Source: Synechococcus sp. PCC 7336
GTDB taxonomy: Bacteria > Cyanobacteriota > Cyanobacteriia > Thermostichales > PCC-7336
DNA: 64,000 bases
Assembly (NCBI RefSeq): GCF_000332275.1
Contig: NZ_CM001776.1
Location: forward strand, 2,686,789 to 2,750,788
Reading direction: 5' to 3'
The notes under the pieces are model-generated. The model was not told the origin of the DNA, made no database searches, and worked only from the letters and a program-made list of their open reading frames with translations. A program made the translations under genes and the position numbers. This document shows positions 1 through 64,000 of the stretch, one piece after another (position 1 is the stretch's first letter; every line of letters begins with the position of its first letter).

Positions 1-1116
1 GAGATTCATACTTGACCTGAAAAGATCGCCGACTGTAAACAGAGTAGAAATATTCTCAGGATTAATATTTAAGGCTTTTATATAGGTTTCGTGAGCTGCT
101 TTCTTGTCTCTCCTCGCGAGATAAAGATCCCCCAATGTCAAGTATATTTCTTCTGAATTTGGGTTTTGTATAACCGCTTCTTGTAAATATTTGATTGCTC
201 CTTCAAGATCTCCTGACTTCCATATCAAAATGCCAAGATTATTTTGAGCTGCGGCAAATGTGGGAGAAACTGAAATTGCCTCTCTGTAATGTTTGATTGC
301 TATTTTAGGTTTGCCTGCTGACTCAAAAACTCGAGCTAAGTTGAAGTAACTTAAGGCATTATCGGGCTGCAATTGAATAGCTTTTTGGTAGCAGTCGATC
401 GCCAGATCTAGCTTGTCCGAGCTTTGGTAAATATTGCCGAGATCGATCTGATAAGAGGCATTCCCCTCATCGAGTTCTGAGGCACGGCTAACTCGCTCTA
501 AGGCGATATCGTTTTGATGGCGATCGATCGCTGCTAGCAGTCCCCATAAGTGCCAGCCATCAGCACAGTTAGGATAGAGTTCGAGTAACCGTCGATATTG
601 GGCATCAGCTTCGTCAAGCTGACCTGCTTGTTGATATTGACGAGCTCTATCGAGCAGTTGCTCTGGCAACTCGGCAGTTGTATCGATAGATGGAGCATTT
701 GCCTCTTCTGGTGCTGCGATCGCGCTTGCCTGCGAAGCAGATAACTGAGCGAGAGTGAGTTCTAAATTGAAATGGGCTTCTGTATATTCTGGCTCGATTT
801 CAATTGCTGCCCGATAGCTTTCAACGGCTTGCTCGAACTGTTCCTGTACCTGAAAGAGATTCCCAAGCGCGCAGTGGTATTTAGCAGTGTCGGCCTCTAG
901 GGCAATCGCTACGTGCAGCCTCTCTCTGGCAATTGTATAGCGATCGCGCTGTGCCCCAATGAGACCGAGAACATACCAGGCTTCAGCTTCGGTGGGGTGG
1001 CTCTCTACGAGCTGCTTCAAACAGTCTTCCGCTGCCTGCCACTGACCGGATTCGTAATATTGGATACCGAGGTGGAGCGGGTCTCCCTCGGGCATGGGGG
1101 TGGTGGGTGCCTGCAT
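1..1116 (-). CDS. TPR-repeat protein, C-terminus beyond window
   Basis: The frame is open from an ATG at 1116 to the window edge (372 codons, no stop), so the C-terminus is missing. The start has a clear AGGAG four bases upstream. The visible part is a chain of tetratricopeptide repeats (for example the segments with AEAWYVLGL, AKYHCALGN and DNALSYFNLARVF), a scaffold for protein-protein contacts. The first ~190 residues match the neighbouring gene at 1330-3924 nearly repeat by repeat (both begin MQAP and share GIQYYESGQW), so the two are tandem paralogs. The neighbour ends in a GT41 domain. Whether this copy also does cannot be seen, because TPRs continue to the edge. Likely role by family: a TPR protein or O-GlcNAc-transferase-like enzyme. 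The substrate is unknown. Confidence 0.85.
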   Translation of the reverse strand, partial: MQAPTTPMPEGDPLHLGIQYYESGQWQAAEDCLKQLVESHPTEAEAWYVLGLIGAQRDRYTIARERLHVAIALEADTAKYHCALGNLFQVQEQFEQAVESYRAAIEIEPEYTEAHFNLELTLAQLSASQASAIAAPEEANAPSIDTTAELPEQLLDRARQYQQAGQLDEADAQYRRLLELYPNCADGWHLWGLLAAIDRHQNDIALERVSRASELDEGNASYQIDLGNIYQSSDKLDLAIDCYQKAIQLQPDNALSYFNLARVFESAGKPKIAIKHYREAISVSPTFAAAQNNLGILIWKSGDLEGAIKYLQEAVIQNPNSEEIYLTLGDLYLARRDKKAAHETYIKALNINPENISTLFTVGDLFRSSMNL

Positions 1117-1329
1117 GAATCTCCTATCCAACGGTACCGAGCATTGCGATCGCCGTTTTAGCGATCGCGTTTCAGTCCCCTCAACTTACCCAGCAAGAGC
1201 TCGGAGTTTGACTCTCGCATTGAAAAGCCATCGGATGCTAAAGACGCACGATCGAGCGACGCAAGTTAATCGTTATTCCTATACAGATACGAGCTGTTTG
1301 TAAAACATTTCCAATGCATCAACACTTTC
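1117..1329. other. Intergenic region with duplicated upstream sequence
   Basis: This spacer between the two TPR genes carries the upstream region of the 1-1116 gene. About 1148-1212 resembles about 3957-4022 upstream of the second paralog: both contain a GCGATCGCCG-type HIP1 site, then CAACTTACCCAGCAAGAGCT, then a GGAG-type motif. The duplication therefore included the promoter side. No convincing -35/-10 pair was picked out. Confidence 0.5.
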
Positions 1330-3924
1330 TCAATTGCGGTATAAATTCATATATTTTGCCTGCATTTCCTCAACAACACTGTCGCGAAACTGTCGTTCGC
1401 TCCCCAGCTTGCAGGCAATCTCAACGTACTCTTCTGGAGTGCTGGCAACAGTGGCAGTCACCCCCAACGTTTGCAAAATCCCATAGGCATGTCGCCCCCG
1501 CATCTGCCTTCCCGGACAGGTCACAATCGGCAATCCACAGGCGATCGCCTCCAGTGTTGTGACTCCCCCCGACCAAGCGAATGTATCTAAAAAGACATCT
1601 GCGGTCTTATTCATCGCACAATACTCGGCCCATTCCCGTTGGGGGGCAATCTCGCAATAATCCGAGAAGTTTAATCCCCTCTCCTCAAATGCTCGGGCCA
1701 TTCTCCGAGCAAATTTCCCCGTGTAATGCTTGCTAAACGTTGCTAAGAAGAGAAATCTAGCATGAGGAACTCTCAATGCAATCTCAGCAAAGAGGTAGTC
1801 ATATTGAGGCAAGTATTTATGTAATGATTGGCAAGACAAATAGAAAATTTTTCCTTCTGCAATCCCCAAGCTCGATCTAGATGCAGTCAGATCGGGGATT
1901 TCAGGTAGATCGTAATAAGTGCCAATCCCAGGCAAACGGATCAGTGTTTCAGTATAGTGTGCCTCACCGTCTTGAGGCTCCATCAAGTCCCCTGACAAAA
2001 AGTAATCGATTGTCGGCAACCCCGTCGTTAAGGGATGTCCCCATGCCACGCATTGGATTGGGGCCAATTTGAGCGATGCCACCAATAATCCTAAGGGTTC
2101 CATGCCCAGATCTAAGTACACCAATATATCTAATGCATCTGCAGCAATCAATTTAGCAATTTGTTTAAAGTCCAGCTCGTTAGACTGACAGACAAAGCGA
2201 TCGCTAGCCTGCTTATATCGCTCGGTATAGTCATCAATTACTGGGCTAAAGCAGTAGCTATAAATTTCAAATCGAGAGCGATCTGCCTGTTCTAGCCAAC
2301 CCAAAAATAGCTTACCAACACTATGACGCCTCATGTGCCAAGAAATATATCCAATCCGAATCTTTTTCCGATCGATAGCAGATCTGCGGTTGGAATTGAG
2401 TGCGGAGAAGTACTTCTGAACCAATGCGTGAGTAAAGCTATTCTTCGTGGCAATAGGAATGATGTCATCTTTTCCTTGATAGGATAAATAAAACTGAAAA
2501 TTACTAAACAGATAGTTATCAACATTTATGTCTTCTGCAGTAAGTGAACTTTGGATACTGTCAAGCTTCTCCAATCCATCCAAATGGCGCTTTCGATAGA
2601 TTTCGCTCTCCGCCTCCGTTTCGAAAAATGTCGAACAAGCCAGTTCAGAGAACCATCTGAGATTGCGATCGCCTGGGAAGTGGGCAAGACCTCGTTGGGC
2701 TATATCGAGAGCCGCTTCAAGCTCCCCTTGCTCCAAGCGGGCTCGGCAAAGGCGATCGAACAGCGTGGAAGTGCAAACACCTAAAGAGAGTGCCTTCTGC
2801 AGGTGTTCGGTCGCGAGATCGTATTTCTTGAGAAATACCTGAAGCTTGCCTAGAGATTCATAAAGATCGGCATCCTCTGGAGTGAGGTTGATGGCTGCTA
2901 TAAAACTGCTTTCTACTTGAAACCACTGGCTGGTTTGGGTATAGGCTTCAGCTAGAGTTCGGTGACTCAGGCTTGTTGGCTGCTTAATGGTTGACAGAAC
3001 TTCAATCGATCGCTCCGGTTGACCATCGTGAAGTAACGCAACGCTCAAATTGATTTTATAGAGATCGAGAGCAGGATCGATCCCTACGGCTGCCCCGATT
3101 AATTGAATGGCCTTACGATGGTCCTTCTGGCTATCTGCTATAACTCCCAACAAATGAAGCGCATCAGGATTTTTAGGATTTGCATTTAAAACTTGCCAAT
3201 ACAGCTTTTGAGCTGCCTGAATATTGCCAGACTGATGATAATTCAAGGCGATAGAGATCGATGCTTTCTGGTAGGAGGTATTGTCTGGATCGAGCTCTAA
3301 AGCATGGCTAATTCGCTCTAAGGCGATATCATCTCGATGGCGATCGAGCGCGAGAAGTCCCCATGAGTACCACCCATCAGCACAGCCAGGATAGAGTTCG
3401 ACTAAACGCCGATATTGGGCTTCAGCTTCATCAAGCTGACCTGCTTTCCGGTATCGATTGGCGCTGCCGAGCAGTCGATCTAGCGACTCAGTGGCAGTAT
3501 CGACGAATGGAATCTGGTTTCCTTCCGATTGCCCGCTCTCGCTAGTTTGGTAGGAGGATAGCTGAGCGAGGGTGAGTTCTAAATTGAAATGGGCTTCCGT
3601 ATATTCTGGATCGATTGCGATCGCTGCTCGATAGCTTTCCGAGGCTTCCTTAAGTTGCGTCTGTGTTTGCAAGAGATTCCCAAGCGCGCAGTGATATTTC
3701 GCAATGCTAGGTTGTAGTGCGATCGCTAAACGCAGCCGCTCTTCAGCGATTAGATACTGTTCTTTCTGTACTCCGACGAGACCGAGAATGTACCAGGCTT
3801 CAGCTTGGGTGGGCCGGATATCTAGGAGCTGCTTCAAGCAGTCTTCTGCTGACAGCCACTGACCAGATTCGTAGTATTGGATGCCGAGATCGAGGGGATT
3901 TGGATCGGGAATGGGTGCCTGCAT
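1330..3924 (-). CDS. TPR protein with SPINDLY/OGT-like GT41 domain
   Basis: 864 residues. The N-terminal half (about 10-440) is tetratricopeptide repeats. The C-terminal part from about residue 505 (IRIGYISWHMRRHSVG) to the end is a glycosyltransferase family 41 domain, with the typical late motif LDTFAWSGGVTTLEAIACG followed by LPIVTCPG. Family members transfer a sugar, usually GlcNAc, from a UDP-sugar to Ser/Thr of proteins; the bacterial substrates are mostly unknown. An in-frame GTG three codons upstream exists, but ATG at 3924 is preferred: AGGTG lies about six bases upstream and the paralog starts at the same MQAP. Around residues 140-150 the linker is acidic and variable between paralogs. 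The gene is a tandem duplicate of the partial gene at 1-1116. Confidence 0.9.
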   Translation of the reverse strand: MQAPIPDPNPLDLGIQYYESGQWLSAEDCLKQLLDIRPTQAEAWYILGLVGVQKEQYLIAEERLRLAIALQPSIAKYHCALGNLLQTQTQLKEASESYRAAIAIDPEYTEAHFNLELTLAQLSSYQTSESGQSEGNQIPFVDTATESLDRLLGSANRYRKAGQLDEAEAQYRRLVELYPGCADGWYSWGLLALDRHRDDIALERISHALELDPDNTSYQKASISIALNYHQSGNIQAAQKLYWQVLNANPKNPDALHLLGVIADSQKDHRKAIQLIGAAVGIDPALDLYKINLSVALLHDGQPERSIEVLSTIKQPTSLSHRTLAEAYTQTSQWFQVESSFIAAINLTPEDADLYESLGKLQVFLKKYDLATEHLQKALSLGVCTSTLFDRLCRARLEQGELEAALDIAQRGLAHFPGDRNLRWFSELACSTFFETEAESEIYRKRHLDGLEKLDSIQSSLTAEDINVDNYLFSNFQFYLSYQGKDDIIPIATKNSFTHALVQKYFSALNSNRRSAIDRKKIRIGYISWHMRRHSVGKLFLGWLEQADRSRFEIYSYCFSPVIDDYTERYKQASDRFVCQSNELDFKQIAKLIAADALDILVYLDLGMEPLGLLVASLKLAPIQCVAWGHPLTTGLPTIDYFLSGDLMEPQDGEAHYTETLIRLPGIGTYYDLPEIPDLTASRSSLGIAEGKIFYLSCQSLHKYLPQYDYLFAEIALRVPHARFLFLATFSKHYTGKFARRMARAFEERGLNFSDYCEIAPQREWAEYCAMNKTADVFLDTFAWSGGVTTLEAIACGLPIVTCPGRQMRGRHAYGILQTLGVTATVASTPEEYVEIACKLGSERQFRDSVVEEMQAKYMNLYRN

Positions 3925-4099
3925 ACAAATCACCTATTCAACAACACCGAGTCTGGCGATCGCCGCTTTAGCGATTGCGCCACAATCCTTTCAACTTACC
4001 CAGCAAGAGCTGGGAGCTTGGCTCGCACAGTGAAATAAACTCGGGTGGCAATCCTCCTAGAGAGCGATTTAACTCCTGCGTCGAGCAATACGAAAGGGA

Positions 4100-4891
4100 T
4101 TACTCGGAGCCTGCGCCTAACGCTACTTCATACCCCAACTCAATTTCCCCAGGTTGAAACGTTTGCACTCCTGTAGCAGTCGCCACCTGCAATTCCCCTC
4201 TGGGGCCAATGCCCGTCACTGTAGCGCGATCGCCCACTTGGGGCACGACTGCCTGCCGATGCAACATGAGAGATTCATATGTAGGTTCCAACCCCGCCAG
4301 CCCCTTTGCCTGCCATGCCTCATACCCAGTTTCAATCCCCACAAGGGCGATCGCCGCTACGTCATGCAGATCCACGGTCTTCCCCAATACCTGCGCCAGA
4401 GAAATCCCCTTGGCGGGCACAGGATTATTGCCATTCAGTCCCAATCCGGCGATCGCCGCCGTTACCCGCCCCGCCCGCGATCGCCCTTGCAGCAGCACCC
4501 CCCCCAACTTGCGCCCATCAACGACTAAATCGTTGGGCCACTTCAGAGCCACTGCCACCCCCAAATCTCGACGTACTTGCAGTGCCACCCCCCAAGCAAT
4601 GGCCAGCGTCAGTTCCAACAGGCGAGGCAACGCGACCGACGGATACAGCAACACCGATAGATAGAGCCCTCCCACTGCCGATTCCCAAATGTGACCCCGC
4701 TGGCCGCGGCCGGCCCGTTGCTGCATAGCGATCGCCGCTGTCCCTTCTGGTAAGGGATGTCCTCCAGATAGACTCGATTGAGCCCAGTCCGAAAGCAGTC
4801 GATTGGTGGAATCGAGTACCGCATATTGAACTAAGTGATGTCCGCAGTAGTTTGCGGTCAGTTGCGATCTCAGGCGGGCGGGATCGAGCAT
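4100..4891 (-). CDS. birA: Biotin--[acetyl-CoA-carboxylase] ligase
   Basis: 263 residues from ATG at 4891 (MLDPARL). Motifs of the biotin protein ligase catalytic domain are visible: STNRLL near the start, QRAGRGQRGHIW (the biotinyl-5'-AMP loop), LKWPNDLVVDGRKLGGVL and GLGLNGN. The enzyme activates biotin with ATP and attaches it to the biotin carboxyl carrier protein of acetyl-CoA carboxylase, the entry step of fatty-acid synthesis. No N-terminal helix-turn-helix is present, so this is a class I (non-repressor) ligase. A longer frame reaches 5140 but would overlap tadA on the other strand; the chosen start leaves a 30-base divergent gap. The small C-terminal domain is present (LQVATATGVQTFQPGEIELGYE). 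Confidence 0.92.
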   Translation of the reverse strand: MLDPARLRSQLTANYCGHHLVQYAVLDSTNRLLSDWAQSSLSGGHPLPEGTAAIAMQQRAGRGQRGHIWESAVGGLYLSVLLYPSVALPRLLELTLAIAWGVALQVRRDLGVAVALKWPNDLVVDGRKLGGVLLQGRSRAGRVTAAIAGLGLNGNNPVPAKGISLAQVLGKTVDLHDVAAIALVGIETGYEAWQAKGLAGLEPTYESLMLHRQAVVPQVGDRATVTGIGPRGELQVATATGVQTFQPGEIELGYEVALGAGSE

Positions 4892-4921
4892 AGAGAATGG
4901 ATGGGAATGCGAGGATAAGCG

Positions 4922-5437
4922 ATGCATAACAGACGCGATCGCCACCATTGGATGCAGCAGGCGATCGCCGCAGCCCAGGCAGCAGGAGCGGCTGGCGAAA
5001 TTCCGGTGGGAGCAGTGGTGGTGTTCGACAATCGCCCGATCGCTGTGGCAGGCAACCGTCGAGAACGCGATCGCGATCCGACGGCCCATGCCGAAATTGT
5101 AGCGCTGCGCTCGGCCGGTCGGGCATTGAATCGATGGCAACTACAGGGCTGCACCCTCTACGTCACCCTAGAACCCTGCCCCATGTGCGCCAGTGCGATC
5201 GCCCAAGCCAGACTCGATCGCGTGGTCTACGGAGCCGACGATCCCAAAGCTGGAGCCATTCGCAGCGTTCTCAACTTACCGGCCAGCGCTGCCTCCTTCC
5301 ACCAGCCAGAGGCGATCGGCGGCATTCTGGAAACCCCCTGCCGTCAATTGCTGGCCAATTGGTTCCTCGCCCTCAGACAGAGCAAAGCACTCGATGCTCA
5401 TTCTGCTGGCGATCGCCCCCCGACAACCGATCGGTGA
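4922..5437 (+). CDS. tadA: tRNA-specific adenosine deaminase
   Basis: 171 residues. The zinc deaminase signature is complete: HAE (in DPTAHAEIVALR) and PCPMC about 30 residues later. Family enzymes deaminate adenosine-34 to inosine in the tRNA-Arg(ACG) anticodon. IPVGAVVV and YGADDPKAGAI are further TadA hallmarks. The last ~15 residues after ALRQSKALDAH are not conserved and run into HIP1-type sequence. The gene is divergent from birA. Confidence 0.95.
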   Translation: MHNRRDRHHWMQQAIAAAQAAGAAGEIPVGAVVVFDNRPIAVAGNRRERDRDPTAHAEIVALRSAGRALNRWQLQGCTLYVTLEPCPMCASAIAQARLDRVVYGADDPKAGAIRSVLNLPASAASFHQPEAIGGILETPCRQLLANWFLALRQSKALDAHSAGDRPPTTDR

Positions 5438-5650
5438 AATCTCAGGCATCCCGAAATTCCACGTATGGCGATCGCGATACCCATACAGGCTGACAGCCTT
5501 TTATGCAACCCTGAATATACGAGTATTTCAGAATACTGATAAAGCGAATGAAAAGTTATTTAAACGCCTGGGAATAGTAAGACAAAGCACAATTTCAATC
5601 GGCAAGTAATATTTGCTGCTTGTGTCTTGCCTCCATTCAGAGTTGTCCCC
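5438..5650. other. Intergenic spacer
   Basis: An AT-rich stretch between tadA and the M23 peptidase. A short palindrome (AGTATT, four-base loop, AATACT) lies at about 5522-5537. No RNA gene or clear promoter was recognised; the promoter for the downstream peptidase is expected here. Confidence 0.3.
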
Positions 5651-6787
5651 ATGCAGCAGCTTCAAAGCACTTCATCCAAGCTAAATCTTCGGCAAGCTTT
5701 TCAGACCGACAGATTGCGCATCGGAGAGCTCTTGCTGTTAAAGCAGGCGATCGGCCCTGCAGAATTACAAGCTGCACTGGCACGACAGCGAGTCAGCAGA
5801 CGACCTCTGGGGGAAGTGCTGGTTGAGGCAGGTTACATTACTCGCGCCCAACTGCGGCAGGTGTTGTGGGAACAGCGGATTCGCAATGCCATTGCCGCCA
5901 GCCTATTGGCTTTGGGGACCGCACTGTCGGCAATCCCTCAAGTAGCGAACGCTCAAGCCATCGATACAGCAGCCTGCCAGCGACAAGAGCAACAGCATTT
6001 CACACCTGCAGCCTACGGTCGAGAGACGATCGCTCCATCTTTGGGCTGGGTTCCGATCGGACAAGGGCGCATTCGTCCCCAGTTACGCGAACGACCCAGT
6101 ACTCGCTTGTCTAGAGTCATCACTCACCTGAGACCGGGGCACGTGATGGCAATTTTGGATCGGCTCGAGGGCTGGTATCGCGTCGAGATTGACGGTCGCT
6201 GCGGCTTTATTGCGGCCTCGGACATTGAGGTTTGGGCCGATCCCGACGGCCGCGATCCCGTGCCATTGCACAATCGTCCATCTGTGGCACAGCCCCTGCG
6301 GGGATTCAGTCATCCATTAGCTGGCGCGGGATATGTCTCTCAGGGGCCAAGTGGTTTTGCCACCCATCGCGGACGGGCAGAATTTTCCCTAGACTTTGCA
6401 GTAAAGCTGGGGACGCCCGTCTATGCCATGCGGGCAGGTCGCGTGGTGGGCCTAGAAGATCGCTTTCCCGACAGCGGTAGCGGCGCGGCAGGCATGCATC
6501 GAGTCAACTATATCTGGATCGAGCACGAGGGAGGCTATCGCTCGGCTTACGGTCATTTACAGCAGGGGTTCCGGCGGGCTGTCGGGATCGAAGTCGGCGA
6601 TCGCGTTGCAGCAGGCGAGCGAATTGGCTATTCAGGCAATTCTGGCTACAGTACAGCTCCCCACCTCCACGTAGAGGTCCATCGACTCGAACGCGGTACC
6701 TTCGGGCAATCAGTCCCCTTCCAGATCGATCGCCTTGTCACCCCTCCAGATCGGGTGGAGCTTGCGTTGCAAGCGCGCGATCGCTAG
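5651..6787 (+). CDS. M23 peptidase with MshEN-like N-terminus and SH3 domain
   Basis: 378 residues from ATG at 5651; a TTG eight codons upstream is possible. Order of parts: a helical MshEN/GspE-N-like segment at about 20-75 (RIGELLLL, RRPLGEVLVEAGYIT), a hydrophobic segment at about 79-101 ending ANA that looks like a membrane anchor or late signal, an SH3-like region (SRVITHLRPGHVMAI to GRCGFIAASDIEVW), then a lysostaphin-type M23 domain from about 235. Zinc ligands visible are HRGRAEFSLD and HLHVEVH. M23 enzymes cut peptidoglycan cross-links or, if degenerate, regulate amidases. An MshEN-like module (elsewhere in secretion ATPases, sometimes binding c-di-GMP) before the membrane segment is unusual. 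The 3' end is 5 bases from the convergent PRC-barrel gene. Confidence 0.88.
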   Translation: MQQLQSTSSKLNLRQAFQTDRLRIGELLLLKQAIGPAELQAALARQRVSRRPLGEVLVEAGYITRAQLRQVLWEQRIRNAIAASLLALGTALSAIPQVANAQAIDTAACQRQEQQHFTPAAYGRETIAPSLGWVPIGQGRIRPQLRERPSTRLSRVITHLRPGHVMAILDRLEGWYRVEIDGRCGFIAASDIEVWADPDGRDPVPLHNRPSVAQPLRGFSHPLAGAGYVSQGPSGFATHRGRAEFSLDFAVKLGTPVYAMRAGRVVGLEDRFPDSGSGAAGMHRVNYIWIEHEGGYRSAYGHLQQGFRRAVGIEVGDRVAAGERIGYSGNSGYSTAPHLHVEVHRLERGTFGQSVPFQIDRLVTPPDRVELALQARDR

Positions 6788-6792
6788 CGTCC

Positions 6793-7794
6793 TCAACCTA
6801 GATTCCGTGGAAACCCTCCGGCCTTGGGGGGAAAGTTACTACTGCTGGGTAGCGAGATGGAGCGGTCGGGGGGCAGGGGCGGATGAGAAAGGGTTTTTTT
6901 AGGGTGGGGAGCAGTCTTTGGCGATCCAGTTGCAGGCTTGCTGCCGAGCGGGACAGTATCAGCTTCGATATCTGGCTGGGGCTCTACACCGAACTCGGGC
7001 TCTAGATCGGATTCGATCTCTGTGTCGGTTACTAACTCTGTATTGGATTCAGGTGCTGCCGGTACTGCTGTCGCGTCTCGGGCTCCATCAGATATCGTTT
7101 CGGCACCATCAGTTTTGGCAAGACTGACATTGGCTCCAGCCGCGTCATCCTGGGGTTCGGGCTCTGGTATTGGCGGTTTGGATTCTGATGTTTCAGGGTT
7201 GGAGGTGGGCTGTGGAACAATGGATATCCCCGCTTCCGTCAACTCGTCAGCCCAAGCAAACTTGCCGATTCCTAACCGTTCGAGCCAGCCTCGCTTGACT
7301 AGAGATACCCGCTGTTGAGCTCCCTCAATGGCTTCTAGCGTCTCGCCGATCGCCAGATCTGCTCGATTAATCGCAAACGTGGTTTCTAACGCGGAGGGCA
7401 GTAGCGGCAAGCCAGTTGCCGATAGGCTCAACCGAGAAATCTCGCCCGAATCCGCATCAAATTCGAAGCCTTTGATTTTTCCGAGAGCAACGCCATCAGT
7501 TGTTTCTAGGGACTGCCCCACCAGTTTTGCAAGCTTTGCTGTTTCGAGGGGATCGCTCAAAGCACTGGGCTCTACTAAGACCGCTCCGGTGCCCATCAAT
7601 GTCACCTGCGAGAACGATACGGAGGCGATCGCAGACTTTTCAGCGGAACTGCGAATTGCAAACCCCACCACCTTCAACGCTTGAGGATCCACCCATAGCT
7701 GCACGACCAATCCCAATCGCTTAACCGTACCCCTGGTAAAGGCTTGCGTTCCTAAAAGCTGCGATCGGCGACGCAGTTGCGAAGCAGTAGACAC
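6793..7794 (-). CDS. PRC-barrel domain protein with acidic Pro/Glu tail
   Basis: 333 residues from a GTG at 7794 with AGAGGA about 8 bases upstream. Two PRC-barrel-like segments are visible (about 8-85, with VKRLGLVVQLWVDPQALKVVGF, and about 95-165, with GVALGKIKGFEFDADSGEI). PRC-barrels are small beta folds used for assembly or RNA contacts; similar two-barrel proteins are common in cyanobacteria with no proven role. From about 190 onward the chain is low complexity (Glu, Pro, Thr, Asp) and ends in a Pro/Ser-rich basic stretch. It lies downstream of the Rrf2 gene in the same direction, so the two may be co-transcribed. Confidence 0.75.
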   Translation of the reverse strand: MSTASQLRRRSQLLGTQAFTRGTVKRLGLVVQLWVDPQALKVVGFAIRSSAEKSAIASVSFSQVTLMGTGAVLVEPSALSDPLETAKLAKLVGQSLETTDGVALGKIKGFEFDADSGEISRLSLSATGLPLLPSALETTFAINRADLAIGETLEAIEGAQQRVSLVKRGWLERLGIGKFAWADELTEAGISIVPQPTSNPETSESKPPIPEPEPQDDAAGANVSLAKTDGAETISDGARDATAVPAAPESNTELVTDTEIESDLEPEFGVEPQPDIEADTVPLGSKPATGSPKTAPHPKKTLSHPPLPPDRSISLPSSSNFPPKAGGFPRNLG

Positions 7795-7833
7795 AGTTAG
7801 CGATCCTCTCGCGGACGGACTCAGATGGTTGTC

Positions 7834-8274
7834 CTAAATGTAGTACATCACGTTCGCCCGCTGCTGCTGTGCCCGCAAATCGCACAGATCCTGAAGCGTA
7901 TATTTTTTCAAAATGGCATCGGCAGCCAATCGCGCTTCCTGCCACGTTTCTCGCAGGATTTTCCCTTCGGCAGTCCCGGAATCTGATGTTGTTGCACGCT
8001 GCTTGGCGGCCTCCGCCCCTTCGATCGCCTCGATCGCCTCCTGCAGGCAGATGTTCCAGGGTTCCCGACCTAACAAGTAACCCCCTTTGGCTCCTCGCTG
8101 ACTGCGCACAATCCCCTGACGGCGCAGAATCGCCAGTAACTGCTCTAAGTAGCGCTCGGGAATATCTTGCTTGGTGGCAATTTGCTTGATCTGCAACGGC
8201 TCGCCTGTATCGTAGTGCTGTGCTAATTCAAACAGCGCCAACAGGGCATATTCGCATTTACAAGACAGTTGCAC
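7834..8274 (-). CDS. Rrf2 family transcriptional regulator
   Basis: 146 residues, GTG start. The N-terminal winged helix fits Rrf2 (LSCKCEYALLALFELA, then IPERYLEQLLAILRRQGIVRSQRGAKGGYLLGR). IscR/NsrR members bind an Fe-S cluster through three cysteines in the middle of the protein. Here that region (EGAEAAKQRATTSDSGTAE) has no cysteine, so sensing is either cluster-free or uses the N-terminal Cys5/Cys7 pair. The target is unknown. It sits 40 bases upstream of the PRC-barrel gene, on the same strand. Confidence 0.9.
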   Translation of the reverse strand: MQLSCKCEYALLALFELAQHYDTGEPLQIKQIATKQDIPERYLEQLLAILRRQGIVRSQRGAKGGYLLGREPWNICLQEAIEAIEGAEAAKQRATTSDSGTAEGKILRETWQEARLAADAILKKYTLQDLCDLRAQQQRANVMYYI

Positions 8275-8343
8275 GGTGACAGTTGTTGGGGCGAATGCAA
8301 TCGACCCCAGTATACCCCGGTATTCCGCTCGAGATTTGCGGGT

Positions 8344-9081
8344 TTAAACAGCAGGCTTGGCTAACACCAAGATCCCCATCAGTCCTCCGGCCAGATCGTA
8401 AAACTGGGGCATCTCGAAACCCGCCGCGATCGCCAACTGACCCTGCTCGGCAGCCGTGGGAAAGTTCGCGAGGCTTTGCTGAATGTATTCATACTCTTGC
8501 TGCAGTCCCAAGCTGGCAGCCGCAGGCACCACAACTGCATCTAAATAAAGCTGCTGAAACTCTGCCATCCAGTGAGATGAGGTGAAGTCCAGCCGTTGAA
8601 AATCGAGAATCGCTGCCCGGGCCCCCGGCACGAGCACTCGCCGCAGTTCTCGCAGTGCCTGAGGAATATCCGTCAGGTTGCGCAGGCCGTAGCCCACAGT
8701 CGCGGCATCGAAAGAGTTTTCTGCAAAGGGCAAGTGTAGGGCATCGGCACAGATCCAATCCAACTGACCCCGCTGCGCTCGATCGCCTGCCCTCTGCGAT
8801 CGCCGTCGCGCGATCGCCAACAACTGCTCCGATACATCAACGCCAACGATGCGACCGCTCGGCCCCACCGCCCGAGCGAGCTGTAGGGCCAGATCCCCCG
8901 AGCCACAGCACAGATCCAACACCGTGCCCCCCTGTGGCGGCTGTGCCCATCCCACCGCCATGCCTTTCCAAACGCGGTGAAGCCCCAAACTGAGCCAATC
9001 GTTGAGGCGATCGTATTGGGGAGCAATGCGATCGAACAGATCTCGCACGTCGGCAACAGACTGCACGGTAGAGCTAGGCAT
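8344..9081 (-). CDS. menG: 2-phytyl-1,4-naphthoquinone (UbiE/MenG) methyltransferase
   Basis: 245 residues from ATG at 9081; the longer frame to 9129 would run into lptF. It is a class I SAM methyltransferase with VLDLCCGSGDLALQLA, the family motif DRLNDWLSLGLHRVWK and YGLRNLTDIPQALRELRRVL. In cyanobacteria the UbiE homologue methylates demethylphylloquinone, the last step to phylloquinone, the photosystem I electron carrier. It is the last gene in the run lptA-lptB-lptF/G-menG, 31 bases after lptF/G. The linkage is probably transcriptional only. Confidence 0.92.
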   Translation of the reverse strand: MPSSTVQSVADVRDLFDRIAPQYDRLNDWLSLGLHRVWKGMAVGWAQPPQGGTVLDLCCGSGDLALQLARAVGPSGRIVGVDVSEQLLAIARRRSQRAGDRAQRGQLDWICADALHLPFAENSFDAATVGYGLRNLTDIPQALRELRRVLVPGARAAILDFQRLDFTSSHWMAEFQQLYLDAVVVPAAASLGLQQEYEYIQQSLANFPTAAEQGQLAIAAGFEMPQFYDLAGGLMGILVLAKPAV

Positions 9082-9112
9082 AGGGGTGGGGGAATAGGGG
9101 GATGGGGCGAAT

Positions 9113-10303
9113 CTACACGCGGGCAGCACGATAAATCAGGCTGAGACCAATGGCGCTCACCGCGATGTTAGGCAACCAGGCAGCCATCACGGGCGTTAAA
9201 GCCCCCGTTTGACCGAGAGCTTGGGAGACAAAAGTCAGGGTATAGAAGCCAAAAATGATTAAAATGCTCAGCCCCAGCCCCAGTGCCGAACTACTCCGTT
9301 GCGATCGCATGCCTAAGGGGGCCCCCACCAGCGCAAATGTCAGGCAAATGAATGGAATTGCATACTTGAGTTGCAGATCCACTTGCAAACGCCGCACCTT
9401 ACGAAAATTTCCCGCCTGTGCTTGGGCTTGGATATGGTCCTTTAGCTGGCGAATATTCATCTGCTCGGGGCTGCGAGAAAAGCCTAAGTCGAGGGGAGTA
9501 CGGGGCAAAAACACCTGTTGGCTCTCAAACTTGAGAATGTTTGAATAGTTGCCCAGGGCATCCACGATATAGGTGGTGCCGTCGGAAAACAGCCAAGCAT
9601 GCTCCCTCTCTTGCCAAACCCCCTCGTCGGCCACAATCACCTGATTGAAATCTTGCTGCGAAAAATCCAACACTGTAATGCCAAACATCGTCTCCCCATC
9701 AAACCGACGGGCATAAAATAGCCGCTGTAAGGCCGATTCGGTCCCGAGGGAGCCGTCCGGTCGTTCGATCGCCACTTCGCCAAATTCTTGATAGAGAATA
9801 TCTTCGTTGCGGGTACCCAGAGTGTCGCGATTTTCAAGTGCTGTTTGCAATAGTGTCTCTGCCCGCAGGTTAGCTTGCGGCACGATCGCTTCATTAAAGA
9901 GAAACGTGCCGCCGGTCGCGGTCAAACTGAGCATCAGGGCGGGCACGATTAGGCGATAGGTACTGACTCCGCAACTGCGCAAGGCCGTGACTTCGCTGTC
10001 GCCCGAGAGGCGACCGTAGGCCAGCAACGTGGCTAGCAGGGTTGACATGGGGAACGTCAACACAATGATGCGCGGAGACTGCAGAACATAGAGCTGCATC
10101 GCCACTGACAGGGGCAACCCCTTCTCCGCAACCAGTCGCACCAACTCGAACAGCGAGCCAATGGCCGTACCGATAGAGGTGAAGGCCACAACGCCAAACA
10201 GAAAGGGTAACACCATTTCCGAGAGAAAATAGCCCTCCAGCATGGCAAATCGCAATCTGGGGGCGATCGCTACTCGGGGAGGGGCAGAATCCGTCGCAGT
10301 CAC
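9113..10303 (-). CDS. LptF/LptG-type permease (YjgP/YjgQ)
   Basis: 396 residues, GTG start that overlaps the lptB stop (GTGA), indicating translational coupling. The topology is that of LptF/G: membrane helices near the N-terminus ([42 protein letters not shown]), a long periplasmic beta-jellyroll (about 130-290), and C-terminal helices ([20 protein letters not shown] and following). With LptB it would extract lipopolysaccharide from the inner membrane and push it to the LptA bridge. Only one permease gene is here. A partner could lie elsewhere, or the protein may pair with itself. Confidence 0.93.
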
Positions 10304-11028
10304 AGTCTGAAGTTCTCCCCTAAGTAATACTTGCGCACGAGAGCATCCACCGATAACTGCTTCGACGTGCCCTTGGCAATGATCCCGCCGTCATTCATGA
10401 TGTAGGCGCGATCGGTAATAGCCAAAGTTTCGCGCACGTTGTGATCGGTGATCAACACCCCAATCCCCCGCTGCTTCAGTTGAGAGACTGCCTCTTGGAT
10501 ATCGCTGACGGCGATCGGGTCTACCCCCGCAAACGGTTCGTCTAGGAGCAGAAATTTTGGCCCCACCTTACCGGCCACGAGCGCGCGGGCAATCTCTGCC
10601 CTGCGCCGTTCCCCCCCCGAGACTTGCATGCCCAAGCTATCGATCACGTGGGTAATGCGAAATTCTTCTAGTGACTTCGATAGGCGCTCCGGCCATTCCC
10701 GTCGGGGCACTCCTGTTTGTTCCATCACTAACAGGAGGTTGTCGCGAATGCTCAACCGCCGAAAAATGCTCGGCTCCTGAGCGAGATAGCCAATCCCCAG
10801 CTTGGCACGGCGGTGAATCGGGAGTTCGGTGATTTCGCGATCGCCCAACCAGACCCGCCCGAGAGAGGGGCGCTCCAAGCCAGTTGCAATATAGAACGTA
10901 GTGGTTTTCCCGGCACCGTTGGGGCCGAGGAGTCCGACAATCTCTCCGGGTTCGACCTCTAGCGAGACATTTTTCACCACCTCGCGACGACCGTACCGCT
11001 TACTAATGTTGTCTAGCTGAAGTTTCAT
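10300..11028 (-). CDS. lptB: LPS export ABC transporter ATP-binding protein
   Basis: 242 residues. All ABC motifs are present: Walker [12 protein letters not shown], signature [15 protein letters not shown], Walker [14 protein letters not shown] and the switch His in [11 protein letters not shown]. The [11 protein letters not shown] and PIAVSDIQ segments are typical of LptB. It energises LPS transport together with the LptF/G permease that follows with a 4-base overlap. The lptA gene precedes it by 15 bases. Confidence 0.95.
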
Positions 11029-11043
11029 GCCGTTCGAGAGGGG

Positions 11044-11655
11044 TTAGGGAGTCGAGCTGTCTAGGAGAGTCGAGCTGTCTGGGAGAGTCGAGTTGTCTGG
11101 AGGATCGATCGATGGGGCCGACAGTGGCGGGATTCCATCGGCTGCTGCATCCGATATTGCCCCTTCGACGTCAACCTCAGAATTGTCCCCCTCGGGCACT
11201 TCGCCTGCTGTTGTCGCATCTCCCTCATCTGAAGGAAACACGTAAATTGATTCCACCTGCTGTCCGGCAGCGGGGAGCGCTTCTATCGTGTTCAGCTCCA
11301 CTAAATAGGTTACCGTTTCTGCCTGCAGGCGGTTGGGTCCCTGCGTAATATCGACATTGCCCTCCATCACAATCCGCTGTTCTTTGGTGTAATAAGTCGC
11401 AATTTCGGAGATCCCCTCCACCTCTCTGGAGGGATAGCGAATGATGACGTTGCCGGTAGCGACAATAACTCCGGTGTCGGCGTTGGCGGTCTGAACGTCA
11501 GAAATCACTGTCAGAGCTCGATCTGCTGGCGCTGGTGCCGCGTTCTCTTGAGCCCAGATGGGGCTATTCCAGCTCAGTCCGGCGATCGCCAATACCGCGA
11601 GCCCTACGACCCCTGAACAGTACGGTTGTAAGCGTGGACGAAATAGCGGCAGCAT
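11044..11655 (-). CDS. lptA: LptA/OstA-domain protein with Ser/Asp repeat tail
   Basis: 203 residues. An N-terminal export signal (hydrophobic segment GVVGLAVLAIAGLSW before AQE) is followed by an OstA/LptA domain (ALTVISDVQTANADTGVIVATGNV, RYPSREVEG, YYTKEQRIVMEGNVDI, RLQAETVTYLVELN). LptA forms the periplasmic bridge for LPS. The C-terminal ~55 residues are acidic and finish in near-repeats (DNSTLPDSSTLLDSSTP) encoded by three copies of an 18-base unit at about 11046-11100. Such a tail is not part of the canonical domain. The gene is first in the lptA-lptB-lptF/G-menG run. Confidence 0.88.
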   Translation of the reverse strand: MLPLFRPRLQPYCSGVVGLAVLAIAGLSWNSPIWAQENAAPAPADRALTVISDVQTANADTGVIVATGNVIIRYPSREVEGISEIATYYTKEQRIVMEGNVDITQGPNRLQAETVTYLVELNTIEALPAAGQQVESIYVFPSDEGDATTAGEVPEGDNSEVDVEGAISDAAADGIPPLSAPSIDPPDNSTLPDSSTLLDSSTP

Positions 11656-11886
11656 TATTTTGATTCCAAAGGGATGGAGCGCGGGGCTCAGAGTTACTGT
11701 ATCTGGTTTCTCGTGCAGAGCGGTGCGGTTCTACGCGAAAATGCGTTCGGCCTCAAGTCTCTTTTTAGCAGATGCCGCACATTCCGGGGGGTAAAAGCAG
11801 TGGGTGGGATGCCTGCTGGGCGATGCTTAATGGCAGCGGCTGCAGGTACAGTCAAACATCAAGCAGATCTTCGCAATGGAACCGTT
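11656..11886. other. Divergent intergenic region
   Basis: 231 bases between lptA (minus) and the MAPEG gene (plus). An open frame continues upstream from the MAPEG start to 11674 but has no convincing start. Promoters for both operons are expected here; no strong consensus was identified. Confidence 0.3.
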
Positions 11887-12276
11887 ATGACAATTGATAC
11901 AACTTGTTTGCTGATTTTAGCGCTGTGGTCGATTCCGCTCAATCATATTCCCGCGATCGCCAGAGTGGCAGCGGCAGGGGTGAATTGGGGCTTGGGCAAT
12001 CGCGATCGGAAGCCAGAGGTGGCGGCATGGGTGGAACGGGCCGATCGGGCACAGCGCAACCATCACGATAATTTGGCGACGATCGCCGTTGCGATCTTAC
12101 TGGTCCAGGTAACAGGACAAACAGACGAGATTACCGGGATAGCCTCGATTGTTTTAGTCATCTCGCGCATTCTCCACAGCTTGACCTACATTGCTGGCAT
12201 TCCGGTGGTGCGATCGCTAGCTTACTTCAGCGGACTCATTGCGATCGGAACGATTGTTTGGCGACTGTTCGCCTAA
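11887..12276 (+). CDS. MAPEG family membrane protein
   Basis: 129 residues from ATG at 11887. Four hydrophobic segments and the pattern of MAPEG proteins are visible: AARVAAAGVNWGLGNRD near the first loop, AWVERADRAQRNHHDNLATIAVAIL (the conserved RAxRAxxNxxEN-like motif, here with H-D-N), SRILHSLTYIAGIPVVRSLAYFSG. Eukaryotic relatives are microsomal glutathione transferases and leukotriene C4 synthase. Bacterial members are mostly uncharacterised. A longer frame from 11674 is not supported. Confidence 0.85.
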   Translation: MTIDTTCLLILALWSIPLNHIPAIARVAAAGVNWGLGNRDRKPEVAAWVERADRAQRNHHDNLATIAVAILLVQVTGQTDEITGIASIVLVISRILHSLTYIAGIPVVRSLAYFSGLIAIGTIVWRLFA

Positions 12277-12288
12277 TGGGGATTTTTG

Positions 12289-13389
12289 ATGAGCTCAACC
12301 CGCCAAGATTTTGATAACCCTTGGAAAGATATTATGGAGGTCTATTTTAAGGAGTGCTTGGCCTTCTTCTTTCCCAAGATCTACGCCGAGATTGACTGGA
12401 GCCGAGGTTACGAATTTCTGAATACCGAACTCCAGCAAATCGCCCGCGACGCAGAAGTGGGAAAGCGCTGGGCCGATAAGCTCGCCAAAGTATGGCGCAA
12501 AGATGGCAGCGAAGTCTGTGTCATCATTCACGCAGAAGTGCAAGGTCAGCCCGAGAGCATTTTTGAAGCACGCATGTTTACCTACTACTATCGCCTGCGG
12601 GACAAATTCCAAGTCCCCATTGTTAGTCTGGCCATCTTGAGTGACGAGCGAGCCAGTTGGCGGCCCAATCAATTTGAGACCGGTCTGTGGGACTGTGAGT
12701 TGAGCTTTCGGTTTCCCACGGTGAAGCTGTTAGACTACGAGCAACGCTGGGAAGAGCTGGAAGCCAGCCAGAATCCCTTCGCTACGGTCGTGATGGCGCA
12801 TCTGAAGACCCAGGCGACGCGGGGTCAGCCAACGGAGCGCAAGGGGTGGAAATGGCGTTTGACGCGGCGGCTGTACGAGCGAGGTTACGAGCGTCAGGCG
12901 ATCGTCAATCTGTATCGCTTCATCGATTGGGTGATGCAGTTGCCCGAGGAATTGGAGCTAGAATTTCGGACAGAGTTAGATCGATGGGAGCAGGAGAATC
13001 GTATGCCTTATCTCAGCACGATTGAGCGCATGGCGCGTCAGGAAGGTCTGGAACAGGGGCGCGAAGAAGGACGCGAACAAGGACGCGAACAAGGACGCGA
13101 ACAAGGTCTGGAACAAGGACTCGAACGAGGTCTGGAACAAGGACTCGAACGAGGTCTGGAACAAGGACTCGAACGAGGTCTGGAACAAGGACTCGAACGA
13201 GGTCTGGAACAGGGAGAACGAGCACTGATTTTGCGCCAGCTCGCGCGGCGATTCGGGGAGATTCCTACGCAGCGCCAAGTTCGCATAGAAGGACTGGCAC
13301 TACCTCAATTGGAAGAGCTGGGTGAAGTGCTATTGGATTTTCAGAGTGGGGACGATCTCGATATTTGGTTGGATGCATGCGATGTGTGA
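12289..13389 (+). CDS. Rpn-type PD-(D/E)XK nuclease/transposase-like protein with repeat tail
   Basis: 366 residues. The N-terminal ~200 residues resemble the Rpn/YhgA family (PD-(D/E)XK fold): WKDIMEVYFKECLAFFFPKIY, DKLAKVWRKDG, then IIHAEVQGQPESIFEARMFTYYYRL carrying the E-x-Q core, and LAILSDERASWRP. Family members promote recA-independent recombination in E. coli and are often called transposases; cyanobacterial copies are numerous and undefined. Residues about 245-310 are a Gln/Glu/Arg/Gly repeat region, probably a charged helix, made from 12-base and 24-base tandem repeats. The C-terminal block (LILRQLARRFGEIPTQRQVRIEGLALPQLEELGEVLLDF, split by eye) fits the DUF4351-like end seen in these proteins. 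Confidence 0.8.
   Translation: MSSTRQDFDNPWKDIMEVYFKECLAFFFPKIYAEIDWSRGYEFLNTELQQIARDAEVGKRWADKLAKVWRKDGSEVCVIIHAEVQGQPESIFEARMFTYYYRLRDKFQVPIVSLAILSDERASWRPNQFETGLWDCELSFRFPTVKLLDYEQRWEELEASQNPFATVVMAHLKTQATRGQPTERKGWKWRLTRRLYERGYERQAIVNLYRFIDWVMQLPEELELEFRTELDRWEQENRMPYLSTIERMARQEGLEQGREEGREQGREQGREQGLEQGLERGLEQGLERGLEQGLERGLEQGLERGLEQGERALILRQLARRFGEIPTQRQVRIEGLALPQLEELGEVLLDFQSGDDLDIWLDACDV
13069..13200 (+). repeat. In-frame 12-bp and 24-bp tandem repeats
   Basis: Three perfect copies of GGACGCGAACAA (13069-13104) are followed by four perfect copies of a 24-base unit starting GGTCTGGAACAA (13105-13200), with a partial fifth. Both units preserve the frame of the Rpn-type gene and encode REQG and LEQGLERG repeats. 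Perfect identity suggests recent expansion and possible copy-number variation. Confidence 0.95.
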
Positions 13390-13401
13390 GGCTGTTTGCA
13401 T

Positions 13402-13426
13402 CGGGACTAGCATCCAACGAGTCCCG
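13402..13426. terminator. Hairpin between convergent genes
   Basis: CGGGACT and AGTCCCG form a 7-base-pair stem around an 11-base loop in the 40-base gap between the Rpn-type gene and the convergent DUF2007-like gene. No T-run follows on either side, so it is a weak or factor-assisted terminator at best. Confidence 0.4.
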
Positions 13427-13429
13427 GAA

Positions 13430-13933
13430 CTAGATGCCGAGATACTCCAGCACGATCGCCACTAAAATTGCACAGAATACTGAACTGATGACCCCAGCCG
13501 CGATCGCCTTAAAATAACGATTCGGACTCATTCGTCGAGCATCAAACAGGTTGCGAATGGACAGCAATAGCGCATAGAACTGCATGGGCAGAACAATGAG
13601 TCCCACTATCGCAGCTCGATAAGCGCGATCGACACTGCGATCTTCTGGCGAGATGTAAAGATCGTCCTCTTCATCATCTCCACCCCCTACATCCGCTTGA
13701 CGCTCGGCGTTGTATTTTGCCTCGAGTAGGGCGATTGCCCTGCGCTTATCTCGCGATCGCACCTGCAACTTAATCCAACCTGCTGCCACCGTCAGATGCC
13801 AAGCCGCCGACACCGTAGCGTCATCGATAATTTGAGCCTCAACCCCTTCCAGTTGCAAATACTGGCGAGCCAGTGCAGCAGTCGTGCGCTCGTTGAATGT
13901 CGCAACCGTCACAAACTCTGTCGGAAGACTCAT
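13430..13933 (-). CDS. DUF2007-like signal-transducing protein with two membrane helices
   Basis: 167 residues from ATG at 13933 (MSLPTEFVTVATF). The longer frame reaching 14464 is only the antisense shadow of the YifB gene. Residues 5-75 resemble the DUF2007 fold (VTVATFNERTTAALARQYLQLEGVEAQIID, then VRSRDKRRAIALLEAKY). An acidic linker with DDEEDD follows, and two C-terminal hydrophobic helices (AIVGLIVLPMQFYALLLSI; AIAAGVISSVFCAILVAIVLEY). No function is known. It lies 59 bases downstream of the yifB-like gene, on the same strand. Confidence 0.75.
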   Translation of the reverse strand: MSLPTEFVTVATFNERTTAALARQYLQLEGVEAQIIDDATVSAAWHLTVAAGWIKLQVRSRDKRRAIALLEAKYNAERQADVGGGDDEEDDLYISPEDRSVDRAYRAAIVGLIVLPMQFYALLLSIRNLFDARRMSPNRYFKAIAAGVISSVFCAILVAIVLEYLGI

Positions 13934-13992
13934 AAGGGGCACTGGAGGGGAGGAATCGCTGAGACTGATTGTAGCGAGCAATTGTTCGGAAC

Positions 13993-15546
13993 TCAGTTCC
14001 CCCGGTCCAGACCCCGATATTGGATCGCTTCGGCAATGTGAGCCGGTTCGATTGCCTCGGCTGCCGCCAAATCGGCGATCGTGCGGGAGACTTTGAGCAG
14101 GCGATCGCTGCCTCGTGCCGACAGATTGAGCTTGCGGATCGCCCCTTCCAGCAATCGGCGGCTGGCCTCGTCCAATTGACACCACTGGCGCAGGTGACGG
14201 CTCTGCATGTGGGCATTGCAGCTCAGGCTCGGATCGGCTCGAAAGCGCTCCTGTTGCCGCTGGCGGGCGGTCAAGACGCGATCGCGGACGGAGCTGGACG
14301 ACTCTCCCAACTGCATCGATAACATTTCCTCCGGCTTGAGGCGATTGACGCGGACGTGCAGATCGATGCGATCGAGCAGCGGACCGGAAAGCTTGGACCA
14401 ATAGCGCTCGCGCTGGTTCGGCGAACAGGTACAAGCCACGACAGGATCGCCGTAGTAGCCACAACTGCAGGGATTGGTAGAGGTGACCAACGTGGTTTTA
14501 GCGGGATATTCCACCCGATGTTTGGCACGCGAAATCGCAATCTGGCCATCTTCGAGGGGCTGGCGCAACACTTCTAATACCTCGCGCCGAAATTCTGTCA
14601 GCTCGTCCAAGAACAAGACTCCGTGATGGGCGAGGGAAATCTCTCCCGGTCGGGGATAGGAGCCGCCCCCCACGAGTGACACCCCTGAGGCGGAATGATG
14701 GGGCGCGCGGAAGGGGCGATCGCACACCAGCGCACTCTTCGATCCGTTTTGCTGCTGTAACCCCTGCCGCAAGAGTCCTGCCACCGAATAGACCTGCGTC
14801 ACTTCTAAGATTTCAGCCCAATCCAGTGGCGGCAGAATGCCGGGTAGTCGCTTGGCTAACATGGTCTTTCCCGAACCGGGGCTGCCCACAAACAAGAGAT
14901 TGTGACCGCCCGCCGCCGCCACTTCCAGTGCCCTGCGAGCCAGCGCCTGACCTTTGACATCTGCCAAATCGGGCACGAACTGACTTGCCCGTGCCATTAA
15001 TTCCTGGGGCTGTACCTGCACCTTTTCAAACTGTTCTGGCGATTGCAGCCAATCCCCTACTTCCTGCAACGAGTTCAGGGCGTAAACATCCAGACCTTTG
15101 ACCATCGCAGCTTCGGCACCATTGGCGGCAGGCACCGCCACTCGCTGTATCTGCATCGCCTTCGCTGCTGCGGCAATGGGCAAGACTCCCGTCACGGGGC
15201 GCAGGCTGCCATCCAGCGACAGTTCTCCTAAAAACAAAGTTCCGGCTAATAAAGCGGGATCGATTTGCTCGGATGCCGCCAGAATGCCGATCGCGATCGG
15301 CAAATCGAAACTCGGCCCCTCCTTGCGCACGTCCGCTGGGGCGAGATTAATCACGATCTTGCGCTGAGGTACGGCAAATCCAGAGTTTTTGATCGCCGCC
15401 CGCACCCGCTCCTTCGACTCCTGAACGGCGGTATCTGGTAGTCCTACCACCACCGTCTGGGGCAATCCGCCCGCCACATCCACCTCGATCGCCACTTGCA
15501 GAGCTTTCAAGCCCAACAGCGTTGCAGACCAAACTTTGGCAAACAT
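13993..15546 (-). CDS. comM: YifB/ComM family Mg-chelatase-like AAA ATPase
   Basis: 517 residues from ATG at 15546 (MFAKVWSATLLGL), with AAGG immediately upstream. A Lon-C-like N-terminal domain (VDVAGGLPQTVVVGLPDTAVQESKERVRAA) precedes the AAA+ core: Walker A GSPGSGKTMLA, Walker B GVLFLDELTEF, sensor TSTNPCSCGYYG with a Cys cluster (CSCGYYGDPVVACTC) and the Mg-chelatase C domain (RGSDRLLKVSRTIADL). In naturally transformable bacteria ComM is a hexameric helicase that drives branch migration during integration of taken-up DNA, which would fit a transformable cyanobacterium. The same window also carries a type IV pilin-like gene, but not adjacent. Confidence 0.93.
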   Translation of the reverse strand: MFAKVWSATLLGLKALQVAIEVDVAGGLPQTVVVGLPDTAVQESKERVRAAIKNSGFAVPQRKIVINLAPADVRKEGPSFDLPIAIGILAASEQIDPALLAGTLFLGELSLDGSLRPVTGVLPIAAAAKAMQIQRVAVPAANGAEAAMVKGLDVYALNSLQEVGDWLQSPEQFEKVQVQPQELMARASQFVPDLADVKGQALARRALEVAAAGGHNLLFVGSPGSGKTMLAKRLPGILPPLDWAEILEVTQVYSVAGLLRQGLQQQNGSKSALVCDRPFRAPHHSASGVSLVGGGSYPRPGEISLAHHGVLFLDELTEFRREVLEVLRQPLEDGQIAISRAKHRVEYPAKTTLVTSTNPCSCGYYGDPVVACTCSPNQRERYWSKLSGPLLDRIDLHVRVNRLKPEEMLSMQLGESSSSVRDRVLTARQRQQERFRADPSLSCNAHMQSRHLRQWCQLDEASRRLLEGAIRKLNLSARGSDRLLKVSRTIADLAAAEAIEPAHIAEAIQYRGLDRGN

Positions 15547-15790
15547 CCTTGACCTCGCAAGCACCCTGTCGAAACGCTCCGCAGCGATCGCGAATCACGC
15601 CGTCAGCGTAGGGTTCCCATCCCCAGCCGCCGCCCAACCCGTAAAACAACTGAAGTCGCGCTAATTGCCTTGCAAATCAAACTCGTTATGAGTACGATTT
15701 AAATAAAGTCCTTTCAACCGTCTCGGCTCGACTATTTGACCGCTTGGGATTTTGACGTTTATCGAATACTTGTCCCTTAGGGAGATGCTT

Positions 15791-16423
15791 ATGTCTACGA
15801 TCGCCAAAACTGCAGTGCCAACCGGGACACTCGCCTCCAATCGCCAGCGTCCCGTTAAAATTGTGGGAATTGGGGGGAGTTTGCGCCCTCAGTCCTACAC
15901 CTACAGGGCACTCCATTACGTCGCCGAGCTCGCGCGCAGCTACGGAGCAGAAGTCGAGATCCTAGATTTGCGGCAGATGGACTTACCGTTTTGTCAGGCA
16001 GGCGATGAAGAAGGCTATCCTGACGTTGCCAAACTGAAGCAAGCATTTTTGGCCGCCGACGGAGCCATTTTAGCCACCCCCGAATACCACGGCGGCCCCA
16101 GTGGCGTGCTCAAAAATGCCCTCGATCTGATGAGTTTCGATCAACTAGAAGGCAAAGTATTCGGCAACATTAGCGTCTTGGGAGGAGGCTCCAACAGCAA
16201 TGCCCTCAATCAATTGCGCACGATTGTGCGCTGGGTCCACGGCTGGACCATTCCCGAACAAATTGCGATCGGCCAAGCTTGGCAAGCGTTTGACGAGCAT
16301 GGAGAAATAACTGATGAAAAGTTGCGCCAGAGATGCGATCGCTTTGCTCGCAGTCTGGTCGAAAACACCTGCAAACTCAGAGGCATTCCCTATCCCGATG
16401 CAATCGCGGCAGCACTCAACTAA
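15791..16423 (+). CDS. NADPH-dependent FMN reductase
   Basis: 210 residues from ATG at 15791, with AGGGAG seven bases upstream; in-frame ATGs at 15752 and 15785 are less well placed. A flavodoxin-like fold is indicated by the phosphate-binding GIGGSLRPQSYTYRAL and by LATPEYHGGPSGVLKNALDLM, typical of NAD(P)H:FMN/quinone reductases (ArsH/ChrR/azoreductase relatives). The physiological substrate cannot be read from the sequence. It stands alone. Confidence 0.88.
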   Translation: MSTIAKTAVPTGTLASNRQRPVKIVGIGGSLRPQSYTYRALHYVAELARSYGAEVEILDLRQMDLPFCQAGDEEGYPDVAKLKQAFLAADGAILATPEYHGGPSGVLKNALDLMSFDQLEGKVFGNISVLGGGSNSNALNQLRTIVRWVHGWTIPEQIAIGQAWQAFDEHGEITDEKLRQRCDRFARSLVENTCKLRGIPYPDAIAAALN

Positions 16424-16549
16424 GCTTCTTTGCTTGGGTTTATCCCTTCAGAGAAGCGGCCGACCGCGAATATACCGCTTGAATCTTTAGATCTTTGTCG
16501 CTTTATTGCGGACTGTATCTTGCAAAAACGTGCGACGTATGATGTGGAT

Positions 16550-16574
16550 ACGAACGGGCATCGAGCCCGTTCGT
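16550..16574 (+). terminator. Strong hairpin terminator candidate
   Basis: ACGAACGGGC and GCCCGTTCGT form a perfect 10-base-pair stem with a 5-base loop, followed by TTTAAAA. It lies about 130 bases after the FMN reductase and before the coiled-coil gene, so it probably ends the reductase transcript. Confidence 0.6.
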
Positions 16575-16652
16575 TTAAAATCGAGTATGAGTATAATGAG
16601 CGACTTGGCAAGACAAAAGATACAGTGGTGCTTTTGAAAGCGGTGAAGATCT

Positions 16653-17948
16653 ATGGATACGGCAGTTTCGCAGCATACCCTAAATGGAGATCGGGATCTT
16701 CTCGCACGAGTACAGGCAGCCCAACAAGCCCTAGCCATACAGGTAGAAGTGGCCAATCGCTCGTTAGAAAAGCTGGCAGCAGAGAACGAGAAATTTCAAG
16801 CGGACCGACGGGCTCTCGCCAGCGTGCAAGTCGCGCTCGCGAAGCTACAAAAACAACTCCCCGAAGCCATTCGTTACAACACCGAGTCGATCGCTAAATT
16901 GCACGCGCAGATTTCGCAAGTGGCTGAAACTATGTCTGCAGAGCGAGGGGGGCTTGCCGATTCTGGCGCGCTCGATGATTTGAAAGAAGGTTTGGCCCAA
17001 CTGCAGCAGCATACGGAAACCTCGATAGGCCAATTGAGCGATCGCCTCTCGGAGATCGATCGCCAGCTTGTGGAGCAGGCGGCGATTGCCCCCAAAACCG
17101 CCGACCTCGTCTGCGTACACGAGGCCCTCAATCGACTGAAACAGGAGAGGGCCAGCACCGCCTCTGCCAAAGAGCTCTCAGTCACTGCCATTGAAGAATT
17201 GAAAACGAGGCTGGGCCAGCTCGGGACTCGGCTACCGGCAGCAGTACAGAGCAATACCGAGGCGATCGCCAATCTCCAGGAGCAAGTGGCTCACCTGTCG
17301 ATTCAATTGGCAAAGCTTCCTGCTGCGCTCGCGCTCGACGAGCCGAGTGCTGAAATCGAGAGCCTGCGTGCAGATGTCGAACAGCTTTCGCAACAGATGA
17401 ATGAAGCCAGTTGGGGCGAACAGATCGCCCATTTAGAGGCAGCGATCGCCGCTCTCGACCCATCTGGAGCCGTCGATCTCGCCCCCTTGCAAGCCCAAAT
17501 CGCAGCGTTGGAGGCTAGCTTGTCAGCTTTGCCCGACACAACGTCGCAAAATGCTAGAGCGATCGCCGCTCTGCAAGAGAAAATCGGCAAGCTAGAGAAA
17601 CGGCTAGTCAAGCAGTCGAGCAAACGTGGAAATTCCCTCGCGACCAACAAGGCGATCGCCGAATTGCGCTCTGCAGTCTCTAAACTCAAGCACGAGCGAG
17701 TCCAATCGAGTCAACAACCCCAGCCGTCGAGATACCCCCCCTCAGCGCCCCCCCCTCAGTCGAACAACTCTGCCCCTCAGACGAGCCGCCCCGCCACACC
17801 GCTACCCCCATCGCCAGAACCCCCTCGACAGCCGTCAACCCCAAACGCGGTATCCTCTCGATCGGAATCGTCCTCTCCGTCGTCACCTAAGAAATTAGAG
17901 CCGCTGGAATCGGTTATCTCAACTGTGATTGGCTTCTTCTGCAAATAA
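16653..17948 (+). CDS. Coiled-coil protein with internal repeats, unknown function
   Basis: 431 residues. Not recognised as a named family. Almost the whole of residues 15-345 is heptad-rich coiled coil (Leu, Ala, Gln, Glu). Three spaced segments share one pattern: LPEAIRYNTESIAKLHAQI, LPAAVQSNTEAIANLQEQV and LPDTTSQNARAIAALQEKI. This recalls methyl-accepting or filament-like rods, but no signalling motif was seen. Residues 350-410 are Pro/Ser-rich and disordered. The last ~20 residues (PLESVISTVIGFFCK) may be a short amphipathic or membrane-touching helix. No signal peptide is visible. It could be a cytoskeletal or scaffold protein. Confidence 0.7.
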   Translation: MDTAVSQHTLNGDRDLLARVQAAQQALAIQVEVANRSLEKLAAENEKFQADRRALASVQVALAKLQKQLPEAIRYNTESIAKLHAQISQVAETMSAERGGLADSGALDDLKEGLAQLQQHTETSIGQLSDRLSEIDRQLVEQAAIAPKTADLVCVHEALNRLKQERASTASAKELSVTAIEELKTRLGQLGTRLPAAVQSNTEAIANLQEQVAHLSIQLAKLPAALALDEPSAEIESLRADVEQLSQQMNEASWGEQIAHLEAAIAALDPSGAVDLAPLQAQIAALEASLSALPDTTSQNARAIAALQEKIGKLEKRLVKQSSKRGNSLATNKAIAELRSAVSKLKHERVQSSQQPQPSRYPPSAPPPQSNNSAPQTSRPATPLPPSPEPPRQPSTPNAVSSRSESSSPSSPKKLEPLESVISTVIGFFCK

Positions 17949-18058
17949 TCGCTGGATCGCCCCCCTCCGCTCAGCTGTGCCGAAGCGCTCGTGGGTACGG
18001 AGAACCCTTTTCCGCACTAAACTTCTGCTCGCAAATCAAGCCAATCTAGAGATTGGGC

Positions 18059-18095
18059 TTGACATCTTAACAATGTGTCATAATAATTGACACAT
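18059..18095 (+). promoter_or_regulatory. Sigma70-type promoter with palindromic operator over the -10
   Basis: TTGACA at 18059-18064, a 16-base spacer and TAATAAT at 18081-18087 give a near-consensus promoter reading right. An inverted repeat brackets the -10: ATGTGTCA (18073-18080), 7 bases, TGACACAT (18088-18095), so a dimeric regulator bound there would block polymerase. Just upstream, 18037-18061 forms a stem (CAAGCC-AATC with its complement, one bulge) that may terminate the coiled-coil gene. The first ORF downstream is the 33-codon frame at 18124. Confidence 0.6.
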
Positions 18096-18123
18096 ACATT
18101 AAGAAAACCCGAGTTGCTTAGCA

Positions 18124-18225
18124 ATGGATCAAACTATCTCTCCGACCGTGTGGGTTTACCTTGCCATTGGAGCTACCTTTATCTGGGGTATCTGGGGCAG
18201 ATCGGACGACGATATCACCTTCTAG
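18124..18225 (+). CDS. Candidate 33-residue single-span membrane protein
   Basis: A short frame beginning MDQTISPTVW and ending GRSDDDITF. The middle (VWVYLAIGATFIWGIWG) is one hydrophobic helix flanked by a charged C-terminus, the shape of the small subunits of photosynthetic or respiratory complexes. It was compared from memory with PsbM, PsbT, PsbX, PetN, PetL, PsaM and Ycf12 and matched none. Support for expression is the promoter at 18059-18087, which would give a ~30-base leader. No good ribosome binding site is visible. A longer opposite-strand frame covers the same bases but has no promoter or family. Confidence 0.45.
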   Translation: MDQTISPTVWVYLAIGATFIWGIWGRSDDDITF

Positions 18226-18291
18226 CATCCAATCAATTCGAGTGCTGCTGTAGCAGCCTTTGAGTTTATTCGCAATTTTCGATCGCACTTC

Positions 18292-18317
18292 AAGCCCCTT
18301 CGCTACTGAAGGGGCTT
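18292..18317 (+). terminator. Hairpin after the small ORF
   Basis: AAGCCCCTT and AAGGGGCTT form a 9-base-pair stem around an 8-base loop, about 65 bases after the 33-codon ORF and before the sugar kinase. No T-tract follows. It may terminate the short transcript. Confidence 0.45.
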
Positions 18318-18345
18318 CAATCGTAGAGCGATCGGTCATAAGGAC

Positions 18346-19665
18346 GTGCAGTTTCGCTCGCAAGCTTGGCAAGACAAGAGGATCGCTGCAACCAGCGACA
18401 CAGTGCCCGTGTATCTAGGATTTGACTTCGGCACCTCTGGGGCACGAGCGATCGCCATCCATACCGACGGCTCGGTGCGAGCCCGAGCCTGCTGTGCCTA
18501 TTCCGAAGCGGCCAACTCAGCCTCCGGCTGGCAAACGACCCTCTACCAACTGCTCGCTCGCCTTCCCATTCCTATCCGGCAACAGGTGCGGGCGATCGCG
18601 ATCGACGCCACCTCCTCTACGACCTTGGCTTGCGATCGCGACGGATGCCCCATTGCCCCCGTTTTGCTCTACAACGACGGACGCGCTATCACCTGGCTGC
18701 CCATTCTGCAACAGGTCGCCCCTGCCCATCACGTCGTCCTCAGCGCCACATCGGGCTTAGCCAAGTTGCTGTGGCTGGGGCAGCAGCCTGACTTCGATCG
18801 CGCTCGCTACTGCCTCAGTCAAGCGGATTGGTTGGGGCATTTGCTGCACGGTCAGTTAGGAGTCAGTGACTATCACAACTGCCTCAAGCTGGGGTACGAC
18901 GTGGCCCATTCGTGCTTCCCTAACTGGCTGCTATCTCTAGAGGCAGGCGGACGGGCGATCGCCCCTCTCTTGCCTCGCGTTGTCGCACCGGGAACGCCAA
19001 TTGGGTCGATTCGTCGCGAGGTGGCCGACCGATTTCAACTGCCGCGAGATTGTGCGGTTTGTGCGGGAACCACAGACAGCATTGCCGCATTTTTGGCCAG
19101 TGGTGCTGCTACCGCAGGAGAAGCCGTCACGTCATTGGGGTCCACATTAGCAGTCAAACTGCTCAGTGCCGTGCGGGTGGACGATAGCCGCTACGGCATT
19201 TACAGCCACCGACTGGGACATCTGTGGTTAGTGGGGGGAGCCTCGAATACGGGAGGGGCAGTATTGCGACAGTTTTTTAGCGATCGCGAGTTAGTCCAGC
19301 TCAGCGATCGCATCGATCCCACTCTGGCCAGTCCGCTCGACTACTATCCCCTGCTGCAATCGGGGGAACGCTTCCCCAGCAACGATCCCGCCCTTGCCCC
19401 CCGCCTGGAGCCGCGCCCCGATCGCGATGTGGAGTTTTTGCACGGGCTATTGGAAAGCATGGCCCGTATTGAAGCGCGGGGATACGGTCTCCTACAGCAA
19501 TTGGGAGCCACGCCCCTACAGCGGGTATACACGGCCGGAGGGGGAGCAGCCAATCGGACTTGGACCGCTCTGCGATCGCGACACTTAAAAGTCCCTGTTG
19601 AGACAGCCGCTCGGGCTGAGGCGGCCTATGGAGCGGCACTGTTAGCCATGCGGGGATTAGATTAG
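18346..19665 (+). CDS. FGGY-family carbohydrate kinase (D-ribulokinase type)
   Basis: 439 residues from GTG at 18346; a GTG at 18403 (giving MPVYLGFDFG) is an equally possible start. Motifs: GFDFGTSGARA (phosphate 1 loop), ATSSTTLACDRDG, CAGTTDSIAAFLASG (adenosine region) and AGGGAANRTWTALRSRHLKVPVE (phosphate 2). The opening motif and overall pattern resemble the cyanobacterial/plant D-ribulose kinases (SePSK, AtXK-1) more than classical xylulokinases. Those enzymes phosphorylate D-ribulose to ribulose-5-phosphate, which could return sugar to the Calvin cycle. Its stop overlaps the convergent VOC gene by 4 bases. Confidence 0.85.
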   Translation: MQFRSQAWQDKRIAATSDTVPVYLGFDFGTSGARAIAIHTDGSVRARACCAYSEAANSASGWQTTLYQLLARLPIPIRQQVRAIAIDATSSTTLACDRDGCPIAPVLLYNDGRAITWLPILQQVAPAHHVVLSATSGLAKLLWLGQQPDFDRARYCLSQADWLGHLLHGQLGVSDYHNCLKLGYDVAHSCFPNWLLSLEAGGRAIAPLLPRVVAPGTPIGSIRREVADRFQLPRDCAVCAGTTDSIAAFLASGAATAGEAVTSLGSTLAVKLLSAVRVDDSRYGIYSHRLGHLWLVGGASNTGGAVLRQFFSDRELVQLSDRIDPTLASPLDYYPLLQSGERFPSNDPALAPRLEPRPDRDVEFLHGLLESMARIEARGYGLLQQLGATPLQRVYTAGGGAANRTWTALRSRHLKVPVETAARAEAAYGAALLAMRGLD

Positions 19666-20093
19666 GAGCGATCGCCGACTAGGGAAAATTCGCGCGCGCC
19701 AAAGACACTTTCAGGGTGGGTATAGAACTTGAACTCCAGTAAGTTATAAAAAGGATCGCGTAAAAAGAAGGTGCGATGTTCGGTAATCTCTCCCGCAAAG
19801 CGCGTTTTGGGCTCTTGATAAAAACTCAAGTGGTTGTGTCGAGCTCGTTCGAGTAGCGTTTCCCAGTCCGATAGCTCGGCAAACACGAGGCCAAAGTGAC
19901 GGGGATAAATGCCCTGCTGGGGAGCGAATGACTCTTTCGTGACATGGGCCACCAGTTGGTTGCCGTAGAGGTTGAGAATCACTGAAGTAGGAGTTTCGCG
20001 ACCCAATTGGCAGCCGAGTCCATCCGCATAGAACGATTTGGCGCGGGAAATATCGGCGATCGGAAAAGCGAGATGGAAGATGGTGCTGTTCAT
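19662..20093 (-). CDS. VOC (glyoxalase/dioxygenase) family protein
   Basis: 143 residues. The vicinal oxygen chelate fold is seen from two beta-alpha-beta-beta-beta halves: FHLAFPIADISRAKSFYADGLG and later HRTFFLRDPFYNLLEFKFY. Candidate metal ligands are His7, the mid-chain His (YPRHFGLVF) and the late Glu (NLLEFKF). Substrate unknown; relatives include glyoxalase I, extradiol dioxygenases and antibiotic-binding proteins. It is convergent with and overlaps the kinase end. Confidence 0.88.
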   Translation of the reverse strand: MNSTIFHLAFPIADISRAKSFYADGLGCQLGRETPTSVILNLYGNQLVAHVTKESFAPQQGIYPRHFGLVFAELSDWETLLERARHNHLSFYQEPKTRFAGEITEHRTFFLRDPFYNLLEFKFYTHPESVFGAREFSLVGDRS

Positions 20094-20458
20094 AGGATTT
20101 AGGCTAAACGCTTGGAGGTCGCATTGCGCTGTAGCTTGAGGACGAATCCTTATTTCTCACTACAATCTAACTCCTTCGGCTTGTACTGAGGTCCAAATTT
20201 GTGATGACCCCAACCCGGTTGTTGGTGATTGTCGGCGAACCCTTATGGTACGTGCTAAATCGAACGGAGAGGGGGGGATGCAAACCCCCGCTAAAAGCGG
20301 ACAAGACCCCGAAGTCGGGGTCTTGTCCGCTTCAATATCGGCTTTGGCCGCACGATTGCGTACACTGTGCAAACGATGACGTTCGCTGTTGCTCAACCTG
20401 AGGGCCATGCAGAGTCGTCGACTCAGGTCGATCGCATCAATGGGGCGATCGCCAATGC
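20094..20458. other. Intergenic region with long perfect inverted repeat
   Basis: 365 bases between dps (minus) and the VOC gene (minus). Short open frames exist but none is convincing. It contains the 16-base inverted repeat described separately and a G-run/C-run pair at about 20270-20289. A promoter for the VOC gene is expected near 20100-20200. Confidence 0.3.
20295..20332. terminator. Perfect 16-bp inverted repeat, possible dps terminator
   Basis: AAGCGGACAAGACCCC at 20295-20310 and its exact complement at 20317-20332 leave a six-base loop (GAAGTC). It lies about 130 bases downstream of the dps stop. No T-run follows on either strand. The arms are long for an intrinsic terminator, so a mobile-element remnant is an alternative. 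Confidence 0.45.
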
Positions 20459-20959
20459 TTACCCTTGCAAGTGGGCTTCTAGGAACCACAGATTTTTGTC
20501 AATTTCGCGAGAAATCTCCGTGTAGAGGTCGGCAGTATCGTCATCCCCCAGATCCGCCGATTGGGCGATCTCAGCACGGGCGCGGGCGGCAAAGTGAGCG
20601 AAACGTTCGGCCAAAGCGCGAACGTGATCTTCTCCCCCAACCGCTGTCAAATCATATTCCGGCAAGGTCGAGGTTCTGGCAGCAATTCGGGCAGTGCCCA
20701 TTGCCGTCCCCCCCAGGGCTGTGACTCGTTCGGCCACCATATCCACATATCCTTCTAGGGTGGTGGCAAACCCGTCAAACATCTCGTGCAGGGCAATAAA
20801 CTGCATGCCCTTAACATTCCAATGGGCTTGCTTGACTTGGGTCTTGAGATCCAGCGTGTCGGCCAGCGTCTGATTGAGCAGTTCTATCAACTGGGTGCGG
20901 CTGGTTTCGGGCAGATCGATATGTGTGGAATATAAAGTGGCTGATGCAGCAATAACCAT
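20459..20959 (-). CDS. dps: Dps-family DNA-binding ferritin
   Basis: 166 residues, ATG start with GGAGG eight bases upstream. Ferroxidase residues of the inter-subunit site are present: HWNVKG (His) and HEMFDGFATTLEGYVD (His, Asp, Glu). Dps dodecamers oxidise and store iron using H2O2 and protect DNA; cyanobacterial members include DpsA. There is no long Lys-rich N-terminal tail, so DNA binding may be weak. Confidence 0.95.
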   Translation of the reverse strand: MVIAASATLYSTHIDLPETSRTQLIELLNQTLADTLDLKTQVKQAHWNVKGMQFIALHEMFDGFATTLEGYVDMVAERVTALGGTAMGTARIAARTSTLPEYDLTAVGGEDHVRALAERFAHFAARARAEIAQSADLGDDDTADLYTEISREIDKNLWFLEAHLQG

Positions 20960-21104
20960 TCTGTTGCCTCCGGGTTTAAGCTTGCTTGCTTGTCTTAGTT
21001 ATACGCGAGGGACAAGCGGGATACACTGCTCCCCAGCGCGCGACTCTGCGACCCAATCCTGCTACAATGAAGTCGGTATGAGTATGAGTTTAAGGCGATC
21101 GCCA

Positions 21105-22106
21105 CTACTCGATTTCGCTCACCTTCAATTCGTACAGTCCTCCTACCCCTTCGGCCGTAAGATTGGCAATGTAGACTTCGTAGTTGCCAGCATCCCAAGG
21201 GCCGAGAATAAAGGGATTTTGACCGGTGCTGCACCAAACTGCACCGTCGGGGCCGAAGATGACCAAAGAGGTGCGCTCGTCACTTTCGACCCACACCTTG
21301 AGATAACTAAAGTCATCTTGCAGGGTCAGCAGGTGATCGGGGCTGGTATCGATAAACCCTTCACAACGGCCTGTTTCAGTCTCCGCCTGACCGGTTGCTT
21401 CCGCCGCAGAAAGAGGGCCGCCAGTTTCCCCCCTGCCGATCGCCGGATCGGGCTCGAAGCCGGGGGCAACATTGATGGGCAAATAAAAACCGCCTCCTTC
21501 AGTAAAGTCAGAACCGAACCCCTCTTCCTCGCGCGCAAATTCGGACTCGCGCGCAAATTCGGAGAGGTGCAACTCGTAGCGGGAGCCGATGCCTTCTGAG
21601 ATAGCGTTGCCGATGTAGAGATCGTAGTCACCTGCGGCCCAGGCTCGTTCAATTGCTGGAGAATCGCCTGTAGCGCACCAAGCTTCTCCTTGCGGGCCGA
21701 TTGCCACTAGCGAGACTGTGTCAGAGCTATGCACGCTAATGCTGAGAAAATTGAAGCTGCTGGTGAGGGTGAGGACGTGATCGGGGCTTTCGTTAACAAA
21801 CCCTTCACAGTTGCCGGTGTTTGTTGTGCTAGTGCCCGACACATCTTCTGCTTGCCGAAATCCGCCTACTTCGCCAGTGCCAATGGCGGGATCGGGGCTA
21901 AAGCCGGGGGCCAAGCTAAAGTCGAGATAGTCAGTTGAAACTTCGGCGGCGTTGGCAGAGGGGGGCGCAGTGCTTTCTGTGGAGGTGGTTTTGTCTAGAG
22001 GCTCGTTGGGGGGCCCAAAAGATGTGCAGGCCACTAAAGCCAAGGTCAGCGTGAAAGCCCCGATGGCGGGGAGCTGGCGGTGCGGGGTGGTGACTGGAGC
22101 AGACAT
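21105..22106 (-). CDS. Lipoprotein with two internal repeats, unknown function
   Basis: 333 residues. A signal peptide with lipobox (TLTLALVACTSFG) predicts a lipid-anchored protein. After a Thr/Ser/Ala linker, the chain consists of two ~115-residue repeats: each starts (N/S)xAPGFxPDPAIGxGExGG, contains CEGFxxxSPDHxLTL and an AWC-or-VWCxTG segment, and ends near GxYELxxSE. Each repeat has two cysteines in equivalent positions, suggesting one disulfide per repeat. The pattern resembles the beta-sandwich PPC-type domains of secreted bacterial proteins. Function unknown; it stands alone. Confidence 0.8.
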   Translation of the reverse strand: MSAPVTTPHRQLPAIGAFTLTLALVACTSFGPPNEPLDKTTSTESTAPPSANAAEVSTDYLDFSLAPGFSPDPAIGTGEVGGFRQAEDVSGTSTTNTGNCEGFVNESPDHVLTLTSSFNFLSISVHSSDTVSLVAIGPQGEAWCATGDSPAIERAWAAGDYDLYIGNAISEGIGSRYELHLSEFARESEFAREEEGFGSDFTEGGGFYLPINVAPGFEPDPAIGRGETGGPLSAAEATGQAETETGRCEGFIDTSPDHLLTLQDDFSYLKVWVESDERTSLVIFGPDGAVWCSTGQNPFILGPWDAGNYEVYIANLTAEGVGGLYELKVSEIE

Positions 22107-22305
22107 GCGGCGATCGCGTGTGATAGAACGCGTGTGATAGAAGTAGTGCCCAGATTGTAGCTTGCAATCTGGGGTGGCTACTCGGGCTGGGCTTGCAATT
22201 GGGGCGAACTTGCAATCGGGGCGAAAAAGGGAGCGATCGGGCAGATGGCAGAAGGGGCGTTAGGATAAAGTGAGTAGGGTTTTGAATGCTTGTTGAAAAT
22301 ATGCA

Positions 22306-22548
22306 ATGGCTGAAAAGAAATTAGAAGACCGGTTTATCGAGAATGTGTCCCGCTATCCCCTTTACGTTATTTCGGTGATGGTGGGTGGCCTTTGGGTGTT
22401 AGTGAAACCCCTAGCGGAGTTGTACAAAAAAAGTCGGTTTGCGGCGATCGCCGTAACACTGGGGGGTATTTTGGCATTCCTATTTGTGACGCTGACACTG
22501 CGGGCCATGATGGGGGAAACCTGGCTGCCGTCTGGATTGGCCTCTTAG
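22306..22548 (+). CDS. DUF751 family membrane protein
   Basis: 80 residues. FIENVSRYPLYVISVMVGG and FLFVTLTLRAMMG are the conserved ends of the cyanobacterial/plastid DUF751 family, with two membrane helices. In many cyanobacteria this gene precedes rbfA, as here. Function unknown. Confidence 0.85.
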   Translation: MAEKKLEDRFIENVSRYPLYVISVMVGGLWVLVKPLAELYKKSRFAAIAVTLGGILAFLFVTLTLRAMMGETWLPSGLAS

Positions 22549-22697
22549 CTTGGCTCTAGAAGGGGCTTTGCGGCGGCGATTGGGGGCGAATCTGTAAAGG
22601 TAAGGTTCTCGGCCGGTTGAAGGCTCGACCGGCTGGGGCAGGGGTGGCAACAGTATGCCGGGGAAGCGCAGCGATAGGCTGCGGTATGAGGGTTTAT

Positions 22698-23108
22698 ATG
22701 ATGGCGAACGATCGACGAGTAGCTCGCGTGGCTGCATCAATTAAGCGCGAGATTGCCCAGATGTTAATGTCGGGCATTAAGGACGAGCGAGTCGGAACGG
22801 GCATGGTAAGCGTGACAGATGTAGAGGTGTCGGGGGATCTCCAGCATGCCAAGGTTTTTGTCAGTTTTTACGGGACTGAGGATGCTCGGGCAGCGGCAAT
22901 GGATGGCTTGCAGGCATCGCAGGGATATGTGCGCAAGGAAATTGGCCGGCGGGTTAGACTGCGACGGACGCCGACGATCGCGTTTTACGAGGATCGCTCG
23001 TTGGAGCGAGGAACTCAGGTGTTGTCATTGCTAAACAAACTGCACGCAGAACGGCAGCGACGAGGGGAGACGCCGAGCGCCCCCGATAGTCCGCCCGCGG
23101 CTGAGTGA
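22698..23108 (+). CDS. rbfA: Ribosome-binding factor A
   Basis: 136 residues from ATG at 22698, with AGGG six bases upstream (a second ATG is the next codon). It is a KH-like fold protein: [39 protein letters not shown] and [24 protein letters not shown] are the family signature. RbfA helps mature 16S rRNA in the small subunit, especially in the cold. The longer frame to 22617 has no support. It is downstream of DUF751 and convergent with aspS. Confidence 0.95.
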
Positions 23109-23152
23109 AGGTGCGGAATACCTCCTTAGGTTGGAGACAAACATGCGGGCTT

Positions 23153-24976
23153 TTATGCCTCAGGCTCGTAAGTAGAGGCAACACACAGTTCTTTTAACTG
23201 CTTGTCCTCAACCCCTGCAGGTGCATCGGTCAGCAGGCTTCTACCCTGCTGCGTCTTGGGAAAGGCAATCACATCGCGAATCGAATCTTCCCCTGCCATC
23301 AGCATCACTAGCCGGTCTACACCGTAGGCAATACCGCCGTGGGGGGGCGTACCGTACTCAAAGGCTTCCAGCAGGAAGCCGAACTTATCGCGGGCCTCTG
23401 CCGCTGATAGACCGATCGCCTCAAACACCTTCTCCTGCACCTCCCGCTGATAAATCCGCAGGCTGCCTCCCCCCACTTCAACCCCATTCCAAACCAAGTC
23501 GTAAGCCTGGGCGCGGGCCTGAACCAGATCGTCCAGATCTTCGGGGTTGGGGGCGGTGAAGGGATGGTGTAATGCCTCGTTGCGCTGCTCGTCTTCATTC
23601 CACTCAAACATGGGGAAATCGGTGACCCACAGCAAGTTCAGTTTGTCTGCGGGAATCAGATCGAGCTGGAGACCCAGATGTAACCGCAAGCGGTTGAGGG
23701 ATTCGTTGACGATCGCCTCATCCCCGGCCCCAAACAGCAGCAAGGTGCCGGGTTCCGCCCCGGTTAACTCCAGCAGGCGCGCCTTCAGGCCGTCCGTCAA
23801 GCTATCTTTGAGGGCTCCAATCGTGTCGATCTCGCCCCCTGCGCGAACCCGAACAAAGGCCAGTCCCCCCGCACCGTACTGCTGAACCAGCGAGAACAGA
23901 TCGCCACCGGGTTTGATGCTGGTGTTCGAGATCGCGTCATTGCCCTCGGGCACGGGCAGAGCCTTGATAACGCCGCCAGATTCGAGGGTTTTGGCGAAGA
24001 TCTTAAACTTCGTGACCGCGAAGACTTCGGAGACATCGACCAATTCCATACCGAAGCGTGTATCGGGGCGATCGCAGCCAAATCGAGCCATCGCCTCGGC
24101 ATAGGTCAGTCGGGGGAACGGACGGGGCAGATCGATATCTTTCACCGTCTTAAAGATGTGGCAGATAAGCCGTTCGTTGAGATCGAGGATGGCTTCCTGC
24201 GAGAGGAAGCTCATCTCCATATCCAACTGAGTAAATTCTGGCTGGCGATCGGCCCGCAAATCTTCGTCCCGGAAGCAGCGGGCAATTTGATAGTAGCGAT
24301 CGACCCCAGACACCATCAGCAGTTGCTTGAACAACTGAGGGGACTGGGGCAGCGCGTACCACTCGCCGGGGTTGATGCGGCTGGGCACTAAAAAGTCGCG
24401 GGCTCCTTCGGGGGTCGAGCGGGTCAAGATCGGGGTCTCGACCTCCATAAAACCGGCTTCGTCTTCTAAGAAGCGGCGCATCGCTTTGACGACCTCGTGC
24501 CGCAGCCGCAGGTTGCGACTCATGCGATCGCCTCGCAAATCGAGATAGCGATAGCGCAAGCGCAACTCTTCTTTGGCGATCGCCTTCTCCCCATCTAGAT
24601 CGTTTTGGGAGACGGCAAAGGGCAACTGCTTGGCCACCCGGTTGAGAATTTCCAGCTCTTCGGCATAGACCTCGATCTGGCCGGTCGCCAAGCGAGGGTT
24701 GAGGGAGTCTTCAGGGCGGAGATGGACGGTTCCCGTCACTCGCACGACATATTCGCTGCGGGCATCGCCCGCCAAACCGGAGGTGGCGGGTGTCTTTGCG
24801 GGATCGCTGACCAGTTGAACGATACCCGTGCGATCGCGCAGGTCTAGAAAGATGACACCGCCGTGATCGCGACGGCGGTCGATCCAGCCATAGAGGGTGA
24901 CGCGATCGCCCTCGTGGGCTAGGCGCAGGTCGCCGCAGTAATGGGTCCGGGTGGGACGGTTTATCGCAGTGGTCAT
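23153..24976 (-). CDS. aspS: Aspartyl-tRNA synthetase
   Basis: 607 residues from ATG at 24976 ([15 protein letters not shown]). It is a bacterial-type class II synthetase: an OB-fold anticodon domain ([26 protein letters not shown]), motif 2 ([26 protein letters not shown]), a GAD insertion domain and motif 3 ([13 protein letters not shown]). It charges tRNA-Asp. Discrimination between tRNA-Asp and tRNA-Asn cannot be read from the sequence. No neighbours in the same operon. Confidence 0.97.
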
Positions 24977-25600
24977 GGCGAGCGCTCGCAACAATTAGCA
25001 AATGAATGGGCAATGGCAAGAGACACTGACAGTTGTGCCTCAACCCAAGACAGGGGGCAAATTCCTGCTGAAATTGTCTTTGCCGCCCTACAGAGTACCA
25101 GTCTGCAGTCCCTCCAACAGCCCCTAGATTGACGACGAGCCGCTCGGGGTCGGACCAGTTGGGGGAATGGCAACCGATATGAGGCTTCAGATCTGGCTCA
25201 AAAATCTTAACATTCCACTCTGACCAATCGGACGGTTTAGCTGGAGGTAACCGATTATCTGCAGACGGCGAGAACTTTCTGCATGGAACTCTTCGTTTAA
25301 AAAAATACCGAGTTTACGGCTTGAACTGACGACTATTAAACAGTAAAAGCTCAATGAATTGTGAAGGAGGATTGGAGTTTCATTACTCTCTTGAAGGCTG
25401 GATCTTTGATGTGGGAAAGGGTTTGCTGGAAGAGAGAGAATATAAAGTAACTGCCATTCTCCTTAAAGATACGGTGATTTTAGGGCGATCGCATCTGGCC
25501 GCGACGGTATTGACGTACGTGTTCTGTTTGTGCGGAGTTTTCTTTTTTGTGTAATAAGTGAATGATTTTGTGTCAAATTTGGGATTAATATGACCAAGTG
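24977..25600. other. Long spacer with one doubtful 66-codon frame
   Basis: About 620 bases between aspS (minus) and the pilin gene (plus). A frame at 25354-25554 would encode a peptide with a hydrophobic end (AATVLTYVFCLCGVFFFV) but has no ribosome binding site before its ATG. A good AAGGAGG lies inside it at about 25363-25369, with no properly spaced start after it. No RNA gene was recognised. Promoters for aspS and the pilin are expected here. Confidence 0.3.
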
Positions 25601-25633
25601 ATGTTTGTTACAGACCTTGTGAGAGTCGACCGC

Positions 25634-26131
25634 ATGTTTTCCACTTTTCAGCCCAAGTCCCCGATATATCGCCTCCTGTACGCTCGCAAGCAGGGTTTTA
25701 CACTGATCGAACTGTTAGTCGTGATTGTCATTGTCGGCGTCCTCACGGCAGTAGCAACACCCACATTTCTCAACCAGGTGCGCCGCTCCAGACTGGCGGA
25801 GGCTCAAGCAGCTCTAGATGTGGTCGGCTCTGCTTCCAACATCTACCGTTTCGATAATGGTGTCTATCCGAATGACTTCAACCAAATTCGAATCGGCACG
25901 GGCTTCATGGATACGCGCTGGATCGATGCGGCCCCTAATTATGGCACTGCTCCAACCGCGAATGAGGGACCCAACCCAGGATTTATGACGGGGATGTTTT
26001 GGACGGCAACCGCCAGCGCTAGTGCCACTGCGTATCGCACTCAGGCCGGATTTCCAATAGAGTGCAGTTTGGGGCTGGGAGATGATGCGATCGACACCGT
26101 TACCACGATTAACTCAAACTGTAATTTATAG
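25634..26131 (+). CDS. Type IV pilin-like protein
   Basis: 165 residues from ATG at 25634; an ATG at 25601 is in frame. The prepilin peptidase site is clear: RKQG followed by FTLIELLVVIVIVGVLTAVA, with Glu at +5 and a 21-residue leader. The mature part has the usual N-terminal helix and a C-terminal pair of cysteines (ECSLGLG and NSNCNL) that can close the D-region. Cyanobacterial pilins serve phototactic motility, adhesion and DNA uptake. It is a single gene with no pil operon beside it, so it may be a minor pilin. Confidence 0.9.
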   Translation: MFSTFQPKSPIYRLLYARKQGFTLIELLVVIVIVGVLTAVATPTFLNQVRRSRLAEAQAALDVVGSASNIYRFDNGVYPNDFNQIRIGTGFMDTRWIDAAPNYGTAPTANEGPNPGFMTGMFWTATASASATAYRTQAGFPIECSLGLGDDAIDTVTTINSNCNL

Positions 26132-26189
26132 ATTGGGTCAACGGGCAAGGGCTCTCCGCTCCGAACACTTTTAACAATCAAATTCCAGA

Positions 26190-27962
26190 TTACCGGGTCT
26201 GACACCAAAAGAGTTTGTACCGATAGCCGGGAGCTTTACGTTTGGGCTCGGGATCGGGGTGGCAATGGTAAGGCTCCACGTCGGCAGGGGCGGTAAAGTT
26301 GAACAGCCACAGTTGAAGCGGTCGGGGCAGGGTCTGGAGGGCATCGTACAGTGCTTCGGAGGCCGGTGTGGGATCGCGGTCTTTGTGGGCTAACAGAAAT
26401 TGGGGGGAAAAAGACTCGGGGGGGGCCGAATCTCCGGCAGAGTTGCGGGCGAGGCGATCGAATTCCCAGGCCAAGCCCATCATGCCGCCTGTTTGGGCGT
26501 GGGTTTTGTGGACGATCGCCACCAACACAGACGTGTCGGCAGAGGCCCGCTGGTGGGCTTCCAATAGAGTGGGGACGACGAGATCGGGGCGCTCGGGTTT
26601 TTGGTAGGCAAAGTTGGTGACGACGGTCAGGCTGCCGAGCAATCCGGCGATCGCCATCACGATAACGGCTCGCTGACCCGCTTTGGGCCGCCGCGAACTG
26701 CTGTCGGCATCCTCTGCCTCTTGCCAAGCCCTTGCTAACGTTGCCCCCAGCAGCAAGACTAAGGCGGGAAAGTAAATGAATTGGTAGCGGGGAGCCAGGG
26801 TGAGATCGGTACCGGCAAAGTAAGTGAGTGCTAGCACGATCGCGATCGCCGCCCCGATAAAGCTCCCCAATGTCTGCGCGGCCAAGCGGGTTTCGGGTTG
26901 TGCCAGCAGACTGCGAACTGCCCGTACCAGGATGGGTGCAAGCCAAGCCAGTATCCCCAACAGCAGCAGCCCGGAGGCGATCGCCACTGGCAAAGGAACT
27001 CCTTCCACCGGCAATAATATCAGCATGGTGATGAGCCAGAGCAACAGGCGACCGATCGGCTGGAAAAATTCTCTCAGGGGTTCGCCATGGTGAATCCAGT
27101 CCACTAGCTTGCTGTCGTAGACTCCCCGGAATTGCAACAGCCAGCCACTACTGAATAGGGCCGTGGTGAGGCCCACCAGGTAGATCTTGCGCCAGATGGG
27201 ACTCCAGAGCAGGGCTCGCAGCTTTCCATTTCTCCAGGCAGATACACTTGCTGACAGCAAGATGCCCAGCAACACCAGAGCTTCGGCAGCGAGGGTGAGG
27301 GCGACAAAGTAATGGGTGGCAACTCCTAAGATATTGGCGATCGCCCACAGTATCGGCCAGCGATTGGGGAAGGGCGAACCGGGCGATCGCAGTGCTCGAA
27401 CGGCAATGGTGAAGGCACTCAAGGAGAGCAAAATCCACAGAATCGCCAGGGTGTAATGGCGGGTTTCTTGGGCTAAGTAAATGCCGAAGGGGGAGACGGC
27501 CATCAACAGGGCGGCGAATTGACCGGCTAGGGGCGATCGAAATAGGGTGCGTCCGGCGAAAAAGGTGGCGGGGATGGCGGCGACGCCGAGGAGGGCGCTG
27601 AAGGCCCGTGCCAGCCAGAGGGAGACCAGTCCTGTGGGGGATAGCAGTTGCAACCACAGATGGCTGAGGGCGAAATACAGAGGGGGGTGAGTGCTCTCGG
27701 CCATGAGGGTGCGGACGGTGTCTGCGGGGCCGAGGTTGCGGTCCACTTGTAGCGGAGCGAGTAAGTCTGGGATGGCAATGGGGCGATCGAGGGGGATGTC
27801 GCGATAGCCGTGGCCGAGGCTAAAGGCCAATGTAGACCATTCGTCGCCCCAGGGGGGTTTGGAGTCTAGGAGTGTAAAGCGCAGGGCAAAGGCGATCGCC
27901 GTCCAAAGGAGAACGAGCGCCGTCGTGGGCCAGAACTGGTGAGGGCGGAGGCGTTGGGGCAT
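26190..27962 (-). CDS. GT39-type membrane glycosyltransferase
   Basis: 590 residues with about 11-13 hydrophobic segments. The N-terminal acidic motif of dolichyl/undecaprenyl-phosphate mannosyltransferases (PPWGDEWSTLAFS) is followed by ESTHPPLYFALSHLWL, as in ArnT/PMT-like enzymes, and GIYLAQETRHYTL. The C-terminal ~150 residues form a soluble region. Such enzymes move sugars from a lipid-phosphate carrier to protein or lipid outside the membrane. The acceptor is unknown. A second GT39 gene lies at about 38.3 kb. Confidence 0.85.
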   Translation of the reverse strand: MPQRLRPHQFWPTTALVLLWTAIAFALRFTLLDSKPPWGDEWSTLAFSLGHGYRDIPLDRPIAIPDLLAPLQVDRNLGPADTVRTLMAESTHPPLYFALSHLWLQLLSPTGLVSLWLARAFSALLGVAAIPATFFAGRTLFRSPLAGQFAALLMAVSPFGIYLAQETRHYTLAILWILLSLSAFTIAVRALRSPGSPFPNRWPILWAIANILGVATHYFVALTLAAEALVLLGILLSASVSAWRNGKLRALLWSPIWRKIYLVGLTTALFSSGWLLQFRGVYDSKLVDWIHHGEPLREFFQPIGRLLLWLITMLILLPVEGVPLPVAIASGLLLLGILAWLAPILVRAVRSLLAQPETRLAAQTLGSFIGAAIAIVLALTYFAGTDLTLAPRYQFIYFPALVLLLGATLARAWQEAEDADSSSRRPKAGQRAVIVMAIAGLLGSLTVVTNFAYQKPERPDLVVPTLLEAHQRASADTSVLVAIVHKTHAQTGGMMGLAWEFDRLARNSAGDSAPPESFSPQFLLAHKDRDPTPASEALYDALQTLPRPLQLWLFNFTAPADVEPYHCHPDPEPKRKAPGYRYKLFWCQTR

Positions 27963-28044
27963 TGCTGTGGATGGACAGTGACGTGGAGTTGTGGCGATCG
28001 CCTTATTCTTCTAAAAATAGATTTTCACTGCCGAATCACAACGG

Positions 28045-28794
28045 TTACGCCTTGAAGCTGCTCGGCTTCACATCAGTCGAACCCAACTCAACAGTAGTTT
28101 GCGAAGACGATGGCGGCATCTGTTGCAACCGGGCCTCAACCCGATTGCCCAATTCCCCCAAATAAGCATCGACAATCCCGATCGCCCTCAATCCCTGCAC
28201 CGTATGCATTAAATAGTCGCAGCAGGTTCCCCATTCCCCCCTCGCCGTCGCGATCGTTTCCACCGTGCGCTCCAGCGATAATTTGCCTGCGTAATGGACG
28301 TGCTGGCGATTGGCGGCAAAGGCGATCGCCCATCTTTCACAATCGCGATCGCGCACCCGCACCCACCTCGGGCAATAGGCTTGCAGCATCATTTCCCGCC
28401 GCCACACGGGCAGCAGTTCGTCACGGGCGCGGGCGGCATCTACTCGATAGGCCACCCCCCGGCAGCTACCGCCGCGATCGAGCCCTAACACCAAGCCCGG
28501 ATTTTCGATCGAGCCCCGTCCGAGGGGCGATTGCAAGCAAAATCGACGGTGCCAGCCGTAGACTTTGACCAAACGGCGATCGCAAAACTGAAATGTCGGA
28601 TTCCAAATTAGAGAGCCGTAGGCAAATACCCATACCTGCTTGCCATTGGGATTGCGCTGCAAGCAATTGAGCATCGATTGCTGTAATTCAGCTTCACTCA
28701 GCACCGCGACTCCCGCTCGGTCTGCAGTTATCCCTGCCTGCAGCAGCATGCGCTGCAGGTGGCGAGCTTGTAAGTCGGTGCGAGTCAGGGCCAT
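28045..28794 (-). CDS. ChaC-like gamma-glutamylcyclotransferase
   Basis: 249 residues. The family motif VWVFAYGSLIWNP and the following YGWHRRFCLQSPLGRGS are present, as is the ChaC pattern GGSCRGVAYRV and RREMMLQAYCPRWVRV. ChaC-type enzymes cleave glutathione to 5-oxoproline and Cys-Gly. The catalytic Glu is expected in the WRREM segment. The role here (glutathione turnover) is inferred from the family. Confidence 0.88.
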   Translation of the reverse strand: MALTRTDLQARHLQRMLLQAGITADRAGVAVLSEAELQQSMLNCLQRNPNGKQVWVFAYGSLIWNPTFQFCDRRLVKVYGWHRRFCLQSPLGRGSIENPGLVLGLDRGGSCRGVAYRVDAARARDELLPVWRREMMLQAYCPRWVRVRDRDCERWAIAFAANRQHVHYAGKLSLERTVETIATARGEWGTCCDYLMHTVQGLRAIGIVDAYLGELGNRVEARLQQMPPSSSQTTVELGSTDVKPSSFKA

Positions 28795-28803
28795 GTCGGG
28801 CGA

Positions 28804-29085
28804 TTATGCTTTGAAGCCGTCGATATGGACACTGGTGGAAATCTTGGGGCCTGCCAATTTGTAGAGGGTATCGCGCTCGTTTTGATTGGTTTTGAATTCA
28901 CCCCACTGCGCTACTTGCGTTTCTGTCAACATGGTTCCCATTGGGGGAAATTCTTGATTGATGTATGCTTTGACACCGGTAGTGAAGTAAGGGTCATCTT
29001 TGCGCACGTATTGGCGGGGTTCGATTTCAACTGCCACAAGCTTGCGGGTAGCAGTTTCCACACAGATAAAAATATCGGTTTCCAT
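28804..29085 (-). CDS. Hypothetical small protein
   Basis: 93 residues from ATG at 29085 (METDIFICVETATRK); an upstream start at 29142 is in frame. Not recognised. It is a soluble, mixed-charge protein with no signal or membrane segment. It lies 9 bases upstream of the ChaC-like gene on the same strand, so the two are probably one transcript. Confidence 0.6.
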   Translation of the reverse strand: METDIFICVETATRKLVAVEIEPRQYVRKDDPYFTTGVKAYINQEFPPMGTMLTETQVAQWGEFKTNQNERDTLYKLAGPKISTSVHIDGFKA

Positions 29086-29257
29086 AAAGACAGGGAAGAA
29101 TCCAACACAGACACAATTTTGGGTCAGAGCAGCAGATCGCACTCACTTTCTCACAGTAATCTAGGTTCGCCTTCTGGTGAAGGGGGGGTGAGGAATGCGG
29201 GGGTGTTGCAGAGCTGAAATTTGATGCTTCAATCGGGTTATCGCTAGCGGGTTCCCA

Positions 29258-29695
29258 ATGGCTCCTAAAAAGACTGCTAAGAAATCCTCAAAGACCGATC
29301 GGTTAAGCCCGACAGCACCGATTATTCCGGGGGAACTGCTGCTGGCAGACGAGCCCATTCAGGCTAATGTGGGGCGATCGACGATCGCTCTAGAGGTGAC
29401 CAACAGCGGCGATCGCCCCATCCAAGTGGGATCGCACTATCACTTTTTTGAAGTCAACCGTGCCCTGCAGTTCGATCGCGCCTCCAGTTTCGGCATGCGC
29501 CTCAACATTCCCTCCGGCAACGCCGTCCGCTTCGAGCCGGGTCAAACCCACACCGTTACGCTCGTGGCCTTGGGGGGCAAAGGATTAGTACACGGGTTTA
29601 ACGGGTTAACGGGGGGCAGCGTGCGGACTGCGACGCAAAAAGAGCGATCGCTGCAGCGGGTCGCAGCTTGGTTGGAAACAGGGGCGATCGGCTAG
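29258..29695 (+). CDS. ureB: Urease subunit beta, isolated gene
   Basis: 145 residues. The complete urease beta fold is visible: [65 protein letters not shown] and [12 protein letters not shown]. With UreA and UreC it forms the nickel urease that hydrolyses urea to ammonia and CO2. An N-terminal Lys/Thr-rich extension of about 20 residues ([15 protein letters not shown]) is unusual. Neither ureA, ureC nor any accessory ure gene is next to it, whereas they usually cluster; the others would have to be elsewhere in the genome. Confidence 0.93.
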
Positions 29696-29770
29696 CCGTT
29701 TTGCCATTCGCGCCGCACTCATTGCTTCCACTGAGATGAATTCAGCCTGTTTGAAGGCATCGCAGCAAAA

Positions 29771-30604
29771 TTAGGAGGCAGATTCTCGCAGTTGTCGCGA
29801 GCGCTCTTTGGCTGCCCGAACGGCTTCCATCAAGGCCGAGCGGAATCCCCTTTGCTCCAAGACCGAAATACCGGCGATCGTCGTGCCGCCCGGACTGGTC
29901 ACCCGATCTTTTAACACGGCGGGGTGCAAATTTTCTGACTGCAGCAGTTGAGCGCTGCCCAACATGGTTTGGATGGCGAGTTCGGTGGCGATCGCCCGAG
30001 GCAGCCCCACCCGTACGCCCCCATCAATCAACGCCTCGATTGTCACAGCCATATACCCCGGCCCCGAGCCCGATAGAGCCGTCACCGCATCCATTTGCGA
30101 TTCGGGGATCGCCAGCGTGCGACCGACGGCTTCAAATAACGCCTGCGCTCGGGCTGCTTGGGCCTCGGTCACAGAGCCGCCAAAACTTAAAGCAGTCATC
30201 CCCGCACCGACTAACGCCGGGGTATTGGGCATTGCCCGCACCACTGCCGCTTGAGGAAAGGCAGTCTCCAACTGCGCTAGCGAAATCCCCGCCAAGATCG
30301 ACACCACCAAATCGGCCTCGATATGAGGCTGGACTTGCTCTACCACCAGCGGAAAAACTTGGGGCTTAACCGCCAACAACACCGTCTCAGCTTTAGCTGC
30401 AACAGTGTTGTCAGAAAGAGCGCGCAGCCCCCATTCGTCAGAAAGAGCGCGCCTCAGATTTAAATTGGGTTCGCTCACGCCCACCTCTTGGGGAGAATAG
30501 AGTTGAGCGCGGAGAATCCCTCGCAACAGGGCAGAGCCCATCGCCCCGCCTCCAATAACCGCCAACTTAAGGGGTGTGGATAATTCGGAGGTCAGAGCAT
30601 TCAT
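29771..30604 (-). CDS. proC: Pyrroline-5-carboxylate reductase
   Basis: 277 residues from ATG at 30604; a GTG four codons upstream is possible. An N-terminal Rossmann motif (LAVIGGGAMGSALLRG), VRAMPNTPALVGAGMTAL and the C-terminal signature TSPGGTTIAGISVLEQRGFRSA are diagnostic. It catalyses the last step of proline synthesis, pyrroline-5-carboxylate to proline with NAD(P)H. It follows sepF by 65 bases on the same strand, an order often seen in cyanobacteria. Confidence 0.95.
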   Translation of the reverse strand: MNALTSELSTPLKLAVIGGGAMGSALLRGILRAQLYSPQEVGVSEPNLNLRRALSDEWGLRALSDNTVAAKAETVLLAVKPQVFPLVVEQVQPHIEADLVVSILAGISLAQLETAFPQAAVVRAMPNTPALVGAGMTALSFGGSVTEAQAARAQALFEAVGRTLAIPESQMDAVTALSGSGPGYMAVTIEALIDGGVRVGLPRAIATELAIQTMLGSAQLLQSENLHPAVLKDRVTSPGGTTIAGISVLEQRGFRSALMEAVRAAKERSRQLRESAS

Positions 30605-30668
30605 TCTAGACGGCACATCCGAGCACGAAACTGCTGACGAACAGGATAGCCGTTGCGGGAGAGGAAGG

Positions 30669-31319
30669 CTAGCCGTTCGCGGCGGCGGCCCAGACGGGGT
30701 TATTCGCGCTGAAGTCTAACGGACGCTCGATGGGAGTCGGTTCGGGAGTGGAGATGGTGTCCTGTTGGCCAGTCGTGGTTGGGGTGGTGACGGCGATGCA
30801 GTTGGGGGTGAACAAAAAGATGTTTTCGCCAATGCGCTCTTGATGGCCGTCAATGGCATAAGTTCCGCCCGCTACAAAGTCCACCGAACGCTGTGCATCG
30901 GCAGGATCCATGAGCGTTAGGTTCATCACTACAGATTTGCGATCGCGCAAGTGCTTAATCACTTCCGCCATCTCGTCAAAGCTGCGCGGATTGACGAGCA
31001 ACACTTCTCCCTGCAAGTTTTGTACTCCTGGCATATCAATCACTTTGTTGCTATCTAAATGAGAAACGGGCATGGGGCGATCGCGCAGCGGCCGACTGGG
31101 GGTGCGAGTCTTAAAGTCGTTGGAGGCAGACTCGCGATCTCGATCCCAGCGACGACGGCGAGCAGCTGAGTCTAGCGGTGCATACTCCGAAGAGGGGCGA
31201 TCTCGCTCGTACAGGTCGCGATAGTCGCGCCCGTCCAACTCTGCATAGTCGTCTTCAATCGCATCCATTGGGTCGGTAAATCCAACCATTTCCTTGAGCT
31301 TGCCAAATAATGCAGCCAT
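30669..31319 (-). CDS. sepF: Cell division protein SepF
   Basis: 216 residues from ATG at 31319, with GGGGAG seven bases upstream. An N-terminal amphipathic membrane-binding helix ([14 protein letters not shown]), a charged linker rich in Asp/Arg, then the SepF core ([43 protein letters not shown], described in parts; [21 protein letters not shown]). SepF bundles FtsZ filaments and ties them to the membrane. In cyanobacteria it is also called Cdv2/ZipS-like. It lies between pipY and proC. Confidence 0.95.
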
Positions 31320-31729
31320 GATTAATCTCCCCAATTCTAATTCTGAATTTATTGAAGGAGCCCAACAGCGATTTCTACCTCAAGCCCCTGCAACTGACAT
31401 GTATGCCAGCCTGTGCGCGATACAACAGACTCTAGCCGATCTCTACAATTCTGCACAGACTATCCTTGCCAAATCTGAAAAGCTTTTTTCGACAGATTTC
31501 GTATTTAAGGTGAGGTCGAAATGCTTCTTTACAAAGAAGCGACAAGATTCGCAACAAATACGCCACTACCGATAGCGCTTGGTATAGATATAGAGGCGAT
31601 TTAACCCTTATCCCTAGTATTTACGCAGCCTTTGCTACAGGACTTGGCGACCCCTTCAAATGGCGGACGATCGAAAACTTTATGTTTATTTAGGGATCGC
31701 TTCATGTTATTAAACCTCAACACTTGAAT
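31320..31729. other. Spacer between pipY and sepF with palindrome
   Basis: 410 bases, AT-rich. It holds a perfect palindrome GCTTCTTT-AC-AAAGAAGC at 31523-31540 (loop too short for a good RNA hairpin, so more like an operator). It presumably carries the sepF promoter. No gene was recognised. Confidence 0.35.
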
Positions 31730-32449
31730 TCAGATCGATTCGTCAGAAGAAGAGGTTTTAAAGATCGATCGGCCAATCCTGATTTGGGTTGCACCCGCTC
31801 GGATGGCTGTGGGGTAGTCTCCCGACATACCCATTGACAGGACGAGGGGCTGTTGCCGATCGCAAGGACAGACAGGGCTGGCTTGAAGGCGATCGCCTAG
31901 ATCTTTCAGCTTGAGAAATAAGCTTAGCGACTCTTTTGGACTGAGGCCAGCGGGCAGGATGGTCATGAGGCCGCGAATGTGTAGGTGGGGGAGCTGAGCC
32001 AGTTGGGGCAGGCTATCCAGCAGTTCGGCGGGGGACCAGCCGTGTTTGTTGGGATCGGGGGCGAGCTTAACTTGTAGGCAAATCTGCGGAATTCGGTTTA
32101 GTTCTGCCGCGATGCGATCGAGACGCTGAGCCAGTTTGAGGCTGTCGACGCTGTCAATCCAATCGAAAAGCTGGACGGCTTTGCGGGCTTTGTTGGACTG
32201 GAGGTGGCCGATGAGGTGCCAAGTGCAGTCGGAAAGATCGGCAAGCTGAGCTAATTTGGCTTCGGCTTCTTGGATGCGGCTTTCACCAAAATGACGCAAT
32301 CCGGCACTGTAGGCAGTGCGAATGTGGCCTGCCGAGAAGCCTTTGCTAATGGCAATGATGCAGACGCTAGGGGGGATTTCGGCTTGGAGTTGGGCTATCC
32401 GATCGCCGATGTAGGAGAGATCTGCGCTGGAGGGGGCTGTCGAGTTCAC
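31730..32449 (-). CDS. pipY: PLP-binding protein YggS/PipY
   Basis: 239 residues from GTG at 32449, whose bases overlap the wecB stop (GTGA); an in-frame start at 32494 would sit deep inside wecB. It is a YggS fold: CIIAISKGFSAGHIRTAYSAG (PLP lysine in SKGF), FGESRIQEAEAKL, WHLIGHLQSNKARKAV and SMGMSGDYPTAIRAGATQIRIGRSIF. It maintains vitamin B6 and amino-acid homeostasis; in cyanobacteria it is usually co-transcribed with pipX, a PII/NtcA partner. No pipX is seen here. Confidence 0.92.
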   Translation of the reverse strand: MNSTAPSSADLSYIGDRIAQLQAEIPPSVCIIAISKGFSAGHIRTAYSAGLRHFGESRIQEAEAKLAQLADLSDCTWHLIGHLQSNKARKAVQLFDWIDSVDSLKLAQRLDRIAAELNRIPQICLQVKLAPDPNKHGWSPAELLDSLPQLAQLPHLHIRGLMTILPAGLSPKESLSLFLKLKDLGDRLQASPVCPCDRQQPLVLSMGMSGDYPTAIRAGATQIRIGRSIFKTSSSDESI

Positions 32450-33591
32450 TGTACAGATATTGTATTTGCTGGGGTTGTTTGGCGGGCGAACCACTGGCGC
32501 ATGCCGGTCAGAATGCGCTCGGTGGCACGACCGTCGCCAAAGGGGTTGGCGGCTTTGGCCATGCGGGCGTAGGCTTCGGGATCGCTCAAGAGTTCTGAGG
32601 CGGCGGCGACGATCGCCTCGGGATCGGTGCCCACTAAGCGGGCAGTGCCTGCGGCGATCGCTTCGGGGCGTTCGGTGGTTTGGCGCAGGACGAGGACAGG
32701 TTTGCCTAGGGCTGGGGCCTCTTCTTGAATGCCGCCGGAATCACTCAGGATGAGGGTGCAGTGTTGCAGGGCGGCGACGAGATCGCCGTAGCTGAGGGGT
32801 TCGACTAGGTGGGCGCGGGGATGGTTGGCAAGGACGGTGTTGAGGGGATCGCGAACGGTGGGGTTGCGATGCAGGGGGAGCAGCAGGGCGGTGTCGGGGA
32901 AGCGATCGAGTAGGGTGCGGAAGGCGGTGGCGATCGCTTTGAGGGGATCGCCCCAGTTTTCGCGGCGGTGGACAGTAGCGAGAAGGATGCGACGATCGTT
33001 CCAGTTGAGTTGGGGGACGGGGGGGGTGAGGTCTTGTCGGGCGATGGCGAGCAGGGCGTCGATGACGGTGTTGCCGGTTTTGATGGGGGTGCCGACGGCG
33101 CTGGAGGCTTTGAGATTGGCGAGGGCGCGATCGGTGGGGGCAAAGTTGAGGCTGGCCAGTTGGGAGATGAGGCGACGGTTGGCTTCTTCGGGGTAGGGGT
33201 TGAAGAGGTCGTCGGTGCGCAGTCCAGCTTCGACGTGGCCGATGGGGATTTGGCGGTAGAAGGCGGCGAGGGCGGCGGCGAAGGCAGTGGTGGTGTCTCC
33301 TTGCACGATCGCGAGGTCGGGGTTGGCCTGTTGGAAGTAGGTTTCTAGGCCGCGCAGGCTGCGCTCGGTGATGTCAGTCAGGGTTTGGCCCGGTTGCATG
33401 ATGTCGAGGTTGACGTCTGCTTTGAGGTGAAATAGTTGCATGACTTGGTCCACCATTTCGCGGTGTTGGCCAGTGAGGACGACTTCAACTTCAAAGTCGG
33501 GGGCAGTTTGCAGTCCGGCGATAACGGGGGCGAGTTTGATGGCTTCGGGGCGGGTGCCGAGGATTGCGGCAATGCGATGGGGGGCGGTCAC
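32446..33591 (-). CDS. wecB: UDP-N-acetylglucosamine 2-epimerase (non-hydrolysing)
   Basis: 381 residues. AILGTRPEAIKLAPVI, TGQHREMVDQ, VQGDTTTAFAAALAAFY, VEAGLRTDDLFNPYPEEANRR, TVHRRENWGDPL and SDSGGIQEEAPALGKPVLVLRQTTERPEA are all family motifs. It interconverts UDP-GlcNAc and UDP-ManNAc for cell-surface polysaccharide. It lies at the head of the wecB-pipY-(gap)-sepF-proC run and overlaps pipY by 4 bases. Codons here are very GC-rich. Confidence 0.96.
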   Translation of the reverse strand: MTAPHRIAAILGTRPEAIKLAPVIAGLQTAPDFEVEVVLTGQHREMVDQVMQLFHLKADVNLDIMQPGQTLTDITERSLRGLETYFQQANPDLAIVQGDTTTAFAAALAAFYRQIPIGHVEAGLRTDDLFNPYPEEANRRLISQLASLNFAPTDRALANLKASSAVGTPIKTGNTVIDALLAIARQDLTPPVPQLNWNDRRILLATVHRRENWGDPLKAIATAFRTLLDRFPDTALLLPLHRNPTVRDPLNTVLANHPRAHLVEPLSYGDLVAALQHCTLILSDSGGIQEEAPALGKPVLVLRQTTERPEAIAAGTARLVGTDPEAIVAAASELLSDPEAYARMAKAANPFGDGRATERILTGMRQWFARQTTPANTISVQ

Positions 33592-33817
33592 GGTGGTGGG
33601 TAGGGGGGATTGCTGGATCTAGCTTGTCATATGTTGGTTTTTGGGTTGGGGAAGGAACCATTGCTTTTTTAGTTTGGGATTCAAGTCGGGGTATCGATAA
33701 GGTCGGGAAGGTTTTGGAGGAGGGCGGGCAGAATTCGAAAAGGGATTTGCACGGTCGCACTCGCTTCGGGCAGATCGTTATGATGTCGAAAGAACAAATG
33801 CGGACACTCAGGCATCT

Positions 33818-36670
33818 ATGAACGGGTTAGCAGTGAAGTTGAAACAGCTCGGGATCGCGCTCCTAGCGATCGCCTGGATGGGATTGAATCTCTTCAGTCC
33901 TCCCCCCGCCCGGGCAAAAGAGATCCACAGCTTCCGCACCCCCCCTGTCACTCAGCTAGCGGATGTGCGATTGGGGGCGGACAGTATCCAGCCCCCCACG
34001 ATCGCCGCCCCCAACCTGCTCATGCCCAGCTTGACCGAAGGAGTCAGGAAGACCGTATCGAGCAATGGCCTCACCGTCTTGAGCAAAGAAGTCCATACCG
34101 CCCCCGTCGTCGCCGTACAAGTGTGGTATCGGGTCGGCAGTGCTAACGAAACCTCGGGCAACAACGGCATTTCCCACCAACTGGAACACCTCCTGTTCAA
34201 AGGCACCCGAGAACGCCCCGTACAATTCGGTCGCCTGTTCGACGCCATCGGCAGCCGCTCTAACGCCTTCACCACCTTTGACGCCACCGCTTACGTCAAC
34301 ACCCTCAGCCGCGATCGCCTCGATACCATCTTGACCCTCGAAGCCGATCGCGCCCTCAACACCCGCATTGACGATGCCTCCGTCGAAAGCGAAAAGCGAG
34401 TGGTCATCTCCGAACTGCAAGGCTACGAAAACTCCCCCAACTATCGCCTCAACCGAGCCGTCCGCAGTTCCCTGTTCGAGTCGCCCCGAGACAGTAGCAT
34501 CGCCGCCTACGGCCTGCCCATCGGCGGTACCCGCGCCGATGTCGCACAATTCACCCCCGCACAAATCAAAGCCTATTACCGCCAGTACTACGCCCCCGAC
34601 AATGCCGTGTTAGTGGTGGTGGGAGATTTTGACACCAACGACCTGCTCCACAGCGTTCGCAACACCTTTGGAAAATTGCGCGGCCACCCCAATCGCACCA
34701 AGGCCCAACCGGCGATCGCCAAGCCCCTGCCCCCCTCCGATCCCATTCACCTCGAAGAACCGGGCAGCCTGCGCCTCCTCTCCCACATGTACCCCTTGCC
34801 CGCCGCCACCCACCCCGATGTCCCTGCCCTCGACTTGCTCAGTGCCATTCTGTCGCGGGGGCGCAGCGGTCGCTTCTATCGCAATCTCATCCAAACGAAC
34901 ATCACCAATAGCGTCAGCAGCGGCACCTCCAACCTGCAAGGGGCTGGCTGGTTTAATGTGGGTGCCTCAATGCGAGACGGCCAACCGACAGAAGCCGTGG
35001 AGGAGGCCATTTTTGCCGAATTGGAGCGCCTGCGCGCCGAACCTGCGAGCGAGGCAGAGTTGCAGCGGGTCAAACGACAATTAATCGCAGGCGTGGTATT
35101 GGGCTTTCGCGATATTTCCAGTCAGGCTCGCCAACTGGGCAGCGATGAAGTGCTCGCTGGCGACTATCGAGATAGCGATCGCTACCTACAAGCCGCTGCT
35201 GCCGTCACCCCGGCCGATATTCAACGGGTGGCCCGCCAGTACCTGCGGCCCGAGCTGTGCCACAAAGGCTATTTCACCCCCACCCAATTCGCTCCTTCTG
35301 ACTTGAGTACAGATGCCGGAGAGGCGATCGCCGATCGCCCCGCAACAGTGGTGCTGGACGATGCCGATAATGCGCTCGACCTGCAACAGTATTTACCTGC
35401 AGCCGCCGACTCCGAGATCGATTTCTCCAATCAACCCATCCCCGAAAAAATCGTCTATGGCAATGGGTTGAAGCTGCTGCTGCTGCCAGATCGCAGCGCT
35501 CCCGTCGTGACTCTAGAGGGGCAAGTGGATGCGGGCAGTGGCTTCGATCGCCCGGAAACAGCCGGCTTGGCTGCCCTTACCGCAAGCAATTTAACCAGCG
35601 GCACTGAACGTCAAACCGCCCTAGAATTTGCCGAAACCCTCGAAAATCTAGGGGCTGGTTTGGGCTTTGCGGCCCGTCGCGAGGGGGTGGAATTTGGCGG
35701 CGCGGCTCTGGCCCAAGATTTGCCCCTGCTGGTGGAGCAATTGGCAGATGCCCTGTTGCGGCCCACATTCCCAGCCGACCAGTTGGAACTCAACCGACAG
35801 CGCTCGCTGGCCCGCCTGCAAGCCATTTTGGACAACCCCAGCTCGGTTGCCGTTCGCACCTTCCAACAATCCCTTTACCCGCCCGACCATCCCTACTACA
35901 CCATGACCACGGCCGAATCGCTGCAGGCGATCGGGCGGGACGAGGCGATCGCCTTCTACCAAGCCCACTACCGCCCCGACACCACCACCATCGCCTTGGT
36001 GGGAGACTTCGATGTCGAGGCCGCTAAGGCGTTGTTCAGTCAGTATTTCAACGATTGGTCCAAACCGGGTACTGCTCCCAAACTAGAGTTTCCCGAAGTC
36101 ACTCCCCTCGCTCAAACCGAGCGGCAGTATGCCCGTTTGGAGGGCAAATCTCAGTCGGTGACCTATCTCGGCCATTTGGGCATCAAGCGCCTCGATCCCA
36201 ACTTCGAGACGGCTCTGTTGCTCAACGACATTGTGGGGGGCAACACCCTAGCCAGCCGCTTGGGTCGAGAAATTCGCGATCGCCAGGGGCTTACCTACGG
36301 CATCTCCAGCGGTTTCCGCACCGGTCGCGGTGTGGGTCCTTTTGTGGTGTCGATGCAAACCGATCCGACGGATGTGGATCGGGCGGTGGAGAGTGCGATC
36401 GCGGTGCTCGATCAGGTCAAATCGGAGGGGGTGACCGAGGCTGAGTTGGAATTATCGCGGGACAGTATCGTCAACAGTTTTCCAGTGAGCCTAGCCGATC
36501 CCGATGCGGTGGCCAGTGCGTTTTTGCAGCGGGAAGTGCTGGGGATTCCGTTGGAGGATCTGTACGAGTTTCCGCAGAAGTTGAAGGCGATCGAGCTGGA
36601 GGATGTCAATCGGTTGGCACAGCAAATCTTACAGCCGGAGGCTATGCAAATTGTGACGGCAGGACCCTAA
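33818..36670 (+). CDS. M16 peptidase with active and degenerate halves
   Basis: 950 residues. A signal peptide (LGIALLAIAWMGLNLFSPPPARA) predicts export. The first M16 domain carries the inverted zinc motif HQLEH (in GISHQLEHLLFKGTRERP), with the distal Glu expected in VVISELQGYENSPNYR. The second half (from about residue 540) repeats the fold (GLKLLLLPDRSAPVVTLEGQVDAGSG) but has AALTASNLT where HxxEH should be, so it is the structural partner domain. Both halves on one chain form the clam-shell typical of processing peptidases. Substrates are unknown. Confidence 0.92.
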   Translation: MNGLAVKLKQLGIALLAIAWMGLNLFSPPPARAKEIHSFRTPPVTQLADVRLGADSIQPPTIAAPNLLMPSLTEGVRKTVSSNGLTVLSKEVHTAPVVAVQVWYRVGSANETSGNNGISHQLEHLLFKGTRERPVQFGRLFDAIGSRSNAFTTFDATAYVNTLSRDRLDTILTLEADRALNTRIDDASVESEKRVVISELQGYENSPNYRLNRAVRSSLFESPRDSSIAAYGLPIGGTRADVAQFTPAQIKAYYRQYYAPDNAVLVVVGDFDTNDLLHSVRNTFGKLRGHPNRTKAQPAIAKPLPPSDPIHLEEPGSLRLLSHMYPLPAATHPDVPALDLLSAILSRGRSGRFYRNLIQTNITNSVSSGTSNLQGAGWFNVGASMRDGQPTEAVEEAIFAELERLRAEPASEAELQRVKRQLIAGVVLGFRDISSQARQLGSDEVLAGDYRDSDRYLQAAAAVTPADIQRVARQYLRPELCHKGYFTPTQFAPSDLSTDAGEAIADRPATVVLDDADNALDLQQYLPAAADSEIDFSNQPIPEKIVYGNGLKLLLLPDRSAPVVTLEGQVDAGSGFDRPETAGLAALTASNLTSGTERQTALEFAETLENLGAGLGFAARREGVEFGGAALAQDLPLLVEQLADALLRPTFPADQLELNRQRSLARLQAILDNPSSVAVRTFQQSLYPPDHPYYTMTTAESLQAIGRDEAIAFYQAHYRPDTTTIALVGDFDVEAAKALFSQYFNDWSKPGTAPKLEFPEVTPLAQTERQYARLEGKSQSVTYLGHLGIKRLDPNFETALLLNDIVGGNTLASRLGREIRDRQGLTYGISSGFRTGRGVGPFVVSMQTDPTDVDRAVESAIAVLDQVKSEGVTEAELELSRDSIVNSFPVSLADPDAVASAFLQREVLGIPLEDLYEFPQKLKAIELEDVNRLAQQILQPEAMQIVTAGP

Positions 36671-36732
36671 TCTCGCGATTCGCGATCGAGCGTAATATAT
36701 CCAGAGGATAAAGAGTTTATTTACGCTACATT

Positions 36733-36939
36733 AAGGCCACAGGCAATGAGGCGATCGCCTCCAGTCGTGCCGTATTAGTCTCTTTTGGCAAGCCATTCAT
36801 TGCCAATCCCGATCTACCCTTGCGCTTTAAACTCGACGCCCCTTTAAACGAACCCAATCCCAAAACCTTCTACGGTCGCGGTCCTGAAGGGGCCGAGCTG
36901 GGATACACAGATTATCCCGCTCTGAGTGCTCGATCTTAA
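36733..36939 (+). pseudogene. Remnant of an Old Yellow Enzyme (alkene reductase) C-terminus
   Basis: An open stretch in frame from 36733 reads GNEAIASSRAVLVSFGKPFI, then ANPDLPLRF, NEPNPKTFYG and GYTDYPAL before a stop at 36937. These are the last ~65 residues of NemA-type flavin ene-reductases, including the FMN/substrate-side motif FGKPFIANPDL. Upstream, an in-frame stop lies only a few codons earlier (about 36709-36711) and no start is present, so the first ~300 residues are lost. It lies just after the M16 gene. Confidence 0.8.
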
Positions 36940-37007
36940 TGTCAAATTCGAAACGATTTTACGTTTTTCAGGAATCGATTCAATATGGAGTAGCCGGAGT
37001 TTTGCTC

Positions 37008-37337
37008 TCATTGGGAAAGCTTGCTGGCGACCAATCGATTGAGACTCATGCCTATCTCTGCCGCCTGTGTGGCAAGTTTCCGGTGTAAATGAGGAGAAAC
37101 CCTAACCATAAACTTGCCACTATAGGGTCGAGTCGATAGCGGCTCTGGCACGGGTTCTCCTGAAGCCTGCATATCTTGAAGGCACTTGCTGACAACGGCT
37201 CTCACACCGGATAAGGCTCTTTCTGGCGATTCGTCTAACCAGCTCAAACTGGGGAATTCAACACAGGAACCCACATATTCTCGGTCTTCTTCAGACCAAG
37301 TCACTCGGTAAGTATAACGCTCCAGATTATTGGTCAC
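37008..37337 (-). CDS. hicB: HicB family antitoxin
   Basis: 109 residues, GTG start. The HicB partial RNase-H fold is followed by a C-terminal ribbon-helix-helix-type DNA-binding part: YTYRVTWSEEDREYVGSCVEFPSLSWLDESPERAL, read in pieces, then VRVSPHLHRKLATQAAEIGMSLNRLVASKL. HicB neutralises the mRNA interferase HicA and represses the operon. The hicA partner immediately upstream is broken (see pseudogene), so this is an orphan antitoxin. Its start overlaps the hicA tail by 11 bases, the usual hicAB arrangement. Confidence 0.88.
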   Translation of the reverse strand: MTNNLERYTYRVTWSEEDREYVGSCVEFPSLSWLDESPERALSGVRAVVSKCLQDMQASGEPVPEPLSTRPYSGKFMVRVSPHLHRKLATQAAEIGMSLNRLVASKLSQ

Positions 37338-37856
37338 GATCGGCCTCCAACTTCTCGATGGCTAGCAGAACTTGTCGAACCTGGTAAACCGCATCCATGT
37401 TGAGACCTAGAGTTTTCAGGCGTTGCACTCGGCCCCCTAAATCCCCCACCAGTGGGGGACTTGTGAGAGGCTATTGGCTTCGTTCTAAAACTTTAATGAC
37501 TGCGATTCGCCGGTTCGTCTTCCCCGTCTCCAAACCCCAGCTAGCGCTGTCGTCAAGTCCCCCAGAATGGGGGATTTAGGGGGCGAATACCGCGATCGAC
37601 AGCGCTAGTGAGAGGGACTAATCGATGTCTCATCAAAACTACGGGTTTCAGACTAGACTCGGTTTAAGACTTTGCTTTGCCCTTGTTGTTTTGAATATTG
37701 ACCAGCGGATCGCCAAGGCATTTTGTAAACTCGATGATTCCCACCAGATTGACGGGCTTTGCCAAAGTAATGGTCGCAAACCTTACAAAGATCGTTGAAG
37801 CGAACTCCGTTCGGATTCTGCTTCATCTGTTGAACGAGGTCGCGCAGGTTGCCCAT
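37327..37856 (-). pseudogene. hicA: hicA toxin gene, frameshifted and interrupted
   Basis: The N-terminal part starts at ATG 37856 (MGNLRDLVQQMKQNPNGV, then SGGNHRVYKMPW, with the conserved HicA His). Near 37712 the frame shifts: the expected continuation DPLVNIQNNKGKAKS is found in another frame and stops at 37664-37666. The C-terminal end (VYQVRQVLLAIEKLE) is intact but about 270 bases further on, at 37327-37398, touching hicB. The gap is filled by an inverted-repeat element. The toxin is therefore inactivated by at least two events. Confidence 0.82.
37433..37583. mobile_element. MITE-like inverted-repeat element inside hicA
   Basis: The ends are near-perfect inverted copies: 37433-37463 (starting CCCCCTAAATCCCCCA and ending TGGGGGACTTG) and the complement at 37554-37583. 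Each end can itself fold (CCCCCA/TGGGGG). A second inverted pair, CTAGCGCTGTCG at 37541-37552 and its complement at 37597-37608, overlaps the right end. There is no coding capacity. The inserted segment between the hicA pieces is about 37399-37663, larger than the repeat-bounded core. No target duplication was identified. Confidence 0.6.
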
Positions 37857-37957
37857 CCCACTATAGTATCACTATTGGTACTGATATCGTGCCAGAATTT
37901 ATCCTGTGACGATCGCGATCGCGCTACTATCGCTTCATCAACCGTTTCGAAAAATAT

Positions 37958-38272
37958 ATGAACGCTATTGCCCTAATCGCGATCGTTGTCTACGCCATTC
38001 TCGTCGCCGTTGGCGGCGCGATCGGATTCCTCAAGAGCAACAGCAAGATCTCGTTAATCAGCGGGCTGGGCAGTGCCGCAGTCCTCATCGTGGCTCGCAT
38101 CGTCGCAAGTAACTCCCCCAGCGCCGGTCTGGGGATTGCCTTAGCCTGTGCGATCGTTTTGGCGATCGTGTTTGCGGTGCGCTTGCGCAAAACCAAAAAG
38201 TTAATGCCTGCTGGAGTGATGATTGTGGCTAGCGCGATCGCCGCCGTCCTGTTTGCGGTGGCATTGGTGTAG
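37958..38272 (+). CDS. TMEM14 family membrane protein
   Basis: 104 residues with four hydrophobic helices and the Gly-rich pattern of TMEM14/FAX proteins (GGAIGFLKSNSKISLISGLGSAAVL, read in two parts; RKTKKLMPAGVMIVASAIAAVL). Plant FAX1 relatives export fatty acids from plastids and a cyanobacterial role in lipid export is plausible by homology. It is followed 13 bases later by the GT39 gene. Confidence 0.85.
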   Translation: MNAIALIAIVVYAILVAVGGAIGFLKSNSKISLISGLGSAAVLIVARIVASNSPSAGLGIALACAIVLAIVFAVRLRKTKKLMPAGVMIVASAIAAVLFAVALV

Positions 38273-38285
38273 AGACATTTCAGCA

Positions 38286-39857
38286 TTGCTCCCCATTCTC
38301 ACCCTGCTCGCCCTCGGCCTCTGCGTTCGCATCGCGATCGCCATTCTCCTGCCCCCCGGCTTTGACGAAGCCTACTACTACGCCTACACCCTCCACCCCA
38401 ACTGGAGCTATTTCGATCACCCGCCCCTCGTGGCGATCGCCACTGGCTTCGGCCCTTGGCTAACCGGCTCGGTGACGCGCTGGAGTATTCGGTTGGGGCC
38501 ACTGCTGCTGCATACCGGTTCGCTGCTGTGGCTAACCCTCGCCACTCGACACCTGTTCGGTCGAACTGCGGCCCTGCTCGCGCTGGCGATCGCCAGCGTC
38601 ATCCCCATCTTTCAAGTGGGATTCGGCACCCTCGCACTCCCCGATAGCCCCCTCGTGTTTTTCTGGAGTTTGTGCCTTTACTGTGCTGCCCGGGAGTTTT
38701 TCGATCGCGATCGCCCCTACCGTCCGTCTTGGCAACTGTCTGCAGTCAGCTTGCTGGTCGGGCTCGCCTGTTTGGGCAAATACCACGGTCTCGCCCTCGG
38801 CTTTGGGCTGGTGTGCTTCTGCCTCCTGAGCGATCGCCATCGGTCCGCCCTGCGATCGCCCTGGACGCTATTGGGCTGCGGCCTGTTTGCCATCGCCCTT
38901 GCCCCGATTGCGATTTGGAATGCCCAACACCAATGGGCCTCATTTCTATTTCAATCCAGCCGCGCCATTCCCACCACAGGCTATCGATTCGACAGTCTGG
39001 CCGTCACTGGGTTGGTGGGGATTGCCTATTTATTTCCCACCCTGGGCTTGCCGATGTGGTGGGCGATCGCCCGGGGCAGTTGGGTCAGCCTCGCCGCTCG
39101 CTGGGGGCGATGGCAGGGGCAAGCGGAGATTCCCGACAAGTATCTGCTGTTGCTGTGCGTCTCTCTGCCCATTGCGATCGGGTTTACCGGCATGGGGGGA
39201 TACCGCGCGATTTTGCCCACTTGGCCGATGCCAGGGTTTTGGGGCATTGTGCCGCTACTCGGACATCTGGCCTCGCAATGGCGATCGCCCTCCCCCGCTC
39301 TCGTCTGGCGATGGCTGGCGGGGTCTGGACTGACTGCGAGCCTGTTGATGCTGCTAGCGACCTTACACGTTCGTGCGGGTATTTTTCAAATCCCCAGTAC
39401 CCAGGCGGTATTGGGCGGCATCATTCCGGTGGAAACGGATGCCTCGACCCAACTGCTCGATATCGAACAACTGCGGCGCAGCATCGAACAGTCTCCAGAC
39501 TTAATAGAAGCTTTGAACGAGTCCGGGTTTGTCTTTACCAACAACTGGTTTGCCAGCGGGCAGGTGGCAATGGCGATCGCCCCACTGTCCCCAATTCCCA
39601 TCACCTGTTTCAGCTCCGACCCGCGCGGGTTTGCCTTTTGGTCCGAGCCCGCCCAATGGCTGCACCGCAATGGGGTCTACGTTGCCCTCGACTATTCTGC
39701 TAACCCAGACCGGAACCCCGAAGCCCCCTACCGTCCTTACTTTCAATCGGTGGATGCGATCGGACGCATCTCAATGGTGCGAGGGGGAACGGAAACGGCG
39801 ATCGCTCGTTTTTACCGCATGGACGATCTAATACAGCCCTACCCGTGGCCCGATTGA
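38286..39857 (+). CDS. GT39-type membrane glycosyltransferase
   Basis: About 523 residues from TTG at 38286; the frame is open to 38223, but that start lies inside the TMEM14 gene. Motifs of ArnT/PMT enzymes: GFDEAYYYAYTLHPNWSYFDHPPLVA, read in parts, then GFGTLALPDSPLVFFWSL and ACLGKYHGLALG. About ten membrane helices and a soluble C-terminal third. It resembles cyanobacterial enzymes that glycosylate lipids or proteins with undecaprenyl-phosphate sugars. The acceptor is unknown. No clear ribosome binding site, so the start is uncertain. Confidence 0.82.
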   Translation: MLPILTLLALGLCVRIAIAILLPPGFDEAYYYAYTLHPNWSYFDHPPLVAIATGFGPWLTGSVTRWSIRLGPLLLHTGSLLWLTLATRHLFGRTAALLALAIASVIPIFQVGFGTLALPDSPLVFFWSLCLYCAAREFFDRDRPYRPSWQLSAVSLLVGLACLGKYHGLALGFGLVCFCLLSDRHRSALRSPWTLLGCGLFAIALAPIAIWNAQHQWASFLFQSSRAIPTTGYRFDSLAVTGLVGIAYLFPTLGLPMWWAIARGSWVSLAARWGRWQGQAEIPDKYLLLLCVSLPIAIGFTGMGGYRAILPTWPMPGFWGIVPLLGHLASQWRSPSPALVWRWLAGSGLTASLLMLLATLHVRAGIFQIPSTQAVLGGIIPVETDASTQLLDIEQLRRSIEQSPDLIEALNESGFVFTNNWFASGQVAMAIAPLSPIPITCFSSDPRGFAFWSEPAQWLHRNGVYVALDYSANPDRNPEAPYRPYFQSVDAIGRISMVRGGTETAIARFYRMDDLIQPYPWPD

Positions 39858-39930
39858 ATGCCCTGCCACCTGCAGCCACTCTCGTTTAGCGCTATTGTTG
39901 GAACGATGTAGTGACTGAGGGACAGCAGGA

Positions 39931-40449
39931 GTGGAAGCCTTTCTCGACAACCTCTACGGCACCTGGTTTTTTCCCGATCGTACCTTTCGATCGCTGCGGG
40001 AGGAGGCTCCCATTTGGCAAGCTGCCATCATTACGATCGCCCTCAACGCCCTCGATGTGGGACGCAGGTCGGGGTTTGGCATTTTCTCTCTGGTGCAGTG
40101 GGTCTCGATCGGGCTGCTGGGTTGGGTAATTTTAGGGGCTTTGTTGCGAGGGCTAGCCTTTAGCTTCGGTCGCGATCCCCGTTTCGATTCCGTCTTGGTT
40201 CTGATTGCTTTTGGGGCGCTACCGTGGGCATTCGTGGCTCCCGCCCAAGCCTTGGGCGGTCCTTTAGGAGCCCTGTTCGGATTAGCAGCATTGGTGTGGT
40301 TTCTGGCCTGGGAATTGTGGGCGATCGCGATTGCTTTAAAGATATCGTGGTGGCGAATTGTCTGGCTTTTGCCCTTAACGTTTGCGGCTGGGTTTGTGGC
40401 GATCGCTTGGGCGGTTAGCACGTTCAAGGCGATCGCGTCGCTGGGGTGA
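39931..40449 (+). CDS. Yip1-domain membrane protein
   Basis: 172 residues from GTG at 39931, with GAGGGA eight bases upstream. Starts EAFLDNLYGTWFFPDRTFRSLR, the conserved beginning of cyanobacterial Yip1/YIP1-like proteins (Pfam Yip1 type), followed by about five hydrophobic segments. Function unknown in bacteria. Confidence 0.75.
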   Translation: MEAFLDNLYGTWFFPDRTFRSLREEAPIWQAAIITIALNALDVGRRSGFGIFSLVQWVSIGLLGWVILGALLRGLAFSFGRDPRFDSVLVLIAFGALPWAFVAPAQALGGPLGALFGLAALVWFLAWELWAIAIALKISWWRIVWLLPLTFAAGFVAIAWAVSTFKAIASLG

Positions 40450-40708
40450 AGTGAGGGGTCGCCCACCTCTCGCTGCTCGACAGAGCCGACAAAAACGACC
40501 GCAAGCAACGAAAAGGGGAAATGGAGAGGTGCGATCGCCTATTCCACAATCGGAATTAACTGCACGGACTGAATCACCTGCTCTTGACTCTCCTACTAGT
40601 CACGCAAACTTGCAGTGCCGCTGAACAGCGGCACCGCTTGCTGTAGCTTCCGAAAACTACGATCGCCCCCGTTCCAGAGTAGAGGGAGCTAATTCCAAAG
40701 GGTGGGGT
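40450..40708. other. Convergent spacer with hairpin
   Basis: 259 bases between the Yip1-like gene and futA. GTGCCGCT/AGCGGCAC at 40615-40622 and 40627-40634 forms an 8-base-pair stem with a GAAC loop, a possible terminator for either gene, without a T-run. Nothing else was recognised. Confidence 0.4.
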
Positions 40709-41761
40709 CTACTTCCAGCCCACCTCGTCAAACACCGCGATCGCCTCTGGGTTGTTCTCGCCATAAAGGGCAACCCCGATACTATCGGTTTTGAACTCCC
40801 CTAACTCAGCCACAATCGGATCCACCTCCACCCCCTCCACAACAGGAAATTCGTTATTGCCTAAGGCAAAGGTCGCCTGGGCCGCAGGAGTGGAAAGATA
40901 TTCCAAGAAGGCGATCGCCGCCTCGGGATTGGGGGCATTGGCCGCAACCCCCGCACCACTGATATTCACGTGGGTGCCCCGATCGCCCTGGTTGGGGAAG
41001 AAAATAGCCGTCGATTCAGCCACCTCGCGATCGGCAGGATCGTCGGACTTTGCCAGACGAGCCCAATAATAATGGTTGGCGATCGCCACATCGCAAACGC
41101 CCACCGCAACACCGCGAATTTGGTCGGTGTCGCCCCCCTCAGGTTCCCGCGCAAAGTTATTCACGATCCCCTCCGCCCAGCTTTCCGCAGCCTCGCGACC
41201 GCTATGGGCGATCGTCGAAGCGAGCAAAGACTGATTGTAAATATTGGAAGAACTGCGAATGCAGACGCGATCCTCCCATTCTGGCTCTGCCAGAGCTTCG
41301 TAGGTAGACAGCTCGGAGGGATCGACCGTTTCGGGATTATAAACAATCACCCGAGCCCTTTGCGTCAATCCGAACCAATGCCCCTCGGGATGGCGGAGAT
41401 AGTTGGGAATCGCCGCTTCCAAGGTTTCCGATGTCACCGGCTGGAACAATCCCTCCGTGTCGGCCCGCCACAGAGTCCCAGCATCGACAACGATCAATAG
41501 GTCTGCCGGACTGTTAGCCCCTTCACTCTTCATCCGTTGAATCAGCTCGTCAGCCTTACCTTCAATCAGGTTAATGTCGATCCCTGTCTGCTCGGTAAAT
41601 TTGTCGTATAGGGCATCGTCTGTGTCGTAATGGCGAGCCGAATAGATATTGAGAGAGCCCGAAGGGGCTGCAGGGGTTGACGTGCTTGCGATTGGCTCTG
41701 AAGAACAGGCAGCTATTCCCAATGCAACCACCATCAATCCCAATACTGAGACTTTTTTCAC
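40709..41761 (-). CDS. futA: Iron(III) ABC transporter substrate-binding lipoprotein
   Basis: 350 residues, GTG start with AAGGG nine bases upstream. Lipobox LGIAACSS. The sequence follows FutA/IdiA iron-binding proteins: LNIYSARHYDTDDALYDKFTEQTG, VDAGTLWRADTEGLFQPV, NHYYWARLAKSDD (the Tyr cluster that binds ferric iron) and NISGAGVAANAPNPEAAIAFLEYLSTPAAQ, read in part. It captures iron in the periplasm for the FutB/FutC permease, not present here. In cyanobacteria such genes are usually under Fur control; no confident Fur box was found upstream. Confidence 0.92.
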   Translation of the reverse strand: MKKVSVLGLMVVALGIAACSSEPIASTSTPAAPSGSLNIYSARHYDTDDALYDKFTEQTGIDINLIEGKADELIQRMKSEGANSPADLLIVVDAGTLWRADTEGLFQPVTSETLEAAIPNYLRHPEGHWFGLTQRARVIVYNPETVDPSELSTYEALAEPEWEDRVCIRSSSNIYNQSLLASTIAHSGREAAESWAEGIVNNFAREPEGGDTDQIRGVAVGVCDVAIANHYYWARLAKSDDPADREVAESTAIFFPNQGDRGTHVNISGAGVAANAPNPEAAIAFLEYLSTPAAQATFALGNNEFPVVEGVEVDPIVAELGEFKTDSIGVALYGENNPEAIAVFDEVGWK

Positions 41762-42224
41762 GTCTGTATCCCTTTATCTGATTGAAATGCGGTCATTATT
41801 GCCTCCAGTTTTGGAGTGCTAGCGCATTCTACCACCATTAATGCAATTAAGTATCAACAGTGATGACATATTTGCGAAGACTTCTTGCTCGATGTCGTCC
41901 ACATCCAGTCGATTTAAACTCTTCGTCCTCTTCGGGATTCCTGGTTTTGTACGCTAAAGTCTTCTTTTCTCCCCAGGATTGAATTTATTTTTATCTAAAA
42001 ATTTTATTGAGCGTGCTTTATGCTGCGATTGTTCTTCTGTGTCATCTAGGGTTCCGTATTCAGTTGGTTGGGGCTCCAACCTCATCCCTTCGGCCTTCCA
42101 GTGACGGCCAGTTTCAGGCTGGTTTACTGATTGAGAGGTATATGCATTTAGTTTGGAGCGGATGGCACAGTGACAACACTCTAAGAACAGGCAATGCTAA
42201 GCTCACTTCCAATACTGACTCTGC
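41762..42224. other. Intergenic region, nothing recognised
   Basis: 463 bases between futA (minus) and the Nudix gene (plus). AT-rich, with a run at about 41980-42005. A 76-codon frame at 42007 has no family match and no ribosome binding site. It should contain both promoters. Confidence 0.3.
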
Positions 42225-42692
42225 ATGCCCTCATTAATGTTCCAATTGTGGAGATTTGGTCGCACTCTCTTACGCCTACTGCTACGGCGACCCCTGGTTG
42301 GTACGAGTATCATTCCCATTCTCGGGGATGGGAGAATTGTCTTGGTGCGACGTCGAGATACCCGACAGTGGTCGCTGCCAGGAGGGTTAGTCGATTGGGG
42401 GGAAACAATCGAAACAGCGGCTCGGCGGGAACTGGTGGAAGAAACGGGCTTGGAACTCACACAAGTGCGCCGATTGGTGGGGGTCTATTCGTCAACCGAT
42501 CGCGATCCCCGCATGCATTCGGTCTGTATTGCGATCGCCGCCGATGCCTGCGGTCAATTCAGCATTAGCGACACTGCAGAAATTGTTGAGGTACAGGCCT
42601 TCGAACTCTCAAAGCTGCCTCTGGGCTACCTCGCCCACGACCACGATCGCCAACTCTCCGATTTTTTTGCCCATCGCACGAAGTTATCCTAA
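42225..42692 (+). CDS. Nudix hydrolase
   Basis: 155 residues; ATG at 42237 is an alternative. The Nudix box is complete: GGLVDWGETIETAARRELVEETG with the catalytic REL-EE core, read in part. The N-terminal ~25 residues are basic and hydrophobic (LWRFGRTLLRLLLRRPLVG), possibly a membrane-proximal helix. Family enzymes hydrolyse nucleoside diphosphates linked to another moiety; the substrate is not predictable. The 3' end is near the petBD terminator. Confidence 0.9.
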   Translation: MPSLMFQLWRFGRTLLRLLLRRPLVGTSIIPILGDGRIVLVRRRDTRQWSLPGGLVDWGETIETAARRELVEETGLELTQVRRLVGVYSSTDRDPRMHSVCIAIAADACGQFSISDTAEIVEVQAFELSKLPLGYLAHDHDRQLSDFFAHRTKLS

Positions 42693-42712
42693 CAACCCGC
42701 GCCTCTAGACGT

Positions 42713-42739
42713 AAAAAAGGAAGGCCATCCGACCTTCCT
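42713..42739 (-). terminator. Intrinsic terminator of petBD
   Basis: On the minus strand AGGAAGG, an 8-base loop and CCTTCCT are followed directly by a T-run (complement of the A-tract at 42713-42718). It lies about 30 bases after the petD stop, a textbook position. Confidence 0.85.
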
Positions 42740-42768
42740 CGAACACTTAACTGGAATCTGAGGTGTTG

Positions 42769-43251
42769 TCAGAACAGCCCTAAAGTCAGGGACTTATCCA
42801 GAGGTAACGTTGCACCGATCCCCAAATAAATGGTGAACAACGTGCCAATTAAGAACACCGTGGTCGCAACAGGACGACGCAGGGGATTTTGGAACTTGTT
42901 GACGTTCTCCAAGAAGGGCACGAACAACAGGCCGGCAGGAATCGAACTCATCAGAGCAATCCCCAGAAGCTTGTTCGGGGCAATGCGCAGCAGTTGGAAA
43001 GCGGGGTACAAATACCACTCGGGCAGAATCTCGAGGGGAGTTGCAAAAGGATTGGCAGGCTCGCCAACACCAGCAGGCTCCATAACCGCTAGGGCGGCAC
43101 ACATTGCGATCGTCCCCAGGATGCAGACCGGAAACATAAATAGCAGATCGTTAGGCCAAGCGGGCTCGCCGTAGGTCATGTGACCCATGTTTTTTTCTAG
43201 TTTGGCGCGAACCTTGGGGTTATCCAGATCCACCTTTCGGATGACAGGCAT
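42769..43251 (-). CDS. petD: Cytochrome b6-f complex subunit IV
   Basis: 160 residues from ATG at 43251 ([20 protein letters not shown]). The PEWY motif of the Qo site is present ([17 protein letters not shown]), and three membrane helices as usual. It forms the cytochrome b6f core with petB, carrying electrons from plastoquinol to plastocyanin or cytochrome c6. It lies 84 bases after petB and shares its transcript, ending at the terminator at 42713-42739. Confidence 0.98.
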
Positions 43252-43335
43252 GGCAGATTCTCTCTGTACGTGCAAATAAATAATCAAAGCTAGCAAGTGA
43301 GGACAGCGATCGACCTCACTCGCAAAAAAGACGAT

Positions 43336-43983
43336 TTACAAAGGTCCGGAAATACCCTGCTTGCGAATCATCAAGAAGTGCATCAGCATGAATACCGCAA
43401 TGAGCCAGGGCAACACAAAGGTGTGCAAGCTGTAGAAGCGGGTCAAGGTCGCTTGACCGACGCTCTCGCTACCGCGAATCAGCTCGACCAGGGTTCCGCC
43501 CACGACGGGAATGGCACTGGGAACGCCAGAGACAATCTTCACCGCCCAGTAACCCACTTGGTCCCAGGGGAGAGAATAGCCTGTCACTCCAAACGATACG
43601 GTAATCACAGCCAAGACAACGCCGGTCACCCAGGTTAGCTCGCGAGGCTTTTTAAAGCCCCCCGTCAGATAGATGCGGAAAACGTGCAAAATCATCACTA
43701 AGACCATCATGGAAGCGCTCCAGCGATGGATGGAGCGAATTAGCCAACCGAAGTTGACTTGGGTCATGATGAAATTAACCGAATTGAACGCATCGGCCAC
43801 CGTCGGCTTGTAGTAGAACGTCATTGCAAAACCGGTTGCAAACTGGATGATGAAGCAAACCAGTGTGATGCCACCCAAGCAGTAAAAAATATTGACGTGC
43901 GGAGGAATAAACTTACCTGTGGCATCATCCACAAAGGGAGTCAGCTCCAGACGCTCGTCAAGCCAGTCATAAACCTTTGCCAT
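43336..43983 (-). CDS. petB: Cytochrome b6
   Basis: 215 residues, the normal length. Heme-ligating His pairs lie in helices B and D ([41 protein letters not shown], read in part). The Cys that binds heme c_n is in IFYCLGG. The N-terminal ~25 residues ([18 protein letters not shown]) differ somewhat from common cyanobacterial sequences but remain alignable. First gene of petB-petD, divergent from ctpA across 220 bases. Confidence 0.98.
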
Positions 43984-44203
43984 AAAACTAAAACCTTACG
44001 CTCAAATCCTTTCCTGGTATGTTTCAGCGTATCACAGGCGGCCTGAATTGTAGTGTTATGTAAATTCGATATACAGTTAGTCATATTTCCTCTCGTGCCG
44101 ATCCACTCTGACTGCTGGCGGTTCGGTTCCGTTAGGCTGAGAGTCGGAGATCGCGATCGCTTTCGACCCTCTATCTCCCGCGCTAGCTTATAAAGATGTA
44201 TTT
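43984..44203. promoter_or_regulatory. Divergent petB/ctpA promoter region
   Basis: 220 bases between petB and ctpA, AT-rich near petB. It must hold both promoters. No confident -35/-10 pair was assigned. Confidence 0.35.
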
Positions 44204-45502
44204 ATGAAGGACTGGTTTCCATTGCGCCTCAAGCCCTCGAGACAGCAGGGCGGGCGCTGGTTGCACGCGTCTCTAGCTTTCATCCTCTTGGCGATCGCCT
44301 GTTTGGGCTTGACCGCCTGCCAGCCCCGATTGCAGTGGGGAGACGAACAAAAGCTGCTCGCGCAGGTGTGGACGCAGGTCGATCGCGCTTATGTCGATCC
44401 CACATTTAACGGTCAAAACTGGTGGCAGGTGCGTCAGACATTTCTGCGCCAGCCCATGCCGACGCCCGAGGCCGCCTACGAGCGCATCAATGTCATGTTG
44501 GCCACATTGGGCGATCCGTTCACTCGTTTTTTGGATCCAGCTAGCTACCGCAGTTTGCAAACCTCCACCTCGGGGGAATTGAACGGGGTGGGTCTGCAGA
44601 TTGCATTAGACGAGAGTGGGGGCGTGCGAGTCATTGCTCCTTTGGAAGGCACCCCTGCCGATCGGGCGGGATTGCAGACAGACGATCGGATTGTGGCGGT
44701 GAATGACGAACCGGTGCGGGGATGGAGTCTCGAGAGGGTGGCTGCTCGCCTGCGGGGCTTAACTGGAACGCAAGTCTATCTCTCGGTACAGCGGGGCGAT
44801 CGCCAATTTGAAGTGGGACTCAAACGGGAAGCGATCGCCATCAACCCGGTGCGCAGTCAGATTTTTCCTCAGCAGATTAACGGTCAGCCAGTGGCCTATA
44901 TCCGCTTGAGCCAGTTCAATGCCAATGCCGTTGCGAAAATGCGCGCAGCGATCGATCGCGCAGAATCTGCGGGTGCGGTCGGTTACATTTTGGATTTGCG
45001 GGGAAATCCCGGAGGTTTGTTGAAGGCGGGGATCGAGATTGGACGCATGTGGATCGATCGCGGTCCGATTGTGTTCACGATCGATCGCAATGGCATTAGC
45101 GACAGTGCGGATGCCACGGGCAGTCAACTGACGGACGCTCCCCTAGTGGCGATCGTCAATCGCGGTAGTGCCAGCGCCAGCGAGGTATTGTCGGGAGCAT
45201 TGCAAGACACCGGTCGCGCTGCTCTGGTGGGGACTCGCACCTTTGGCAAAGGGTTGATTCAATCAATCTTCGAGATGCCGGATGAGACGGGCTTGGCCGT
45301 CACGATCGCCAAATATGCCACTCCTAGCGGTCGAGACATCAACCATCAGGGGATCGAGCCCGATGTGGTGGTGGAATTGCCCAGCGATCGCCGACTCAAG
45401 CGAGAGGAGCTGGCGACCGAGCGCGATCCCCAGTTCGTCGCAGCCCTGGAAGTATTGCGAGAACAGGTGGCAGCAGCTCAAGCGCTCCCGACCGCCGCTT
45501 GA
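44204..45502 (+). CDS. ctpA: Carboxyl-terminal processing protease CtpA
   Basis: 432 residues. N-terminal signal with a lipobox-like LGLTACQP. PDZ domain at about 120-200 (GLQTDDRIVAVNDEPVRGWSLE). S41 catalytic domain with Ser in NRGSASASEVLSGAL and Lys in GTRTFGKGLIQS, the dyad of tail-specific proteases. CtpA removes the C-terminal extension of the photosystem II D1 precursor, needed to assemble the manganese cluster. Its placement beside petBD is common in cyanobacteria. The 3' end overlaps the dihydroorotase remnant by 25 bases on the other strand. Confidence 0.95.
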   Translation: MKDWFPLRLKPSRQQGGRWLHASLAFILLAIACLGLTACQPRLQWGDEQKLLAQVWTQVDRAYVDPTFNGQNWWQVRQTFLRQPMPTPEAAYERINVMLATLGDPFTRFLDPASYRSLQTSTSGELNGVGLQIALDESGGVRVIAPLEGTPADRAGLQTDDRIVAVNDEPVRGWSLERVAARLRGLTGTQVYLSVQRGDRQFEVGLKREAIAINPVRSQIFPQQINGQPVAYIRLSQFNANAVAKMRAAIDRAESAGAVGYILDLRGNPGGLLKAGIEIGRMWIDRGPIVFTIDRNGISDSADATGSQLTDAPLVAIVNRGSASASEVLSGALQDTGRAALVGTRTFGKGLIQSIFEMPDETGLAVTIAKYATPSGRDINHQGIEPDVVVELPSDRRLKREELATERDPQFVAALEVLREQVAAAQALPTAA

Positions 45503-45780
45503 AGGGGCGGGGGATCTGGATAGGGGGCAAACTCTAGCGCTTTCCCTCGCAAGCTATCGTCGATCGCGCCGTCTCGCATGGCGATGCTGCCGCCGACGAT
45601 GGTTGCTGTCGGCCATCCGGTCAGTTCCCAGCCCTCAAACGGACTCCAGCCACATTTGGTTTCCAGATCTTCGCGGCGGACAGGTTTAGTCGTTTCCAGA
45701 TCCACCAGAACTAGATCGGCATCGTATCCCACCTGCAAGCGCCCTTTGTTGGGAATGCCGTAGGCAATGGCAGGGCGATC
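45478..45780 (-). pseudogene. pyrC: Dihydroorotase C-terminal remnant
   Basis: About 100 codons matching the end of class I dihydroorotases: PAIAYGIPNKGRLQVGYDAD, LVLVDLETTKPVRREDLETK and CGWSPFEGWELTGWP. Homology begins abruptly near 45780; everything before it (about 300 residues with the metal site) is missing. The start of the same gene appears at 46253-46390. Dihydroorotase closes the ring in pyrimidine synthesis, so another copy must exist elsewhere if this organism makes UMP. Confidence 0.8.
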
Positions 45781-45887
45781 GCACTCTCGACAGCGAAACA
45801 CTGCGTAGCCGAGTTTGCTAATGCGTTAGAGGCTGGAGATTTTTCCGTTGAAGCTTGCTCGGAAGCGGATGGCAGAGGTAAAAAACG

Positions 45888-46190
45888 ATGAAACACGCTG
45901 ACCTCAAGAAAATAGCGTTGCGGGATCCTCAGGTGAAGGCTGAGTATGACGCCCTAGAGCCTGAATTTAGTTTGCTGCGGCAAATGCTGGAGGCGCGGAA
46001 AAGAGCTGGGCTCAGTCAATCGGATGTTGCCGCACGGATGGGGACTCAAGCTACCGCCATTACCCGTTTAGAATCTTCCCTTAGCAGTGGAAAGCACTCT
46101 CCTTCAATCGCCACCCTGCAGCGATATGCCCGCGCTGTAGGGTGCGAGCTGGAAATCAAGTTAGTTTCGCGAGAAGCGCAATCTAACTGA
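45888..46190 (+). CDS. XRE-family HTH protein, HigA-like antitoxin type
   Basis: 100 residues. Pattern of antitoxins encoded after a toxin: MKHADLKKIALRDPQVKAEY, then the helix-turn-helix GLSQSDVAARMGTQATAITRLESS and PSIATLQRYARAVGCELEIKL. The start ATG overlaps the TGA of an upstream open stretch (about 45781-45891, ending EACSEADGRGKKR), the coupling usual for toxin-antitoxin pairs, but that stretch is a fragment and no toxin family was recognised. The gene sits between two pieces of a dihydroorotase gene read on the other strand, so it arrived with or caused the break. Confidence 0.85.
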   Translation: MKHADLKKIALRDPQVKAEYDALEPEFSLLRQMLEARKRAGLSQSDVAARMGTQATAITRLESSLSSGKHSPSIATLQRYARAVGCELEIKLVSREAQSN

Positions 46191-46252
46191 AATACTTAGA
46201 TTCGCTAGGATGACTGGGTTAGACCGATAAGCCTTGGTTGATGTGCTGAGGC

Positions 46253-46390
46253 TCAATAACTTCGATCGGGATTGGCGTTGGCGATCGCCCGCTCGATTTG
46301 CTATATCTTGCCATGCACTACCAGCAGATCCCCGGTAAGTAGTTCGCCATCGGGCAAAACCATTTGAGTATTGGCAATCAGCAGTTTCAT
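46253..46390 (-). pseudogene. pyrC: Dihydroorotase N-terminal remnant
   Basis: From ATG at 46390 (GAGG six bases before it) the frame reads MKLLIANTQMVLPDGELLTG, then DLLVVHGKI, a stop (46301-46303), and QIERAIANANPDR. This is the N-terminal beta-sandwich of class I dihydroorotase. The stop and loss of similarity show decay. The C-terminal end of the same gene is at 45478-45780; the ~300 central codons are gone and the interval now carries the XRE gene. Confidence 0.75.
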
Positions 46391-46496
46391 ACTTGCCTCG
46401 GGGTAACTCTCGTAACATGATGTTCGCGTTTGGCTGCAGCGACAACGCTTGACTGGCGGAGTGATAGTTGTCGCTCTATGCCATCTCGTTCAAATC

Positions 46497-47126
46497 TCAT
46501 TTCTCCGCGATCACCTGATGGGTTAACATCTGAACCAGGCCATCCACTAAGCGCTCCCGCTCCATTGGCATAAACTCTTTCCCATACAGGAGTTCGTGAA
46601 AAAGAACGTAGTGGATGAGCGTGCCAATGAACATACGAGCGGCCACTTCTGGATCGGGCAAATTGAGTTCGGGATGCAATTTTAGATATCGGCCCACTAT
46701 TTTCAACGACGCTGATGGCGTTTGAGAAATGAATGCCCTAGCCAGCTCTGGAAAGCGTTCGGACTCAGCCATAATCAGACGCACAAACGACAGTGCTAGC
46801 GGATCGCCCAGAATGGAATTCAGCATCCCAGTAGCTAGCTGCTTGAGGATAACCTTTGGCTCTCCATCCAATGCTTGCGATTCGAGCGGACCAAAAATCG
46901 CGTTGAACTTTTCCTCTTTCAGATACTGAATCAGCCCAACAAATAAGCCTTGCTTATCCTTAAAGTGACTGTAGATGGTGGCCTTGGAGACTCCTGCCGT
47001 TGCTGCCACCCGATCCATGCTGGTTGCAGCGTAGCCATGCGCGAGAAATTCTTGCATTGCGCCATTCAAGATGGCCTCTGCCTTCTCGGACGATAGCTGC
47101 CGACTGGGTGCAATATTTTGTCCCAT
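46497..47126 (-). CDS. TetR/AcrR family repressor
   Basis: 209 residues from ATG at 47126, with GAGG nine bases upstream; a TTG at 47177 is in frame. TetR helix-turn-helix: AILNGAMQEFLAHGYAATSM, DRVAATAGVSKATIYSHFKD. The ligand domain resembles regulators of efflux systems (AcrR-like C-terminus). It is divergent from devBCA, and two identical-pattern operator sites lie in the 214-base gap, so it most likely represses the exporter and itself. Confidence 0.92.
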   Translation of the reverse strand: MGQNIAPSRQLSSEKAEAILNGAMQEFLAHGYAATSMDRVAATAGVSKATIYSHFKDKQGLFVGLIQYLKEEKFNAIFGPLESQALDGEPKVILKQLATGMLNSILGDPLALSFVRLIMAESERFPELARAFISQTPSASLKIVGRYLKLHPELNLPDPEVAARMFIGTLIHYVLFHELLYGKEFMPMERERLVDGLVQMLTHQVIAEK

Positions 47127-47275
47127 GATAGATGCCTCTAGAGTGCGACCGACAGATTGCGCCGCCTGAGTTGTCAAGGGCTGCGAGCGAGCCTTCCCGA
47201 TCGTACCAATTCCCTCGCCAACCCCTCTGCGGCATTAGCAGGTGCCAAAACTGAAAGTCCCTATTGACTAATCAA

Positions 47276-47322
47276 ACTAAACTGGCTAGTTTAATGATAG
47301 CAGTACTAAACTGTTTAGTTTA
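47276..47322. promoter_or_regulatory. Two operator-like repeats between tetR and devB
   Basis: ACTAAACTGGCTAGTTTA at 47276-47293 and ACTAAACTGTTTAGTTTA at 47305-47322 are 16/18 identical, 29 bases apart start to start. Each is dyad-symmetric (ACTAAA/TTTAGT in the second). TTGACT at 47264-47269 may be a -35 for devB. This fits binding of two TetR dimers on one stretch. GAGAGG at about 47330 is the devB ribosome binding site. Confidence 0.75.
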
Positions 47323-47340
47323 TTTCTTCGAGAGGCAGTC

Positions 47341-48534
47341 ATGATGTCCGAATCAGCGATCGCTTCCCCTATCCGTAAATCTCTCCGCCTCTGGATCTCA
47401 GTGGCGATCGCCGCCGGTCTGGCTCTCAGCGGTGCGGCGGCAGTCATTTCCCAGTCTCGCGAGCCTGAAGCAAGCGATCCTTACCCTACAAGCTCTCCAG
47501 AAATCAAAACTGTAACGGCGTTAGGGTGGCTAGAGCCCCAAGGGGAGGTTGTCCAGCTATCTGCCCCCAGCTCGACTGATGGGAATCGAATCGCGCAGTT
47601 ATTGGTGCAGGAGGGCGATGTGGTTGAAGTGGGCCAGACGATCGCCATTCTCGACAATCGCGATCGCTTGCAAGCCGCTTTATTAGAAGCCCGAGCACAA
47701 GTGGCGATCGCAGAAGCCAATTTGGCTGTGGTGGAAGCTGGGGCCAAAACGGGTGAAATCGAAGCACAGCGAGCGACAATTGCCCGTTACGAAGCCGAAC
47801 TGCTCAACAATACAGCAGCCCAGACAGCGACAGTGGCTCGGCTGGAGGCTGAATTGCAAACGGCAGTAGCGGACGAGCGTCGCTATCGAGAGCTTTACGA
47901 ACAAGGGGCGATCTCTGCCTCCGAGTGGGATAGTCGGCGTCTCGCCTCCGAGACTGCGCAACGGCAACTGGACGAGGGCAAAGCGAATCTAGCCCGCATT
48001 CAGTCAGCCCAACAGCAGCAATTGAATGAAGCGATCGCCACGTTAGACAGAATTGCCGAAGTGCGCCCAGTCGATGTCAATGTGGCTGCCGCCGAAGTCC
48101 GCGCTGCTCGAGCAGCAGTCGAGCGGGCTCAATCAGAACTCGATCTGGCTTATATCAGAGCCTCCCAATCTGGCCAAATTCTCAAGATTCACACCCGTCC
48201 CGGCGAAGTTATCTCTACTGACGGCATTGTCGATATCGGACAGACGAGCCAGATGGTTGCGATCGCCGAGATTTACGAAAGCGACATTCACAGAGTTCGG
48301 TTGGGGCAACAGGCACGAGTCGTCAGTCGGGCACTTCCAGATATGGAACTGCACGGGCGAGTCGAACAGGTTGACCTACAGGTTCGACGGCAAACCGTTA
48401 TTAACGAAGACCCCGCTGCCAACATTGACGCCAAAACGGTCGAAGTCAAAGTTTTGCTAGACGAAGCCGCGAGCCAGCAGGTAAGCGGACTGACCAATCT
48501 CCGCGTCACCGTCACCATCGACACTGGCGCTTGA
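47341..48534 (+). CDS. devB: DevB-type ABC exporter membrane fusion protein
   Basis: 397 residues; ATG doublet at 47341/47344. One N-terminal membrane segment (LWISVAIAAGLALSGAAAVI), a biotinyl-lipoyl-like half (LGWLEPQGEVVQLSAP, VGQTIAILDNRDRL), a long coiled-coil hairpin (about 120-240) and the returning half (IRASQSGQILKIHTRPGEVI). It links the inner-membrane DevC/DevA exporter to a TolC-like outer-membrane channel. Heterocyst-forming species use DevBCA for envelope glycolipids; the cargo here is unknown. Confidence 0.93.
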   Translation: MMSESAIASPIRKSLRLWISVAIAAGLALSGAAAVISQSREPEASDPYPTSSPEIKTVTALGWLEPQGEVVQLSAPSSTDGNRIAQLLVQEGDVVEVGQTIAILDNRDRLQAALLEARAQVAIAEANLAVVEAGAKTGEIEAQRATIARYEAELLNNTAAQTATVARLEAELQTAVADERRYRELYEQGAISASEWDSRRLASETAQRQLDEGKANLARIQSAQQQQLNEAIATLDRIAEVRPVDVNVAAAEVRAARAAVERAQSELDLAYIRASQSGQILKIHTRPGEVISTDGIVDIGQTSQMVAIAEIYESDIHRVRLGQQARVVSRALPDMELHGRVEQVDLQVRRQTVINEDPAANIDAKTVEVKVLLDEAASQQVSGLTNLRVTVTIDTGA

Positions 48535-48575
48535 AATTCGAACTCTGGCATCTGCCCCCAATTCCCATTGCCATC

Positions 48576-49751
48576 ATGAACGCTCTGTTTGCTACTCTCC
48601 GACGCCGCACTCCCCTCGGCTGGCTCCAGCTCAAACGCGATCGCACTCGGTTACTCACCGCGATCGCCGGAATCGCCTTCGCCGACATCCTCATCTTTAT
48701 GCAGTTCGGCTTTATGGATGCCTTATTCCAAAGCAACACGCAATATCCCCGCACGCTACTGGCCGATATTGTCCTCGTCAGCACCTTGGCCGATAACTTA
48801 GGTAACCTGCGCACATTCCCTCGCAGGCGGATTTATCAAGCTTTAGACATTCCAGGCGTGGAGTCTGTGGATGCACTCTATGTCGGCTCGGTGGATTGGC
48901 GCAATCCCGATACGCGAGACAAGGCTTCGATGATGATTTTGGGCCAAAGCCCCGATCGGCCGACATTCGATCTGCCTGCAGTCAACCAGCAATTGGATCG
49001 CCTCAAACTCCCAGATACCGTGCTATTCGATCGCGCCGCCAGAGGAGACTATCGAGCCTTAATTGCACAATTGGAAGAGGGTCGAACTGTCGATACGGAA
49101 ATTGGGCGGCGCACGATTGCGATTGATGGCTTGTTTCAAGTGGGGGCTTCATTTGCCGATGATGGGGCTCTGATTACGAGCCATACCACCTTTTTGCACC
49201 TATTCCCCCGACGAGATGAAGGGGCAATCAGCCTGGGTTCGATCGAACTCCAGGACGGAGCCGATCCCGAGCGGGTTAGGGAGGCCATCGCAGCCCACCT
49301 TCCCGATGACGTGCGAGTCTTCACGAATGAGGAATATGTTGACTTCGAACTCAACTACATCAAAACCGCTACAGCCATTAGCTTTGTCTTTACATTGGGG
49401 AGTGCGATGGGGTTTGTGGTGGGGGTGGTGATTGTCTATCAGGTGCTCTCGACCGATGTAAACGACCATCTGGCTGAATACGCCACTTTCAAAGCCATGG
49501 GATACCGCACGCAGTATTTGTTGGGCGTCGTTTTCGAGGAGGCTGTCATTCTGTCGCTTTGCGGCTTTGTACCCGGTGTGATGGTGGCAGTGGGCTTATA
49601 CCAACTGACTGCCGCTGCGACAGCTCTACCTTTGGCAATGCCCCTCAGTCGAGCAGTTTGGGTGCTGACGCTCACTGTGGCGATGTGCGGACTATCGGGG
49701 GCGATCGCCACGCGCAGGCTTCAATCTGCAGATCCAGCCGATATTTTCTGA
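48576..49751 (+). CDS. devC: DevC-type ABC exporter permease
   Basis: 391 residues from ATG at 48576; the frame is open to 48531 (TTG overlapping the devB stop). FtsX/MacB-type permease: N-terminal helix (LLTAIAGIAFADILIFMQFGF), a periplasmic domain, and three C-terminal helices (AISFVFTLGSAMGFVVGVVIVYQVL; YLLGVVFEEAVILSLCGFVPG, read in part). The pattern IFMQFGFMDALF is typical of DevC. Its TGA overlaps the devA ATG by one base. Confidence 0.94.
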   Translation: MNALFATLRRRTPLGWLQLKRDRTRLLTAIAGIAFADILIFMQFGFMDALFQSNTQYPRTLLADIVLVSTLADNLGNLRTFPRRRIYQALDIPGVESVDALYVGSVDWRNPDTRDKASMMILGQSPDRPTFDLPAVNQQLDRLKLPDTVLFDRAARGDYRALIAQLEEGRTVDTEIGRRTIAIDGLFQVGASFADDGALITSHTTFLHLFPRRDEGAISLGSIELQDGADPERVREAIAAHLPDDVRVFTNEEYVDFELNYIKTATAISFVFTLGSAMGFVVGVVIVYQVLSTDVNDHLAEYATFKAMGYRTQYLLGVVFEEAVILSLCGFVPGVMVAVGLYQLTAAATALPLAMPLSRAVWVLTLTVAMCGLSGAIATRRLQSADPADIF

Positions 49752-50494
49752 TGGGGAATGACATGCAACGTTTTACCATGCAAAATTTTACGTCTAACCA
49801 ACCGGCCATTCACATCCAGCATCTCGACCATTGTTTCGGTCGGGGTCAACTGCGCAAGCAAGTGCTCTTCGATATCAATTTGGAAATTTTTTCAGGAGAA
49901 ATTGTCATTCTGATGGGACACTCCGGTTCTGGAAAAACGACCCTCCTGACGTTGGTCGGCGGACTGCGTTCCGTTCAGTCAGGAAGCTTAAAAGTGCTCG
50001 GTCGGGAACTCTGCGGTACCACTCCAGAACAGCTCGTCCTCGCTCGTCGCCACAACGGATATATTTTCCAGGCTCACAACCTGCATAGAAGCTTAACTGC
50101 CCTCGAAAATGTCTGCATGGGACTGGAGGTGCAAGGCAATCTCGGGCGGCAGGAGATGCTCGAACGGGCAGCCGCCATGCTAGAGCATGTGGGTTTAGGC
50201 GATCGCGCGCACGCCTATCCCGACAATCTGTCCGGCGGTCAGAAGCAACGGGTGGCGATCGCCCGCGCCCTCGTCAGTCATCCGGCAATTGTCCTCGCCG
50301 ACGAACCCACTGCCGCTCTCGACAGCCATTCCGGTCGAGAGGTGGTCAACTTGATGCAGACCTTAGCCAAAGAGCAGGGATGCACGATTTTACTGGTCAC
50401 CCACGACAATCGCATTTTGGATGTGGCCGATCGCATCGTCACCATGGAGGATGGCAGACTCATTAACAATTCTGCAATATCTGCAGCAGCCTGA
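49751..50494 (+). CDS. devA: DevA-type ABC exporter ATP-binding protein
   Basis: 247 residues from ATG at 49751; ATG at 49763 is possible. Walker A GHSGSGKTTLL, signature LSGGQKQRVAIARAL, Walker B IVLADEPTAALD and the H-loop LLVTHDNRIL are all intact. It is a MacB/LolD-type ATPase that powers DevC. Third gene of devB-devC-devA with overlapping starts, controlled as one unit, probably by the upstream TetR protein. Confidence 0.95.
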   Translation: MGNDMQRFTMQNFTSNQPAIHIQHLDHCFGRGQLRKQVLFDINLEIFSGEIVILMGHSGSGKTTLLTLVGGLRSVQSGSLKVLGRELCGTTPEQLVLARRHNGYIFQAHNLHRSLTALENVCMGLEVQGNLGRQEMLERAAAMLEHVGLGDRAHAYPDNLSGGQKQRVAIARALVSHPAIVLADEPTAALDSHSGREVVNLMQTLAKEQGCTILLVTHDNRILDVADRIVTMEDGRLINNSAISAAA

Positions 50495-50603
50495 AGGTTA
50501 GCCAGTGCCTCTATAGAGATTTGAGAGCAGCTTGAATCACGAAACATTCGCCGTTAATCTCGGAGTGCAATGAGAATATGCCGACTCCCGAGTGGAGGAG
50601 CTG

Positions 50604-51038
50604 TCAGTTGTATTTGAAGCCTTTAGGTCTCTTGCGAGCGTACCCTTTCGGTACGTTCATTCTGAACGACTCTGAAAACCTCGAATACAGGACGTCAGCG
50701 GTAGGGGGAAATTCTGCCGATACAGCCAGCATGCCAACTTTGGCCTCTTCGAAATAAATCACTCCCCCAGGGCGTCCTTCAGCAAACAAGGGGCTGTGAA
50801 AGAACTGATGCTCGGCAATGTAGATCGTGAGGAGGCCGGAAATCCGCATTTTTCTGCCAAATATTTGCTCGCAAACCTGGGGGATAACGGCCTCTAGAAA
50901 AGGGCTATCGGTCGGCTCGCCTAGATCTGTGAATTCCTGGAAATCGGCAAAGTGGTCCATGTAAAACGACCAGATCTTGGCGAGGTTTGGCTCGCGGATC
51001 AGTTTTTGCTTGAGTTCCTGCAATCGCTCGATTTTCAT
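50604..51038 (-). CDS. Conserved hypothetical protein
   Basis: 144 residues, not recognised. Starts MKIERLQELKQKLIREPNLAK, acidic-aromatic middle (WSFYMDHFADFQEFTDLG), ends with a basic tail (GYARKRPKGFKYN). No signal or membrane segment. It stands alone on the minus strand between devA and the SRPBCC gene. Confidence 0.7.
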   Translation of the reverse strand: MKIERLQELKQKLIREPNLAKIWSFYMDHFADFQEFTDLGEPTDSPFLEAVIPQVCEQIFGRKMRISGLLTIYIAEHQFFHSPLFAEGRPGGVIYFEEAKVGMLAVSAEFPPTADVLYSRFSESFRMNVPKGYARKRPKGFKYN

Positions 51039-51265
51039 AGGTTCTTAGGAGGGAGGAATCTCTTGGTAATCTTGGCATGCTAGGGCGATCGACTGCAAAG
51101 TAGAACGGTTGGGCCATTTTGGGGCGGCCTATTGGCGCTGGCAACGACGTCCCCCAAAGCTAGAGGCAGCGTCAGTGGCAGAGCCGCAGGGATCGCCACC
51201 TACAGGCGATCGCTAGCAAAATCGTCTACAGTAAAGCCATAATTTCCTCCGCAACAAAAATTTGC

Positions 51266-51703
51266 ATGGCTGACCATTGGCTAGAACACACCTGTCAAAT
51301 CCAGGTACCCGCAAGCATCGATCGCGTTTGGTCGCTGTGGTCCAATCTGGAGCAATTACCCCGTTGGATGAAATGGATTAGTTCCGTCCAAACCCTCGAT
51401 GGCGATCTGTCCCGCTGGACCCTTTCCAGTCGCGGTTTTACCTTCAACTGGACCTCTAAAACCCATACAGTTATCCACCAACAGCGCATTGAATGGGAAT
51501 CGGTGGATGGACTGCACAACCGAGGCTGCTTGCGCTTTTACGATCGCAAAGCGGACGGCACCATCGTTCGTCTTTCCATTGCCTACTCCGTTCCCGGCTG
51601 GCTGGCCGCTATCCTGCAAATCCCATTTATCGATCGCATTGTCGAATCGACTCTGCAAGCGGATTTGGAGCGGTTTAAGGCTTTTGCGATCGCTAACCCC
51701 TGA
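51266..51703 (+). CDS. SRPBCC (START-like) lipid/aromatic-binding protein
   Basis: 145 residues. The family pattern is clear: IQVPASIDRVWSLWSNLEQLPRWMKWISSV, read in part, and a long C-terminal helix (ILQIPFIDRIVESTLQADLERFK). Such proteins bind hydrophobic ligands (polyketide cyclase/dehydrase or coenzyme Q-binding type). Specific ligand unknown. Confidence 0.85.
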   Translation: MADHWLEHTCQIQVPASIDRVWSLWSNLEQLPRWMKWISSVQTLDGDLSRWTLSSRGFTFNWTSKTHTVIHQQRIEWESVDGLHNRGCLRFYDRKADGTIVRLSIAYSVPGWLAAILQIPFIDRIVESTLQADLERFKAFAIANP

Positions 51704-51783
51704 TGGCTGGGCAATGCGGGTGCTGGCAGATAAACGATTTTCGATCCCGATGGTCGCAGCCGAGGTGGCGATCGCGCGATCGC

Positions 51784-52038
51784 CTACCAAGACTCCTCAT
51801 CGCCACTCAGCAGCCAGGTGATAGAAACCCCTAAAGCCTTTGCCATGGCCACTAATTCCCAATCAATCACGCGGCGCTTGCCGTTCTCGATCTGCCCGAT
51901 CTTGACATAATCTAGAGTGATTCCATATCGAGCTAAACGTCCTGCCAACTCATCCTGGGTGAGCTGCAACTTTTCTCGCATCCAACGGACTCTAGGGCCA
52001 ACGATATTGGCGGAGCGAGAGCGTTGTTCCGGTTTCAA
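51784..52038 (-). CDS. XRE-family HTH regulator
   Basis: 84 residues, consisting of one Cro/C1-type helix-turn-helix: VGPRVRWMREKLQLTQDELA, GRLARYGITLDYVKIGQIENGKR and IDWELVAMAKALGVSITWLL. The YVKIGQIE recognition helix is typical of small SinR-like regulators. Its target and any partner gene are unknown. It ends 81 bases after the convergent SRPBCC gene. Confidence 0.85.
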   Translation of the reverse strand: MKPEQRSRSANIVGPRVRWMREKLQLTQDELAGRLARYGITLDYVKIGQIENGKRRVIDWELVAMAKALGVSITWLLSGDEESW

Positions 52039-52356
52039 TCGCCAATCCTCTAGCTATCGGCAAAACACCCGACGGAGCAATCATCGATTTTCGATCCCCT
52101 CCATTTGGGAACCGACATAGGGGTATTATGCCGCGATCGCTAGCCATTTGACGAGGTCAGTGCCGATCGATATGACTGATGGCCTCGATAGCGGTCTCCC
52201 AGCCCTCGCCCCGTCCGTCGCAGCTCGCTTCACTCTCCCCAATCAAACCTTCCAGTGGAACTCACTTCTCGAAGATCGATTTTCGATTACTGCGCTCGAA
52301 GCCCACTGTTTAGACTATGAATATGAATAAATTCGTATTTAAGTTAAGTGACTGCA
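52039..52356. other. Upstream region of sigma factor gene
   Basis: 318 bases. A 52-codon frame from ATG 52172 to 52330 (MTDGLDSGLPALAPS...) lies 26 bases before the sigma start but has no recognisable family; it could be a leader peptide or chance. Promoters for the XRE gene (minus) and the sigma gene (plus) are expected here. Confidence 0.3.
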
Positions 52357-53409
52357 ATGACCTCCTCTCTACTCTGGACTGACGAAGCCGCTGATGGGGA
52401 GAACGACCGGCCTGCTCAGCGGCGATCGCGTTCTAAAAGGTCGGTCGCCTCTTTTGGCAGCGTTGAAGATGCGGTAGATCTCTATCTCAACGAAATTGGC
52501 CGTGTAGAACGCATCAGCCATGCCGACGAAATTCAGTTTTCTCGTGCGGTACGCCAAAAAATTGAACTGGACACTCAGCAACAGGAGCTGGCCGAAACCC
52601 TAGGTCGCCAGCCCAGCAGCGCCGAGTTCGCCAAGCATGTGGACAAGACGGAATTAGAACTGCGGTCGATCGAGCATAAGGGCAAGCGCGCCCAACAAAT
52701 ATTGATAAACGCCAATCTGCGCTTAGTGGTCAGCGTTGCCAAAAAATATCTCAATCGCGGTGTCCCTTTCCTCGACTTAATTCAAGAGGGCAATATCGGC
52801 TTGATCCGCGCCACTGAGAGATTTGACGCCGAGCGGGGCTATCGCTTTAGTACTTATGCCCACTGGTGGATTCGCCAGGGGGTAACCCGCTGTATTGCCA
52901 ACCAAGGTCGGACGATTCGCTTACCCGTTCACATGGTGGATAAAGTGCGCCATCTCAAGCGTTCCATCCGCGATCTCTCAAAGGAATACGGCCGCCGCCC
53001 CACTGAAGAGGAACTGGCCGATGCAATGGGGGTAAAGCTAAAGAAACTGCGCACCATTCAGCAATCGGCGTCGCTGCCCATCTCCCTCGATGTCACCGTC
53101 GGCCCCGAAGGGGAAACTCGACTGGGGGACTTGCTGGAAGATCGCAATTCCGATCGCCCGTTCCAGGAAATAGTGGCGAATACCATGCAGGCAGATGTCC
53201 AAACTGCATTGGAAATTCTCAAACCGATGGAACAGGATGTGTTGCGCCTTCGCTATGGCTTTGATGGCGGTAAGGGCAAGACTCTGCGAGAAGTAGGAGA
53301 CTACTTCAACCTAACCCGCGAGCGCATTCGCCAAATTGAGAAGGAAGCGCTCCGCAAGCTGCGATCGATGAAAACCACTCGCAGAAGACTGGATGGCTAT
53401 TTGAATTAG
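52357..53409 (+). CDS. Group 2 sigma-70 family RNA polymerase sigma factor
   Basis: 350 residues from ATG at 52357; a GTG at 52348 is in frame. Regions in order: 1.2 (DAVDLYLNEIGRVERIS), 2 (NLRLVVSVAKKYLNRGVPFL, DLIQEGNIGLIRATERFD, YRFSTYAHWWIRQGVTRCI), 3 (LPVHMVDKVRHLKRSIRDLSKEYGR, read in part), 4 (RLRYGFDGG, TLREVGDYFNLTRERIRQIEKEALRKL). The -10 binding helix and the -35 helix are both intact. It lacks the long region 1.1 of the primary SigA, so it belongs to the non-essential SigB-E type of cyanobacteria used in stress, nitrogen or light responses. Which one cannot be decided here. Confidence 0.93.
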   Translation: MTSSLLWTDEAADGENDRPAQRRSRSKRSVASFGSVEDAVDLYLNEIGRVERISHADEIQFSRAVRQKIELDTQQQELAETLGRQPSSAEFAKHVDKTELELRSIEHKGKRAQQILINANLRLVVSVAKKYLNRGVPFLDLIQEGNIGLIRATERFDAERGYRFSTYAHWWIRQGVTRCIANQGRTIRLPVHMVDKVRHLKRSIRDLSKEYGRRPTEEELADAMGVKLKKLRTIQQSASLPISLDVTVGPEGETRLGDLLEDRNSDRPFQEIVANTMQADVQTALEILKPMEQDVLRLRYGFDGGKGKTLREVGDYFNLTRERIRQIEKEALRKLRSMKTTRRRLDGYLN

Positions 53410-53431
53410 ACTGGCGCATTACAAAACAGAG

Positions 53432-53462
53432 CTGGCATCTCGCTCGAACTGCGAGATGCCAG
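53432..53462 (+). terminator. Strong hairpin after sigma gene
   Basis: CTGGCATCTCGC and GCGAGATGCCAG form a perfect 12-base-pair stem with a 7-base loop 22 bases after the sigma stop. No T-run follows, but stem strength and position suggest a terminator, possibly shared with the convergent Cys-repeat gene. Confidence 0.65.
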
Positions 53463-53519
53463 AACCATTGCATTTAGAGTGAATCCCGTAAGGCATTGGA
53501 ATGAGGGTTCACATGCGCG

Positions 53520-53957
53520 TTAAGAGGCACAAGGGTTAGACGCGCAAGGATTGGCGCAGGGGTTGGCAGCGCAGCGGGAATTGAGGGGGAAGCTACTGCA
53601 AAGTTGGTCTAAAACAACCCCAGATTTAATCACAGGGGCAGGAGCAGCCGCTGTTGCACAGGGGTTGGCACAGGGGTTGGCGCAAGGGTTAGAGGCACAG
53701 GGGTTAGCACAGGGACTGGCGCAAGGAGAGGCACAGGGCTTAGAGGCACAGGGGCTGGCGCAGGGAGAAGCACAAGGATTGGCCCAGCAGGGATTTGCGC
53801 AAGGGGAGGCACAGGGGCTAGCACAGGGCTTAGAGGCACAGGGGCCAGCATGAGCGGCAGTGGAACTAGCTCCTTGAAATCCACTGGGGGCTACAGCGAT
53901 CGCGGCAAAGCTGAGCAGAGAGGCGATACCAAACAAAGTCAGGTGACGAATTTTCAC
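53520..53957 (-). CDS. Secreted Cys-rich repeat protein (CA-S/N-PC repeats)
   Basis: 145 residues from GTG at 53957, with AAGGA about eight bases upstream; an upstream extension to 54077 has no support. Signal peptide: VKIRHLTLFGIASLLSFAAI followed by a cut near AHA-GPC. The mature ~107 residues contain about 20 cysteines, most in the repeated unit PCAS, PCAN or KPCAS (15 in the first block), then a short linker (APVIKSGVVLDQLCSSFPL) and a second block of three NPC units. There are almost no charged residues. No named family is recognised; exported NPC-repeat proteins of unknown role occur in other bacteria. A metal-binding or disulfide-polymer role is possible but unproven. Confidence 0.72.
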   Translation of the reverse strand: MKIRHLTLFGIASLLSFAAIAVAPSGFQGASSTAAHAGPCASKPCASPCASPCANPCWANPCASPCASPCASKPCASPCASPCANPCASNPCANPCANPCATAAAPAPVIKSGVVLDQLCSSFPLNSRCAANPCANPCASNPCAS

Positions 53958-54479
53958 GGTTGGATTCCTTTTGGGTTGCGAAGTGTTTAATTGATGACTT
54001 TCTAAAATCGTGACAACGTCCGAGGTCGAGCAGTCATCATTAAGATTGGACCTGGGACAAAACGAATCTAGAATCAATCGCGGTGTCTCTATCTAAAATG
54101 GATGTCCTTCCCGATCTAGGTCTTAAGAGAAAATGAAGATATTCCAAGCAAAACATTATTATTTATAGAGTTCGCAGTAGAGTTTGTCGGTCGTGGAACT
54201 CGACAACTTAGATCTATGCAGCTCGAGGTGCTAACTGCCGGTACCGCTTGCAATGCCCAAGTTCCTAGGCGGCGAGAGCAGTTCGGCGTCGTAGAGTTCA
54301 GGTGATGTCAAGCTAGATCGACTTGAATTTGCTCCTAGCCGAACTGACGCAAAGTTAGCATTTTGTGAAGTCGATCGAATGCCCTGAGAAAACCCTCTAA
54401 ACTGGCAAAGCAAGCTCAGTCTGCAAGGCTGAGGTGTCTATCCTCTCTACATTTACTGCCGTTGTGCGGCTCGATTGAT
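53958..54479. other. Divergent spacer with long imperfect hairpin
   Basis: 522 bases without a gene. An extended inverted repeat is visible: CAGTTCGGC at 54279-54287 and GCCGAACTG at 54338-54346 enclose a smaller stem (TCAAG/CTTGA near 54307-54325). It could be part of a structured leader or small RNA. Promoters for both flanking genes must lie here. Confidence 0.35.
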
Positions 54480-54959
54480 ATGACTGCCAGCCTTAGCTCC
54501 AATGAAGTCCAGGGATTAGAATATCTCGTTTTAGGCGTTGCTACCTGCTTCAAACGCAACGAAGAAGGACGCCTGGAAGAAATTCTCGTGGCAGAACCCT
54601 TGCCTGCTGCCGAGTTGGATTGCCTTTACAGCGCTGCTCGCACATCTTCCTACCAACTGCTCTACGCCACCACATACGCCGAGTTAGTGCAAGACGGCAC
54701 CCCTGTCTTGCCCGCCGACATCGTTCCTGCAGGTACTATCCCCGCTAACGCATTTGTGGAGCGAGCCCAGGCGGCTGTCCGCTCCTATCGCTCTAAATCC
54801 GATTTCAAGCATCTGCCCATCGGCGAAACGGCAACCCCCGACTCGCAGCCCTTTGCTCTCAACTACAATCCCGAACCCAAACGCATTCTCGATGTTGTCT
54901 ACGAACCGAGCGATGCAGATAACGTCAAGCAACATTCACACACTCATGCCCGCTTGTAG
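54480..54959 (+). CDS. Conserved cyanobacterial hypothetical protein
   Basis: 159 residues from ATG at 54480 (MTASLSSNEVQGLEYLVLGV). I recall similar proteins in many cyanobacteria, with the shared features EVQGLEYLVLGVATCF, TSYQLLYATT and the ending DNVKQHSHTHARL, but no function is known. It is soluble and acidic, with no signal. Its stop is 18 bases from the convergent KH gene. Confidence 0.75.
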   Translation: MTASLSSNEVQGLEYLVLGVATCFKRNEEGRLEEILVAEPLPAAELDCLYSAARTSSYQLLYATTYAELVQDGTPVLPADIVPAGTIPANAFVERAQAAVRSYRSKSDFKHLPIGETATPDSQPFALNYNPEPKRILDVVYEPSDADNVKQHSHTHARL

Positions 54960-54977
54960 GGCGGCCGATCTTGCCAT

Positions 54978-55259
54978 CTACCGCCGTCGCCCCCGAGGGC
55001 TGCTAGGGCGATCGCGATCGCCTACATCGAGTTGCACTCGCTGGTGGGCCAGCTCGCCAGCAGCGCTCAGCACTTGCCGGACAGCATGAATCGTCCGTCC
55101 GCCGCGACCGAACACGCGGCCCTTATCCTCTTGGCTGAAGGAGGCCCGCAACAGAATTCGCTTGCCGCCGCAGGTGGTTTCGCAGTCCACAGCCAAGCTG
55201 CTGCCTTCTTCCAACAGCGGCTCCAATAGCATCCGAGTGAGACCGATGTAATCCGGCAT
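54978..55259 (-). CDS. khpA: KH-domain RNA-binding protein (KhpA type)
   Basis: 93 residues from ATG at 55259 (MPDYIGLTRMLLEPLLEEGS). One type II KH domain with the RNA-binding GxxG loop: FGRGGRTIHAVRQVL. In many bacteria khpA directly follows rpsP, as here (47-base gap), and acts in translation, cell size or sRNA handling. The basic, low-complexity C-terminus (DRDRPSSPRGRRR) is extra. Confidence 0.88.
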   Translation of the reverse strand: MPDYIGLTRMLLEPLLEEGSSLAVDCETTCGGKRILLRASFSQEDKGRVFGRGGRTIHAVRQVLSAAGELAHQRVQLDVGDRDRPSSPRGRRR

Positions 55260-55306
55260 GTGCTGCCAACCCACTTCATTGCAACATCCAACCGTTCGCG
55301 ATCGCG

Positions 55307-56008
55307 CTAGGCGGTAGCAGCCACTTCTTCAGTCGTTTCTGTGTCGGCGGCTTCTTCTGCGTCCGGTTCCGTCTCAGCGGTTTCTTCGGCATCGGCAACA
55401 GTAGCTTCTACACTGTCAGCCTCAGCCTCAGCTTCAGACGTTTCAACGGTCTCTGCCTCTGTTGCAGGAGCTTCTTCTGCGACGGACTCCTCTACCGTTA
55501 CGGATTCTTCTGCCGCTACGGGTTCCTCTGCCGATACGGACTCTTCTACCTTTTCTGCTGTGTCCGCTGCCATCTCAGCAGTTTCTTCGGCATCGGCAAC
55601 TGGGGCTTCTACACTGTCAGCCTCAGCTTCGGACGTTCCAACAGTCTCTGCCTCTGCTGCAGGGGCGGGCTCTGCTACCGTTACGGGCTCCTCTGCCACG
55701 ACAGACTCTTCTACCTTCTCAGAGGAAGCAATGGTGATGGGCTCGCTGGAAATTTCGACACCAGATTTCACCATTTCGTAAATGCGAGCTTTTTTGAATA
55801 AAGAATCTAAGGTGTCGCTGGGTTGAGCGCCTCGGCGCAGCCATTTAGCAATTTCTGCCACTTTGAGGATAGTTTCTTTGGTACGGGGATTGTAGTAGCC
55901 CAACTCTTCGATGGGACGACCCTGACGGCGAGCGCGACTGTCGATAGCCACAATCCGATAGCTGGCTTCCCGCTTTTTACCGAAGCGCTTCAACCGCAGT
56001 TTCACCAT
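55307..56008 (-). CDS. rpsP: Ribosomal protein bS16 with long acidic extension
   Basis: 233 residues from ATG at 56008, with AAGGAG eight bases upstream. The first ~79 residues are a normal bS16 ([59 protein letters not shown]). The following ~154 residues are a Glu/Ala/Val/Thr-rich acidic tail containing two related ~65-residue copies (each with [10 protein letters not shown]-type and VADAEETAE segments). Typical bS16 is about 80-110 residues. The tail would reach far from the small-subunit body. It lies upstream of khpA. Confidence 0.93.
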
Positions 56009-56262
56009 GTCTTCGAGACTCCTTTGCCTATTCAAATAAAGTTTTCTGTGCTGGAAAGTTTTGCCGTGCTGGACTGACAATCGTCAGTTACCCCACTCGG
56101 GCTACAACCGGAACATTTGAGAGTAGCACTTTAGCATACCTTAGTGGCGATCGCGATCGCTAGGTTTTGTCTCAAAAGCCTGGTGCCCGAGGGCTCTATC
56201 CATCGGCCAGCAACTCCTCTAAGGCCCCGAGTATGATAGAGGAGCGAGACTAGAGGTTGGTT

Positions 56263-56949
56263 ATGGCGGTGGATTTAGCGGCATTGGCCGCAAAGTTAGA
56301 GAGCGATCGCCCTGCCGACCGCATGGTGGCCCTCGCGCAATTGCGCGAAGTGCCTGACGAGCAGGCGGTTCCGCTGATTTTAAAAGTGGTGGGGGACGAT
56401 CTCCAACAGGTGCGATCGTTTGCGGTGTTTGCGTTGGGAGTCAAGCAAACCGAGGCTTCGCTGCCAGCACTGATTGAAATTTTAGAATCTGACGAAGATT
56501 ATGGTATCCGTGCCGATGCGGCTGGAGCTCTGGGCTATCTGGAAGATCGCCGTGCTTACGGACCCTTGGTGCGGGCGTTTTACGAAGATGTGGAGTGGTT
56601 GGTGCGCTTTAGTGCGGCCGTAGCGTTAGGCAATCTCAAAGATGAGAGAGCCTTCGATCTACTCCTACGGGCTCTCGATGAGGCGGATGGGTTAATGCAA
56701 CAGGCGGCGATCGCCGCTCTGGGCGAAATTGGCGATGTGCGGGCTGTCGATCGCCTGCTGAGCTTTGTCCAGTCGGAGGATTGGCTGGTGCGCCAGCGGC
56801 TAGCCCAGGCGTTAGGGAATTTACCGACCCCAAAAAGCCGATCGGCCTTGGAATATTTGACCCGCGATCCGCAAGATACGGTGGCAACCACAGCGCTCTA
56901 CGCTCTCAGAGAATTAGACCGGCGAGAGGCCAATAAAGCGCTGCCGTAG
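56263..56949 (+). CDS. HEAT-repeat protein
   Basis: 228 residues from ATG at 56263, with AGAGG about seven bases upstream. Six to seven HEAT/PBS-lyase-type repeats of ~30 residues (for example YGIRADAAGALGYLEDRRA, WLVRFSAAVALGNLKDERA, LMQQAAIAALGEIGDVRA, WLVRQRLAQALGNLP). HEAT folds bind proteins. Related cyanobacterial proteins include phycobilin lyases and NblB, but without ligand residues this cannot be assigned. A terminator-like hairpin (AGGCGG/CCGCCT) follows. Confidence 0.85.
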   Translation: MAVDLAALAAKLESDRPADRMVALAQLREVPDEQAVPLILKVVGDDLQQVRSFAVFALGVKQTEASLPALIEILESDEDYGIRADAAGALGYLEDRRAYGPLVRAFYEDVEWLVRFSAAVALGNLKDERAFDLLLRALDEADGLMQQAAIAALGEIGDVRAVDRLLSFVQSEDWLVRQRLAQALGNLPTPKSRSALEYLTRDPQDTVATTALYALRELDRREANKALP

Positions 56950-56950
56950 A

Positions 56951-56968
56951 AGGCGGGTTTTGCCGCCT
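56951..56968 (+). terminator. Terminator candidate of HEAT gene
   Basis: AGGCGG and CCGCCT pair around a six-base loop (GTTTTG) immediately after the HEAT-repeat stop and are followed by CTTCTCT. The stem is short but the position is right. Confidence 0.5.
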
Positions 56969-57015
56969 CTTCTCTAGTGGAAGTAGACCTGCCGCCTGCT
57001 TTCGGGAGGAGGGGG

Positions 57016-57954
57016 TTACTGTGACAAAACCGCGCAGTGCTCGCGGGCCTGCTGGCAATCTCGTTCCAATTGCTGTACGAGCTGGGCGATCGAGCTGAAT
57101 TTGCGTTCGGGCCGCAAAAACCGATGTAACGCGACTGTTAGTTCGCTGCCGTACAAATTCCCCGACCAATCGAGCAGGTGAACCTCCACCGTTCGGTCTC
57201 GACTGTCAAATGTGGGTCGCTGGCCAATGTTGAGCACGACTGGCTGTCGGTGCTGGCCCTCCCCCATACCATTCACATCTGTCCAATACACCCAACCGCT
57301 ATAAACGCCATCGCAGGGCAAGACTTTTTGGGGAGAAACGGCCATATTGGCTGTGGGAAATCCCAATTCTCGACCCCGCCGATCGCCTTGCACCACTGGC
57401 CCGCACAAATGGTAGGGACGGCTCAGTAGCGTCTGCGCGAGCTGAACGTTGCCACTGGCCAAGGCCGCCCGAATGCGGGAACTGCTAATGCGATCGCCCT
57501 CCCATTCCACGGCCTCAATCGCATAGACTTGCACCCCAGTGCGATCGCCCCATTGCTGTAGGGTTTTCACTCGACCCGAGCGTCGATAGCCAAAACAGAA
57601 ATCCCATCCCACACTCACGGCACGAGCCCCCAGACCGGCCACCAAGACTCGATCGATAAAGTCTTGAGGAGATTGACTGGCAAATTCGGGGGTGAACGGC
57701 AGCAAAATCACCTGCTCGACCCCCAACGATTCGAACAGACGGAGGCGTTCTGACAGGGGGGTGAGGGCGGGACGAGACTGGCCGGATAGGACTTCGCGGG
57801 GGTGGGGGTCGAAGGTGAGGATGGTGCTGATGCCGCAGTCTGCATTGACGACCGGCTCGATCACCTGCTGGTGGCCGCGATGGACACCATCGAAATTTCC
57901 CAATGCCACAGCAGCAGGACGACGGGCTTGGTGTAAATCGCGAATTACATGCAC
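57016..57954 (-). CDS. ribF: Bifunctional riboflavin kinase/FAD synthetase
   Basis: 312 residues from GTG at 57954, with AGGA about ten bases upstream; a longer frame to 58077 would enter the ycf36 gene. N-terminal FAD synthetase domain: VALGNFDGVHRGHQ, TILTFDPHPREVL, SSSRIRAALASGNV. C-terminal riboflavin kinase domain: GRELGFPTANMAV, DGVYSGWVYW, VEVHLLDWSGNLYG. It makes FMN and FAD from riboflavin. Spaced 115 bases after ycf36. Confidence 0.95.
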   Translation of the reverse strand: MHVIRDLHQARRPAAVALGNFDGVHRGHQQVIEPVVNADCGISTILTFDPHPREVLSGQSRPALTPLSERLRLFESLGVEQVILLPFTPEFASQSPQDFIDRVLVAGLGARAVSVGWDFCFGYRRSGRVKTLQQWGDRTGVQVYAIEAVEWEGDRISSSRIRAALASGNVQLAQTLLSRPYHLCGPVVQGDRRGRELGFPTANMAVSPQKVLPCDGVYSGWVYWTDVNGMGEGQHRQPVVLNIGQRPTFDSRDRTVEVHLLDWSGNLYGSELTVALHRFLRPERKFSSIAQLVQQLERDCQQAREHCAVLSQ

Positions 57955-58069
57955 GCAGGTCAATCCTCTCGGCGCTCTCTCAACAAACTCAAGCGTTCGG
58001 GTACTCGGGCGGGGGATTTCAATTCCCTGGACTGTCAGACCGTACCCCGCACAGCTAACGGACCGGACT

Positions 58070-58594
58070 CTAGACAAAAGGCCAGACGATCGCGCCGAGG
58101 GCGGAGATCGCCAAACTGCCAGAGAAGGTGCGGTACAGTCGTTTCAGCACCGGTTGCACCTGATATTCCACCACCAGTCGATCTTTGGCTAATTCCTCCT
58201 CCGGTTTGACCCAAGTTTCGCCGTCATACCAGCCACTCTCCTCATACACAATCGACTCCTTTTCCAGTCGCTGCCGGATGTACGACCAGCCCAGATAGAG
58301 TCGCAGCGTGGCCAGAACTATGCTGGCCAATCCCGCCCCCAGCACCGCTAACAGCAGGTGCGCTAATTGGCGATCGGGGGGAAAGCTAGCTGCTGCAATT
58401 GGAGAAACAATCGCACCCGACCAAAAGCCAATCCAGCCCAAGCGCCGATAGTAGGTTTGCACGTCGAGGGTGGCCCAACGAAAAAATCCCGACGCCCGCA
58501 GGTTTTCGTACTCGCGCATGGGAATCTGTTCGTCAGGAACCGGATGCAGCGGTTCGGGTTCGGGAAAGAGCTCGTCAGCCAATGGGGTGGACAC
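58070..58594 (-). CDS. ycf36: CGLD27/Ycf36 (DUF1230) membrane protein
   Basis: 174 residues. PVPDEQIPMREYENLRASGF, FRWATLDVQTYYRRLGWIGF, RLYLGWSYIRQRLEKES and YEESGWYDGETWVKP are the conserved blocks of the plastid/cyanobacterial Ycf36 family, with two to three membrane segments. Loss affects greening in plants and algae (CGLD27); the molecular role is unknown. It precedes ribF. Confidence 0.92.
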   Translation of the reverse strand: MSTPLADELFPEPEPLHPVPDEQIPMREYENLRASGFFRWATLDVQTYYRRLGWIGFWSGAIVSPIAAASFPPDRQLAHLLLAVLGAGLASIVLATLRLYLGWSYIRQRLEKESIVYEESGWYDGETWVKPEEELAKDRLVVEYQVQPVLKRLYRTFSGSLAISALGAIVWPFV

Positions 58595-58793
58595 GATCGT
58601 CTCCTGGAGTCAATCCTTGCACCATGGGGAATTGGGCGATCGCGAGAGTCTGGCAATCTTCGCTAGCGGATTCGGAGCGGAAATTTCAGCGCTCATCCTC
58701 ATATTACTTATTTTTTGCGAAACGTTAAGTACCATCTTCTCTCCTTTGCCCTCGAGCTTGCCTCCACGGCTGGGGCCAGACTGCCAGCCCGAT

Positions 58794-59678
58794 CTATTCA
58801 GAGGGGTTTAACATTGCTGCCAGAGAGGTAGCATCGCCGATATTAACGCGGCCCAAGTTGCGATCGATGCGCCGCGTCAGTCCCGTCAGCACTTTCCCCG
58901 GCCCCACTTCCCAGACGGTATCTACGCCATCCGCCACCATATTCGAGATGGTTTCCCGCCAACGCACGGAGCCCGTCACTTGATTGCGCAGGTTGGCCTT
59001 GACGATCTCGGGATCGCGTGTGGCGGCGGCGGTTACGTTGCTGTAGACGGGAATGGCGGGCGGTTGAAACTCGACTGTCTCTAATACGCTAGCAAACTGG
59101 GCGGCGGCATCGGCCATGAGCGGGGAGTGAAAAGCACCAGAGACAGGCAAGAAAATACTGCGCTTGGGTTTAGCGGCTGCAATCACTGACTCAATCGCTA
59201 GTTTTTCCCCTGACAGCACCACTTGATCGGAGCTGTTGTCATTGGCGACCACCACCCCTTCAGTCTGTTCGCAAAGGGCTTCCAGGCGATCGCGATCGAA
59301 TCCCATGACAGCAGCCATTGTGCCGGCTCGGGCAGTGGCCATCAGTTGCGATCGCTGCTGTACGAGTTTGAGCCCGGTCAGAAAATCGAACACTCCCGCA
59401 CAGTAGAGGGCGCTGTATTCTCCCAAGCTGTGACCGGCGACGGCAGCAGGCGAGTGGGTGGACTTCAGTCGGTCTGCGAGGAGGGTTTCGATAATATACA
59501 GAGCGGGCTGAGTATAGGTGGTTTCCTTCAACTGCTCTGCTGTCAAGTCTAGGAGCGACCACCCCAGCACGAACTCCGCTTTCTCCAAAGTTGTTTTGAC
59601 GTGCGGTAAATCGGCGAGATCGACCCCCATACCCACAGCTTGCGAGCCCTGTCCGGGAAAGATCCAGGCGATTGACAT
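58794..59678 (-). CDS. fabD: Malonyl-CoA:ACP transacylase
   Basis: 294 residues, with GAGGAGC before the ATG. WIFPGQGSQAVGMG at the N-terminus, the nucleophile Ser in GHSLGEYSALYCAG, the His in SGAFHSPLMADAAAQF and the C-terminal VWEVGPGKVLTGL. It loads malonate on acyl-carrier protein for fatty-acid elongation. It belongs to the plsX-fabH-fabD cluster but is separated from fabH by about 1.3 kb holding a DUF2267 gene on the other strand and a small ORF. Confidence 0.96.
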   Translation of the reverse strand: MSIAWIFPGQGSQAVGMGVDLADLPHVKTTLEKAEFVLGWSLLDLTAEQLKETTYTQPALYIIETLLADRLKSTHSPAAVAGHSLGEYSALYCAGVFDFLTGLKLVQQRSQLMATARAGTMAAVMGFDRDRLEALCEQTEGVVVANDNSSDQVVLSGEKLAIESVIAAAKPKRSIFLPVSGAFHSPLMADAAAQFASVLETVEFQPPAIPVYSNVTAAATRDPEIVKANLRNQVTGSVRWRETISNMVADGVDTVWEVGPGKVLTGLTRRIDRNLGRVNIGDATSLAAMLNPSE

Positions 59679-59940
59679 ACTTGCTCCTCAGAGGCGATGG
59701 CGGCGATCGCTCGATCTTTTCCGATCGCCGGTTTGTCTTGTGACGCAGTCACAGCTCTAGTACTGTACAAGCTGATGCGATCCAGCCGCATCCTATTCAA
59801 TCGATTCACTGGACGCGGAGCAGTTTAGAACTGCCGCCAATCTTCTATCGAGCGCTCTGCTATCCCAGATCTGACACCTTGGAGAAATGGGACATATGGA
59901 GCAGTATGATGCCAGTAAGCATTGTATTTAGGAGTTAGCC

Positions 59941-60372
59941 ATGTCAGTGGAGAATTTTAGTCCTGCCGAGCAAGCCTTTCTAGGGAAAGTCATGCAGAAG
60001 GCCAATCTGCCCGATATATACGATGCGAGAAATATCACAATTGTTGTGTTTCGTGCTTTGCGAGACTTAATGACGACAGAAGCTGCCGAACGTACTGAAG
60101 AAACGTTTGATGATGAGAGAATTGCACTACTTTGGAAAGATGACAATCCCATCGTGGCAGCATTGGCAAAACTGCGTCCCCCGCTAGAGGTGGATACAGA
60201 AACTTTCTTGCGTCGCATTCGGCAGGAGGGTGGTGTGCCTGGAGGAGTGACAGCAGAAGCAGCCGTTAATGCTGTTTTTTCGACCGCTAAAGGTGAACTG
60301 CCTGCCGACCGCATCGCAGAGATTTCTGGCTTTTTACCTGATGGACTTAAAACCATGTGGGAACAGGCATAG
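59941..60372 (+). CDS. DUF2267 family protein
   Basis: 143 residues, with AGGAG before the ATG. The repeated short helical pattern of DUF2267 (ARNITIVVFRALRDLMTTEA and GVTAEAAVNAVFSTAKGELPAD, read in part) is recognisable. Function unknown; such proteins are often associated with stress responses. It lies on the opposite strand within the fab cluster. Confidence 0.85.
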   Translation: MSVENFSPAEQAFLGKVMQKANLPDIYDARNITIVVFRALRDLMTTEAAERTEETFDDERIALLWKDDNPIVAALAKLRPPLEVDTETFLRRIRQEGGVPGGVTAEAAVNAVFSTAKGELPADRIAEISGFLPDGLKTMWEQA

Positions 60373-60958
60373 TTCAGCGAGTTCTAGAGAGCTCGCAGGC
60401 AACCGTGCTGGAATTGGGTTTGATTAGACAATGAACGGCACGGTTCAACCTGATGGATTTGTCAGCAGCGAATGCGATCGCAGCGAAGAATCTGTCTTGC
60501 GAGCAGCTTTAGCTTTATAGAGGCTTGCTATACGATCCGCCCATATCTAACTTGACTGTTCTGCTCTCTAGAGCTTTCTCTAGGGCTTCATAGCAACGTT
60601 TATCTGAATCATCGATACTGCCTTTAAAACTCAGCATACGAACGCGACGATATTGGGCGATCGTAATTGCTTTTCTGGCTAAGGATTCTTCAACAATGTC
60701 ACTAATTTTCATTTCCGAGTAACCCTACATGCGATGAATGCAATTGCGAGCCAATCCCTGTCGCCCCAGTGATGGGGTGTATCGGATCGCGACTGACTGG
60801 TTTTAGTATTCCACGGAGTTGTGAAGGACTGATGGACTTCTATGCACGAAGAAGACCCATTCCGAGCAACATAAGTTACGCTAAAGCGAAATTTCGAGCT
60901 ACCACTGTATCGGGCGATCGCCACAGCTCCGCCATAAAAACACCCGTCTCTGCTAGCC
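60373..60958. other. Spacer around the 65-codon ORF
   Basis: About 590 bases between DUF2267 and fabH. One candidate gene (60515-60712, listed separately) is on the minus strand. No RNA gene or repeat was recognised in the rest. Confidence 0.3.
60515..60712 (-). CDS. Small conserved-type cyanobacterial protein, unknown
   Basis: 65 residues: MKISDIVEESLARKAITIAQ, YRRVRMLSFKGSIDDSDKRC, ALEKALESRTV. Resembles in style the short cyanobacterial proteins that begin MKxSDIVExxLxxKxIT, of unknown role. The composition is protein-like, but the ribosome binding site is weak. Confidence 0.55.
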   Translation of the reverse strand: MKISDIVEESLARKAITIAQYRRVRMLSFKGSIDDSDKRCYEALEKALESRTVKLDMGGSYSKPL

Positions 60959-62026
60959 TCAATCGTCTAAGCGGCCCCAGCGGAAAGCGATCGCTCCCCA
61001 AGTCAAACCCGCTCCAAATCCAGCGGCCACAGCCAGTTGACCGACAGTCAGTTCCCCCCGCTCCACCCAATCGGCTAGTGCCAGCGGAATGGAAGCGGCG
61101 GAGGTATTGCCAAACCGATCCATGACGGAGGCGAAACGCTCCACCGGCACGTCCATGCGAGCGGCGATCGCATCCAAAATGCGCTGGTTGGCTTGGTGAA
61201 GAAAGAACCCGTCTACTTCTTTTGCCTCTAGACCGGAGTGGAAGAGAGTTTTCTCCAACACTTCCGGCACTTCCCGCACGGCAAATTTATAAACCTCGCG
61301 CCCGTTCATAGCAATGAACTGATTGCGGTACTGGCCCACCTGAATGGAGTCCGTCAATTGATGGGGTTCTGCTTCATTTCGCAATGTCAACAGATCGCAG
61401 CCAGTTCCGTCCGAGCGCAACTCCATTCCCAGCAAGCCCGCCGTTTGACCGGCTTCGAGCACCACGGCCCCAGCGCCGTCCCCAAACAGCACGCAGGTGC
61501 GGCGATCGCTCCAGTCCACGGTACGGGAGAGCACATCTGCCGCGATCACCAAGGCGCGGCGATAGCATCCGGTTTGCAAAAACTGCGCTGCCGTCGCCAC
61601 CGCAAACACAAATCCCGTACAGGCGGCAGTCAGGTCGAAGGCAACTGCCCGCTTGGCCCCCAACACCCCTTGAATCGCTCCTGCCGATCCAAACCGCTCG
61701 CTGGCGGTGGAGGTGGCCAAAATGACGATATCGATATCCATCGGATCGAGCTGCGCGCGCGCGATCGCCTCCCGTCCCGCTGCAGTTGCCAAATCGACGA
61801 GGCTGCGATCGGGGGGCAAGATGCGTCGTTCCCGAATTCCGGTGCGGGGGAAAATCCACTCGTCGGAGGTATCTACCACTTGGCCGAGCTCGTCATTGCT
61901 GAGCACGCAATCGGGCACAGCAGTGGCAACACTGACCAGTTGGACGGGTTTGAGAGCAGAAGAAGTCAAATCGTTAGAAGCCAAATCGTTAGAGGTCAAA
62001 TCGTTAGAGGTCAAATCGTTAGTCAC
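60959..62026 (-). CDS. fabH: 3-oxoacyl-ACP synthase III (KAS III)
   Basis: 355 residues; start ATG overlaps the plsX stop (ATGA). Catalytic triad: Cys in TAACTGFVFA, His in FLHQANQRILD and Asn in FGNTSAASIPLAL. It condenses acetyl-CoA with malonyl-ACP to start fatty-acid synthesis. The N-terminus carries a run of (T)SNDL repeats before the conserved fold begins near residue 28. They come from 15-base tandem repeats (61968-62012) and are not part of the enzyme. Confidence 0.95.
   Translation of the reverse strand: MTNDLTSNDLTSNDLASNDLTSSALKPVQLVSVATAVPDCVLSNDELGQVVDTSDEWIFPRTGIRERRILPPDRSLVDLATAAGREAIARAQLDPMDIDIVILATSTASERFGSAGAIQGVLGAKRAVAFDLTAACTGFVFAVATAAQFLQTGCYRRALVIAADVLSRTVDWSDRRTCVLFGDGAGAVVLEAGQTAGLLGMELRSDGTGCDLLTLRNEAEPHQLTDSIQVGQYRNQFIAMNGREVYKFAVREVPEVLEKTLFHSGLEAKEVDGFFLHQANQRILDAIAARMDVPVERFASVMDRFGNTSAASIPLALADWVERGELTVGQLAVAAGFGAGLTWGAIAFRWGRLDD
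61968..62012. repeat. 15-bp tandem repeats in the fabH start region
   Basis: Three copies of AAATCGTTAGARGYC and a partial fourth (to about 62022) lie in the fabH N-terminal coding region and preserve its frame. They code for the repeated SNDL motifs. Copies differ at two positions. Confidence 0.9.
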
Positions 62027-63144
62027 GGCGATCGCGAGTGCATGTGGGAGGCATCCAAGGCTTCGCGGGAGGCAGAGTCGAGGGAGACGACTTTGGGGGC
62101 GACCGGAGCAGTTGCCGGAGAGACTGTCGCGGCGGACTGCCCCTCAATGGTTTCGCGGGCAGTCACAATTTCAGCTTGAATGCGATCGATCACGCGATGC
62201 TCGACAGCCTCTTTGGCCAGACGGATAGCATTGCTCACCATCCCAGCCTTAGAACTGCCGTGGGTGATGATGCAAACACCATTGACTCCCAATAGCAAAC
62301 CGCCGCCATATTCGGCATAATCCATCCGGCGCTTCACATTTTTGAGGTTGGGCATGAGGATCGTGGCCCCCAATTTACCGTGCCAACCTCGAGGTAATTC
62401 TTCCCGCAAAATTTGTGTGGCTACCATGCCGACGCTTTCGGCAAATTTGAGCAAAATATTGCCCACAAAGCCATCGCAGACAACAACGTCGAAATCGCCG
62501 GTCAGAACGTCGCGCCCTTCGGCATTGCCGACAAAGTTAATGTGGTCCAGTTGTTTGAGATGTTGGTAGGCGGTCACCACCTGCTCGTTGCCTTTGCTGG
62601 CTTCTTCGCCAATATTGAGCAAGCCCACCTTAGGGCGGTTCACCCCCAAGACACATTCGCTGTAGAGGGAGCCCATGATGGCAAAGTGTTCTAAAAATTT
62701 GGGCCGACTATCGACATTGGCTCCCACGTCCAGAATCATGACCGGTTTTTGGGCCAAGGTGGGGAACATTGCGGCGATCGCCGGACGATCGATCCCCGGA
62801 ATGCGACCCAAGCGCAGCAGAGCTGCCGCCATCGCCGCGCCGGTATTGCCCGCCGCCACCGCTGCATCTGCCTTCCTTTTGCGCACCAAATCCATCGTCA
62901 CCCGAATGGAAGCTTTGCGCTTGCGACGCAGGGCCTCGATCGGCTCTTCACCCATGCCGATGTCGTCTTCGGCTTCCACGATCTCGATGCCGTCGGGCAG
63001 ATTCGAAGGCAGGTGGGGGGCCATGGCATCGGGACGACCGACTAGGGCAATGTCGATGTTGTGTTGACTGTGGGCCAATAGCGCACCCTTTACGATCTCT
63101 GCGGGAGCATAGTCGCCCCCCATAGCATCAACGGCAATGCGCAC
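62023..63144 (-). CDS. plsX: Phosphate acyltransferase PlsX
   Basis: 373 residues. Start MRIAVDAMGGDYAPAEIVKG; further motifs are KRKADAAVAAGNTGAAMAAAL, DVGANVDSRPKFLEHFA, LLNIGEEASKGNEQV, CDGFVGNILLK and EYGGGLLLGVNGVCIITHGSS. PlsX makes acyl-phosphate from acyl-ACP for phosphatidic-acid synthesis. First gene of plsX-fabH, overlapping by 4 bases. Residues after about 345 are a variable Ala/Pro/Val tail. Confidence 0.96.
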   Translation of the reverse strand: MRIAVDAMGGDYAPAEIVKGALLAHSQHNIDIALVGRPDAMAPHLPSNLPDGIEIVEAEDDIGMGEEPIEALRRKRKASIRVTMDLVRKRKADAAVAAGNTGAAMAAALLRLGRIPGIDRPAIAAMFPTLAQKPVMILDVGANVDSRPKFLEHFAIMGSLYSECVLGVNRPKVGLLNIGEEASKGNEQVVTAYQHLKQLDHINFVGNAEGRDVLTGDFDVVVCDGFVGNILLKFAESVGMVATQILREELPRGWHGKLGATILMPNLKNVKRRMDYAEYGGGLLLGVNGVCIITHGSSKAGMVSNAIRLAKEAVEHRVIDRIQAEIVTARETIEGQSAATVSPATAPVAPKVVSLDSASREALDASHMHSRSP

Positions 63145-63277
63145 CCGCTTTACCTCGCAGCGTTAACCTGTTGGTTTAATCTCAACAATTTCTTTAAGAT
63201 CCTATCAGAGTCTGTCGGTCAGAAGCTCTCGCCTGCTCTATCTATCGCGTTCCGCAGTCACTGAAAGACCTTGCTTT

Positions 63278-63454
63278 CTAGCGCGATTTTCGGGGGCGGC
63301 CCTTGCCGCTTTCCACCTGTTTGCGACGGCGACGATCGCGCCAATCGGACCAAGTGAGATAGCCCACCCCCAGCGTAATTCCACCTAGTAGAACTACGGA
63401 TAGGACAAATGCGACCTGCTCGATTGATGCTGAAGTGGCGTGAATGGAGTCCAT
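63278..63454 (-). CDS. Candidate 58-residue membrane protein next to petN
   Basis: From ATG at 63454: MDSIHATSASIEQVAFVLSV, then VLLGGITLGVGYLTW and a basic tail (RDRRRRKQVESGKGRPRK). One membrane helix with a positively charged cytoplasmic end. Not recognised. It lies 37 bases after petN on the same strand, with GAGGGA about 7-12 bases before the ATG (63461-63466, complement), so it is probably translated from the petN transcript. Confidence 0.6.
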   Translation of the reverse strand: MDSIHATSASIEQVAFVLSVVLLGGITLGVGYLTWSDWRDRRRRKQVESGKGRPRKSR

Positions 63455-63491
63455 AGATTCCCTCTATAGCGCACCTGCGATCTGGGGGGAT

Positions 63492-63581
63492 TTACATGCC
63501 GCCCCTTCCCCACACCAAAAAGGCGAGGGAGAAGACAAAAAAGGCCATAACTGCAATCCAACCGATCGTGACGATATCCAT
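63492..63581 (-). CDS. petN: Cytochrome b6-f complex subunit VIII
   Basis: 29 residues: MDIVTIGWIAVMAFFVFSLA then FLVWGRGGM. It has the length, N-terminus (MDIxTxGW) and C-terminus (VWGRxG) of PetN, the smallest single-helix subunit of cytochrome b6f. A longer frame reaches 63725 but its extension has no PetN similarity. Separate from petBD by about 20 kb, as in other cyanobacteria. Confidence 0.9.
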   Translation of the reverse strand: MDIVTIGWIAVMAFFVFSLAFLVWGRGGM

Positions 63582-63739
63582 ATGTATTCGGGGTTTATAG
63601 CGTCGAAACGTTTTTAGTGTAAGCCATTTTGAGCCGTTCTCTCTTGGATGGAACGCGATCGCCAGCGGCGGTTGGGGCCATGGGAACCGAGGAGTAGTCG
63701 TTACAATTTCGGAAGACGAATGCATTAAGGATAGAGCTC

Positions 63740-64000
63740 GTGCAGTATCGCCGCTTCGGTCGGACAGAGTTGCAAATGCCGGTGTTTAGCTGTGGCGGGA
63801 TGCGCTACCAGCACAAATGGCAGGATATTGCTCTTGCCGAGGTGCCCGCAGACGGCCAGCGCAATCTGGAGGCCACGATTCGGCGATCGCTAGAGTTGGG
63901 CATCACCCACATTGAAACGGCTCGAGGCTACGGTTCGTCAGAAATGCAGTTGGGCTACGTGCTACCTAAACTGCCGCGCGATCGCCTCATTATCCAAACC
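63740..64000 (+). CDS. Aldo/keto reductase, N-terminal part only
   Basis: 87 codons from GTG at 63740 (AAGGA eight bases upstream) to the window edge. YRRFGRTELQMPVFSCGGMR and ATIRRSLELGITHIETARGYG are the N-terminal barrel of NADPH aldo/keto reductases; the catalytic Asp/Tyr region would lie here and just beyond, with ETARGYGSS at the usual DTAxxYG place (Glu for Asp). Substrate unknown. The gene is divergent from petN. Confidence 0.9.
   Translation, partial: MQYRRFGRTELQMPVFSCGGMRYQHKWQDIALAEVPADGQRNLEATIRRSLELGITHIETARGYGSSEMQLGYVLPKLPRDRLIIQT

Follow-up and report, generated by a model that had tools for sequence, protein, structure and literature searches.

A cysteine-repeat protein of Synechococcus sp. 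PCC 7336 with a signal-peptide-like leader, a candidate poly-thiol metal buffer related in pattern to NPCA repeats of several phyla

The closest described systems are the bufferins (Buf1/DUF2282, Buf2) and Buf_EGKCG/oxazolins, small, Cys-rich, Sec-exported proteins, some in lipoprotein forms, which are associated with sigma/NrsF genes and occur also as Buf1-cytochrome c-FGE fusions (PMC12452194). In Caulobacter, a SigF/NrsF regulon with a DUF2282 gene is induced by copper (PMC8224329). A second point of reference is the SoxA family, which combines a Cys-ligated haem with Cys-S-thiosulfonate chemistry (PMC4423706). Here we compare these systems with a Cys-repeat protein encoded in a 64,000-nucleotide stretch of the Synechococcus sp. 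PCC 7336 genome, the whole of which we refer to as the window.

The gene lies on the minus strand (53520-53957) and encodes 145 residues from a GTG start at 53957 to the stop at 53520, with an AAGGAA Shine-Dalgarno sequence (53965-53970, minus strand) 7 nt 5' of the GTG. The coordinates proposed in the earlier note are exact, and its count of about 20 cysteines agrees with the 20 found on the minus strand. They fall between residues 40 and 143 at gaps of 4 or 5, except at the linker (20 and 9), amounting to 20 of the 107 residues beyond residue 38. The signal-peptide-like leader VKIRHLTLFGIASLLSFAAIAVAPSGFQGASSTAAHA (53847-53957), common to three paralogues, would be cleaved after AHA; signal peptides were judged by eye throughout this work. 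The division into two repeat blocks separated by a linker, also claimed previously, is borne out: block 1 (53655-53843) contains 15 cysteines in CAS(K)P and CANP units, block 2 (53523-53567), NPCANPCASNPCAS, contains three, and the linker (53568-53654) contributes the remaining two. The repeat had been described as without charge, which is nearly correct, except that block 1 bears two lysines (K43 and K73); the linker carries K111, D117, and R128. Downstream of the stop codon, a 12-pair stem-loop with a T run (53432-53462, minus strand) is the likely terminator between two convergent genes. The AlphaFold model of the protein shows no fold (mean pLDDT 45). We obtained no match to Pfam (up to E = 1), NCBIfam, or the PDB by sequence, in keeping with the earlier statement that no family name was known. 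The window protein had no match in the two sampled genomes of the same order, and, used as the query in the scan of named genomes, it retrieved no relative.

Two features had escaped the earlier note, namely a set of four paralogues and membership in a class that crosses phyla. The host genome, 5.07 Mb in one contig, contains four Cys-repeat genes including the window gene, all with the leader in common. Two of the paralogues form a tandem pair, of which the first (C1:3040623-3041048) has 26 cysteines in 25 units and the second (C1:3041169-3041804) joins a short repeat to a domain of 122 residues; the third (C1:2801197-2801466) has 15 cysteines and a lipoprotein-type leader (GVASC). The neighbours of the window gene, a sigma factor gene, an ORF without a family match and, further off, a gene for ribosomal protein S16, are not informative. 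The adjoining ORF (54471-54959, plus strand) encodes 162 residues with no match in Pfam or NCBIfam, and the S16 domain (55307-56011, minus strand) continues into an acidic repeat tail of about 150 residues rich in Glu, Ala, and Val. Two cysteine-dioxygenase-like cupins are encoded in genome G000, neither of them beside its Cys-repeat genes, and a search of the same genome for an orthologue of the thioredoxin-NPCA fusions described below returned only generic thioredoxins.

The linker contains the motif LCSSFPLNSRC (53571-53603), which recurs among exported-looking cyanobacterial proteins. LCxxFPLNSRC is present in two other exported-looking proteins of the host genome, and a looser LCxxFPxNSRC-type pattern occurs in 40 of 386 genomes of the phylum, compared with four matches of the reversed control. 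Proteins bearing it are mostly exported-looking with Pro/Thr/Ser tails, and one is Rieske-like (L011, L012, L216-L235). The two cysteines of the motif probably pair with each other.

The window protein resembles bufferins and oxazolins in being small and Cys-rich; its leader looks by eye like a Sec signal peptide, and one of its paralogues has a lipoprotein-type leader. It differs in having no DUF2282 match and in a much denser, strictly periodic arrangement of cysteines. The bufferin-modifying enzyme MNIO (PF05114) has no representative in the host genome, and of 11 further cyanobacteria with NPCA repeats that were tested, 10 likewise gave no match, with positive controls. Since MNIO and the DUF2282 profile are both missing, we rejected the identification of the window protein as a bufferin. 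Metallothioneins of the SmtA type are likewise small, Cys-rich, and plausible metal sponges, but they are cytosolic, whereas the window protein carries an apparent export signal; it has no Pfam match, and its units hold single cysteines instead of CxC or CxxC clusters.

Repeats of the same kind are widespread. The scan of named genomes found at least 118 NPCA stretches, many of them in Pseudomonadota, Rokubacteria, Nitrospinota, and Mariprofundaceae. The neighbourhoods described here form a non-random sample drawn from the matches listed in that scan, with neighbouring ORFs called mechanically. Among the 77 NPCA proteins in the matches listed, 30 contain a SoxA/TsdA cytochrome c domain, six a cytochrome P460 domain, three a thioredoxin domain, and three a YHS domain, while the remainder mostly have no domain. 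In Pseudomonadota, Rokubacteria, and others, the repeats flank the SoxA/TsdA-type cytochrome c or P460 domains or stand alone. We define the class by a leader followed by at least three [NS]PC[AS] units, and this architecture is found in the window protein. The association with an envelope redox or metal domain is seen in the tandem paralogue, which fuses the repeat to a cupredoxin-like domain, and not in the window gene itself. NPC-NPC spacing in the matches listed is 6 residues in 480 cases, 5 in 158, and 4 in eight; a spacing of 5 or 6 is thus a common and not a defining trait, and the window protein has mainly 4 and some 5. The NPCAxK proteins of Pseudomonadota, Rokubacteria, Nitrospinota, and cyanobacteria share with it a leader and an NPC(A) repeat, alone or beside exported redox domains, but the host genome differs in its compact 4-residue CASP/CANP units and its cupredoxin-like fusion. 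The repeat had no match in Pfam, NCBIfam, or the PDB, and a literature search for NPCAAK-like motifs retrieved no paper. By its repeat pattern, the window protein appears to belong to a widespread, apparently undescribed class, for which, the pattern being of low complexity, common ancestry and convergence are both possible.

Like bufferins, members of the class are fused with cytochrome c domains or accompanied by FGE-sulfatase and ECF sigma/NrsF genes (PMC12452194). Among the matches listed, ECF sigma factor genes occur at seven proteobacterial loci and zinc-finger anti-sigma genes at four, together with one NrsF match and FGE-sulfatase genes. The commonest neighbour, at 20 of 80 named loci among the matches listed, encodes DUF6969 (e.g., L160:840-1607, minus strand, and L130:1745-2485, plus strand; Pseudomonadota), on which a literature search found no paper. 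Further recurrent neighbours among the matches listed are Usp, ECF sigma factors, FGE-sulfatase, multihaem cytochromes, DUF3179, DUF302, and rhodanese.

As for cyanobacteria, the earlier note had suggested a search for NPC-repeat proteins and a look at their neighbours. A DNA pattern for NPCAxKNPCA matched 16 of the 386 sampled genomes of the phylum, and the reversed-pattern control matched none. In these proteins, the NPCAxK repeats stand before thioredoxin (WCxxCKN) or YHS domains. We read four loci at length, where one or more have as neighbours genes for a CcdA/DsbD-type protein, for thioredoxin reductase, for DUF4079, or for two-component systems. Close to the NPCA gene, a cysteine-dioxygenase-like cupin is encoded at all five cyanobacterial loci read, these four together with genome G118 (L048:8173-8820, L049:10943-11557, L050:2674-3327, L051:6558-7175, and L205:6926-7540). 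At the first of these loci, an ArsS-type radical SAM gene (L048:6219-7211, minus strand) is located directly 3' of the YHS-NPCA gene, and an ArsP-type permease is encoded nearby (L048:1901-2935, minus strand). In another family of the phylum (f32, at L030 and L046), exported-looking proteins carry CQKPC/CEKPC repeats and, after them, a helical domain with Cys that appears Spy/CpxP-like by eye.

The additional domain of the tandem paralogue probably has a cupredoxin fold. All structural matches listed for the model of its family (pLDDT 58) are of this fold, the best being EfeO (Z 7.4) and nitrosocyanin (Z 6.1); because the Z values stay below 8, we regard the assignment as probable but not certain. 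Homologues are encoded separately, no more than three genes away from an NPCA gene, at six of the 80 named loci among the matches listed (Pseudomonadota and related MAGs), and in the cyanobacterium G118 such a gene adjoins an NPCA lipoprotein gene and a cupin gene. Fusion in one case and adjacency in others provide good evidence that the repeat and the cupredoxin-like domain work together. The family has three invariant cysteines and no invariant histidine, and the domain of the paralogue contains no histidine at all. The family therefore lacks a classical type 1 copper site, for which two histidines and a cysteine would be needed as ligands.

For the function, the earlier note had suggested copper or zinc binding or a disulfide-linked extracellular material. 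Four points are either shown or well supported here: how the gene is read, the set of four paralogues, the modular fusions, and the neighbours that recur. We propose that the window protein is an exported array of reduced thiols serving as a buffer for soft metals, most likely Cu(I), a reading to which we give a little less than an even chance. The product would be a Sec-exported, intrinsically disordered protein whose approximately 20 evenly spaced cysteines, kept apart by small neutral residues and proline, could serve as a ligand array for soft metals outside the cytoplasm. Reduced thiols might gather Cu(I), the likeliest ion, into thiolate clusters along the chain, and the protein might then buffer the metal or hand it over within the envelope. 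A modular NPCA element, which elsewhere is fused to domains of the thioredoxin, YHS, cupredoxin-like, or c-type cytochrome kind, would here occur on its own. The leader and repeat conserved in four paralogues, of which one is of the lipoprotein type and one is the cupredoxin-like fusion, agree with this proposal, as do the cupredoxin-like genes near NPCA genes elsewhere and the sigma/NrsF and FGE genes at NPCA loci, as found in bufferin systems (PMC12452194). That the thiols are kept reduced fits the YHS and thioredoxin fusions and the nearby CcdA/DsbD-type protein and thioredoxin reductase in other cyanobacteria. On the other side, the recurrent NPCA neighbours listed include no recognised copper-resistance family, the cupredoxin-like family has no conserved histidine, the immediate surroundings of the window gene are uninformative, and the cysteines may be paired as disulfides if the envelope is oxidising. 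If the arrays bind Cu(I), they would be an unmodified counterpart of bufferins. Dense periodic Cys arrays, apparently outside the cytoplasm, occur in several phyla, joined to redox domains of five or more kinds, and we found neither a family model nor a paper for them; four paralogues of one simple protein in one cyanobacterium offer a tractable system for tests.

A function as sulfur carrier or thiol-redox relay, in which the Cys array bears persulfide or thiosulfonate or shuttles disulfides outside the cytoplasm, is a tentative alternative that we consider unlikely. The array would correspond to the single-Cys arm of SoxY with many sites in place of one, and SoxA/TsdA-type haem, thioredoxin, and CcdA partners would load or discharge it. 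The frequency of SoxA/TsdA domains among the listed NPCA proteins speaks for it. With a profile of the SoxA-like domain as query, the top PDB match is SoxA (1h31, a dihaem cytochrome c, E 5e-9). The Cys of the C[ML]xxPM motif, invariant in all 31 sequences that fit this pattern, lines up with a SoxA cysteine, and the SoxA family is known for its Cys-S-thiosulfonate chemistry (PMC4423706); a PDB search with the sequence of one cytochrome-fused relative gave no match, so that the domain profile alone succeeded. YeeE-type transporter and rhodanese genes adjoin some Thalassospira NPCA genes, and CcdA, thioredoxin, and the cysteine-dioxygenase-like cupin adjoin cyanobacterial ones. However, the window protein and the paralogues in its genome have no haem or thioredoxin domain, and fusions to P460 and YHS are not specific to sulfur. 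The likeness to SoxY is a functional analogy only, an exported Cys that might act as an arm for carrying sulfur: Pfam gives no SoxY match for the window protein, which has many cysteines in repeats without a GGCGG-type arm, and no Sox genes lie nearby. In a more specific form, NPCA arrays would be many-site sulfur-carrier arms of the envelope, loaded by Cys-ligated SoxA/TsdA-type cytochromes and reset by thioredoxin/CcdA, with the window protein as a free-standing reservoir; we find this doubtful. Sulfur-carrying arrays would constitute a new kind of carrier.

A disulfide-linked extracellular or envelope material, in which cross-linked repeats would form an insoluble coat, is improbable in our estimate and less likely than a metal buffer or a sulfur carrier. 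The low complexity, the Pro/Ala/Ser/Asn spacers, and the apparent export would suit a coat, as would the range of 5 to 25 units among the paralogues, but the genome has only four such genes, lipoprotein forms exist, and relatives are fused to soluble redox domains and associated with the reducing factors CcdA and thioredoxin. Altogether, the thioredoxin, YHS, cupredoxin-like, SoxA/TsdA, P460, and CcdA partners favour envelope thiol chemistry involving metal, haem, or sulfur over a plain structural material, and the soft-metal buffer is the reading that we prefer.

All of these functions presuppose that the minus strand is translated, as the earlier note had proposed in treating the open plus strand as a by-product. 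A test of the strand was needed because many cyanobacterial Cys-repeat ORFs shadow EQGLEQG-tailed genes on the opposite strand. The plus-strand GLAQG-repeat frame (53551-53853) is open for 100 residues, and the share of synonymous codon differences inside the repeat, 84% in the Cys frame against 81% in the antisense GLAQ frame, cannot settle the strand. Serine is written by both AGY and TCN codons at equivalent repeat positions, which favours the Cys frame, as the opposite reading would exchange the dissimilar Leu and Glu. Across the four paralogue leaders, 59 of 111 differences fall at third codon positions, and 42% of the differing codons still specify the same residue when read in the Cys frame, compared with 22% at best in any other frame. 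The 12-pair hairpin after the stop is long and well placed between the Cys gene and the convergent sigma-factor gene; shuffled sequence is expected to contain 1.1 such terminator-like sites. In one paralogue, the repeat continues in frame into a conserved domain, again in favour of the Cys frame. From these features of the sequence, we conclude that the Cys reading is the real one and the GLAQG frame an overprint. An artefactual Cys reading, with the plus-strand frame or no frame as the real gene, is highly improbable despite the two open frames, their similar repeat synonymy, and the existence of such false ORFs, given the Shine-Dalgarno sequence, the convergent terminator, the leader conserved in four paralogues, the in-frame fusion, and the same architecture in many phyla.

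Several Cys-repeat ORFs retrieved by tblastn from this and other genomes are indeed antisense overprints, and we discarded most matches to 'CSSPCSSPC' frames as the antisense of GLEQGLEQG-type repeats. The window itself holds an example, an ORF at 12286-13389 (plus strand) with a long EQGLERGLEQG tail, whose antisense at 13038-13286 (minus strand) reads as a false 'SPCSRPC' Cys-repeat protein and serves as a warning for similar findings.
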